Shown here: in pieces, positions 1-64,000 of the stretch
Layout of the letters: each line of letters opens with the position of its first letter
Numbering within the stretch: the stretch's first letter is position 1
Assembly (NCBI RefSeq): GCF_019649055.1
Contig: NW_026570246.1
Location: 1,116,001 to 1,180,000, forward strand
Length of the DNA: 64,000 nucleotides
Origin: Paramacrobiotus metropolitanus
Lineage: Eukaryota; Tardigrada; Eutardigrada; Parachela; Macrobiotidae
Direction: 5' to 3'
Translations under genes and position numbers: made by a program
The notes under the pieces: generated by a model
The model's database searches: none
Seen by the model: the letters and a program-made list of their open reading frames with translations, nothing else
What the model was told of the DNA's origin: nothing

Positions 1-30
1 TATATTAATACATTTTAAATTGTTTTGCAG

Positions 31-147
31 GTACAAAGTAGTTGTAATCTAAAAAGTTCGTTACAGTTTGAAACTTTTGTTGACGCATTCGAGCCGGTTG
101 GTGCTTCATATATGTCTAATGATTTCACTTTAAGAAATTTAAAATAA
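31..147 (+). CDS. Possible terminal exon of a gene starting left of the window
   Basis: A pyrimidine-rich stretch ending in TTTTGCAG (to position 30) is a good splice acceptor. The sequence after it is open in one frame for 38 codons (starting VQSSCNLKSS) and stops at TAA 145-147. That stop overlaps an AATAAA hexamer at 143-148. The other two frames stop at once. No domain is recognisable in so short a piece. It could be the last exon of an upstream + strand gene, or chance. Confidence 0.25.
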   Translation, partial: VQSSCNLKSSLQFETFVDAFEPVGASYMSNDFTLRNLK

Positions 148-3100
148 AATAGTGCCGATTAAAGCTTCAGTTCTTCTGAAGGTGTTTGTTGGTTCTCGAC
201 CTTCTGTTATTCCTTTGTTTTTGATCAGTTCCACACCATTTTTTATATACATTTTTCAGCATTTAGAAAACGTAATCGAACAGTTTTAAAAGCGCCATAT
301 TGCGCTTACAGTGAACGCATAAGTGATCGCTGATGTGGACAGCTGCTGAAATTTCGGTATGGTTGCCGGCATCGGGTGTCCGTTCTGGTGGGGCGATCTG
401 ACAATTTTTCCAGATGTGGGAAGCGGTCAAGAATGCCATCTTTGTTTCGTCATCTGGAAAATATTCTTGCGTACTAGTACTTACCGGTTGTCGGCAGTGG
501 TCAGTGGAATTCCAATCATTCATAGCCGAGAAATGATATTGATTTAGGATGAATAAATTTTGGGCGAAGGGTAAACTTATTTTTATGATTGCTTCTCAAT
601 TGGAAATAGATGCCAGAATCAGAAATATGCAGTAGTGGTGCAGGACTGGTAGCTGCAACGCTGATAAACAAATTTGTTAGCGTTTAATTTTCATAAAACA
701 AAAATACATATAATTCGTTATATGCACAGCCAGGAACTTACTATAGCTACCCAGTAGTTATTTACCTCACACTATTTACTATTCACACCAGGAACTTACT
801 TACCTCACACTATAGTAAGTAGCACAGCAAGTAATTTTACACACCTTATTTTACATTACTGTACTCAGTGACATTAGAAAAAGATAAACAAAAAATAGTT
901 TAGCAAATGAATCAGCTGCAAAAAAATTTTTGCAGTACTGTATTTTTAAAAAATTGTCCTAAAGGAAACTAGTAATTTCAGTTCGTTTTCCTTGAAATGT
1001 TTCATTCACATTCGGTGTAGCGTAACCAATATACTTGTAATTTGAAGTAATTAGTCTGTGTGCGAATCACTACAGTAGAACTCAAGGATGATCGGGGGTA
1101 CAGTGCAGTTAAATATGCCTTATCGTTTACCTACAATATGTCAGCTGATTGCAATCAATCCCAAGTGTTCCCCGGATATACGGTGATTGGCCGGCACTTA
1201 TTATTAATTGTCCATCTGGACGAATGCACACGGTAAACGATAGCATCCTGTTAAATGATAACACCAGCAGTTCGGCTGGGATGCTAGCCAGCAGAATGTG
1301 TAGCTATCAGGAGCGTAAATACTGGTTCTGATAAATATGGGCAGACGTAAACGAAACAGTGGAAAAATACGAACAGAAGGCCGACAGCGGATATTTACCA
1401 TCAAAATTTCCCCTCTAACAAACACCCCCTTATTACACAAACTTGAATTATAGTTCTAATGCTGTAATTTACATTTACAAATATGAAAACTTTTAAAGCT
1501 ACCCTAGGGTTCCATTTTGCCATTGTGACAGATGGTCGCATGTTATATTATTGTACACATCTTTCCCGCTGTAACGTTAATTGTGTACTTGCGCAGGTCT
1601 CTAATTTGTATCACTATTTATTGCCAAAACGAAAGCTTATTTCATATTAAACGAAGACTTTTAGAATAAAAAAGTTGCTGTCTTGTTGCAGCGAAGGCTG
1701 CGAAGCCTCTCATTTACGGCAGTCATTGAAGAAGAAACGTTCGGTATTAGTTAATCATGCAAGCAGGAAGGCGCTACAACGCGTCCAGCTGAATACTAAA
1801 GGAGTGAAATGGGGTGTAATCAGCTTCGTGGTCATTATCTTCCCAGCGGGCTCATGTAGCCGATTGTTAATAAAGCGCGAGTTATCGATATTAGGACACA
1901 CTGCACCAGGTTGAGATCCTGTTGCTACAAAGTCTGCTACATTAACCTTTGGCCCAAAATCGACATCTCTATGAAAATCTGTCTTTCTCAAATATCCCAA
2001 AAATAATAGAGGCACAGCAATCAGGTGGACGATAGACACTGCAAGGGAGCAACGCACCGGATGCATGTAGTGAATAGGTTACTTGAAAGAAATATATCTT
2101 TCCTGTGGAGTGAGGTTGCAGTAACCAATTGATTTCCGGCTGTGTCACTAGGCTGCGTGATTTCTGGGCGTCGGAGTGCAGTTCACGTGGGAATATGTAG
2201 TCCCCGCGCTGAAAGTTCTGGACTGCAGCTTGCAAATTCAAAATTGATTTACAATTTCTTTCCAAAAACTTTTAGCAAGAAAGAAACATTAAATCAAATT
2301 TTTCAACATCGTCAGTGCAAGTATTTCTTTTCAAATTAATTTCTGACATAAATTGCTGATTGCGTTTATGAAACTGATAATATCAGTAACTTTGTTTTCA
2401 ACATGCAGGTTTTCATCACTCATGAATTAGTCATTTTTGTCCCAAATAATAATCTGAACTGAATACTTTAGCTAACACTCTGTGCTAAATTGTAAATATA
2501 GATATTTGCTGCAAGTTGGAGTGTTTCGGTTTCATCGCGGAACATGCCTACTGCCTGGTGTCTGTCGTCCAACCAAATACACTGACCACAATATGAAAAT
2601 CGACAGTGGGCAGATATTGGATTTCTGCATTGCGTACACGCAATTATCGGCTGTGAATTTGTGCTAGCTGGATAGCAATGTTGACCAAATTAACTGACCA
2701 CTGCCTCTCGTATTCCCATTCATCAAATGCTTTTAATATTTATACGGTACGCACAGCCGGGCCGATCGATGGAAAATTAGACGGATCGACCGAACGCGGT
2801 GTATTCTATAGCTGCATGCCTTCGTTACTAGAATATCGGTTTTTATTGCATTAGCATATTTAAGTTGTGGCATCATTAGGGTAGCCGCTTCGGTAATGGT
2901 CACTAGTTCCATCATCGCCGCCGTCCGGCCAGCAGGATCCATATTTCACTCTCAGCTGGTCTGACTGCACTGGCAACACACAGCCTCAAGTAGGAGATTT
3001 GCACACAGAAGCATTTGAGTGATTTATTTTTCCAGTTACTGGTCAGAGTTGCACACAGCAAGGGCGCATCGCGGAATCGTGCTGGGAAAGCCGCTGCATA

Positions 3101-4525
3101 TTGTAGCCACTTGATGGACAAGAAACACCAAACGTGATGTAGTTGAGTGGCTGTAACAAAGTAGCCAACGGCGCTTCACTTTGGATGGGTGTTAAGAAGA
3201 GAAAAAGGACGCATAATCATATCCGCAGCACCATACGATCTAGCTGCACTTTTCACAGTGTGCTGTATTAAATGTTTCGCAGTCGTTTCCGTTGGCAGAT
3301 CGCTTACCGCGAAACGCAGTCGTCAGGTGTTAAAACGACAATTCATTATGCCGGCTTGAATGATGTATGACGGATTGGTCGTTTCTTTAGCGAACGTCTA
3401 AGGTCAGACCACAATAAAACGAATATGACAGCCGGTTGAGCGGACAATAGCAGCTCTTGAAACATGCAATTCCTACATTTCAATGAGCAGTCAATCATGG
3501 CGTTTTTTGTTTGTTTTCTTCCGCTGTTTTAAGAAGACATTAGCGTTGGCTTCTTGTCCGGTTGATTCTGCACAATTCTACTAAAACTAAACAGTGACCT
3601 ACTAGTCAGATAATATGGGATAGCCGACTATTGATTCGTATTCCCAAGAAACATGCGCAGAGCAATTTTGTTGGTTTAGTAACACACAGCTGATGGAGCC
3701 GCGTTGCGCAGCGTTACGAGAAGTCCAGAATGAATTTTGACTGCCCAGTCATTCCTTAACGATTTCACTCTCTTCATCTGCGCAATCGTATAATCATCAA
3801 AATTCAATGTCTTAACTGTTAAGAAAGATGGGGTACCCATGTGAAATCATCATGACAGTTTGATAATCCATATCAGATCAAAACATTGCAAGTCAGTAAC
3901 CTCTGCGCTGCATTTTAATGAGAGACGCGGCTGCAGCGTCAGCGCAGTCACCACTGGCCAGCGGGCCACAGTTACGGTACCCGCGCAGATCGTTGGGATG
4001 CAAATGCCTCTTGTGTCACTTAGATTATTGCCTCTGATGTTTTGATCAGATTTCCTTAGGAAAACTCTGACTTGATGAAATATATTTGCGTCAGCGTCTC
4101 ATGAATACTTTCGCGTGCGAGCTAAGTCGAGAGTGCTTTGGTAATCGTTTGTGCATCCCATGGGACTAATAAGGAACCTTGAGCGAGACCACCAGGGTCC
4201 CACGCGAATTTAGTCCCCATTCAAACAGTTGGGCTCAATTTTGCCCATCTGTTCACTTACTCTGGGGGTCTTGATTTGATTTTCTTCGTTCCAAAGCACT
4301 TAAAACCGGTCAGCATGTGCTAAAAAAATAGCGTTAATTGAATTACGGCTGGGCGTTCCGGTACAATGATATTAGTACATGTGTGCACTGTCCACCTGCT
4401 TTTTAATGCAACCGAAAAAAAAACAAGAAATACTCAAAAAAGTAATTCTGTATAAACATACAATAGGGTTTATTTGTTAATATCAATCGGATTCAATTAC
4501 GATAATGGATGATATTATTTTACAG
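148..4525. other. Non-coding: upstream region or first intron of the frazzled gene
   Basis: No reading frame here has a recognisable domain, and none joins in phase to the first identified frazzled exon (which needs a donor leaving one base of a codon). The signal-peptide exon of frazzled should lie here or left of the window, but I could not pick it out. A small local duplication lies at 730-813. The 103-codon minus-strand frame at 1755-2066 starts with a hydrophobic stretch but has no other support. Confidence 0.5.
730..813. repeat. Short local direct duplication
   Basis: Two words recur in the same order. CCAGGAACTTACT is at 730-742 and 788-800. TTACCTCACACTAT is at 762-775 and 800-813. 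The second copy has lost the spacer between the words. It looks like an imperfect local duplication in non-coding DNA. Confidence 0.6.
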
Positions 4526-7500
4526 GTCAGAACAAGATTAAGCCATTTTATTTTACCACTGAACCGGCAGATGTAACTGCTGTTCGTGATCGGCCTTTAC
4601 TCTTGAATTGCTCAACGTCCAGTCAACCAGATGCTCATGTGCAGTGGAAACGGGATGAAGTTCCCATCAGTCTTGCCGCCGACGGAAGAAGGTTGATATT
4701 TGCAAATAATGTTGTAAACCAGATAGAAAATCGTTAACCAAGCATCATGATTAATCGAAAATAAACTACAACTGGAGCAAACGATACAGACGTATTACGA
4801 ATGTATGTATAATTTTTTTGTGTTTTAACTGTTTTAAATTTACGAATATCTGAAAAATTTTCTTATATAGATTTTTCATTGAACACGTACAGTATTTTCA
4901 TGATTAATTTTCGACACATTAAGCGTTATGACATCTGGATATCATATTACTGAAGAATGCACAACGATCGATTTAGGAAAATTCGGTAAAGAGCTATAAA
5001 CATGTGATTGTGCTCATAAGTCACGTCGTCCCGCATGCGCATGTCCCTCGGAGCAGGGAAAACATTCTGTTTCCTGTTTGGGTTCAATCTGTGATTGTGG
5101 GACGTTTTGCAGGTCGGTTTTATCCAACGGATCATTGTTCTTCACAAAGATCGTTCACAGTCGGACAGATCGACCAGATGAAGGCATTTATCAGTGCACT
5201 GTCACCAACAACATCGGAACGATCGTCAGTCGAGCGGCCAAATTGCAGATTGCCTGTAAGTTGAATAACGGAACGGGAGGGGTGGTGCGCTGTGCGCCGG
5301 GGAAGAGTGACGGAAAGGGCACATGTGTGCCGGCGGTCATGCGTAGGCGATAAAACGCTTTTGTTGCAGCAATATCGCGTAATAAAGAAGGACACGTGCC
5401 GACTTTTAGGGAAGTGTGAGGAACATACGCGGTGGCCAGCCGCTGAGGGAATAGATATTTATGTATGCCTGTGCACGTCTAATGCGACAGATGGTATTTA
5501 TGAGCGAGTGTAACCGACACATCCGCGATATGAGGATTTATGGCTGCTTTGTTTTGCGCAATGTCCATAAATTACGACATAAGCAGGTCAGCGTGAAACA
5601 CGAATTTTCGGCAAAGCTCACCTGCTCTGTAGTTTAGAATTTAGTTTGCACTGCTATACAACGACATCGTGCCGGCAAAAAAGTCGAAAAAATTATTAGT
5701 CTGTGGGTTTCCTAAAAAAGCCCCAAAAATTATTTATAGTTACGCGCAGAGCTTGTTAAATTTTTAACGAGAAGAAACTTGTGCGTTACACTGTTATTTT
5801 CTGAGCCTAGTCATAATAAATGGAAATACGATAAAGTTAGAAATGATTCACAAAAATAGATGCTAGCCCGTTTCCGCGGCCATGTAATTAGTTAGTGGAC
5901 TGTGCGAACATAATTTAGCAAAAGTTCGTTAAGCGGAAATGACTGCCCAAGGGACTGCTGCCACATGTACTGGTTCATGCACACGAGCAGGAACACGAGA
6001 ACCATTCCGAATGAGATCAGCAGAAGCTGGCAAGCTCATGGCTGCAGAAAGAGTTGTTTGACTAGTGGCCGGACCACTTTGCTTGCGACTTGTTTATGGC
6101 GACATTAATGCCGTGAAAAGGGAAACGTTCTCCGAAAAGCGTGATAGATTAAGTTACAGGACTTTGTTTAGACTGGCTGAAAATCCATTAATGGGCTATG
6201 AGTAATATAGCGGCAATATATCGGGAACGGCATGCGCTGACCGGAAGTGAACTAGATTAGGAAGAAATTGCATTACCGCTGCAATTGTGTATGCTTCCCG
6301 CAAATAGCGTCATTGTTATTTCGTGCTATTGCAGATGACTATTTCTGGGATTGGAAATATAAATAATAAATTTTGTTATACTTCTTCCACCAGAAACTAA
6401 ACAAAACAAATAGTTGCGAATGAAGTGCCTTTTGCTTTTAGTTTTGTACGGCGTTTGCTGTGCGTTGTATTGTTTTCATGGTAAAAAAATAAGTACGTAC
6501 TAGTATGTATGCAGATTAAGAAATGGGCATCGTGTGATATATCATACAACCAATTAGGAAAACAGCAGATATAATGCGTTCGAATGTTCGGTAGTGTGAT
6601 TTGAGTTAATTTAACTATGGTCTGAATCAAAGTTGTTGTTCAGTTGGCAGGTTGCAGAATCCAGTGCAGTAAAAGCTGATAATAATGTTGTGCCACTAAC
6701 GAAATTTGACCTAGTGGCCTACGTAATTGCGGACGTTTTCCTGGATCAGCAACTTTGGTCCACTCCAGTATTGATCTGGCGATTTCTTAAAGATTACTAA
6801 GGGTTCTTATCTCGAATAGGAGGACATTAGACAGCATGTGCTATCGATTTGTCACAAACAGCAAGGGGCGCTGCAAAATTTGACATAAACTCCCTGAAAA
6901 GGATAAAAGATACCCATTAATAGATAAATGCCCAAATGCAAACCATTCAGGCGGATGTATATACTTTGCATTTGAGAAATCTTACAACAGCCTGTCATTA
7001 TAATCAACTTAACGAGCAAAACATATTTTATTCATAATCTGGTTCACAGCGAAAATATTTTCTTGTGTACTTGCTGGTATATGGCTGTACTTGTATTATA
7101 GGTACTGTACATAAGGAATGTTGCACCATTTTACAATCACGTATATGTTCAGATTTTGGGTGCTCTCGTTTCGAAATGACCGAAAATTTGCAACAGTAAA
7201 TTTAATTTGCAACATTTACTACGACTAAATGCTGGCTTACCACAATCATTACAATTTTATGATACTATTTTTTCGCATATATGCTTCACATATTTTAGTA
7301 GAGCTAGTGGTGTGGTACTAACTTTAAACTAACCTTTAAACTAACTCGTAAGCTAATTTTTGACCAATTTTTTCAGCTTTACCGGCATTCGAAGATGAAC
7401 CACAGAACCAGCATCGCATAGAAGGGCAGACGGCGCGATTTGCTTGTAACACGCCGGCCCTTCCGTCGGCCAGCGTTACATGGTACCGGGACGACAGGCC

Positions 7501-10500
7501 GGTAATTCTGGATGCTCGGATGTTTATTCTACCAAGTGGTGCACTAGAGATTGGCGGTGTGCGGGCAGCGGATGCTGGGAACTACAAGTGTAAAGCCGAG
7601 AACGCTGACGGGAGCAAATTCAGCTCTGTTGGTCGATTAACTGTGGACACTGATCCAGGTATTTGGGCGATATGAATGCTTGATTAAAGCCAGGGATGAA
7701 AAGGAGGTCAAAAGGATCAATGCACAGAAATGCTAGGTGCTCCACTGCCGTTATATAACATGATCCGGAAAGCGATACAATAGCACGTACACTATGCCAG
7801 TGGGTTAGGGATACTTCAATAGCGTGGTTTTTCCCGGAGATTTTGCTTAGGATCATGTATCACTTCAGCGCCACTGCGGCTCGTAAAAAGGATATGGGAA
7901 TCGTTTTTCTCCAAACTTTCATGAGATTTCACAAACAGACCAAATAATGTTAGAACGAAAATTTCTTTTTTGCTGCTTGCATCAATCAAAAGTGGGAATA
8001 CCTAATAGCATAAGCTGTATGCTAAGGGTGTAATGGTCTTTTGGTTTCGTAAAAAAAATTTTAATATGTGATACACACTATAATATCCTGTAATTGCGGC
8101 AAATAATTGTTATTGTTAATTAATTGTTATTTTATCAAGGGTGTTTGCGAATAGGTTCAATACACACAATTAAAATTTCGTATTTTATGTTTTTCTACAG
8201 TGTATGTGTAGATATTTTGCACGTACCGTATTTTGAAGTTTGTTTTTGGCAGATCCAGATGCCGAACTGCAAGCACCAGTATTTTCAATGCGACCAAAGC
8301 AAGTGACTGTGTTACGGGGTGGGAAAGCGGTTATGGAGTGCGCGGCATATGGCTATCCAGTTCCGGCTATTACATGGCTAAAAAATGGACTTCCGGTCGA
8401 TACCAGGAACACGCGATTTTCTATTCTGGGCGTGGGAAATCTCCAGATTGATAATGCACAACTAGATGATGCCGGACAATATAAATGTCGAGCTGAAAAT
8501 TCCGCTGATATAGTGGAAAGCTCGGCATCACTAGAAATTCATGGTAAGCCGTTGTGGTTTGTGATTTCCGCCTTTTTTCCGGCTTTTTAATGCCATGTTC
8601 TTTGTGTGTTCATTAGAAATGCCGGTCTTTATTAAACGACCTGTGGATACCTACGGTCAGAAAGATTCAGATGTGTTGCTGGAATGTGAAATCCGGGGCG
8701 CACCGGAGCCGACAATACAGTGGTACAAAAATGGTGATATGGTCATTCCGAGTGATTATTTTCAAATTGATAACGGGAGGAATCTTCGGATCCTGGGCTT
8801 GGTTAAATCCGACGGCGGAGTGTATCAGTGCTTCGGTAGCAATGTCCAGGGAACAGTGCAGGCCACGGCACAGTTGGTCGTACTGGATGCTGGTATGATA
8901 ATTAGATAATACGGTTTTGGGTTTTATAATATGCTTGTTCTTACAGTCAGAACGTTAAGTAAGCAGTGTAAAATGTATATTTTTGATTTACGGTATGGTG
9001 GAAAATGGCTTGCCGATGGTCATTACTTTGTAATGGTGCCCCGTACTTCCGATTCTGTTTTCGTTATAGATACAGTAACAGTTTTGAATTTTTATTATAT
9101 TCTTTCGTTTTACGTTGTTGTTTACCTAATTGCATTTATTTGCCTGAGTTATATATTACCGCAATTGAGTAAGCTTTTGCTTCCTCTGTTTGTACGTGCC
9201 GTTGCATTATTTTGTGTTTTGGTTGCTTTCGTACAGATGGGACGATGCCTGTATTCCATAATATTCCTGCTCCTCGTGTAGGTTCAGCGTCCTCTTTAAC
9301 TAATGTTCCCTCGTCGCCGCGGAATGTCGTTACGCATCTAATTAGCTCACGCTTCGTAACACTAACCTGGCAAGCCCCTGCTACCACTAATATACCCCTT
9401 CTGACATATTCCGTCTACTACAAACAAGAGGGCTCCACGAGGGAGCGGGTCTTCAACACATCCGCCGCCAACAAGGAGGCCAACATTCAAGGCCTCCGTC
9501 CGGACACTAACTACGCTTTCCGGGTGGTGGCGTACAATCGGCACGGCCCAGGAGAGTCATCGGAAGAAGTACTGGTGCGGACGCATCCTGAAGGTAATGG
9601 TTGTGGTCATTACTGGTTGTTAACATAATTTCTTCATTAAGGCCGTGCGTTCGTTTATCCGAGGCACATATTAAGGCTTTACGTGACTAGCAAGTTAATC
9701 GACCAGAAGCGACTCGCTTGCATAACCTGTTTTGCTGAAAACTTGTAAAAATTCCGCTGTATAACTTCCGCAGATTATTGCATTGTTTTTATTAATATAA
9801 TGACCAGCTCTGATCATACAAAATTAATAGCTCTGTAAAACGTACAGTAATAGATTACGCATAACGACGCGTCACCGATGTCAATGTGATCTCCATACTT
9901 CAAACTTCACGTTCGAAGTATAAGGCATTTGACATCGTAAACAGATGAGCCACAAAATTTACTGATTCAGTAATCAAGGATAATGGATTCAGTTTTTAAA
10001 ATAATTAAATCAAGGACAAAGAGATGGTTGCAACGTGTGGGCTTTTTTCGCATTAATATCGCCACCTGCGCGCTGCATTTTAAGATCAGATTATCAATAT
10101 TAAAGCAAGGTTGCTAATGGACATGGGACTACATGGCCTCACATTTACTTGTTAGAAGGATAATGTTTTGCCATTTGCGGTAACTAGAACATAGGTAACA
10201 ATGCTTTTCACACTTTTAAATAAATAATCTTCTCCGCTATTTGCACGATGTGTTTGTTCTTTGTACAGTCGATGTACCGGGACCGGTGAATAATTTCCGC
10301 GTATATCCCTTGTCCACCACCGAGATAAAACTGGAATGGGACCGGCCTCACCATGGCAGTGGATCCATACAGAAATACAGGATTTCGTACGGGAAAGTGG
10401 GCGCAGTACAACCATCACAAGAACTAGATACCGAAAAGCAGCAGTACATCTTGACGAATTTGAATCCGTACACGGAATATGCGGTAACGGTTGTTGCATT

Positions 10501-13500
10501 TAACGAAAACGGCCCTGGCGTCAGTTCGACCGATGTCCACGTTCGTACTCACTCTGATGGTTAGTGAATTTTTATTTCTTCCATTTCTTCGGCTTTCATG
10601 CAGGTGATGATAAATCAAATAATTAATATTTTCCAAACATTCCAGTGCCGTCTGCTCCACCGGAGAATGTTGTAATTGAGCCAACGAGCGCAAACGTGAG
10701 TTTTGTGTAGAATTTATTGCTATTTGGTTTTTGTATGGATTTCTTGTACAAGAACTTTAAAAGGTTTTAAACTACAAAATGAAATCAAACTGATAAAAAT
10801 GATTGTGGTTTTTTTTCACAGAGTATTACAATTCGATGGGAACCACCGCTCACGGCGTCACAAAACGGCGTAATCACCGGCTACAAAATTCGCTACCGCA
10901 ATAAAAGTACAAAGAAGACGGAAGTGGCTACTGTGGACGGTAACCGGCGGACGCACACTATCACCAGTTTAGAACGGGGTCAGCCCTACCTCTTCCGCAT
11001 TTCGGCGGCCACCGTCAATGGCACAGGTCCACCGACGGAATGGCTGACTGGAGAAACATTCCGCGATGACGTGGATGAATTGAAAGAACCGGGTATGCCA
11101 AAAATAACCCGCGCCCGTGCCACCGCCAAAAGCATTATCATTAGCTGGTCACCGCCCAGTGATTCCAATGTGGTGGTGCGCGGCTACACCATTGGGTGGG
11201 GCATTGGAATACCGGATGTTTACACCAAATTGGTGGATAGTAAGGAGCGGTTTTATTCCATCGAGGATCTCGGGTGAGCGGAAATACACAAATATTTTCA
11301 GTAGTTTCCAGTTCCGGAAGGTGTACACCTGTCAGTGCAGCCACGTGACAGGTTATTTTTACGAAGGCATTATGTAACGGAATGAAATTGCGTAAACCGG
11401 AGAAACGCTTTAGTGTTTTTGGTTTCATCACATATCCAAAACAAAATCAATTATGTACGGATCATTTAGTACCAAACTGTTTTAACGCTATTTTCCTCGT
11501 GCCGGTATTGCGTAATATTGGATATCGTTTCATTTGGCTGGTCTTAACCGTTAATTTGTTTTTCAGAACCCGGTTCCGAATACGTCATAAGTCTCCGAGC
11601 ATTCAATAACATGGGTGACGGAAGGCCAACTTACGAAAGTGTTACAACCCGGCTTCCATCAGGTAAAACCGCAAAACCGGCATACATGAAACTGAAAAGC
11701 TGATTTACATGTATCGGACAAATACAGCAGCTAAATGGTAAAAAAGTATCCACTGACGCTGTCGGCAGTAGCAGGTAAACAAATATTTTATGGAAGTTTT
11801 GACGGACATCCGTGAGCAGCGGATGCCTGCCAATAGTATCGTTTTACTTTCATTACCTAGCAAAACTACTCGTACACTAAAAATATACGTATTCCGTTGT
11901 GCGTTAATAATGCAACACAAACCGGTCAAACGGAAACCGGGTTTACTTACAAACGGATTTTTGTTTTTTGCAGCCCCAGCCGAACCAGCGACAACCATCC
12001 TTCCACCCGTTGGGTTACAGGCACAGGTCATCTCGGAATCCATGATCATTGTACGCTGGACGGACTCTTCGTTGCCCAACGGTCAGCCACCCTCCGACAG
12101 CCGATTTTACACTATTCGCTACTCGAAACTGCATGGTGATTCCCGGCCAAAAACCATTGATTCAACGGATCTGGAGTGTCCTATAAGCGGACTGCGACCC
12201 AACACCCAGTACATCTTCGAAGTCCGAGTGACTCGTGGCGGCATGCAGAGCACATGGAGTTTGAGTGTCGTCAACAGAACGGCCGAAGCCGGTACGTAAC
12301 TAAGTTAACGTTATTAGGATAAGCGGTGATGCTAAAGTATTTTGCCACATATTTTGTGACCTTCATGTTTTCGTAATTTGTACCTTTTCTTCATAAAATT
12401 TTTGTAGTTTTCTTATGGCCGTTTCTGGCTGCTTTAACAGTGCGCACTGTTAGTAAGGTAAAGAGAAAAAAAATTAAAATTTTCGTTAATATCTCCCGTA
12501 ATACTAACTTAGAGTTTTTGTAGCACCGTCTTCGGCGCCGCTGGATCTAACCGTTATGTCCCTGGCCAATAACCCAACCGCTGTGATGATTAACTACTCC
12601 CCACCTGAACTACCTAACGGATTGATAACCGGCTATGTAATTTTTTACACCGTCGACAATTCCCAGCACGACCGCGACTGGGCCGTAGAGCCGGTAGTGG
12701 GTGATAAACTAACCACGGTCATCCGCGGCCTGTTGCCTAACACCAAGTACTACTTCAAAATAACGGCACGCAACAGTAAAGGTTACGGGCCTCCATCAGC
12801 GGTAGTGTCTTTCATCACGGCACCGCCAGATGCGGATCCGCGAGCGTACTCCGATGGTATGAATTCGGCAATCCAGACTTACGAAAACTAATTTTTAATA
12901 ATAATTCACTTTGTTTCATTTTATAAAATAAAAAAAAATATGGCAAAACTGCTTTAAACGAAGAAATCAATGAACGGTTCTTGAAAACGGCAGTCAAATG
13001 CATTATTTTTTATAATAAGCAATAAAATGCTAAATAATATGTAGAAAATGAACCTGTAATTTTGCAAACTTGCGAGAATTTGGTAAAAATAATGTTCAGT
13101 AATAATTTAATGAACTTTAATGAATTTATTAGCAGTCGCTGTAAGTAAGATTACTGGGTTAACGAGAAAGCTGATTTCCAAGCGGCTTAATTAGTAAAAT
13201 TCGTAAATATTTCAATTTATTCGATTATGAAACGGATGCATGCACGCGTCACAATCATCCGTTCCAGTACTTAATTTGTCGGGACTGTAATGTGAGGGTC
13301 GTGTTTGATTTTAGAACTGCTTCAATTTGGCTCGTCCCATGGGATCGCCATGAACACCTTGTACATAATTATCGCCATCGTTGCCAGCGTGACTGCTGTC
13401 GTCATCGTCATAATAATTAGTATTTGCTGTTGGCGGAAACACAAGGCACCCTCTAATCTGCGCAAAGGGTGGGTCCCAAATCCTGTTGTCTAGTGCCGCC

Positions 13501-16500
13501 GACGCGGGGAAAAAAATAATGGTTGTAATGTCCTTGTATTACATAGGACCAATGGTTACAAGGCGGGCTCGAAGAAGAACAAAGCCGGCCAGCAGCAGAC
13601 GGATCTCAAAGCGCCCGATCTCTGGATGCATCATCACCATCATCCGGCCGACAATGTGGAGCTGAAGCATGTCGCGGAGAAATCCCCCCATGAAATTGTC
13701 CCCATCCTCAAGCATTCCAACGAATACACCAATAACATCAATCTCTCAGCCACTTTAGATCGATTACAGAAGCGCACAAATTCATTTGTTGGTAAGTAGT
13801 CATAAGCAGTGGGAAAAAACGTTACGCGATGCCACTCAGTAAAGACAAGGCCAACATGTCGCCGGGCCGGGTGTAATGACATGATTGACGGGAGAGTGTC
13901 AGTAAAAAAATCCCTCTTAGACACCCCTGAATGCGCTGGGAACAATCGCCCTGAGGGTTATCGGACTAAACGATTGAGGAAATGTTTTGACTCTTATTAT
14001 TTGTGCTTTTTATGTTATTATGTTGCTTTCAGCTAATACATCGGGATTCAGTAGTGCGATGATTTTTAATGGTTACTGGAAACAAACAAGAAGGCGCAGT
14101 TGTAACACTTTGACAGCAAAGTTAACACATTAGTTTTGCATACAATATACGATGTAGTAATACCAAATGCACTCTCCGGGTCGCAAACGCAGAAGGTCAC
14201 CTTGATACAACAGAGTTATATAATCTTTGGATAATTAAGCAGCAGAAAATAGTACCAAGAAATTTGAATTAGGTAATTAAGAATTTCGATTTTATTCTAG
14301 ATATCAAGAACAACATTGACGGCCGAGGCTACAATGACATGAATAAATTCAACAGTCTCAGCCGGCGGACCCAGCGACCTTTCCAAATTACGTTGGATCA
14401 ACACTCACAAAAAGAGCGTACGTAAAATAAACTTACAAGCGATAATATGATACCACATGTCATATATAATGGTCACCGACGGTGTATGACGATCTCTTTA
14501 CTTCCCTTTCCTCCAGCATTCCCGGTAATTTACACAGGAAACCGTATAACTACGTCGTTTAGCTGACATTTTCGATTATTTTGATCTCTTGTCAATATGG
14601 ATTCAGTGTGGTTTAAGAATACAAAAATAACAATCATGCACCTTTTGTTGCTCATCAAAATGCATGTTACGTAATCGGAAATCGTTCTGCTTGATTATAA
14701 TATTTGTTGCGCTGCGACTGCTAAATTGTAAAAGAAAAATTGCCTTAATTATTCAGCGAACAGCAAATTGGTGGCACGTGAAGTGGCTAACATTTCAACT
14801 TGAGGTCGGTGAAAGTATTTAATGCTGGATCACTTTTACTTTAGCTTTTAGCCATAATTTATGTCTATTTAATCGCCGCTGTCACGCGATGGCGAAATTG
14901 TGAAACGGCCTTCCCTGGAACCCAATTAAACAAAACAGCCACTTGGCGAATAAATTTTTCCACGTTTTCCCATAATGGGCATTAATGGTTAAGCTGTCTT
15001 TTTCCCATTGTAGCCATTACCAACGTTGTGGGTATGCCGAACAACACAGCCAATAACGCCGCACGCATTAATCCTCCTGACAGCATGCAGCGTAATATCT
15101 TTCCACTGCGCGGCGGTCAGCCGGTAATCGGCGGCGGTGGCGGCACTGTACGCTTGCCGACCATTGAATGCAGTCCGCATCAATCGCTGGCATCACCCGA
15201 TCCCTCCACACCGTCGACATTCGATGCCGGGAGTTCCGGCGCCGCGGCGCAGGGATCATCCGACACACTGCGCTCCGCATCCCATCGCGTGCCCCACCCG
15301 CTTAAGAGCTTTAGCGTGCCTGCGCCGCCTCCACAGCATCATCATCATCATGTCAACGGTGCCGTGGCCGCCGCTGGGGCCATGCAGCCAGCTGTTACCA
15401 CTCCGAGGCATTTAGGTAAATAAAGATCCCATTGTATGGTGTGTAATTCAAGCGGGATATTGTGGGTGATGGTTGTTGTTGTGCGGAGAAATACACTGCA
15501 CCCGGATCAAGCGTGCGGAAGAAAATCTCTTATTGTTAAGTGAACAAATTTAATGGGGAATACGTTTCAGATTAGTGGGGTTCTGTGAAAATGGACAGCT
15601 CAGTTATATTCATTTAGAACACATGTTCAAGTAAGGAAAAAGAAATAACGACGCCATCATGGTCAGATGATGTCAAGCGATGGTGAAAATGCCACCTTAG
15701 GGAATTTTCAGGCTACGCATTCACATATTTTAAAATAATGACTGTCCTTGTATTAAAGAAAAGCTCCACAGAAACTAATTTTATGGCGTCACACTGCTTG
15801 ACAATTTTAATAAAAAAGAAACCCTTATGACTTTATTGTACTTTAGAATTATTTGAATTTTTGAATGGAGGTAATCGTATGGATCTTTCGCGGCATTCCA
15901 GGGCGTATACCTAATTATTCCAGAAATATATATGACCAACCCTGTGATTACTTTGAAAACTGTGGCTAATTTTCCAGCTGCCAAGCCTTTGGCTCAAATC
16001 TCGGTGCCTCCCGTTGTCCATCCACCGTTGACGGCCATGATGAACGGAAGTCCGTATAAGCGGGCTCCCATGACGGTGCCTATACAAAATCAACCAAAAG
16101 CGCATAAACCACCTGTCACTTTCGCCGATCTCCCTAGAAAGGAAGACGGAAGATCAGCTGTAAGTGCACCAACAGCCAAAATGGGCTTGTAACAGTGACG
16201 TGCAGACGGTACTAGGAAAAAATTAAAAAATGCGCTATAAGCAATTTTTCAAGCGATTGCTGTCGTACTCTTGGTAAATATTTTGGTTGTATGTAGAATT
16301 GTAGACCATAATATTAGTATCGACATCATATTGTGTGGTGACAGTTAAACTAAGTACGTTAACATCGAGTTGGTAAAGAATAAAAGACTTGAGAGCATTT
16401 TAATACAGTACGTTGAAACAACAAATTTATAAATATGGTATATGAAATAGTAGCACTGAAAAATAAATGACCCTTTGATTATTTTCGCAGCATGGTTATA

Positions 16501-16592
16501 GCACGGAAGAATTGTCCCAAGAAATGGCCAATTTGGAAGGATTAATGAAGGACCTTAATGCAATAACTGCCTCTGAGTTTATTAATTGTTGA
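4526..16592 (+). CDS. fra: Frazzled/UNC-40/DCC/neogenin netrin receptor (first exon missing)
   Basis: Single-pass netrin receptor for axon guidance and cell migration. Exons: 4526-4691, 5113-5255 (Ig1); 7377-7658 (Ig2); 8253-8543 (Ig3); 8617-8892 (Ig4); 9237-9593 (FN3-1); 10269-10559 (FN3-2); 10646-10695, 10822-11273 (FN3-3 and start of FN3-4); 11567-11662 (end of FN3-4); 11974-12291 (FN3-5); 12524-12856 (FN3-6); 13315-13468 (TM, NTLYIIIAIVASVTAVVIVI); 13547-13791; 14301-14417; 15014-15415; 15978-16159; 16491-16592. Every Ig has its Cys pair (for example LLLNCS and GIYQC). The tail carries P1 (DLKAPDLWMHH), P2 (HPLKSFSVPAPPPQ) and P3 (EELSQEMANLEGLMKDLNAI). Most extracellular introns are phase 1, as usual between Ig/FN3 modules. 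About 1,418 residues are covered. The signal-peptide exon was not found. The junction 11273/11567 is out of frame by one base under GT-AG splicing (see findings). Family assignment is secure. Confidence 0.96.
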
Positions 16593-17950
16593 TACTTGTC
16601 GCATATTTGTATTTTCTGTGTCAGCAGACAAAACTACTGTGAAAAGCTTTTTTGGTTGTCCGATGCCTGTACATGTACAATTGTAGTCTGATTACCAAAG
16701 AGTTCTACGTGGGAAGAAGTTTTTGTTCTCCGTATAGTGTGTATTTATTAGCGGTGTTCTCAGTTACAAACGATCTGATTTTGTTGTCTGTTTTGTTGAA
16801 TGTGTTTAATTAAAAATTCCGTGAAGTGAAAAAAGCGCTATTGATGTTATTAATTGACGTTAAACTGCACATGATGGCTCACTTTAATCTGACTTGCAAC
16901 GGCTGTTATGTCAGAAAATTCTCGTTTTCTGTGAAACGTAGCTAAGACGCAGTGTAGCATAATTGCATTCATTAGTACGTAGAAACGCACGTGAACTGCA
17001 TCCATTTGTATGATAAGGATTTTTTTCACATACACACCGAAATGCACCTGAATGGGAAAATCAGCGCGCATTATTATATATAAGGTCAAATAGCAAGATT
17101 TTGATAATTTGTTGTACAATGCACCGCAAATGCCGGTCAAGGCGATAAATCCCTTAGCTTTTTAATTCTTCCGTCGACGTGGCAATGAAGCCGCTGTAAG
17201 GAAGGCAATATTTTGATTATTTTCCCTTCGGTTCGTGCAAGGTAATCCAGGCCGCCGCCGCGTTAGACGCAGGGAAGCGGGATAGAGAGAAAAAGAGGAT
17301 GCGCCGGACGATGCCAGGAAGCCGGATCAGTGCTGTCGTATTACTTCCTGGTAAACTGTAATACAGTTAGTTATACATGGAACGCGTATATGCCGCATGC
17401 AGTGCGTACATGGTGCTTATTACTTAACACAACTGGCGCCCCGGCACATCAGACTGGATGATTTGACGGTGCTACACGTTCACACATAGGCGCATATTAA
17501 ATCCACACTTATCCCGCTACAATGACACAGTGTGAAGTGTAAACCGTCCCGGCTATATCCACTGCCATTTACTCCCGACGGTGAGTTTTAATTCTCTTTT
17601 TTCTCTCCCTTTCTTAACGTCGCGCTGGCACAGCACGTGTCCTGAGCGGAGGACACCCGGCATTCCCACACATCTGAATACATGCATATGTATTCTCCCG
17701 TTTAATCATATTGCACCAATCTCCGGCCATGTGATGATATTGACGGTACTCCTCGAGGATCACTTTACCGTTGCTCTCTTTATCAGCAAATTTAATCAAC
17801 GCCTGTGTGCTTTCTGGACGTGAAAATAATATTCACATCCAACAGTTAAAATAATATTATCCACAACGGAAATTCAGAGCTACTTAGAGATTCATTATTA
17901 GCATTCATCTTTACGCTTACTTCTTGGGGTTGACATTTTGAAGAATACAT
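16593..17950. other. Intergenic region between frazzled and the peptide GPCR
   Basis: Holds the frazzled 3' flank and the promoter side of the GPCR. An ATTAAA poly(A)-like hexamer lies near 16809. The stretch near 17240-17330 is more GC-rich. I see no coding frame with domain support. Confidence 0.5.
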
Positions 17951-20900
17951 ATGTATACCATGCCGCTTAATCCGGAACCCACGATGCGCGCCAGCCCCAG
18001 CTCTGTTTACGATTATCAGCATGCCTGCATGAACGATTCCATCTTTGCGACCAGTGCGAGTCCGGCGGTTTTGTATACCGTTAATGCAATAAATGCCATA
18101 ATATGTTTGGTGGGATTAAGCGGAAATATTCTAGTTGTAAGTGCTTAATGTATATTTTGTGTTTTTTTTTGTTATATTTAATCATTACGTACACGGTATA
18201 CATAAGTGCAGTAACTCATTTATGAGCCAGGAGATTTGCTTTTTATGTTAATAACCATACCTTAATTACTACTACTATAATCGATGCTCGAACATTAAGA
18301 AATGCCTTTCTTATAAGTACAGAAATTTACTATACACGTTTGATAGCAGTTCATCGCAAAATGCACACAAATTTGTCTATATGTATCATCGGTTTCCTCT
18401 TTTGTAGTTTTATGTGGTGTGCCGGTTTTCGGCAATGCGCACCGTAACAAACGTTTTTATTTTGATGTTGGCGATGGCTGATATCGCTTTTCTCGTCAAT
18501 ATCCCTTTCTTGATGACCACATCCATACTTGAACACTGGCCGTTTGGAAACATTTACTGCAAAATGTAAGGGTTTGTATATCTTTGGCTTTTGTGCGTTG
18601 TGGTGTCTGATACTATTATTCATGTTAATTTCGAATCATATTTTACTTTTGTGCGTCGTTGCCTATTTCTAATTTCCTTACAATTTTTGGATTTACTGAA
18701 TCTGTACTCACATAGTATTGAACATTATATTAGTAATCACCAAAGCCATCGACTGTCGTCACTGCTACAGTCGTCGCAGTGTTAACTTAAATGTGTCAAG
18801 TTCAGTGCCAACTGACTTTTAATGGTGCATGCCGCAGATTCATACCGTTTTCCTCGAAGATAAAGTTTAGGTCACCTGTTTGTGGCGCAGTTATTTTCAT
18901 GGTAAGCTCGCGCGCAAAGAACCATGGCATTTAAGCAAATTTTCATTGCAGTTGTTTCCGCAATAAGTAAAAATACTATGCCAATACAAATCATGAAAAC
19001 TGACTTCTTAAAATAAAATCTTTTTTCAAATATACAGCACGACTGGTAGCTTTCGTGCCACGCCTCTTTACATAACGTTTTCCCTCTAATTTCTGGTATG
19101 GGGTTTATAATTTTATGATAAGTGCAAAGTGAAGGCGGTTGTAGTACCATAACGGGAAGTTTAAAGTGTACAGTATTATCTTCACATCCTCTTCCCCGGG
19201 TGCACCTAACTTTATGGAACGGATCTTTGGCAGACAATTATCCCTCGCAGCTTCAAAGTTTTAAAGCTTCCGGTCTGGAAGCTGTTCATTTCCTCTAGAT
19301 GTACTGAGAGTTTCCTTCCGAAAGTAATGTAGCTGTTATAAACATATCGCCGTTAGGCAGTGCAGCTGCTTATCCAAAAACTTTTCTTGCAAATTTCTGT
19401 AGCTTGTACGCGTATATAGATATTATGCATACAGACGCTGTCATTATATACATATGCGTCAAAATATTTTTCCCGTATACTAAAAGGATTTTGTTTCTGA
19501 CAGCTATTATTCAATGTCAACGGTCAATCAATTTGCATCAAGCTTCTTCCTGGTCACGATGTCTGCAGATCGCTACGTAGCAATATGGTGAGTGTCTGTA
19601 GGAGCAATAATGATGTAGCGTTGAATTTGGTGTATATACGAGCAAAATACAAAGTACGATTGCATAATAATATCTCTTGTTTAGTCAATGTTAACGGTTC
19701 TACAAATTAAAAATAAAATACATCTTTATATTTCATAGGCTTATTTGTAATAAATTACTGTAGCCGTAACTTACACAAAGGGCGTCAGAGACCCAGGTGA
19801 TTTTGTTTTAGCAGTTGCTTTGAGTACAACTACAGAACTGCTTATTATTGTTTCATCAGAATTTCTGAGAGAATCGCTCGATTTTTACATATCATACATA
19901 TATGCACAGCCGACAAATGCATAGGTGAAAAATATGGTTGAATTATCTATGATTTTATTTCAGTTTACCAATTCGAAGTCGTCAGATCCGAACAACACGA
20001 ACAGCTGTTTTTGTATGCTCCCTGGTGTGGGCATTAGCCATAATGCTCAGTAAGTCTGCTTTAGGGTATGAAGCAAAACAGATTACTAACTAAGCAGAAT
20101 TTGTAACATACAACATTTAGCGCTAAACCTTTTTATTACAATTATAATTCAAAACGAGAAGTAAAATACTGAAGAATTCTTCACAAGACTTTTCAAGTAG
20201 TTCTAGGAATTTCAAGGCATTATTTAAGTTTTTTTCTGGAGCTTAATGAAAAGGAAATCATCGCAGACTGCGTATCTGTGGCCTGTACAGTGTCATAGCA
20301 ATATTATTGTGGCAGTACACGGGAATACATAATCGAAATTGAATATTCACAGATGTTACAACTGACAGCCCACATAAATTTTTTAGTGTATCCGGTGTTT
20401 TTGTACGCCGAGACCGATTCAGCCGCAGATGGCAGCGTAACCCACTGTAACATATTTTGGCCCGATTCCTTTCATGTTTCCGGAAACCATGCATTCGTCT
20501 TGTATTGTTTCGTCTTGGGTTACGCATTTCCGGTGGCCTTTATGTTGACGTTTTATGGCTTGGTGGTACAGCGACTGCGCAGTCGTCATAATTCGCACGA
20601 TCACCCCAGCAGCACTTCATCCATAGTGTATCCACCCAATCCCACCGTTACAAAACGGCGGACCCGGCTGCGTAGGGTCACCGTCATGATATTTGTGGTA
20701 ATCGTCGTTTATCTGCTGTGCTGGACGCCTTATTGGTAAGGTCAACGCTTGCAATATCGCAGATTACTATTAAACGGTGTAAGGTTAAACTAATAATGGT
20801 GCCACCTTTACGCTGACATTTGCGCAAATACGTCCAACAAATTTCATTCAATGACACAAATTTGAATCAGTTAAATTTAATTATTAAGGCTAGTGAAATA

Positions 20901-22285
20901 TGTTAGCTGTACACGTTTTGAAATCGAAGTGAGCATTCGATTTCGGTCACTGCTGAAATTTATTATAAGACTGGTGGATTAAATTAAAATAATAAAAGTA
21001 GAGCAAATACCATTACGTGGAATCATGTTTGCCGAGGAAAGGTCATGCATCGTTGTTGCACTGCAGTATTTGCTTCCCAAAAGTGCACAAAAATAATTTC
21101 GATGGCCGGTCATAAGTAGGCTGGAGGCCACAGAAAATTAATAACAATCTCGCGAAGCTCTTCACAAAATTAAGACTATGTATCCTTGTAAGCCGAGAGA
21201 GATTAACCAACATCCGATGAGTCGTCTCAGTGATGTCATATCGATTCTGCCGCGAAAGATACTCGACTCCATGTCAAAACTCGCGGGGATGCTGCTACCG
21301 TAAAATTCCAAAGGAAAAATATGTGCATAATTCGAAGCAAAGCGCAACTGAATTCCCAGTTTAGTTTGTTGAAGTGGGGTGAAGTTCTGAAAGACACTAA
21401 ACAGTAGCTTGTATCATATTGAAATGCACAGCACAAACCGAACAATGCATGGCCACGCCGTATGTTCACATTACTGTCATCGGAAAACGAACCTTGAATG
21501 GTGTACCACCAAATATGGAGTATGTTACAATTGTAACACTGTTAACTATTGCAGTTTGTATTCCCTCAGCATTTCTTTTAAGTTCATTGCCTCCAGTTTT
21601 TTAATCTTGTCTGGCCTTTTCCAGGGGAAGTCAGCTGTTCATTTCCTTCAGCGCATCCAGCCAGTTTAATCATCTGCTGTCCTGTCCCTTGACTCCCGCG
21701 GAAATTCGCGCTAGTCAGCGCATTGTCTACTTATCGCTTATACTGCAGTGCCTTTGTTTCGCTAATTCGGCTGTTAATCCCATATTATACGCCATTTTAA
21801 GTGAGAATTTTAAGCAGAGCTACGCTAAAGCCTGTTATCGCTGTACGAAAAACAAATCCGACGCACTGAGCACACCGAATCTGATGCTACCGCGGGAGTC
21901 CAGCTACCGGCCCGAGTACTGTTCCAATTATAAACTGTCACAAAACTTCTCTCCGCCGGAGTACGACAAACGCCCCAATCTCTATCTCAGCTGTAACATG
22001 CAGCACTCACCGATGCCATCAACGCCTAACACGGGTAGCACCAACTGCGGCCCGACGACCAGTGTGGCGCCCGTTAAAACCGATGTCAACCGTGTGGAGC
22101 ACGACAGTGACGAGGACACCAGTGTCGACATGCAGGTCATTAAGGGCGAGGTCATCGCGTCCTTTCAGATAACCGCCTGGACGCCGCTGATGCGCTACCA
22201 GGAACCGATGGTCACGCGCAAAACTGTGATGACCACATTCGAATTAATGTCACCAGAATCCACTGGCTCTAATATGCTGCTTTAA
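17951..22285 (+). CDS. Class A neuropeptide GPCR, allatostatin-C/somatostatin receptor type
   Basis: Seven-TM peptide receptor of the plasma membrane. Exons: 17951-18136, 18408-18565, 19504-19587, 19964-20049, 20387-20735, 21625-22285. All junctions keep phase and give 507 residues. Landmarks: TM1 GLSGNILV; TM2 LAMADIAFL; the Cys pair that would link TM3 (IYCKI) to the second extracellular loop (THCNIFW); TM3 VNQFASSFFLVTMSADRYVAI with the DRY motif; TM6 LLCWTPYW; TM7 CFANSAVNPILYAILSENF. The TM3 VNQF...SFFL pattern and the FANSxVNP TM7 motif are typical of somatostatin, opioid and insect allatostatin-C receptors. In a protostome, allatostatin-C is the likely ligand type and Gi/o the likely coupling; both are family inference. 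The long Ser/Thr/Pro-rich tail (about 150 residues) is poorly conserved. The first ATG was chosen because it opens a normal-length N-terminus before TM1. Confidence 0.85.
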
Positions 22286-22678
22286 TCACAGCTGTTCATG
22301 CACCCACGTCATTGTTTACGCTCGCAGATTAAATGTCTTTCTCAACGTTGTCATGATGGGACGTTATCGTATTATATGGCTACGCAGAATATAAGTACGT
22401 ATATAAAACACTCTAGTTTTCTATCAGTTATATTGGACGTCATATGCTGTGCTTCGTCATGCAATACCCTTACGTGTCAGTTTTTCCATATGTAACTCTA
22501 CGCTTATGTTTATTGTTACGTTCTTTACTCACTAATCAGAATTTGTACGAGGCGGCAGCTGTTCAATGCCTGCAGTGGTGCGCGCTGGGCGGGATGGTAC
22601 TGTCTCGTTTGCGTATCCAAAACCCATACATTGTTATAACATAACGCTTTTATTTCAAGCATCTTCAATTCAAGAGTT

Positions 22679-22684
22679 AATAAA
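22679..22684 (+). terminator. Candidate poly(A) signal of the GPCR gene
   Basis: AATAAA about 390 bases after the GPCR stop codon. A second AATAAA lies near 22719. Position is plausible for the 3' end, but no transcript evidence is available. Confidence 0.35.
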
Positions 22685-22907
22685 TGACGCTCGAGATCGA
22701 GTTTTCAGGAGTCTGAAAAATAAATTAAGAAAACGTACGCGCTGCGATTTCGGAAGCTTTAGAGTTCTGGTATGACTAACCGTATAACCCGAGTAAAACA
22801 GTTTGTAAAAAATACGTTAGCTAAACGTTTGTTTCCCAGATGCACCGTGTTAGACAACCCGTGCAGGTTCGACGTGCGTGTTTCACGAAGGTTTTAATTT
22901 TGCAAGG

Positions 22908-22930
22908 TGGGTATATATATTATATACCCA
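22908..22930. repeat. Inverted repeat, 10-bp arms
   Basis: TGGGTATATA at 22908-22917 is followed by a 3-base spacer (TAT) and its exact reverse complement TATATACCCA at 22921-22930. A second imperfect hairpin lies 44 bases further on (AATCTTCAAA at 22974-22983 and its reverse complement at 22988-22997). Function is unknown. Confidence 0.6.
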
Positions 22931-23464
22931 TACCCATTATGAATTTTGTAACCCGTTTGTACTTATCTGAAAAAATCTTCAAAAAAGTTTGAAGATTAAA
23001 AAATAAAAAATTATTTTACGCTATACGCAGGGGTCTACGGCAACCCGCTTAGAGGAGCGGTTTACCTGTCTGGAAACTACTACTTGGTAGTCGGCGCACG
23101 TGACACGCGTCATTTTTGGTTTTTATTCGCCGAAAAGCTGACAGCATTTGTATTTTGTCAAACTCGATACTTTTTTCGACTGAGTTATAAGTTATCCGTT
23201 GAATTCTTTCCATCTCGCAAAGATCAGATTTGTCGTGTTTCAGTGTTTGGTATTCCTGAAAGACGTGCGTCTTCAGTGGGGATTTGGTATTTTGTGTAAG
23301 TTCCTCTGAAGCAGTAAGTACTCGCAGTGATTTGCCTGGTTTGCTTGACCCGCTGGCTCGTTGAGTTGTATGCAATGTGCTGTAGCCTGTAGGTGTCTCT
23401 TGTTCTGGCCTTTACCGTTGGTTTGCTGGGCAATTGACTGGGAATTTCCACTTACGCTTCAGCC

Positions 23465-26400
23465 ATGAATTCAAACCTCGGTCCACCACCTGCTACAATC
23501 AAGAACGAGTATGATAGCATTAGCCAGGGCAAGGGCATCCAATTCGATGGTAGACTGCCCATTGCGGAATACCGTCAGACTATACTGGACACGGTGAGGA
23601 ACTCACCCGTTACCCTGATCCATGGAGCAACAGGTTGCGGAAAGACCACACAGATTCCCCAGTACATTTTGGAGAATTTTGTGAGGCGGGGCAAAATGCC
23701 CTATATCGTGGTCACGCAGCCCCGCCGCATCGCTGCTGTCAGTATTGCCCAGTAAGTTCCTGCAGGTCTTTGTTATGAATTTTACTTAAACATTTCACTG
23801 ATGCTTCATGATGTGCCGCTTAAGAACGTGGTTGTGAAAGAGTGCGTTTTTGACGTAATTGAATTCGTAGATATGTGTGCCAGGAGCGTGGTTGGACATT
23901 AGGAGGTCTGATTGGGTATCAGATTGCCCAGGAAAGTGTTCAAAGTGCCGAAACAAGGGTCGTCTACTGCACTCTCGGGGTCCTTCTGGAGAAGCTTGTG
24001 CACAGTAAGAGATAATTTATCTGACTGCTTCAGGGTCTGTATATACAGACCCTGACCGCTTACTGCAGCATGATGATTTATTTTATTTGTATGCGAATTC
24101 TGGATTTCTGTCCTGTTTCACACTATCAAACTACAGCAGTAGTCCGTCGTGCTTTTCATTTCAGGATTTAACTTCATTTAAGCATTGGATAATTTCGATG
24201 TTGAAGTTCTTGATTTTGGTTTTTTGAATTTCAGTTTTCTCGATTTTTTGCCTCTTGTTCGCCAATAATTAAGAGGCTATTATTTATCTGAAGACAAAAG
24301 ACATAGAAGCCGCTTTTGTACACTTGTTTGACGCAACAAGCAGATACAGGCACTGAAAATGAAAAGTAGTTTGACAATTGTGTAACAGATCAAGGACGAT
24401 TGGACTACTATACGCACGTGATTTTGGATGAAGTTCATGAGCGCGAGGAGGAGATGGATCTCGCTTTATTGCTGATGAAACGCGTTTTGAAAGACAAGAA
24501 CTGCCGAGTCAGGTTAATTGTTATGTCAGCTACAATGCACATGGAAAAGTTAGTGGCTTACCTCGACAATCCGCCGGTCATCGCTTTGAATAGCGGACTG
24601 TTTGACGTCACAGTCAAGTATCTTGACGACATCCCTTTCGGAGGTTTCCGCTTTGGTGTATTCTCCCTGGATGACCCGTACATGCAGCCAGTAGTTACCG
24701 AATGTCTGGTCAATCTGGTCGCCTACTTCGACGAGGCGGAGAGAGGCAATCGCTCGACTGAAAGGGGATCGGTGTTGATTTTTGCTCCGGGAATAAAGGA
24801 GATAAAAAGCATTATGCTGCTACTGGAAGGTGAGAGCGCTAGACGGCGAGCAGAGTGGGAAATTATTCCTCTACATTCGACTATTGCCAACAAAGACCAG
24901 CGAAGGATTTTCCAACCGAAAAAAGCGTCAGTGCGACGAATTATCGTATCGACCAATATTGCGGAAAGCTCGATTACGGTTCCGGATGTGAAGTATATTG
25001 TGGATCTCTGCCTGACAAAGCAGCTGGAACGACGGGCAAACACATCGTTTACTGGCTTGAATCTCACCTGGGCGTCGAAATCCAACTGCGAGCAGAGAAG
25101 GGGACGTGCGGGGCGGGTTTCGTCGGGGATTTGTTACCGGTAAGCTCCTTTGTGCTTCCTGCTTCGATACGTTCTCGTTTCCGCTTGTGCTTTAAAAGGC
25201 TTTCTTCGTTTTCCATGCTTCAGATTGTAGAGTGGATTGTGTTTTAATTAATATCTTATTGTATTTCTTTTATTACGGCTGTAAAATTTTCTTGTTTGGT
25301 AAATTGATTTTTTTTTCTTGTTTACTTACAAACTTTTAGATTGGTTCAAAGAGAGTTTTATGACACCCTGCCCTCTCACGCCACACCGGAAATGCTACGG
25401 GTGCCACTACATCGGACGATTTTGAGGGTGAAGAAACTTGGAATTGCCAGTACCATATATGAAATATTGACGGGCGTCATAGATGCGCCTAATCCAAACG
25501 ATATCGAACGCAATGTGCTGGAGCTCATGCAAGCCGAAGCATTGACGGTTCCTGATCATCCCAGTCATGACAAAGGGGAGCAACGAGTCGACGGACAGCT
25601 GACAGCTTTCGGACACGTTATGGCTTCTTTACCGCTGGATATTGCTCTGAGCCGATTGATTATTCTGTCCGTTTGTTTTGATTGCGTCGAAGAAGGTAAT
25701 ACTGGATTGGAAAAATGCCTTTTGAACTTTGTTTATACCTGGCAGTTACACTACTTCATTTAAATTTGAGATACACAAAATGCTTTATTGGTCTGGTGGT
25801 TTCTTAACTTTCTTTTACCACATATATCAGCTATTTGTCCGTCACAGTTGTTTGCATAGTACCTTGACTTTTTAGGAATAATTATAGCGGCATGCCTTGC
25901 GTCGCGAAATTTTTTGGATAGTGGATTCGGGAAGGAAAATGACAAGTACAAAATGAAGCTGGAATGGGACGATGGGCAGTGCAGCGATCCCCTGGCAGCG
26001 TTAGCGGCTTATCGTGCCTGGTATGATCAGAAGAGCACGGTCTTTCGTAGTTCCATTGATGAGGAAAGGGAATGGTGCAACAAATACTCAATTTCGTGGC
26101 ACCGCATTAACGAAGTCTCCGCTCTCGTGACGGATCTGGAAAATCATGTTAAAGAGTTCAGTGTGGGCCATTCCCATAGCTTCCGCAACAGAAAAGCATC
26201 TAAATGGGACACTGCTGGTGATCAGATTGACCAGCGATTGCTGCTCCAGCTGGTAATTACTGGGGCGTTTTATCCGAATTTTTTCCATGGAACCGGCGAC
26301 ACGAAACGGGTGGCCGCCAAGGGTGATGCATTTCTCGATGAACTGCGGTTAGTTGAAAGTTGAAAAATCCTAAGTTGTCAACGTAAATACAGCAGTTAGT

Positions 26401-27887
26401 TTGTTACAATGTGAAATGGTAAATTAGTTAAAATAAGGTGATGGAGGTGTAGTATGACGACTATGTCTTTTGAATTTAATTAACTGTGAGTCGTGACGAA
26501 TATCACAGTAATGCGACGTTTTCGAGTATACAACATTGTTACTGCTGACCTTACACTTGTTTGAATTAGAATTAGCAGTACTTCCTTTTCCAGCAACGGT
26601 CTGTATTAGATTGCTTATGGTGAAACAAACTTACATCAATGGCTTTGAAGTTTGAACATATTTATTTTTTCGATCAGGTGTGTGCAGCTATATGCCCGAG
26701 TATCGGATTCGTCTGTCATCAGCACAAATGGAGTGAAAGCTTTTTTTCATAAAAATATCGGAGTTAATCCTGACAACGAAATTCGAATTGATGAGCAAGG
26801 TGCCATCACGGTCTTCTTCAGCGGAGACAATCCTCGTCAGGTTCCAAAAGCAGTGTACCGGTCTTTAAAACTGCGCGATAACCGGGATATCCAGAAGTGC
26901 ATAGAACCTCCTCGACCCAAATTGATGTTGCAACCACGCAGCATACGAACCGATTCTGCCGCGTCCAGCGCCAATGCCACGTCGAAATTCGAAGTGGTGC
27001 AGTTCAACGGACCCGCAAGCTCACTGGAAATTCGGGAATTCTGTGGAATTACGAAGGGAACGGAATTGAAAGTGACCCGGATGGAACGGTCGTCGGTCAA
27101 CAGCATCACTCTGAATAATGCACCCTTACAGAAGATGAAGCGATGGATTGTGGCCGCTGATGTTTCCTCCAATTCCGTGGTATGGTGACTCTACTGTAAA
27201 AACAGTATTCTTTTAAAATTAATACGCAGTTAACTAAGGTAAAGGGGCAATCCTGTCGGCTCCGCATGATGGTAGGTATTTATATATGAACAAAAAATAT
27301 TGTATGCATTGAGGTGTTATGGTGAGGTGCAGTACTTCAGAGTTTAATCACAAACTAATAACTTTTCAGGAGGATATTAAGTTAGAAAACGCTTTTTGTA
27401 GGAAAACAAGTTAATCCTAGAAAACACGACGTTATTGGAAGGTCGACCGGAGTTTTCGGCCCTAGTCTTCTTGTTGTTTACCAACGCCATCAGTCTGATA
27501 CCGCACAAGGATAACGAAGCAAACGGGAAGTCTAATTATATTGGCATTCGCGGTAGCCTGGATCGTCACCGACGTTTGCTGCGAGATAATAACTTTGTGA
27601 TGTATTTCGACACGGTGATCGATGAAGATATGATGGTGTTTGTCCGTATCATCCGCAACTCTATCCGTGGATGTTTTGGTGCGGACGTGATGAAGGATCC
27701 CATGACCCGGCAAGTGAAAGTCCCGGGGTACCGGAAAGCCATTCGGCACGCTTTGCATATGCTGTTGAACAGTGATTATGAGTTTGTTCCCTGCGCGAAG
27801 AATTCCAAATATGCTGCTAAACGTGATCAGGAAGTTTTTTTCAACGATTTGCATCCGTTTTTTAGCTCACCTTTGAATCATGTGTAA
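23465..27887 (+). CDS. Tdrd9: TDRD9/Spindle-E DExH RNA helicase lacking the Tudor region
   Basis: Helicase of the germline piRNA (transposon-silencing) pathway by family. Exons: 23465-23751, 23871-24004, 24389-25139, 25340-25695, 25876-26347, 26678-27179, 27402-27887. All phases agree and give 995 residues. Helicase motifs in order: Walker A GATGCGKTT, QPRRIAA, DEVH (motif II), SAT, STNIAESSITVPDVKYIVD (motif V), CEQRRGRAGR (motif VI). Family-specific stretches are ERGWTLGGLIGYQ, SWASK-like TWASKSNCEQRRGRAGRVS, and LLQLVITGAFYPNFF. The C-terminal flank (EGRPEFSALVFLLF, then YFDTVIDEDMMVFVRIIRNSI) matches the part that follows Tudor in TDRD9. TDRD9 and Spindle-E are about 1,400 residues. Here the pre-Tudor and post-Tudor parts are fused inside the single exon 26678-27179. 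The ATG at 23465 opens directly before the helicase core. Paralogues such as other DEAH helicases fit less well. Confidence 0.9.
24031..24054. repeat. Perfect 24-bp palindrome in intron 2 of the TDRD9-like gene
   Basis: CAGGGTCTGTAT is followed directly by its exact reverse complement ATACAGACCCTG, with no spacer. It starts 27 bases after the exon 2 donor. It could form a cruciform or a short RNA hairpin, or be a dimeric protein site. No function is known. Confidence 0.75.
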
Positions 27888-28387
27888 AGCTCGAACAACT
27901 ACTGTTTAACATATTTTGCCAAAAGGTAAAATTTTACTAACTGCTGTGCATAATTTTGGGTTAGATTTGTTGACTTCTTTCTTTGTGATAAGAATTGTTA
28001 AGAATTTGGAACAGTAAAACGCTTTGGTAGAGATTGGCGTAAAATGGCGAATGGGCAGACATTGGTAAACGATTTTTCTAACTAAACAATATATGCTGAA
28101 AAAGTGAATTTCGTATTGAATCGTTAAAAGAGCACGAATTTCCACGAGTCAGAAATCTGCACTGCGAGAGATGTTCATGACTGATAACATGGATTAGCAC
28201 ATCGTTCAAATCATTGTTTTCATCCCGGCACAATTGTAAACAAATACAACAGAAATTGCATTAGGGCTAAACGAAAACTGTAAAACATAAAACGATACGC
28301 AGTGCCACCATCCGAACCAATTCTAAGTTAACAGATAAAAAATCCTCAGATTTTCATCGGGTATGAGAAACACTACTCCATAGGGTC

Positions 28388-29476
28388 TCAGTCCACCGTG
28401 AGCTCAGTCTCGTCATTTTCGTTGGGAAAGATGGGCGCATTCGTATTGGAACTGGCTGTGCAGTAGGCCCACTCTTCGCTCGATATCCACACGTCCAGCA
28501 GCGCATCCTCCATCGCTTGTCGGCATCGCCTCATGAACAGCTCCGTCTGCAAGGACTTTATGATGGGCAAATACACCACCTGTTTCATACAATCTTCTAA
28601 AATCTCCGGTGAATAATGGTTCACACCCCGACTAGGAGTTTTTGGCAGTTTTTCCAAGGGAGTATGCTGGAATGTTTCGTGGGATGACTTTTCGAATATA
28701 CGGCTTTTACTGTGGTATCTTTGCTGGAAATCCGCGATGCTGTACGTGTTCAGAGCGCTCAAATGTTGCTTCTTTTCCAGGCGCTTCTCCGCTTCGGCTA
28801 TATCGTAGAGATTGTACGCCTTTATCCCATACTTTTTATACAAAATTCTCTCTTTCGTGGCAAAATCATGCACGACGATGTGCACATGGAGATCAGCGAA
28901 TAGCGGCTGTAATATCGAGCGGACAAACGCGGTATCCATTTTCGTCCAGTCAAAGATAAAAATAAAATTCTCAGTAGCAATTAACAGCACCGCTGGTTTG
29001 TAGCTACGGTCCAATTTTTCGTCATCAGTCCCCGGTTGCGCATTGGCATATCGCCCGTCCAACGCGATATACAGTGCTTGCTGCTTCCTTATGTAGGCAA
29101 TACATCTAGCGAAGGAGGAAGATGAAGTGCTGTCGAGAATCGTATAGAGATGCGGGTATTCCTTCCGGGCTAACAAATCCGGACAACATTCGTACATCTC
29201 GTGCAACAAGTGATCGGAGACGTGGTCAACCGAGGCGATCAGTTCATCGCAGCGTCGCAGGCTCAACGATGGCAAGTCCGTGTTGACGAAACAGTGAACC
29301 AGGGCGAAGGACTTGACGTGCTGTTTGGCTTCAGGCTGACCGTCCAGGTTGGCTGCTTTCCTTCTGGTTGCTGGTTGCGGAACCTGCGTGGCAATCATTG
29401 CAGGCTGCTCCACAATATGAAGGGGAAGTACTGTACTGATCTGCTGCAAATAATCATTCGATACTAACGAGTTCAT
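28388..29476 (-). CDS. RNase D-like 3'-5' exonuclease-fold protein, EXD1-like
   Basis: Single-exon frame of 362 residues from the ATG at 29476 (MNSLVSNDYLQQ). The frame stays open to 29587, but that extension is AT-rich and hydrophobic, more like 5' UTR. The middle resembles the DEDD/RNase D fold of EXD1: ALYIALDGRYA (motif I, Asp kept, the usual following Glu absent), then KPAVLLIATENFIFIFDWTKM, then HIVVHDFATKERILYKKYGI (motif II with Asp), then NLYDIAEAEKRLEKK. EXD1 in mouse and silkworm is a catalytically inactive RNA-binding partner in piRNA biogenesis. Loss of the motif I Glu here fits an inactive protein. The gene is convergent with the TDRD9-like gene, with 500 bases between stops. 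Other RNase D-fold families remain possible. Confidence 0.6.
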   Translation of the reverse strand: MNSLVSNDYLQQISTVLPLHIVEQPAMIATQVPQPATRRKAANLDGQPEAKQHVKSFALVHCFVNTDLPSLSLRRCDELIASVDHVSDHLLHEMYECCPDLLARKEYPHLYTILDSTSSSSFARCIAYIRKQQALYIALDGRYANAQPGTDDEKLDRSYKPAVLLIATENFIFIFDWTKMDTAFVRSILQPLFADLHVHIVVHDFATKERILYKKYGIKAYNLYDIAEAEKRLEKKQHLSALNTYSIADFQQRYHSKSRIFEKSSHETFQHTPLEKLPKTPSRGVNHYSPEILEDCMKQVVYLPIIKSLQTELFMRRCRQAMEDALLDVWISSEEWAYCTASSNTNAPIFPNENDETELTVD

Positions 29477-29917
29477 AGTAAAAAATTTGGAGAAAACCCG
29501 GAAAGAAATATAACAAAGGCAACTGTTATAATAATTATAAATTATGAATATGAACTTATGAACTGTAACAACAGATTTCGCATCCATATCTGGCGCGTGT
29601 TGAAGCCTGTATCGGATCCAAGGCTCAAAAATAATTTGCTTTTTGTCGACAACAATAAAAAAGTTTTATGAGCTCGTGCCGCAACGAGCCTTTTGTCTAG
29701 TGAAGGGACCACTGTCGAGGCGAGCTACTACGGCTAAATAACGCAGCACAGTCTCTAGAAGTATACAATAAAAGTTTTACATTTTCAACTTTAATGTGCA
29801 TTCAAAGGGAAAGAATCTGTTGAAAAAAACATCAATCATTCATAAATAAATAAATGCCCTTGAAGTTGTTAAAAAACTTGAAGCCCGAAAGTAACTATAC
29901 ATACTTAAATGGTCAGG

Positions 29918-30232
29918 TCATGAACGCATACGCGTTGTTTTCTTGCTTTTAACCATTTTTGTATGTTTGTAATGATCTGTTTTATCAGCCGGAAAATCCA
30001 CGAAGCTACCGGGAAACCTCGATTTACGGCGTTTTCGAAACAGCGCTGGAGCTTGCATTAGCGGCGGAAGCGAAGAAGAAAAGTTGGCGAGACGACCTTT
30101 GCTTGGAAGGTTAATAAATTGTGGACATTTTTTGTTGATTCTAATTTTTCTGATCTGTTCGATATTCGTACCATTGGTGCTTTTAAGCAAGCTTTGAACC
30201 GTGTGAATTTTGTTTAAGGAGTCCTTTTCTGT
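29918..30232 (-). CDS. Hypothetical exon or small gene, basic Ser/Pro-rich protein
   Basis: An open frame of 104 codons on the minus strand ends at a stop at 29918-29920. It begins just after a possible acceptor (GATAG, at the 30233 side). Composition is protein-like and basic, with QSLLKSTNGTNIEQIRKIR, FRKRRKSRFPGSF and a C-terminal KSKKTTRMRS. There is no upstream ATG in frame, so it would need an earlier exon, which I could not identify. No domain is recognised, so it may be chance. Confidence 0.2.
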   Translation of the reverse strand, partial: TEKDSLNKIHTVQSLLKSTNGTNIEQIRKIRINKKCPQFINLPSKGRLANFSSSLPPLMQAPALFRKRRKSRFPGSFVDFPADKTDHYKHTKMVKSKKTTRMRS

Positions 30233-33200
30233 CTATCTGTACAGAGTACTCGTACTTTTAGATTTTACTGTTTGGCCAGGTTTAAAATCCCAGCTAGTAT
30301 GTCACTCTAGCCGGAAATGGGCTACCTGCTCCACGATGAATAATAATAAAAAAAAATAATAGCGGTAGTTGATGAAAATGCAGCAGCCGTTTTGGGAACT
30401 CTAACCATGCATTCCAAGGCCAGGAATACCGATTTTGGTTGTTTTTTTCAGTGCTTTAACTCGTACCATTTTAATTAACGTTCAGCGCAGGCAGTTTTGC
30501 CTGTACTGGCTTTCGCTGGATAAAAAGGGTTTTGTAGTTAGTATTTTGTAGTGCTTTATTTTGGTTTCAGTATTTCTGTTTGCCACAGAAGGTGCGGCAG
30601 TGAATAACAACTGCTTCGGTGCTTGATATCAGTTAATTGTTTGTTGTTATTTAATTGATATTAAATCATTATTAATTATATGGTTCATGCCGCATACAGC
30701 TAGTACTTGCAACTGACTTGTTACAATGGTCTACTGTAACATCAGTGCTCTTAACTGCTAGCGAATCAATAACCCACATCTACGACAGCTTCGCTTGCCG
30801 GGTCAGGTTCTTATTTATAAATCAGTTTTTACTCTTTGTGGATAACATAACTAATAGTTCTCACTTTCACTAATTTCTTTGTTTTTCTGTATAAGTACAT
30901 ACATTTGGATATAGGCAATGTTATAAAAGTAATACCATGTCTAGCACCGTAATAATTAATAAGCTTATTAGAAAGCTCGGACATGGTACATGCAATGGCA
31001 ATGTTATTCGGGTGGATGCCTCTAACCAAACAGTGGTTACGTTTTCTAACTTAATAAGCATGTCAAACGTGACGCAAACGTAAAAGTTGACAATCTGCGA
31101 TGATGGGGAATATGCCAAGCCGAAGATGGCTATTACAAACGGCATGTTGGAATGAACCTAAAAATTATTTGAGCGATATATCTTGTTAATTTGCGCTCAT
31201 GTTCGGTAATTGATGCCATAGAATTCGTGTGTGCAGCGTTGCAGGATCTATCGGAACGGCTTTCGTCCTCATTAAATGACACCTTCCAGGCGTCATAAAA
31301 GTCAAAACCAACAAAGAACAGTGTTCAGGCGCAGCTCACAACACTCGAAATCGCAATAACACCGCCATAATTCAATTCTTTGTGCGATCGTAAACACTAA
31401 AATCCAGGAGCAAACACTTATCGACAGTGTCAAATTATATTAATGCGCATCTATAATTTGGCAATATTTGTACATATTGAGCTCAATTACTTTTATATCG
31501 GTATACGTGTAACATTTAGGAAGTTGTAACATGCATGTGATTGCGAGATCTGCAGAACGGTAAATAAGTATCCGACTGTGAAGAATAATAATGTGACCCG
31601 TGCCCGTTTTAATACATGTTACAAATGGCACGAGTATTATCATGAATAATTATTGACTTATTCACACTGCAGACTTTCGATATATTCTCTTCGATACAAC
31701 TTACGTATATACAGTATAATTTACGAATACACAGACAGGTGCGTCAAATTTAAAAAAAGCAACCTCCGCTTCGCGAATGCTAACCAAGTTACAAGTATCC
31801 GCACACTGACAAAAGATGTTATGTTAAGGTTTGTAAACAGTTCGTGCATAGAAGTATACGTATGTTAAGAATAAAATAAGTCAATAGTTCGGAAATATTG
31901 CTAGCCAGATCCAGAGTAGCCGGAAAAAAATAAGTATAACAACCGGTATACAAATTTAACGAAATTAATATCGTAACTATTGCAATTTCTCAACTTGATT
32001 TTTTAATGCTCACTGTTCTGGCACGCAAAACGTGAGAGCGTTGCAGGGTACCAATACGAGGTCACAAAAAATGCTTCCTCCGCACTTATTTAGAACTTGT
32101 ATTCCTAGGCCTTTCATCTCGGCATAAGAAAATGCTGCTACGGTATTTTACAATGTCTGTGTTTTTACTGTTATTCGCCTAAAATGTTTATGAGATACCA
32201 TCGCAATACTCTGTACAATACATGCACTCAATGCTATATGTTTTAAATTTGCTATATGTGCAGGCGGCGCGCTATCGACGATCCAGAATATACACGAGCA
32301 CCAGAATATATATCGTAGTAGGAGCACCATGGCAGAATAATACACTCCTAAAAATATAAATACAGTAGCATATAGGTCACCTGGTCACGTACTTTGCGTT
32401 TATGTAATTAAAGAATCAATGAATGGTCTATTCCAGAAATATCAAGACCTGTGTCGCGTAGCGGCATTTTTGGCCAACGTTTCACAAAGATGTTTCCCGT
32501 TTACAGTTCGCCAGTCAAATTCCAGCGGGACTAAACTTAAAGGCAAAGAAAAGCGCTGTAGTTCAGCGACTGTTTTGGCGGTAATAGCCGAAATATGGCG
32601 CCCGCGTGCATTAAGCAATAAACACCAGCGCAGAGCAACCATTTTCCGGCAAAGCCTAATGAGTTATGACAGTCGTAATGAGAAGGTAATTGATGAAAAA
32701 TTGTTGTTGATACGCAAACTACACAGAAACAGATGGCTCTGCACTTAACGACAGGAAGTTCTATTTTATGACTAAATACGTGCTTGACTTATTAACCAGG
32801 GGGATAGCGTGCCTACAAAGATAATTCTGTGGAAATAACTTTCGCGGCAGTCAGCGCACCGTAGTCGTCCGCATTTAATGGATGATCAGTATTTCATTTT
32901 ATGGCAGCCTGAACTGACCGGCTCCAGATCCTTAGACGAAATTTTTCTCGACGATACATTCCTGCTTAATAGAAAGAACTACAGTGCGCCTGCAGTTTTT
33001 TGGGTAAATACTGCAAACTTTTAGCCGACTGAAGAAAAGCTTACATTTACTAAACCGAAATAATTTGTGTTTGTTGTTTGGCGTTACGCTAGAAACGGAA
33101 CAAGATACCATAATATTATTATGATAATTTTTATGACTCTAGATCTGATAAAAAAACGCGTACCATCTGTGGCAGGACTAATATATTTGTAGAATTGTAG

Positions 33201-34371
33201 TACTGTTTCGAATAATCTTGGTACACAAACCCATTTTAAACTGTACCTGTTAAAGATAAAATAAGTGATCCTAAAACATTTTACGAGTACGATACAATGC
33301 ACTATTGTACTACATGCTTTAATGCAATAAAAAATGCAGTTTGTGATTATAGTTTATGTCGTTATAATCTGCAGCGCACGTCAAACACGTAAAAACATAG
33401 AGACAGGAATGATAATCCGTATTTCGAAAGTTTTCCGGGTGCTGCTGCGTGCCGAGGATCAAAATGTCAATGCATCATATGATGGAAGACCGGTTGATAT
33501 TCTTTGCAGGCGGATGCCGGTCGCGCAGGGGGTGAGCTAAATTAACCGCTCAATGTCGACTCCAATAAAGCGATATGGCAGATGATTAAAAATCAATCTA
33601 TAGGCAGATTAGCACATAAAACTATTTGTTAGTCTTATCATTTTCCACTTGGACTGCTGCGCTGAAAAGATTTTCTGGATGATCTGTATAATTAAATTCT
33701 GTTAGTGCCGACTGTTTGTGGGACGCATATGACGTCCCGCGTGTGAATGTGTCGTGTTGGGATTTTTTATTGATTGTTCGGCTAACTGGCTGCACAATCC
33801 GGCACTGGGACTAATGCTCCACTACTGCATGAATAATTTAATTCTAAACGTTTCTGCCACATTACTCTGATGAGCGTATTGAGACGGTAATAGAGTTGTT
33901 GAACGCGAATTCGATTAAGCCATTTATTGCCCAATCCGGCAAATGAATCTTTGGAGGCTGAGCGCGGGTCTCTGAAAATTAAATATCATCATCCCTGCTG
34001 GATGCCACGCCGTATCAAGATGGCAGCCGGTTGATTTAGCACAGCGGGAAAAGGCGGCACGAGTATAATTAAAAGATACTCGCGCCATATCTTGTGTGCC
34101 AAAAAAGTCAGTCGCGAACTACACAAATACAGTAGAGCACAATAACACGACTGCAATATACTTGTAGATGAGAGAAAAGATTCGATTGAGATTTCTTTCA
34201 AGTTTCAGTTTTCTGGGGCATAGTAATGTTAAAATTGTCTTTTTGAAACAACCGCTCTATAAGTAAAATATGAAAACTGTTATGTGAAATGTTTATGCTA
34301 ATACAGTTCGACCACCTTGGTTCGACTATGCATTCGTAACCGGCGTGAGAGCGTCTATATATCGATAAGAG

Positions 34372-34402
34372 TTATTGATCAAAACATGCTTTTGATCAAT
34401 AA
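34372..34402. repeat. Inverted repeat, 13-bp arms, 5-base loop
   Basis: TTATTGATCAAAA at 34372-34384 and its exact reverse complement TTTTGATCAATAA at 34390-34402 flank CATGC. The arms contain TTGATCAA palindromes. The position is the gene-poor interval 3' of Msx. Possible hairpin or paired protein site. Confidence 0.7.
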
Positions 34403-35505
34403 TTAATCAGAGCAGTTTTCTTAATTAAACAAGTCTTATGATAAAATTCATTAGTCACCTGCAAATTACACTGAACTGAGAAAAAACTGCGATGCTTTAT
34501 AAATGACGCCGCTTTTCCTACAGTATCTCCAATTCATCGTACCGCATGTGCGCTTATATATGTACGCTGTACCTGTACAATTAGGACTGAAAAAAAGTAA
34601 ACCGTGCTTTCTGCAAGTGTCGGTGAAAATGAATGCTTAAATTACCTCTAGATATAAAATATGTCGTGTCAAGATTATGATCAGTTTGTAGCTAATCAAA
34701 CTGTGGTCCAGCAAGAAATGAGTTCTCGAGGCGGTAGCTGTTTGACCTCAAAGACTGCCAAATCCTGCGGTATGTCAAATGGTATATTGTCGGTGCTAAG
34801 GTTGCGTTGAAGAAAACGAGAAACGGCATTCTTTCTGACAATCAACACGACTGCAGGCTTTTGATGGCTTCCGAAATTAGAGCTAATTACAAAAACAACG
34901 ATGCGGACCATCCATCAAGTGGTAATTGCGCATAATTTCTGCAGTGATCGTCGGTGACAGCAAAAAAAGTATTGACACTCACGAAAAATATAACACCAGA
35001 AGCAAATGTTTTTGAAAATTTTTTCATTTGATCTGGTGCAAATCTGCAAGCTTCGTAATAACCTTTATGACAACATGCTTAGTTTTTTAATACAAATTAG
35101 TCAATTTACTTATTGAGTTATGTTTCTAAAGGTGTGTGTATGCTGCTTAATTAGCTCTAGGCCTTTAGCAATCAGTGCCGCACAGCAACAATTATGAGAA
35201 CTAATTACTAAATAAGAATTGAATAACCTGACACAGTACTTCATGAGTGTAATTTATAACCGGAGCAGAAGCCTGTTTTGCAATAATCAGCTTTTATAAT
35301 AAATGGTCTTGATAGCAATACCTATGTCGCGATAGCACATAAGGTCACTTTTTCTAAATATAGCATAATAAAAGAATTATTTATATCTTATTTGAAATAT
35401 AATTTAATAAAATATTTTCATCTGCAGGAAGCATAAAATTTTAAAAAAAGCTATGCATTTTGGTTTTTCTGCATGATCGGCCAAAATACGTGAATATAAG
35501 GCCCG

Positions 35506-35523
35506 TTGCCTTTTAAAAGGCAA
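35506..35523. repeat. Perfect 18-bp palindrome
   Basis: TTGCCTTTT is followed directly by AAAAGGCAA. It lies in gene-poor DNA 3' of Msx. No function is known. Confidence 0.6.
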
Positions 35524-38500
35524 AGCAATCTAAACAAGAAACGGATCCAGTTGACATTAACGTTGAGCGAGTGATATTTTTACAATTCTTGCTGATGGCA
35601 TGATATTTTCGACCTGAAATAGTTCCCATTTCTATAGCTGCGGCAATGTGGTATTTATTAGCGCATAATTATGATATATGTTTGGGTGCTTGTTAATGGG
35701 CGGAAAGCGTTTTGTAAGTGAGAAGAAATGGAGCCATAGATCCCTCGTGGCTGATGTTATCCAAATAGGAGCTTAATAGGATTATAACAACTAATGGGCC
35801 TTATTATCTCGGTTTCGATGACTGCATTGCGTGCCGCACTGTAAATCAATTCACTGGGTAATAGCCAACTCAACTGGACGCATTTAACTTCCATGAATAT
35901 CCCCTTGGCCAAACGGAAATGAGAGGACTTAGGACTAAAATTTATTTAGCTCGAGGAATTGCGTCAATGAAGGCGAGTACAGAATTAGCACTGGCGGCGC
36001 GACAAGTGTAACAGCTCCGTCGTGTTAGGAAAGGTGCAAAAACTTTAAGGTCACCAGACAGAAAGCAATGTAAAAGGCATCAGTTTATAATTAAAGGACT
36101 GAAACTGCACTTCCCGTGTGTATTTAGTTCCAAGATAATTATTATATACTTCAAAAATTTGCAATGACAGAATTCAATTGAGCTACGAAATACTTGCCAG
36201 TTGTTTTTGAACAGTATCTGAATGTTCATAAGTGTTACACACAAAATTCGGAATTACCTTCTGCAAATGCCTGTACACATATCTGCAGACCGCAAAAATA
36301 TTGTATGATAGTAAAAGAAAATGTGCAAAACGCAATTTTGCGGTTGTACTATATGAGTATAATAAATGGTGTTGGTAGCGGTTTAAATAAAATAATACGG
36401 GGAGTGCGGTAATAAAAATTTTAAAGTGTTTAAATATTAAATTTTTGACACCGGTTTGTTCAACAAGCAATTTATATCAGAGGACACGGAGGTCAACAAC
36501 AGATCACTGTCAAATTGAACAACAGCGGAAGTTTGTCAGAGAAGAAATTACCGGTATGCGCAAGCTCTCATTGCGGCAGGAAATCTCATAATTGAAAAAT
36601 TCAGCTCCCAGATCGTCGTTTAGAGGAAAAGTGGCTGTTAATTAATCTCTGACATTTCGTCGATCATGTCGATTGGCTCTAGTCGCTGGTCCGTATGTGG
36701 TGCATTTGTGGGGCTCATTCTGTTCCAATGATTCTTAAGAGGCTTCCGTTTGGATATACTGAAACCTCTAAAGTGCCATTTTCAATTGAAGAAAGCATTA
36801 TGTTCAATTTGCGGACAATTGTCATATTTGAAGGATCGCTGACGGCGCGGACATGTTACAGGAGGCTAATATGGGTATTGCATGACAAAATTTAGCATAC
36901 TATATTTCCGTGAAATCATATCATGTCACGCTATCATTAGCTGCAAATGGTATTCGGCTTAAAAGCTCCTGCCGGTAGCAGATACTGCTGGCGCTGCTGC
37001 ATGCCCTGTGATCTCGTCAATCAGCGCTATTACGAATTTATAATTGCACTAATTACACTTCGAACCTAGCATATGGTTTATTGTTAATAATTGGGAAGCT
37101 ACGTAGATCTAGAGCAATATTTCTGCTTGTTGTTTAAGTTTTAATTGACCAATATACCATAACTTATAGTTCAGAACAGATACACGCATTACAACTGTGA
37201 TACAAAAATAATTACAAAGAAATAAAGAAATTCAACTACAGAGTATGTGAGCTGGACCAGTGCAACGGTACAGTCTATACTTGCCGCTTGTATTGCATAT
37301 GGCGGTCTAAACTTTAAAGTTGCGCTGTTGCACTTGTCAAGTTGCCAGTGCCCGGTAGACCAGCCGATCGTGATCACACAGACGGCAGTCTTATAGTTTA
37401 CACTTTTCCAGACATAACCTGATATTTTAATTTAAATTTCTGCACTCAATTTTATGGGTGGTAGCTATTTGGAGCTGGAATATTGACCTGATATCTGACC
37501 ACATTTTGCTTGATTAACTCCCGGCATGTCAAATTGGCGCCCAGTCTTTGCTGCCGCCAAAAGCCAGAAGATGACTGCGATGACCCTTTCTGGGATGTGC
37601 CGATGCACTTTGAGATGGGTATCGGAATCAGCAGGATCCATACATTAACACGTTTACGCCAAATCACCAGTGCATATCGTCTAGCGTAATCTCAGCCTCC
37701 ATATTTCTGGCTTATTATCGAACACTGACAAAATTAAGCGACGAGAAGCTGGACTAACTGTAGCATTTCACTTCCAAATGAGCTCTAAGAACGAAGTACT
37801 GCACGTAGGCATAGCAGAACGGTAGTCGCCGAGGAGAAACTTTAAATCGTTTTTTGATTAAAGGGACTACATACCGCTGTAAAAATCAGAAGCATTGATT
37901 GTATGATGACTGCCGAAAAGGATTACCAACCGGCAACCGGCCATGCGCGTACCCACCGCATTGACAGACGTACAGTACGTGTTTCCGTATCAAACATCTG
38001 GCTACGATAATTAAACCTCATCGAAACACAGAAAATTTTGTTTCCACTGTCATAATTATTATAAAAAAGATGTTTTCAGATGCTTTTGCTGTATAGCTAA
38101 AATTAATTGACTGCGAATGTTGGAATACAGATTTTGAACTTTATCGATACGAGGGAACAACTAACAACTACTGTCAATAATTCATTCTTTAACAAAAACC
38201 TCTTGGACAATGATATGTCTGTAGGTTTTGTAACGACTCATTCAAGCACGAGATGAACTTGGCGTGTCAAAGACAGATTTAATGGTTAAGTGGGAAAATA
38301 CATTTGGACTTCTGCGCGTACATTATAATAATATTCAGTACATCGATAGTCCTGTGATCGATTGGTGCAGGTTGACAAAAATTAGGATAGCTATCTGCTA
38401 ACAATAGGTTTAAGAGGAAAAATTAGCTGGGAGTCCATTATTAAGCTGAAAGGTAACCAAGCATGCATAACAAGCAGTGTATGCATCCCACGTGGCGTGC

Positions 38501-39170
38501 TATTTAATTTTCATTGACTGCATATTATTCACACCGTGTCGGGTGTGCTTATTCTAATGCGCGGGATGAAATTAGGAACAAGTCAAAATGAACTATCGTT
38601 GATCTATCGGCCAGAGTTATTGTATGTATTCCATATAAATTTGCAGCAGGAGGCCGCAGATGTCTGTTGACTGTCTAAATGCGCCCATAAACATTTTCAA
38701 AGCGCCGGACCAAGTGGCAAACGGCCGACGATTAGGTTAAAGCCGGTATATATACGGTTCATGCATGATCTGTTGTGGCAGGCACTTTATGAGCCGGCCA
38801 ATAAATCTCCTATCATAAAACTGACAACTCCAGTGATGTGCATTTTTTACATTTTGCCATGATTCCTGACTCAAATTTCCTGACACATGCACCACGCATC
38901 CTCCTCATCAGCAAGCGATAATGCGATAATCTAGTAATTTTGCATTAAAAAGACGGTGTTTGGCGAACTGGTCATTTAAGCAGGGTTTTAATACAAGTTG
39001 GGAATAATACCAATAATTCACTTCAAACATATTTTCTGATTTTAAAACAAGAGGAAATACAGAATCCATAACAGCCAAGGTAAATCCATAATACATTTGT
39101 ATACATACGGTAATAAGTATAACAATTTTCATTACACAATTGAAAGGTCACTGCACAGTGCACATTCTGG

Positions 39171-41550
<2,380 letters not shown>

Positions 41551-42186
41551 GAACAATTGCACCACCGTTAAAGATTTCAGCTGGCGTCCAATATTAAGCC
41601 TGACTGGTGCAATTACAATATGGATTTCATAACAGAATCCATATCCGTGGATGTGTCGAGAGTTTAAATGACAGCACAGTCCAACTGCAAAAGTGATGAC
41701 AGATCGGAACACTAAAGGAAGACGACGGCTGTACCAATTGCAAATCGCCAACGCACACTCTACACTCAATCTCGTCAGAAGCGCTGGAGAAAAAGTGCAG
41801 CTCAAAGACGCGCTCGGATATTTCTCCTAGCTAATTTGTTCGATCCAACTACTTCTGTAAACATTTCATTGTCAACAGAAGCGTAACGTAAACTGCAATT
41901 GCTGGTACGACAGCGATTCCGCGGCGGCATCAAGCCCCACCCCGTGCTGCATGCTTTTACCACTTTGCCGGCCAATCAAACGGCGGCGCAGTACATGACT
42001 TAGGGCTATTTCCAATCCACAACCAAGTACCGTCTCTGGGCGACATGCATACAGCCGACTAATTCGGCTACCATTTACCATTGAACCACATCTGCGTTAA
42101 TTATACAGACAAACGATCCGTCATGGTGCCCGATGGAGACTGTGTAGAGCGGCAGGGACGTTATTCGTCAGAATCAACTTAATTTC

Positions 42187-42832
42187 TAATCAAGCCATTG
42201 ATTTAACGAGCGTGGACTATAAAGGCATCAATTAAACAGCGATAACATTATATGAAAGGCCAGAGCCGTCCCGGACGTGGCCGCGGCGCCAGTACCGGCA
42301 TCGTCTGTGGATCTGTATATACACGGAGAGAGTGGACAGTGCCAAATAGCCTTCAGATAAAGGGTTGCGCACTGGTTAACATTGCCGGGCGACCGCTTCC
42401 CTCCTCGCAATGGTCCGGAACCGTCTCTGGGCAGCGTCACTCTTCTCCCTCTCTCGGAAAAGATTAGTTTATGTTTGTCGCGGACGCTTTCATTGAAGGA
42501 GACCACGGAGACAGTCAGACGGAGCGCGTATGTCTTTGATTAATTCCTGATTACAAATAGTCTCATTTAAATTGTCTCCCTCAGCTGCAGTTAGTGCCGA
42601 TGACAATGGAGCGTTGCTTTCGGCAGATTATGGAGCCAGAGCAGCCTCCAGCCGGCTATAGAATTCGATCGCGCGGTTCAATTACAAAAAGCAGCTAATC
42701 AATGGACTAATCACATTATCCAAATTATAATCATTGTCTAACAATTTAACACACCACATTTACCCACCCCGAGGGACAGATCAGCATATCAAGAAGCTCC
42801 GAGCCGCTCAAAGACTGCCGCCCGATGGATTA
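42187..42832. promoter_or_regulatory. Candidate Msx upstream regulatory region with clustered TAATC motifs
   Basis: Seven TAATC/GATTA words occur in 646 bases: 42187-42191, 42538-42542, 42549-42553, 42696-42700, 42708-42712, 42728-42732 and 42828-42832. TAATC is bound by K50-type (Otx/bicoid-like) homeodomains. The cluster lies 0.6-1.3 kb 5' of the Msx start. Enrichment was judged by eye only. Confidence 0.25.
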
Positions 42833-43472
42833 CGTTTCGCTGAAAAGACGAGCCAAATGCAGTTAATTGCTGGGCGTCTTCTCTGGAGGATGAGCATTGA
42901 TAGGTTTTGTGGCGCGCGGCGTCAAAAATATTGCTGTCGTGTAAGATAAAAGCTGTTTACGCGCTGACCACTGATCAGTAACAACACTCACATGGACATT
43001 GCAATGGTTCGGTTATTGTCCAAATTCTGTGCCCTTTTTTGCGAAGCGACTACAGTTACAGAAACTTTCGCTTTGCTTAATTATTTTTTAGAAGGAAAAA
43101 CTCTACGAGTATAAATGAAGACACATTTGCTGTTAAAAACAGCCGTGTTTTGTTATCCTTTAATTATCGGCTCGTTATTCGAAATAATGTGCTTAATTCA
43201 TCAAGAAAGAATACCGAACATATACATAATACAAGACATAATACCAAACATATTTTTCATATCTCCACCCATTGTACTATTTGACGGAAATGCGTAGCGA
43301 TGTCATAATACGATGTTCCTGTTGTTCTAACATTATTCTGTAGACTTATAAGCGATTTGTGCAAGTACAGCAGTACGTACGCACAATACGTCCCGAATTT
43401 CCGAAAAATTTGCAGTACAAATATGCTGTTTATCATTTGTTGTACTATGCGATTGTAGCAAACATATATATG

Positions 43473-43494
43473 TACGAGAGTTCAAACTCTCGTA
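43473..43494. repeat. Inverted repeat, 10-bp arms, 2-base loop
   Basis: TACGAGAGTT at 43473-43482 and its exact reverse complement AACTCTCGTA at 43485-43494 are separated by CA. The flanks are also partly complementary (TATATG and TATATA). No gene overlaps it. Confidence 0.65.
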
Positions 43495-44472
43495 TATAAA
43501 TTGCGTGAGTTTAATAATTCGAAACTTCTCCATGCTTTACGGTTTCACGATCGGTAGTGTACGAAGTATTTTATTCCGTTACCGATGCAGCACCACAAAT
43601 TAATAATTTTCTTCAGTATATAGCTTATTAATTACACGGGAAAGCATACTGCAGGCTGCGTACAACGAATTGCACTCACTACAACTTCGAGGGATAGTAT
43701 GATATTATCAAGGTGTATAAGGATATTATGATATTATTATATTATTATGATCCATATATTATGTTTGTTTTCGATACACTGCGAATTAGTGATGAACAAT
43801 GGCTGGTGGTTAAAAAGGAAAACCTGGAATGGCTTACAAGGAAGATTGGCTTTACTGACACTGACTTGGTCAGTCACACAGGAAACTAGACGCATTTAAA
43901 TATTTTGACAAATAACAATACATAATACAAAAGGCTGGCGTCGATTTAATGATGCGCGACTATATCGTAGGTGAAAGCATTTGAATATGCTCGCCGGTTC
44001 ATAAAGGTGTGTTTCTGCACTGGACATTCTCCACCCCCTGCAATCCCGATTTCAAGCTGCGACATTTGTCATCCATCTTCCGGTAACGACTTGCTATCAT
44101 CCTTGAAAGTTTGTCAGCTGCTTTATTAAGGACGTATCACTTTGCCATTGTTATTTTTCTAAGACTTGCCAGACGTTCATTACTTGTGAATAAGTTCATA
44201 TGTTCGCCGTGACACGTTTTCAAATGAATGAACATGAAAGGGGGAGGGTTTAATTAATTGTCTTTCCAGTCGCCATATTCACGATTTGTTTCCAAAAGAC
44301 GACCAAAACCATAAAAACTAAGGAAAAATCTTCCATTTGGCTTCCGATTTTTCCGTCCTTCTACTACTGGTTTTGGAAAGCATACATACGTTTTTTAAAA
44401 ACAAGTTATCTAGGATATTTTCGTCTGTTTTCTAATTTTCAGCCAGCTTGGTTTGTAACTAAGCGTGCCTTT

Positions 44473-44534
44473 GAAAAGTTAGAAAACGGGAAAAGTTAGA
44501 AAACAAATACGGGAAAAGGGAAAAGTTAAAAAAC
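44473..44534. repeat. Short A-rich direct repeats
   Basis: GAAAAGTTAGAAAAC occurs at 44473-44487 and again at 44490-44504. A diverged third copy is near 44520-44534. This is simple tandem duplication in non-coding DNA. Confidence 0.6.
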
Positions 44535-47500
44535 TAATACCACAAGTAGGTTTTTGCTATTCATGCACGTATTATCATTAATAGGACCGTGAATTACGTT
44601 GTATTACGCCGCTATGGCTGTTGCCGATTAAAACGAAGATTTTCATGTACTTTGCTTAAATTTTGATACGAAACTGTTTGTAAATACATACGGAAACAGT
44701 CACACATCTTTTTATACAACAATGTAATGACCACATGCTACATCTATGATATTGTTCGTAAAAATCGAGCATCGTGAGGCATACATGGTCACAGGTTACA
44801 GAAAGTCAGACTTCGCCTGATTAACACAGCAAATTTAATTACACCGCTGTTGTGCTTTTGTATATCTGTACATACTCTGTAAAAATGACAACATATTATA
44901 GTAGGCAAATCTAGTAGACAGAATTTAATGTTGTCTCAGAAACTGTAACTTTGAGCAAACCGGTAAGTTACTGTTTTATGCGGATAGATACATATTTCGA
45001 GGAACTCAACGTCCACTTCCTTGATCATGAAATGGAGACTGTAACAGTTCATCCTGACTGTATAGATGCACATTGGCATAGTTGTAAAATCCAACGGCAC
45101 TGCAAAATAAGTGAAGTGTTATCAGTTCAACTGAACATGCTCATTCAAGTCAAACAAACTTGTTTCTGAGTGTCTTCTACTCTCGAGCTCTGTTTTGCTA
45201 ATTTATTAAAATTAGAATCCAAATCAAAATTGAGTATCTCGTAAGGAATTTGATTAATTCTGAGGGAAACTAGTACTGAACTGAATTAACGAGTTTATCG
45301 GCCGCGGCAAGAAAGACGTTGCCAATTTGTCCGCATGACTCTGATTATGGCTTTATACTTCGTATCAAAAAAGTAAAAGATATTTAAATTATAGCAAACA
45401 AATTACAATATAAAAACGCAATTTCTGACGACAGGTAGGTTAAAATATACTAACTTTTTGCACTGAACTTTCCAAAAGAAGTCACAGGTTAGCAGCAGCT
45501 GATCAAAAATTGTCAGGTTTGCACACAGGAAGCTAAACTTTTTTCCTTGCGGATCACATCGATGGTAGACTTGGCATCTGCAATATAAATTGTTACATAC
45601 TTGTGCAAACCAAAGGTAAGTATACAGTATCCGTCCTTACGTAATAACTGCAGCCAAAACTTTTATATTAAATGAGTAATTGAGTACCGGGCACATCTGC
45701 ACTAATCTAGCTTCCAAGCATTTCGCATAATGTTCTTATGACTGCTGCAGCCTAACTACGGATTTTTTATCGCTAAATTTATGCAAACCCTGTTTCTGGA
45801 TCCGCATAGAATCCAGGCTGTTCCACTTTAGTACATGAAAAATTGGTTTCCGGTATGTGCTCAAATATGGGATAATCGACTCCAGCCACAGTCAAATTAA
45901 GAAATTCTTGTACGCGATCACCTGTGCATCACAATTATTCAGTTGTTAGGTACAGTCCATGATCAACATGCGCTGTATATTGTACAAATGCAGTACGCGT
46001 ACCAAAGAAACAAATGATTATCGCCTTCAAAATTTCGTTACATACACAATTTCTCCTTTTCTTCCTGCTTATATACTCACACCTAGCAAATTTGCTTAGA
46101 TTATGTACAAAGACCCACCTGGAACATCTGGAAGTTTTAGATCATATACGGACGCGGAAGATTCCGTGGCGTCTTGGGCTGGTGTCGCCTGTATTAACGT
46201 AAAATATAAGATTTTCCCGACAGAATTCGTTGCAGTCTCTGTAAATCGTAGTGCGAATTTTTAATTTTAGATGTGCACTTACCATGCATTATACGCCTTA
46301 AAACTACAAGTAATCTACAAGTAATCTACAACTTACCGTAAATATACTTTAGGTATATGCAGTGCATATTTTTCTGCTAAAGTTTAATTGTATAGAGACC
46401 TGCATAGTGCATACATACATTTCCAGTCAAAGCCTTTGTTTGTACATATCTGTAGTTGGAAACTTACCCATGGAAACTGCAACTGTAAGCTGGTATAGAA
46501 CAAAACCGGAAACAGGAGGATAACCAGGTATACTGTCTGTACATCCATTGTCGCACCAAGGTTTTTACCTAGAACTATTCTTATGTTACAATTTGTGTCA
46601 GTAGAAATGCATGGGCGCTTATTTGTATGAATACCGTAATGCTGTAATAATTATCAGACTGTCTGGTTCGCAATAAATATTATGTCACATGTTGCAGTGC
46701 TGTAGCCGAATTTCCTTGAGGGTAAATCTTGCACATCATACGGTCAATAACAATATAACAGACTTAACAGCACTGTATGGAGATATAACCCCATATTTGT
46801 GCATGAAAAAGTGCCGGTTAACAAGTACCTGATTGTAAGCGAAACTGCTAATTTTTATTAGCGCGATTGTAACCACGTGCAATAAATCTTTGTGAGCTAC
46901 GTACTTTGGGCTTATAATGGTTCAAATTTTGAGTGCAGTAATTTCCCAAAGTACATTTTTAGGTGCATGTCTAGTTGTTGTTCTTACTCGTTAATTATTT
47001 GGCGGCTTATACTACGTATTTCGCCTGCATTATGTTATTTTAAGACGACGATGTAGCGATCGTCAAGAGCCGATGAGATAAATAACTATTGCTAGCTCTC
47101 TGTTTAAGCAGTACAACTACTGAGGAGTGAGTACATACAATTAATTTGTTTTCCACTGGTTTTCTGTATTCCAAGCAATAATGTTTACTGAACAAATAAT
47201 TAATGCTTATTATAATTCGCATACGTACGCGTACCGATCTACAAATGTACTTATCCACAGATCTGTATAATAGATTGTGCTCACTCATATGACATTGTTA
47301 TAGTGTTACTTTTTTGTTGCCGACCTACGTACGTACAGTTCGGCGACAATGGTCTTTCCATTTTCATTCTCGCCTACCTATACCAGTTGCTTGTCTAATA
47401 AGGTGAGAAATATTGATAAATCAATATACCAGCGTACCTTACAACACTCTGATCAGATTATGCAACAAATATGCAAACGATCTGGAAGGTTTCATAGCAG

Positions 47501-47791
47501 GCAGTAGAGACCAGTGCGTAAGGTGCAGTAAAGTATCGATTAGGAGGTTATTCGACTTCGCCATGCAAATACTATTTACGTACTGTCCCGCACGCGTAGA
47601 ATATGAAAGATTAATTTTGTTATTCAAAATAATAAAATTATCTTTGTCAGTTTCGTGTGCCGTGGTGACCGCCCATGCTAAACTGTATTTTAAAATTCTT
47701 TGAAAGCGCATTCGTCTTTCGGTAACGTTCGGAGAGATATAAAACATATAAGGTTACATTCAAAGTCCCACATCCTTGCTTCGCTGGGAAA

Positions 47792-49797
47792 ATGGAGGAA
47801 ACCGCAAATGCCGTGCACAATGGGAATGGAAATATCGCTACCAATAACACTAATGGATCAGCACCAAGACTTTATGAGCTGAGAAAGAATTTGTTATACA
47901 GTGTATGCCGGCCGTTTTTATTTCTTTTACGTCTTGGAGGAATGTATTTCATCCCGTCTGGCAATATGCGAGATTTGCGCAAAGTAGCTGCGATGGAGAC
48001 GCCACAAGGATCTGTGTTTTCTATTCCTAACGCTGATGGAAGTCAAGTGGGGTCTAATTTAATAGTGCATCCGAATCTGATTGCCAAATATTCCTTGTTT
48101 GAAAATATCAGCATGTGTTACTGCATGCTGGTTTTTGTTGTGGTAGGCCTATATTGCGCCAAATTCATTTATACGGCGTGGCATTTTGTGCATTACACTT
48201 TACACGGAAGAGTAACGAATCGCAGTTTGGTGAACATCGTAACGGCAATCAGTTACACACTCTGGGTTGTCCAGCTACTAATTATTCATCTAATAATCCT
48301 GATTTCCTGTGCGAAAAAAACATCGTTGTTTCGATTATTTCTCTGCTTTGATCTCTTTCATTATCGCGGCTGCACCGATCCCCATTGCAAAATGGCTAAT
48401 TTTCATAAAAAGGCCGTCCGAAGGCGAAATATAATTACCGTTATTTGTGTCCTACACTTGGCGCTGCAAATTTTTACACTGTGGGCGCCGGTCTTTATTG
48501 ATGACAATTTGTATAAGCAGATGCGAGACGCTTTTATGGAAGGTTCAACACCGGATAGTGCAACATATTTCAAAATCATCCTGATTATCGGCAGCTTTAC
48601 GCTAGCTTCTTGTATGTGGTTCCCACGTATTTTTTTGTTATGATTGCTTCTTTCTTTGTCGTGGATTTTATGCACATCAATCATGATCTGAAACATAATA
48701 TCAGCAGCAATGGAAACTGTTCAAAAATCGAATGGTTTAGAACATCGCATAACACGCTGTGCATATTGCTGGAAGTTGCCGACAATGTAATGTCGCCGTT
48801 TATTTTGGTATCGCTTATATGTGCGGTTTTTCAAATCCTGCTGGGAATTTTCGTTTTGGTGGATATATCGCAGATCACTAACGCAACGATAATATTCTTT
48901 TTTTCATTGCTGTTTTGGTGTCTGCAGTACTTGTTCCAGCTCTGTTTAATCCTTTTTGCTGGAGCTGTTCTACATGATGCGGTAAGAATTAAATTTCTCG
49001 TATGTCCACTTCTTTACATCGGATCGCTGATAACTACAGTTTCTACTTTTTTCGCAACCGAAGATTATATTATTAGCCAATATATTTCGTGCACGGAAAA
49101 TAAAACGCAGATACTAATTCCTCGCTTTCAATTATGATGTTGCTATTGTTTTTAACAGGCCCACTCACCAGCAATTAATCTCCATCAGATTGATCAAACA
49201 AGTCTTTCCATTACGGAAACCCTGCAACTGCAAACGTTTTTGAACGCACTGTCTTGCAATAACATCGGGTTCACTGCTTGGAAAATGTTTACGGTGAATT
49301 ATGGTGCCATTGTAACGGTACGTGCAGAAATCTCAAATTTTTATATAATTTAGTATCCCGTGCGGCAAAGTTGCTTGGAGTTTACTTTCAACTAGCAAAA
49401 AACATAAGCTTGATTGTGCCGTAAAACTTAATTAGAGACATTGGACAGCTTCTTTTATCTGCTTAATTGCTAGATATAACTGCTACCGAAATTTTGGTGA
49501 TTATACAAGTAGTTACCGCGAAGCGCATTAGTTATTTATTTGAGTACGTAGTTAAGTCCGAAATATGAATTATTATGCTTAAGTACTTAAGTTTAATATT
49601 GTGTCATCCGAATTATTATTCTGTTGCAGCTCTTCGGATTATACCTCACCTATCAGATACTTGTTTTTCAACTCAAACTTGACTTGAATTTGGACGCGAA
49701 AATCGATGAACGAATCGACTGCAACTGTTCTTCAGTGGATATAGACATCCCGAAAAGCATATTGAATATTTCAATTCACGGACATATAGAATTATGA
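47792..49797 (+). CDS. Gustatory-receptor-like seven-TM protein, copy 1 (one apparent frame break)
   Basis: Predicted chemoreceptor of the insect Gr/Or superfamily. The 5' part 47792-48981 is intronless, followed by exons 49159-49317 and 49630-49797, all joined in phase 0. The N-terminus reads SVCRPFLFLLRLGGMYF, a typical Gr start. The last two exons read NIGFTAWKMFTVNYGAIVT and LFGLYLTYQILVFQ, which fits the TM7 signature TYhhhhhQF (with Leu for the final Phe). Phase-0 introns just before the TM7 exon are a hallmark of this family. The frame changes by one base between 48559 and 48643, where both frames are open. The T run at 48630-48636 is the simplest site. Without it the gene is intact. 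The protein would have about seven hydrophobic segments and Gr-type inverted topology (inferred). Ligand unknown. Confidence 0.72.
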
Positions 49798-50655
49798 TGC
49801 GGTTAAACAGCAGGTGTCCGCGGTTTTACGTGGATATTATTGCACCAAGACATCGCATAAAACTTCAAAAATTTCTTGAGTTCATATGTAGTATTTCTAC
49901 GGCAATGCTCGACGCTGTTCCTATAAAACTAAAATTCATTGTAAATAAAGTAACCAGCAAAGAAAAAATACGTAAGGCCATACAAATCAGGTTATTAACA
50001 TCTTTAGTAATTAGTCAAAACAGTACAACCGCGGCGCTATTTTGACAGTAAGTCCTAAAATTTGAATTGTTACAGCATTTTAAAACTAATACTGCAGCGG
50101 CAAGGCACAATTTAATTTTTGTTATTATTAAATTAAAGGATTCACTATCGACACTAGAAACAAAAAAGGGTAGCGTCGTAGGTATTGGGAACCTTACCAT
50201 TAGTACTGTCGAACTCGAGCATGTGCCTGGTGCCGGTATTGATCAGTGTTTAACTTATCTGTATTTTATCCATCGCAGTATAATTGACGTACTCCAAGTC
50301 TGCAACCATACGTACGCAGGTCATTTTTTTCCACATCTGCAATAAGCAGGAATTTGTTTATTCACCTGCAACACGACGATTTATCGTTTAACCTCAAGGA
50401 CCTTAAATAAACTGTCATCCCAGAGTAACGGGAGAGAAGCGCAGCTAAACATTCATGATTGGCGATCCATCTGCGATCGGCTGCGAGAATTCCTGCGGTT
50501 TTTCCACCACCAAAAGCAGGGTTTACAGTTTGGCATTTGCAAGGTTACAAGCAGGCTTAATTCTTTTACCTTATATATGCTTGTGTTTTGAGGACAAACT
50601 TGTTTTCCTTAATTAGATAACTTCAAAGAACGGCCTTCTTATTTTGATCATTACG
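49798..50655. other. Spacer between the two receptor genes
   Basis: About 860 bases, same orientation on both sides. No supported exon was found. An extra N-terminal exon for the second receptor could be hidden here, because that protein starts very close to its first TM segment. Confidence 0.4.
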
Positions 50656-53130
50656 ATGAAGCACCAGGAGAACAAAAACGCCTCGACCTGCGGACAATCT
50701 TCACCGCGCTGTCAAAACTGCGGATTATACTTTATCCCTATCATTGTCACTTCACTTTTCTTAATGGACTTCATGGACTGGTTAAGCCAAGGCGACAAAC
50801 TGAAGACCATCGCCTACGACGATCCCAACGATAATTTCCCGCAGAGCCCAATCATTACCGGCTTGACCTTTTTTCGGGTGATGTTTACCACATTCTTGGC
50901 ATCCGCTGCTACGTTTACGTTTATCAGCAAATTGGATCGTGTAACTGGCGCTCTACAGGAACTAGACGAAGTAAATCTGAAAAAGTCCAGAAAATCGCAG
51001 CATGGATCGCGTCGAAACCCTGATATAAACGCAACTACAAGGACACATGGAAAACGTGTAAAAATAGCTTGGTTTGCTATCTTGTATTTAGCAGCGGAAA
51101 GCCTCGTGGGACTAATATGTTACATCATCAAACAGTGGATGAACAGAACCAATTTCTGGGAACCGATAGTCTTCCTGTTTATGCCGGCTGTTCCAAAGGG
51201 CATTGTTGAATTATTACGGGGTACTGCCGTCTTTTTGAGCCAAATCAGTATCCAACCTATTTATCTGTACTATGTGCATACGTGCTCTGTGTTTACCAGT
51301 TCGGCGCAAAGGTACAATAAACAGTTACAGGCAGCACTCGCAAAGGTCACGGAAACTGCGATGCACACAAAACCACCGACTCATTCAATGTCACTTCCGT
51401 CTGAAACCGGGGTACTGGCCAATGCACGGACAACGCAAAGCAGTGATTTTGAACAAACTTTGCGACAACTGCGGATCAAACAAGAAGCCTTAATTACGTC
51501 ATCCAACAACATGAGCGAAGCTTGGTCTTCCACCCTGGCATGCTTAATATTCGGGAGCTTGGCCATCCTGGCGTCCTTGACTTCCTACTGCTTTACCGTT
51601 ACGGCACAGAAAACTACAGATATAATTTCGATGCTTCTGTTTGTGGGTCAGTTCAGTCAGCCCCTCATTGGATTGATGATCATTGTGCTTTTCGCAGTTG
51701 TCCTTGAGGAAACGGTACGGTATGACAGTGCGAGTACAGTAAGCTGCTCAATGTATAAAATACTACAAATACGGATATTATCAGCTGCGTAAACATAGTG
51801 ACTGAGTTTCCATGAACGCCGGGACATTGCTTTCTTCGAGCATATATATTTTTAAAAACGTTAATAATAAATTTTAAATAGACCGCTACTGTTCTGCTAT
51901 CCTAATAAGTAATAACGATTTTGGTCGGTAATTAAGTATGAAGGGGAGCGCAGCAACGTCTTCGGTCTAACCATTTTACTCGTAGGTTAGCAAACCAAAA
52001 GAGTCTGTGCGTTTATAGAAGTGAAAGCTATTGCAGTAGCAGAATTTATATTACTTACTATGGTAGCAGAAACTGTTCTGAGGCGTTCTCCAGGTAAAAT
52101 TTAGTAACCAAAGAATGATAGCATCTTTATTACAGTGTAAGTCCATAATCGAGGAATCTGAGCATGAACATGTGGTTTTTGTAGATTTTGACAATACAAA
52201 AAGATTAACCTCTAAGGGTCTAGCAATGAGCGCAAAACCGTATTTTCCTACAAATTTTTTTAAACTCTTCCAGTATAAGATGTGTGTGTTGTTAAATAAG
52301 TTGTACAAATATATAGTCGTACTTACTTATAAAAGCAGTACTCTCCAGAGTCTCCGATCTAAACCACTGTGGAAGGAATTAATTACCTGTCGACAGCGCA
52401 CCCGAGATAAGGTAAAGTTTTTACACAATCGGGAATTGTGCCAATTGCTTATTAATTTTGTTAATTAGAAGGTGTATGGTATAACACTATTGCACGGCCA
52501 ATACTGTCTTTAAATACAAATATATAAAGTATACGAGTACTTATAGTTTTACGACTTCAAAATTTCGACCGGGCGGAACACTTTGGTAAGCGTCAAGTAA
52601 TGTGACCCTTCTCAATATTTGCAGGTTGAAGCGGCGGATGAAGATGGTTGTTTATTGACCATTTTGCATACTATCGACCATCACTGCTATTCACTGAAGC
52701 TATCACGAATAATTAACATCGATCGTGGGTTTGGTTTAGGGGTGAGAACTTTTGTTTTGTTTTTTTACAACGCCGCGGAATTCTTATACAAATTGTGCGC
52801 CGGTACTGGCCTTTGGTTCATTTTTTACTCTCAGAATTCCCAGAAAAAAATATACAGATTATTGCCAAAACATTTATTATATGTATATGTAACTTGAATT
52901 TCGCTATGCGCCTATGCCTATATTATAATTCTATGTAAAAGCATTTTTAGATGGTGATGGGATTTTTGGGTTTCGTTTGCTTCCTAATCGAACGATCCGA
53001 AAACTACCGCGCACCAACTGAAAAACTGGAAGCTCTTATTAATACATCTCGCATCATAAACACCTTCAACGCTACTGTTCTAACGGGAACCTCCGATAAC
53101 AATATTACTGGAACCCTTCGCTATTCGTAG
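50656..53130 (+). CDS. Gustatory-receptor-like seven-TM protein, copy 2
   Basis: Second member of the same family, tandem to the first. Exons: 50656-51714, 52625-52741, 52951-53130, both introns phase 0 as in copy 1, giving 451 residues. Hydrophobic segments include YFIPIIVTSLFLMDFM, GLTFFRVMFTTFLASAATF, IAWFAILYLAAESLVGLICY, VFLSQISIQPIYLYYVHTC, STLACLIFGSLAILASL and ISMLLFVGQFSQPLIGLMII. The stretch FEQTLRQLRIKQEALITSSN before the fifth TM corresponds to the conserved intracellular loop of Grs. The last exon encodes TM7 (MVMGFLGFVCFLIER), and its C-terminus carries NIT and NAT sequons. The TYhhhhhQF motif is not kept. The ATG at 50656 is the first in the long frame; a missing upstream exon is possible. 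A 117-codon frame inside intron 1 is treated as chance. Confidence 0.68.
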
Positions 53131-53775
53131 AAAATCTGTTTCATGATAATACGTCGATACACGTCAGCTACGCTTCTTGTTGGGCGCATGTCTCTTTCAG
53201 ATACAAGGTATTAGTTAGTTTTAGCAACTCAGTTTCTGAAGTACGGATACATACTGTACTTTCATGGTTAAAAAATTTACAGTACAAAACTGCAGATTGC
53301 TCTTATAAAACAACCGAATTAGAAGTACAGAGTAGAGCTCGTTGTATTGCTGTTTAGCGTGATTTTGTGCCGCATCATCTGAAATGGTGGAATAACCTTT
53401 TCGATATCAGTATGTATTTCAGACTAGACTAAAGCGATTAAAATTAACGAAGTTGCAATAATCACAAAATTTCCGAACCGCGTACAATTTTAACGTCGTA
53501 AATATTATAATGAGCGAACTCTGATAATCTTACTAAGTTTCTGACCTTATGTGCAACATGATTATGATTAAACTCGCAACGCTCGAGCATATATGCAAAG
53601 TATATTGTAGAATTGCTAAAAAATATTGTTGCTTTTCACTAAAAAAACTGCGATATCAACCTGGTCGCCTCGACAAACGACACCTTCTTAAACCAACACG
53701 TACAATAATTGTATTTAAAAAAGAACTTTAAAAATGCCCCACAAAATACTGGTTAATTATTCCGTTGTATGGATA
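53131..53775. other. Spacer between receptor copy 2 and the UGT 3' end
   Basis: About 645 bases between convergent genes. AT-rich, with no supported feature. Confidence 0.4.
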
Positions 53776-55861
53776 TTAAGCTTCCTTAAACTGGATGAAA
53801 CGGTGAAACTCTTTCGTCGATGTTCCCTGGTCACTCAGCGCCAGCTTGATCTCATTTTCCATCCGCGCAGCTGCTTGGTGAAATTTCCCCTGGTCACCGT
53901 GGCGGAATTCGCCGACTTGTTTCAGGGCAGCAGTAATTTCCTCCGCTGGAACCACTCGTTCCGGTTTCAGTCCCGTTCCCGGGATGAACTGTCCAAGACC
54001 TTTTCGCGCCAGCATTTTGCCAATATCCAGCTGATCGGCAAACATCGGAAAGCACACCAAAGGAACGCCACAGCTCAGACTTTCCAGCGTTCCATTCCAT
54101 CCGCAATGACTGAGCATTACGCTGGTGGCCGGAGAAGCCAGGATTTCTTTTTGCGGTGCCCAAGGTACTATCAGAAATTTAGCTTTCGCTTCATTGGATA
54201 TTAGTTCCGGTGGAACATGCTGCTCGTGTCCGGCTTTCAAGGACCAGATGCACGGTTGATCAACCATCAACAAAGCTTTTCCTGTGGAAAATAAATTCTT
54301 TACATATTCCCATTAATACATTCTTTACATATTCCCATTAAGAATTTATTCCTTCAGCACCAAATACAAGATACTCCATATAGTCCCATACAATAGGTTA
54401 ATTATTAATAAATAATAACAGTATGCCGGTAATATTATTTTCGCAATGTTTTCTGTTAATTCATTTAAATTTATTGCTGTTTTTGATTATTGTGAAAATA
54501 AATATATGTCATTCTTGGATAGTTTTTAAATGGCAATGGTTATAGCTTTTGTTCGCCAATATTAACGATTATAATCAAACACCAACCGATTTCGTTTATC
54601 TGTTCGGGTTGTGGAACCGTTGCCGAGCCGAAGGAAACATAAATAACCGATCTCTTGTCTTTATCCCCTAACCACTTCTCCACTTCCGTCTGTCCAGTGC
54701 ATTTTACTTCGGGAATAAACGGACCCAAGCAGTAGATCGCGGCTTTACTATCCTTCATCCGCGGATCCTGTAGAAATAAATCCAAATCCTCTTGGTCGAT
54801 GGCCCGGAAGGAATTGCAAACAATGCCGTCCACATCCGGAAGAAACTGACCAATCGGCAGAAATAGCTCCAAAATGCCCGCCATCTGCCCGACCACAGGC
54901 TGGCCGACTTCGTCCGGAATGCGGTGAAAGTAATCGTGATCCTCCAGCGCCACAACCGGTGTTTTATCGTTCAACATCAGAAACCAACGTAATAATATGG
55001 CGGGAGGAGAATTAAAGTAGTAGTATAATATACCGGGGATTTTGTTCCGCATCACGGCTCCTGTTAGGAACATATCGAACAGAATAACATCCACGACGGG
55101 CAGCGATTGTCCGGTACATAAATGCAATTTTTTGTTGCCGTTGCTTCGGGACTGCTGTGTGTTAATGTCTTTCAGGACTGTTTCTACTCCTGGACAGATT
55201 ACGTGGTTAAAATTATCGAAGGCTTCTTTCATATTGTTGGCATGAAATCCACTCTGCAATTGTTACAAAAACAATGCGTGCATTTTTTAAGACTAATCAG
55301 TAAATTAAAGGTGCAATTTATATAAAGCTAGCAAATAAGTACGTTCGAATTCGTATAAAGCGCATATCTATAATTATTATATTGATTGTTTTACATTCAC
55401 ACATATGCAATAAATTATATCAACCTAAATTGAATTTATATATACCTCAGCATCATTACCAGCAAGAAATACGAGTTAGACATTCAAATAAGAATGCGAA
55501 AATAGGTTTAAGTTTTAGTAATGGCTGCACTTTAATGTTTGTAAAAAAGCAATAAAGTATAGCGTGACGCTCCAGTATAATATTATTTTGTATAGTACCG
55601 TAGTATGATACAGTTATACAAGTAGTTATCGTTACGTTACATTGGCTCCGTCCTCGATGTGGAACAGCGTCACGTCTTCGCCGGACTGCACCGAGAGAAT
55701 TCCCGCTCCTGCAGACTTTGAGCTTGGCTTTTGGATACGGCAAATGTTACTGTGTGAAAATGACCAATTCTTCGCGATAATTCCAGCAATGGAATCATAT
55801 GTCCATGGGCAGGAACATTGAGCACCAGCACGTGTTTTCGCTTCGTAGAACTTTCCGCCAT
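53776..55861 (-). CDS. Plant-type family 1 UDP-glycosyltransferase (one apparent frame break)
   Basis: Transfers sugar from a UDP-sugar to small lipophilic acceptors, by family. Exons in transcript order: 55861-55641, 55253-54587, 54281-53776, about 464 residues. The 44-residue PSPG box at 54162-54031 starts WAPQKEILASPA, contains SHCGWNGTLESL and ends in ADQ, as in plant enzymes. Animal UGTs instead carry a THGGxxS-type signature. The N-terminus has VPAHGHMIPLLELSRRI with the His of the plant acceptor site. RSVIYVSFGSATVP precedes the linker. There is no signal peptide and no C-terminal TM segment, unlike ER-bound animal UGTs, so the protein should be cytosolic. In exon 1 the frame moves by one base near the CCC run at 55702-55704, after QSLQER and before ILSVQSGEDVTLF. 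Introns show it is a resident nuclear gene. Confidence 0.8.
54295..54341. repeat. 22-bp tandem duplication in UGT intron 2
   Basis: A 22-base word (starting ATTCTTTACATATTCCC) occurs at 54295-54316 and again identically at 54320-54341, a 25-base period. It lies 14 bases from the exon 3 acceptor. Confidence 0.75.
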
Positions 55862-57280
55862 GATTAGGTCTTGACACTTTATTTCGAAATAGGACTAAAC
55901 GAAAATATGTTGAAATACAAAACTAATATGGACAATTTCCGTAATCAAGTGTGCACTAATAGTCGCGTGGCTACTTAGTATCTGACAGTGAAGTATGAAG
56001 GAAAATTTTAAGTTTTTTTTGACTTGCACCACATTACACACTTGCAGACATTCTGCAAATCGGCAGTTTTAAACGAGGCTACAGTTTACACACCATGCAG
56101 TGCTAATAACCGCCGCTAGCGCGAATCAGCTGAAATTTTGCTTGAATGATGTTTTTTCCTGAATGATGTCTGTACGGCGAATACAGTACGTTGATCATCT
56201 GACGGTGCACTACGCGCTAACGTCTTATAGCCGGCATGTTTAAGTTCGTTGCTGGTACCCGCTCTTTGAACTTGTATTTCATCCAGCTTGCAAGCTTTAC
56301 ATTCGGATTCCGACCATTTTTAAACATGGACAACGTTATCCATTACATGTACAGTACGGTAGATTCAAGCAGATAAAAATTAATAATCAGCTTTATTTAA
56401 CACGTACGTACAATATTGTTCTCATGATTTGCTGAAATAAGTGTACAAGTAGCAGCACCACAAATACCGAAGCAGCTTTACATTTTGTCGCGCGTACAGA
56501 CAATAACGTTTGAATTTCAGTTGGCACATTCTTTAACTGCAATAAATATTAAAAAAACTGCATTAAGCACTAACAAGCGCCTATAGAATTTTAATTGGTT
56601 ATTAAATTGCACAAAGTTCGGGAATCAGTCATATGAAGGAAACAAGGCAACTGATGAAACTCTCGATTTGTCATAGCACATATTAAGGAATCTGGTTCAT
56701 TATTTATAAAACATAAGTAAATTTCGGTAATGGACTGTAAATTGAAGCTGCACAAGGCGGCTTGCAATGCCGCAAGCTAACATAATCGGCATTTTATTGC
56801 AAAAGAATTCACCGTACTGGTGTTTGTAATTTGTTTTGATTTAATTTTTATGTTCTTTGTGTGCTCCCTACCGGTTACACATACCAGTACCATTTTTTAC
56901 ATTTTAAAAAGTTACGTTGGACACGGTCGGGTAGCTTCAGATGAGTTGTGTTTTATTTCAGGCTTCTCGTGTGCAACTGCGAATCAATATCCATAGTTTA
57001 TACTACTTATTTGCATACGCAATTGTACGGCATATTCGGTTACTTAAAATTAATTAATGCAATACAGCATACAGGATCATGATACAGAATTAGTTATGTA
57101 ATCTTGTGAGGAAACTTAAATTTCTATAAGAAACTGAGGCTTGAATCTGCCAGCAAACTGTAGTAAGAGTGTTCGTATCACTTCTGCAGCACGAATGTGC
57201 GGTAATTATTATTGCTTATGAGTATGTATACAATAATATTCGAGTAAAACAGAGGCTTATAGCAGACCAAATGCAGATTT
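55862..57280. other. Intergenic region between UGT and bagpipe
   Basis: About 1.4 kb holding the UGT promoter side and the bagpipe 3' flank. A minus-strand AATAAA (TTTATT on +) lies near 56392. No supported coding frame. Confidence 0.4.
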
Positions 57281-58797
57281 CTAAGTCAAAAACTGTTCAC
57301 AGTGCTGCATCCACCAACGAGAATGACCAATCCATTCCTGCATAAGAGGACATGGATAAATTATCCCGGGATGTGGCAAGTCGTCAGGGTGACACACTAG
57401 CTGATTGTTGTGCATAATCAGCCTGATTTGTGCCCGGCGGGCAGTCGGCGGAACGTGCACATGGCTGGCCGTCACTGTATCTGTAACTTGCATTTGCTTC
57501 CGCTTGGTCTTATATCGGCGATTCTGAAAAGGGTCATTGTAATAATAATAATAATAATAATAATAATGCAGATACATTAAATCGTTTTTTAAATGAATTT
57601 CAAAATCAACTTAAAACTTTACAATGAACTTACTCAACTTTATGTTAATTTTTTGTCCAAACGAAGAACATGTCATAGCTTTGAGACTCCTACAACTTTA
57701 GTGCTTTATCGCTTATATTGTTACAATTATTATTAAAACTGATAAACGAGCAAATGAAAGTTTCTAAAGCTATTAGTGTTACTTGTTACTGTTTGAGTAC
57801 TGGTTACAGTAACAAAATGATGTTTTAAACAACGCTGGTTTCACCCGAGGATTGTGCGATTTCGGCTTACCTGAAACCAAATTTTAATCTGGGTTTCCGT
57901 TAGGGATAGGGCTGCTGCAAGCTCCGCTCTTTCTGGACCAGATAAATAGCGCTGATGACTAAAGCGACGCTCTAACTCAAAAACTTGCGCATGGGAAAAT
58001 GCGGCGCGAGAACGCTTTTTTCTGGGCTTTGTCGAATGTACGAGCGGACCAGCTTCGAGATCTGAATGGCTTTTGCATTTTCTTCCTAAAATAATTTTCA
58101 ACTTTTACCACATTTATACAAAACTCTGATATTAACAGTAATAAAATTCAGTGGTCGCAAATTTTTTAAACAGACTTTACAATCGCATCCTTACAACACT
58201 GAAAACAAACCCTAAAATAAACTGGTACTGAGAAAAATTTATATATTTAAAATTTAAATAGCAGATTTTAGTGTGAAGGATCAAAGTTCCAACTAAGTTT
58301 ATAGATGTGCGTGAATCAGGTTCAATTTGAACAATCCTCTTATGCATCTTGTACTGCCATATTAGCTATAGCAGAAGCGAAAGCCATATTAACTACATCA
58401 GACAAGCAGACAAATCTACAAAGGTCACGGTGTACTACACGGATATGTGGTATGACTGCCATGTCCATATTAAAGTCCGCCGTTCAGTGCCTTCATGCAA
58501 ACATGTTCACCTACCCAGACTTTTGTTTAGAAATTTATCAGGAGAATCCAGTTTTTCGTGTTCCTTCATCATATCGTCGGGTAGTACACTGACGCCTGAC
58601 TGATATTCATCATCCGAAAGGTTGCTGTAACAATCGTCCATGTCGCCCAGCATGTCAGTAGTTCTCCGCTGATTTGGATTCTCAGTTTTAGGGATGGAAG
58701 TGACATCGCTGCTCAAAGATTTCCTACCCGGCACACCAGTGATGAATTCATCAAGAATATCGCTTATCCGAAATGATATTTTGCTGCTGGTCTCCAT
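57281..58797 (-). CDS. bap: NK3/bagpipe (Nkx3-type) homeobox transcription factor
   Basis: NK-class homeodomain protein; in flies it specifies visceral mesoderm. Exons in transcript order: 58797-58515, 58085-57871, 57523-57281, phases 1 and 0, giving 246 residues. The N-terminal TN/Eh1-like motif reads [11 protein letters not shown]. The homeodomain reads [50 protein letters not shown], then [11 protein letters not shown] after the intron. [20 protein letters not shown] is characteristic of NK3/Nkx3. The intron splits Gln50 from Asn51 exactly as in the Msx gene of this window. The short C-terminus ends QHCEQFLT and matches nothing I know. The ATG at 58797 opens just before the TN motif. Confidence 0.93.
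57541..57567. repeat. (AAT)9 microsatellite near the bagpipe intron 2 acceptor
   Basis: Nine uninterrupted AAT units on + (ATT on the transcript strand), starting 18 bases upstream of the exon 3 border at 57523. Length variation here would alter the pyrimidine/branch-point zone of the intron. Confidence 0.85.
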
Positions 58798-61249
58798 TGA
58801 GAAAACATACCAGAGGAATATCCGATGAAATTTAGACGCGGGTAGGTATAACTTTACTAATGGTTAGGTCAATGCAGCTTTGACGGCTAAATCGTCCACT
58901 AAATTTTCGCAGATTTTATTGAAGAGCAACATGTTAGCATTTTTGCATCCTAACAGTAAGAGTGGGATGTTGCTGTGGAAGACAAGAGCAATCTGCTCAT
59001 GTTCACCAATCAGCCTTCCGCTGTCTGTCACCAAGTCTGCTTAGAATAACCGGGAATGTGTGCTGAAATGTGTGGCAGCTTCATTATGATTGGTTGATTT
59101 TATCCAAAAAGTACAAGGTTCTGTAACTTCCTAACTACGGATGCTGTACAGGCCCGATATAACGATTATCGTCTACTTTGAATTTTGCAGTAGTCTGATA
59201 TGACGTATTGAAAGCTCGATCGTAAGAAGTTGCAGAAACATACGCATATTGAAAACAAATTAGCAGTATTGAATAACCAAACGAGAACAGCAGGTCGAGC
59301 ATAGATGGAGATTACTTTCCGCCGGTACTTTTATTTTTTTGTCTCTGGACATGTACATAATAAGAGCACGAGAACAATCAGCCGACTATTGTGTGTCCCA
59401 AAATCGCATACTTCCACATGGAGAAACGTCGAATTTGGACGGATAATACAAAAAAATATCCGTTGCAGCAGTCAGGTTTTTAGAGAACGCATAGCAATTA
59501 AATGTTTTAAATTAAATTTTTTAATCTGTTGCCTTGTTGGTTCACGCTACCTTTTGTCAAATTTGGCTATTTCCGTGTTACGTGAATTTCTTAAAGGAAG
59601 TGGCAAGTTACCGGCAAAAATTATTGTAATTTTACAATTACGTCTCTTCTGTTTTGCTTTAGTTTTTAAATATCACGGCGTTGGTACGCAAAATATACTC
59701 GTACAGAAACTTTTTCTTGTCGTATTTCGATGCATTTTTAGCACACAAAATATTAACGAAAAGTGACAGATGCTGCATAATGATAACACCTTTAAATCTG
59801 AAACAATAAGAATCGAAACAATTCAGATATCTTGGCATCGCACCAAATTTGGCGAAAACATTAACTGATCTGTCAACGATAATATTAGGACACTGAATGA
59901 ACGCATTGCATTATTATGAAATTATGGTGGACAAGAAGACCCTTTGAACGGGACCACACGAGAGTGCTCTCAAATGTCTTTAGAGAACAAATGCCGGATA
60001 AATGCTTTTAAGATTATTCATCATGATGCAACACTTAGAATTAAATTATGGCCGGCGATAGCGTACACACAGAGAGAGATGTTATGGTTAGGGAATAAAC
60101 TGGAGCGCAATTAGATGAATAGGCTAACAGCGGGAGCCGTCCACAGCAATTGACCACTTTGTGCGAACATGACGATTGCCCACAATAGATGTTACTTAAC
60201 CATTAGGAAGCAGAATGGGAGACAAGTGAACATAAGAGCAGTAAATTGTGCGCCGCAGCAAATTATGGCCTGAAAAGCTAAGTGCACGCATATGGAATAG
60301 AGTAAAATTTAAATTAATATCCGTGTTGCCAGAGCATGTGTTTATTTTAGGATGGAAGCCGCGGAGAAAATTGCAGAGACAGACTCAGATGTCTAAAGTA
60401 AATAGACAAGTCTTTAATCGACATGGGCCACCGTTGGTGTATTCCATGTAGATGTGTGCAGTAATGTATGTTTTGACTAGATTGAATGGCATTTATTCTT
60501 TAAAACTGTAAGTTCTGCTTCGTAATTGTGCTGCACTGGCTGGCCGATATTTTCAATATTTATGAAGACGAGTTTTCGAGGCAAAAGGTCAAAATTCATA
60601 TAACTTCAGGGTGATGGTGGTTGGCCCATGACTGCGGCACAGAACTGTCGCTTATTACCATACATCTAAACTAGAGCGTATATTAATTAAGTAAAATGTC
60701 TAAATATCTTCAAATGAAGTACGCTGAACAAAAAAAAATTAAAGTGTAAAATAATTAAATGAGGCTTGTCGGCACAGGAATACTCGTTTGGCTAGCAACT
60801 GTAAGGTAGCGATACGTACGAGTATGCGTGTAAGAAGTACATAAGGAGTTTGATCTACAGTATAAAAAGGACCAAAGTTAACATCGTATTTTGTTTGAAT
60901 TTTGACACAGATGCTGATATCGATGATCACTTTTAGTAATGGTCTACAGATACAGCTAAAAACGTTTGCATTAAGCTTCGTAGATGCAGATCGTTACTGC
61001 GACACCATAAGGATAGATAATTTAACACACAAAAGGCACATAACATTGTGCTTACTGCTTGCACATACAAAACATGCATCATCGCAATAATACCGAATAA
61101 CCACGTCAGAATATCATAATCAGCAAAAGAATTTCAAGCAGCTGTTTTGAAGGAGTGGTAAATATTGATCGCAAGAATATCGCTACGGTATTTTTTAGCT
61201 AGTGCTCACATAACCGGCAAGCCATTTACGGCATATTACTAACATTACC
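58798..61249. other. Intergenic region between divergent bagpipe and astacin-like genes
   Basis: About 2.45 kb containing both 5' flanks. A 153-codon + frame at 59305-59766 is Ile/Leu/Phe/Arg-rich, without domain or splice support, and is not called as a gene. Confidence 0.4.
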
Positions 61250-63574
61250 ATGTTCAAATTTAATTTTTATATTATATTCGTCTTTTATTTCGCGTGCTTA
61301 AATGCGTATGTAATCAACAGAGATCCTACATTTGGAGCATGGCCAAATCGGCTAGTGCCTTATGTTTTCAATCCAGGAGATTACAGCAGTAAGTTTATCA
61401 ACAGCTGATATTTCATAAGACTAGATAAATTTAAAATGTGTATAACTATTGCAATTTGATTTTTTACAAATGTAGAAATTATCAAAAAAGACCGGTGAAC
61501 CACAACCCTACAAACTTATTTGTGGTAAATTTGTATCTGTATAAAAAAAGTTTGCACTCTTAGGTAATGACATGCTGCTGATTCAGTCAGCTATGGCACA
61601 AATCAGTTCCGATACTGGCGGTTGCATTAACTGGCAAAACATTGGAATATTGGGAAATCCATTATATCCCGGACAAAATTTTGTCATAATCTCCAAAGCC
61701 GGAGGCCCCGGGTAAATTGACACTGCCTGGAAGTTAGACCATGACGATCTTTTTACCGAATTTTCAGGGCAGCCTCACCGACATGTTATTCGTATCCCGG
61801 GATGTTGGCTGCTCAGAATGGTGCCGGCCAGTATATGTCCATTCAGCCAGGAGCGGGAGGCTGTATGCAGAACAAGGCGCAGATAATGCGCTTGTTGTCG
61901 TACCTGCTGGAATTAAGACCGGAACACAATAAGCCTAATCGAGACACTTTTGTCACAACAAATCCGTCCGCTCTGAATATTGGTTCGTTTTCAGACCATT
62001 ACGCGACTACGTTGTTAGGGTCTAAAAATTAAACTGCTGTACAGTAAACAAACGCAATCATATATATATACAGTACGATGCTACACGCTAATCATAATTA
62101 CTGTTACTTTTATTGAAATTTTTTAAATTTTAGTTTTATAGGAGAATTGAAGAATTTACAGTGTTTAATTGTGATTGATTGTGATCGGTTCCCGTATAAT
62201 AATGTCGCATGACTTTAGTGAATTTAACATTGTATGTAAATTTCCAGCTGCGGCATCATCGGGTGTGTTCAACAGGATCACCAATGAATCGGCCATTATA
62301 TATAATTCAGCTGAATTTGATTACAATTCAATAACGCTTATTGATCCCTATACGTATAGTGGAACGGGCGCGCCAGTTATCACCTCCAAAGCTAACTTCC
62401 CGATTTATAATTCGGGACGGCTGAGTATCAGGGACTGCCAGGCACTTGCTTACATATACGGATGTAACTCTGCCAACTGCCAAGACGGTATGCAGTTCAA
62501 AAACAACTTGCATATTAATCATACGCTAACCAGTCAAATTTGGAAAAATTTTCACCCCGTGCTTTGGCATAGCTATAATAGGCTAGTAGCCTGCATTAAA
62601 GTATTGTATAATCCTGCATGTCTGCATTTTAGTTTATGGATCCAACAATGTAATCTTTGGTCAACCTGTTACAACAGTACCGTCAGTAACTGTGGTTCCC
62701 ACCGTTGCGCAAACTGGCTTATGCTCCCCAAATTTACAAATCAACGGTGCCTGGAATGATTATAGTCGGGGAAGAATTTATTACCTTAGCGGTAACTTGT
62801 TGTATGGCGTAAGCAGCCAGAACGGGCAGATCATGGAGAACGGTGTGCCGTTAACCAGTGTTTTCCCCAGTGCTCCCAACAATATTGTTTCTGGATACTA
62901 TCAAGCAGGATTAACGTATTTACTCGATTCGGTAATGTTGGAAATTCGCTTTGTGATTTTTTGTCTGATTTAGTCCAATCAAGCTTAAAGAAATATCCTG
63001 TTATACTATTTCAAAGAGTCATTATATTACCGGCTCTGTGTTTTTTAATTTCTTGCAGGTGGCTGCTAACTGCTGACGTTTTTTACAGAATGGAAATGTA
63101 TTTTTGTATCAAAACGGTAATCCCGTATCCCAATTGACGGGTGGATATACCAACATTCAGGGCGCATCAGCCTACGGAAACACTGCTAGTGCCACTAGCA
63201 ACATCAACGCTGTTGGAATTTACTGGGTGAACACAGGCCGATATATTGTTGTTACCGGCGTCCAGGGACAGTCGGCGGCTGTGACCTTAGCTTCGGTGTT
63301 CAGCTCCAACACGGCCGTATCCAGTGACCTAAACAACTATGGGATTCGGGAGATGTACAGCGTGACGGTAAACGGGCAGGAAAGATTAGTATTCCTGTAT
63401 CAACCTACGGACGGACGACCTTTACAGTACTTTGAAGCGGCGCCTTGTTCCACAACAACACTAGTGAATTCTTCCAACCAAGTTTGTTTAAACGTAAGCT
63501 CGTTAACCAGTTGGTCTACAGTTGAGGCCCGCCAGAAAAGGCTATACGATGGTAATTTTACTCTTAGGTTATGA
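61250..63574 (+). CDS. Secreted astacin-family pseudoprotease with a novel C-terminal domain
   Basis: Exons: 61250-61388, 61564-61711, 61768-61982, 62248-62487, 62633-62931, 63089-63574; phases agree and give 508 residues. Residues 1-19 (FNFYIIFVFYFACLNA) are a signal peptide. The astacin scaffold is clear: AWPNRLVPYVF; IQSAMAQISSDTGGCINW; CYSYPG; GCMQNKAQIMRLLSYLLELR then PEHNKPNRDTFV in place of the HExxHxxGFxHE helix; FDYNSITLIDPYTYS in place of the YDYxSIMHY Met-turn; LSIRDCQALAYIYGC at the end. All zinc-ligand His, the catalytic Glu, and the Met-turn Met and Tyr are lost, so it should be inactive. There is almost no propeptide. A Thr/Val-rich linker leads to about 250 residues of Gly/Asn/Tyr-rich repeats (RGRIYYLSGNLLYG, LTYLLDSNGNVFLYQNG) reminiscent of propeller or hemopexin blades. 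The exon 3 donor (GTTCGT at 61983) is weak and chosen by frame and homology. Confidence 0.75.
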
Positions 63575-63759
63575 ATAATCCCAGACCATTTTCCTCTACT
63601 ATTCCAATCTGCTCCAACCAAGGCTGACCGGATGTATATGTTGTTCAATGACAAGAATATATTGTCACGCTTACGGAATACCAAAAGTTGAGGCGCTGTT
63701 TTCTGATTGGGAAGGATGTTTCATTTAAATTTTATCTATGAAGCAATCGCTTTTATCTA

Positions 63760-63765
63760 AATAAA
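63760..63765 (+). terminator. Candidate poly(A) signal of the astacin-like gene
   Basis: AATAAA about 190 bases after the stop codon, a usual distance for a 3' UTR end. Confidence 0.5.
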
Positions 63766-64000
63766 AAATACACCGAGAGCTACGTTTGTCTGTACATAGT
63801 TATGCTATTACAGTAGCAATATGTGATCGTACAATTCATGTGTTACCTTTACGCTCGGGCCGCATAAGCTCTAAGAAAAATAGGGACTGATAAAACGGAC
63901 TACAACAATCAAAATACTCGTATATTTTGAGCCATTGTTACTGACTCCAAGGTATAATATTTTCTGATTGATCGAATAGGCCGGAAATTGTTAACTACAG
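63766..64000. other. Right edge, no supported feature
   Basis: Short 3' flank of the astacin-like gene. No coding frame or repeat is recognised. Confidence 0.4.

Follow-up and report, generated by a model that had tools for sequence, protein, structure and literature searches.

A large family of putative secreted pseudo-astacins with an erased zinc site in the tardigrade Paramacrobiotus metropolitanus

The window analyzed here is a 64,000-nucleotide stretch of the Paramacrobiotus metropolitanus genome, in which a CAHS protein finds matches of up to 71% identity (best E = 3.0e-69). Near its end, a pseudo-astacin gene of six exons (61250–63574, + strand) was modelled that encodes a protein of 508 residues, hereafter the window protein. 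Exon 1 (61250–61388) contains the ATG, a hydrophobic leader judged by eye to be a signal peptide, and a mature-like N-terminus (YVINRDPTFGAWPNRLVPY), and does not accommodate a propeptide. Exon 2 (61564–61711) encodes the first half of the astacin-like domain and holds C67. Exon 3 (61768–61982) contributes C102, C128 and the erased active-site helix (QIMRLLSYLLELRPEHNKPNRD), and exon 4 (62248–62487) contributes the erased Met-turn (FDYNSITLI), the canonical C240 residue and the further cysteines C231 and C245. The C-terminal tail domain, for which no paralogue was found in the same genome, begins in exon 5 (62633–62931) and is completed, together with the stop codon, in exon 6 (63089–63574). 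The window protein is laid out as the hydrophobic leader, the astacin-like domain extending to approximately residue 245 and a tail of ∼260 residues.

All introns of the window gene display GT-AG borders, and the six exons are intact without an internal stop codon, consistent with the intact splicing and frame claimed in a preliminary description of this DNA, whose interval (61768–62487) corresponds to exons 3 and 4 and the 265-nucleotide intron between them. The end of exon 3 is ambiguous by the sequence of the gene itself and was settled by the tandem paralogues T1, T3 and T4, in which exon 3 is likewise exactly 215 nucleotides long; T2 has a single fused exon in place of exons 3 and 4. Two other placements of the exon 3/4 junction (62019/62276 and 62019/62219) were rejected because the 215-nucleotide exon 3 and the intron position recur in the same three paralogues. 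An earlier model of 511 residues (model A), used in the first searches, differs from the 508-residue model at the exon 3/4 junction only. The gene models are splice-aware alignments made without RNA.

The window contains additional coding features. Frames at 9173–12299 (+ strand) resemble fibronectin type III repeats, one of which was scanned and matched Pfam fn3 (E = 4.8e-16); this gene perhaps encodes a guidance receptor. A helicase gene at 24370–27887 (+ strand; Helicase_C, E = 5.9e-16) presumably encodes a DEAH-type RNA helicase resembling TDRD9/spindle-E. On the − strand, an open frame of 425 residues at 28391–29665 shows a sub-threshold match to a 3′-5′ exonuclease (E = 3.4e-4), and frames at 53776–55262 are reminiscent of a UDP-glycosyltransferase on visual inspection; a single piece of them was scanned and gave no Pfam match. 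A homeobox at 57844–58104 (− strand; Pfam Homeodomain, E = 1.4e-17), which we take to be NK3/bagpipe-like, continues near 57500, and the end of its homeodomain seemingly resides in a separate exon.

In the window protein, the residues opposite the astacin zinc-binding helix HExxHxxGFxHE read RLLSYLLELRPE, and SITLI is found opposite the Met-turn sequence SIMHY. The corresponding exon 3 and 4 text is QIMRLLSYLLELRPEHNKPNRDTFV (helix) and FDYNSITLIDPYTYSG (Met-turn). The H1, E2, H5 and H11 positions of the HExxHxxGxxH motif are occupied by R, L, Y and P, respectively (RLLSYLLELRP), and the window protein carries neither this motif nor the SxMHY Met-turn by which astacin peptidases (M12A) are recognized as enzymes. 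The loss of both elements had been proposed in the preliminary description together with the retention of the astacin scaffold and its cysteines, and both proposals hold. The four canonical astacin cysteines (C67, C102, C128 and C240) are all present, from which two astacin disulfides are predicted, and the scaffold is borne out by homology of the family at the profile level; C231 and C245 are extra. The preliminary description had also raised an alternative exon 3 or 4 that carries HExxH. A scan of both strands between 61250 and 63577 found no contiguous HExxH (six such strings are encoded in the whole window), so that no alternative exon at the locus restores the zinc site.

When searched alone, the window protein gave no Pfam Astacin match (511-residue model, E up to 10; domain of the 508-residue model, E up to 1) and matched no astacin in the PDB. 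It exhibits 44–50% sequence identity to T1–T4 and to the further paralogue C16. The Astacin profile PF01400 was matched by 22 of 24 family members at E ≤ 0.001, with a best value of 2.7e-24. In a PDB search with the family profile, the 17 best sequences (E ≤ 3e-12) were 15 named astacin-family enzymes, a 'LOC792177 protein' and a 'Metalloendopeptidase'. An hhalign comparison between the family and 12 active astacins from this genome yielded an E value of 5.4e-20 and aligned the active-site helices without gaps. A chance resemblance to astacins was ruled out by this homology via the family relatives. We infer that the domain would fold like an astacin, bind no zinc and be unable to cleave peptides.

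With the window protein and four of its relatives as queries, genome searches identified at least 64 related loci in P. metropolitanus. This lower bound is composed of the window gene, four tandem copies (T1–T4; C26:1180–1189 kb) located just beyond the window (L013), 22 dispersed loci from the first search round and 37 loci from the second round, one of which (L065) is represented by the domain end alone. Of the first 27 genes to be modelled, alignment A1 contains 24 and omits C40_45k, C102_129k and C446. Sixty of the 64 loci were aligned and included in the trees; L050, L064, L065 and L066 were left out because each is damaged, a fragment or a near-copy. An in-frame stop codon interrupts L045, and L050 and L064 look broken.

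The core of the zinc site is absent throughout the aligned family. None of the 60 members has histidine at H1, the catalytic glutamate (E2), the third zinc ligand (H11) or the Met-turn methionine. The H1 position is occupied by lysine or arginine in 54 members and by alanine, glycine or serine in the other 6, and threonine replaces the Met-turn methionine in all 60. The second zinc ligand (H5) is kept in four members (C3_1553k, C3_2563k, C18_1480k and L063). The Met-turn histidine is kept in 28: all but one of the 28 rows of a clade supported at 100/99, whose turns resemble YDYCSITHN, together with C3_2563k. The tyrosine that follows this histidine is kept in two. E12 is retained in 58 of the 60 members and R18, D192 and S195 in every one; these four residues are also conserved in 22 other astacins, where we take them to be structural. 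The C-x-x-[FY]-P-G...G-Q region is conserved in the family as well, and we assume that it forms the rim of the cleft, as in astacins.

The cysteine pattern combines an added residue with scattered losses. Cys231 is observed in 59 of the 60 family rows (the remaining row has a gap) versus none of the 22 other astacins. The 55 family rows that are not gapped at position 245 all have cysteine there, which makes no clean contrast because most of the other astacins have a gap at this place (20 gaps and two cysteines). Among the canonical cysteines, C102 is replaced by serine in eight members and C128 is absent in three. C67 is replaced in four rows. Three of these (T3, T4 and L052) have lost C240 too, which would follow from a pairing of C67 with C240; L041, which keeps C240, is an exception.

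At the N-terminus, 13 of 27 family genes, including the window gene, have an in-frame methionine 28–34 residues before the tryptophan that opens the domain, a distance with room for a signal peptide and a mature N-terminus but none for an astacin propeptide. In the window gene, this distance is 30 residues and FxGD, the aspartate switch of proastacin, is absent; a further upstream coding exon is possible. The other 14 genes display a different distance (48 residues in T1, 39 in C125_59k and 38 in C18_1482k) or have a first exon that was not found. The upstream DNA of six active astacins was inspected, and a methionine and the WPNGG...IP start share one frame in two of them. L096 has methionines 134 and 60 residues upstream with LFHGDI between them, and L097 has methionines 103 and 71 residues upstream without FxGD. 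The family genes with a readable N-terminus appear to lack a propeptide, unless an unseen exon codes for one upstream, and the loss of the latency segment fits the loss of activity.

In a tree of 82 domains, a branch with 100/100 support separates the 60 family rows from the 22 other astacins, and the window protein groups with T1–T4 and C16 at 100/99. In a tree built without both motif stretches and with 13 astacins added, degenerate ones included, the 60 family rows are separated from 35 others with an SH-aLRT value of 96. The two alignments are short (149 and 115 columns); the starred level is attained by 32 of the 79 inner branches of the first tree and by 15 of the 92 of the second. The trees are unrooted with the root placed at the midpoint, and L068/L111 were omitted. 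Given the short alignments and the midpoint root, the trees place the family on one side of a branch, for which one origin is the simplest reading. Two of the members that keep H5 (C3_1553k and C3_2563k) branch early in the first tree and have an unsettled position in the motif-free tree, and the other two (C18_1480k and L063) are located elsewhere. Because the H5-keeping members are scattered in the tree, H5 was probably lost more than once and later than the rest of the site.

The genome contains at least 164 PF01400 matches, counted exon-wise. The sample of astacins outside the family consists of 22 sequences (mostly with high Pfam scores, three low-scoring and two from the family searches) and 14 that weakly match a family query. 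The motif is intact in 26 of these 36 and not intact in ten (L089, L090, L091, L092, L099, L101, L102, L106, L109 and L111), a proportion that is not a genome rate because the sample is non-random and partly picked for weakness; unsampled intermediates may exist. The broken motifs, such as HLPLH, HQLLH, RELMH, RQLLH and KALMR, mostly retain more of the site than the family does. Nine of the ten degenerate astacins were placed on the tree, all among the active astacins, and the tenth (L111) is off the tree. L101 (C6:237000–238500) keeps the three zinc histidines with leucine in place of the catalytic glutamate (HLLMHVLGFGHEH), and its Met-turn reads SITH; this sequence clusters with the active astacins and is possibly an intermediate type of loss. 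L090, L091 and L092 (C36:443k, C36:1087k and C52:533k) constitute a second, separate degenerate group that is nested in the active astacins and has arginine at the second zinc histidine.

The tail of the window protein has no detectable paralogue in the genome, the sole other match having an E value of 1.2, and the modelled T1 and T2 tails look unlike it. The T2 tail (L013 2929–5673) is a low-complexity Asn/Pro-rich repeat (PNNNF/PNNNI). By eye, we take the window-gene tail to resemble a four-bladed hemopexin-like propeller, a likeness without statistical support: the tail of the 511-residue model gave no Pfam match to hemopexin (PF00045), and 28 of 1000 shuffles scored at least as high as its half-against-half self-alignment.

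Selection was assessed in 22 hand-picked sequence pairs, which are not independent (L036 was used twice). The dN/dS ratio ranges from 0.05 to 0.28 in ten of the 11 family pairs with finite dS; two of these ten ratios rest on high dS values (1.87 and 2.93) and are rough, and two others include a damaged copy (L045 or L050). The remaining pair, L064/C164, shows a ratio of 0.78, and the L064 model looks damaged. A control pair of active astacins (L071/L072) gave 0.12. The dS value is infinite in ten family pairs, including all five pairs of the window gene with T1–T4 and C16, and the window gene has no dN/dS ratio of its own because synonymous sites are saturated in all five. In these pairs, a pN of 0.37–0.41 against a saturated pS of 0.76–0.82 indicates constrained divergence, from which we infer that the window gene itself is probably under selection. 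The selected non-enzymatic secreted protein envisaged in the preliminary description thereby gains support from the family of at least 64 loci, the conserved replacement pattern and the low ratios in ten of 11 close pairs. Substrate trapping, matrix binding and the inhibition of active astacins, put forward there as possible roles, are candidate functions. The same description had named a dN/dS near 1 together with disrupted copies in relatives as a refuting outcome. The ratios lie far below 1 in those ten pairs, whereas disrupted copies do exist (L045, L050 and L064).

Taken together, the window gene is very probably a member of a family of secreted pseudo-astacins under selection, and its product would qualify as a pseudopeptidase, that is, a homologous domain without catalytic residues that is kept by selection. 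An ancestral astacin of the tardigrade lineage would have lost the core of the zinc site (ligands 1 and 3, the catalytic glutamate and the Met-turn methionine) before the family radiated, and ligand 2 and the Met-turn histidine would have been lost later, perhaps repeatedly. The latency propeptide would also have been lost, at least where the N-terminus is readable, and at least one extra cysteine gained. The disarmed ancestor would then have duplicated, for the most part under purifying selection, into a family of at least 64 loci. The resulting pseudo-astacin would be secreted directly and carry out no proteolysis, and its conserved scaffold and cleft rim may bind peptides or matrix outside the cell without catalysis. 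The partner or location of each copy would be set by its divergent tail, of which the orphan tail of the window gene is one example. The binding role is a reasoned guess. A more specific and rather improbable version assigns a function to the lysine or arginine conserved at the first zinc-histidine site in 54 of 60 members. This residue would replace the metal as a built-in cation, so that the cleft holds peptide backbones or carboxylates uncut, and the at least 64 metal-free loci, probably derived from one disarmed ancestor, would form a repertoire of secreted peptide- or matrix-binding receptors.

Other readings assign the domain a different role. It could act as a decoy or regulator of the animal's active astacins by binding their substrates or inhibitors, a possibility that deserves some weight but falls well short of being favored. 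The genome is rich in active-looking astacins, as indicated by the exon-wise PF01400 count and the 26 intact motifs among 36 sampled, and the presumed rim of the cleft is conserved in the family; however, a family of over 60 diverged copies points to many partners and not to a single regulated set of enzymes. Alternatively, the astacin-like domain may be a mere structural relic beside a tail that does the work, similar to ADAMs whose pseudopeptidase domain is discarded. The tail of ∼260 residues is an intact stretch of two exons without a paralogue in the genome, and some pseudo-ADAMs shed the pseudopeptidase domain according to the sections of a review drawn on here (PMC11266112). This reading is nonetheless doubtful: the family shares and conserves the astacin-like part and not the tail, the T1 and T2 tails look different, and the constraint in close pairs lies within the astacin-like domain itself.

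Decay or residual catalysis would each be a considerable surprise. A degenerating pseudogene or neutral relic is suggested by the few broken copies (the stop codon of L045 and the damaged-looking L050 and L064) and by the single pair with a ratio of 0.78, but the six intact exons of the window gene, the replacement residues conserved over 60 loci, the ratios of 0.05–0.28 in ten of 11 close pairs and the low pN against saturated pS in the window pairs largely contradict it already. A hydrolase that is still active through another metal site or without a metal is just as hard to credit. The highly conserved polar residues E12, R18, D192 and S195 would be available for it; they are, however, equally conserved in the 22 other astacins, where they are structural, and all catalytic residues known from astacins are gone in the window protein.

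Most pseudopeptidases described in the literature consulted occur as single genes or in small groups within otherwise active families. In this tardigrade, an astacin seems to have been disarmed and its inactive form then multiplied into tens of genes beside many active astacins, which suggests the re-use of the fold on a large scale for a non-proteolytic purpose. The family offers a test of whether a protease cleft can become a binding module at scale, and the second zinc histidine in four of 60 members and the Met-turn histidine in 28 of 60 provide a natural series for the course of the conversion. In tardigrade gene lists, annotations such as 'astacin' or 'metalloproteinase' may include many non-enzymes. 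The consulted portions of a comparative genomics study of two tardigrades count 53 peptidase clusters among those that are tardigrade-only with congruent architecture and list metalloproteinases among the differentially expressed gene families (PMC5531438). The literature searched on astacins, pseudoenzymes and tardigrades, in its partial coverage, yielded no description of a pseudo-astacin family, and novelty is claimed solely against that literature.

The closest known systems are the astacins themselves (Peptidase M12A, PF01400), which include crayfish astacin (1ast), BMP1/tolloid, meprins and high choriolytic enzyme (3vtg). The family shares domain-wide profile homology with them, and the window protein shares the four canonical cysteines, an RPDRD-like stretch after the helix and the D-x-x-S strand of the Met-turn. 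Unlike astacins, the family lacks HExxHxxGxxH, the Met-turn methionine and, where readable, the propeptide, and adds Cys231 and a lysine or arginine at the first zinc-ligand position. The partly degenerate astacins of the same genome likewise have no intact HExxHxxGxxH but differ in falling among the active astacins and, in most cases, in keeping more of the site. Catalytically dead ADAMs (M12B; ADAM2, 11, 22, 23 and others) offer a parallel as metzincin pseudopeptidases with a substituted zinc site. In the parts of the 2024 review of inactive metallopeptidases used here, pseudo-ADAMs and others are tabulated, with astacins named merely as a metzincin family, and pseudo-ADAMs act by binding and typically retain the Met-turn (PMC11266112). 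The tardigrade family differs from the dead ADAMs in its astacin rather than adamalysin lineage, in its tens of copies in one genome and in the replacement of the Met-turn methionine by threonine in all 60 family rows.
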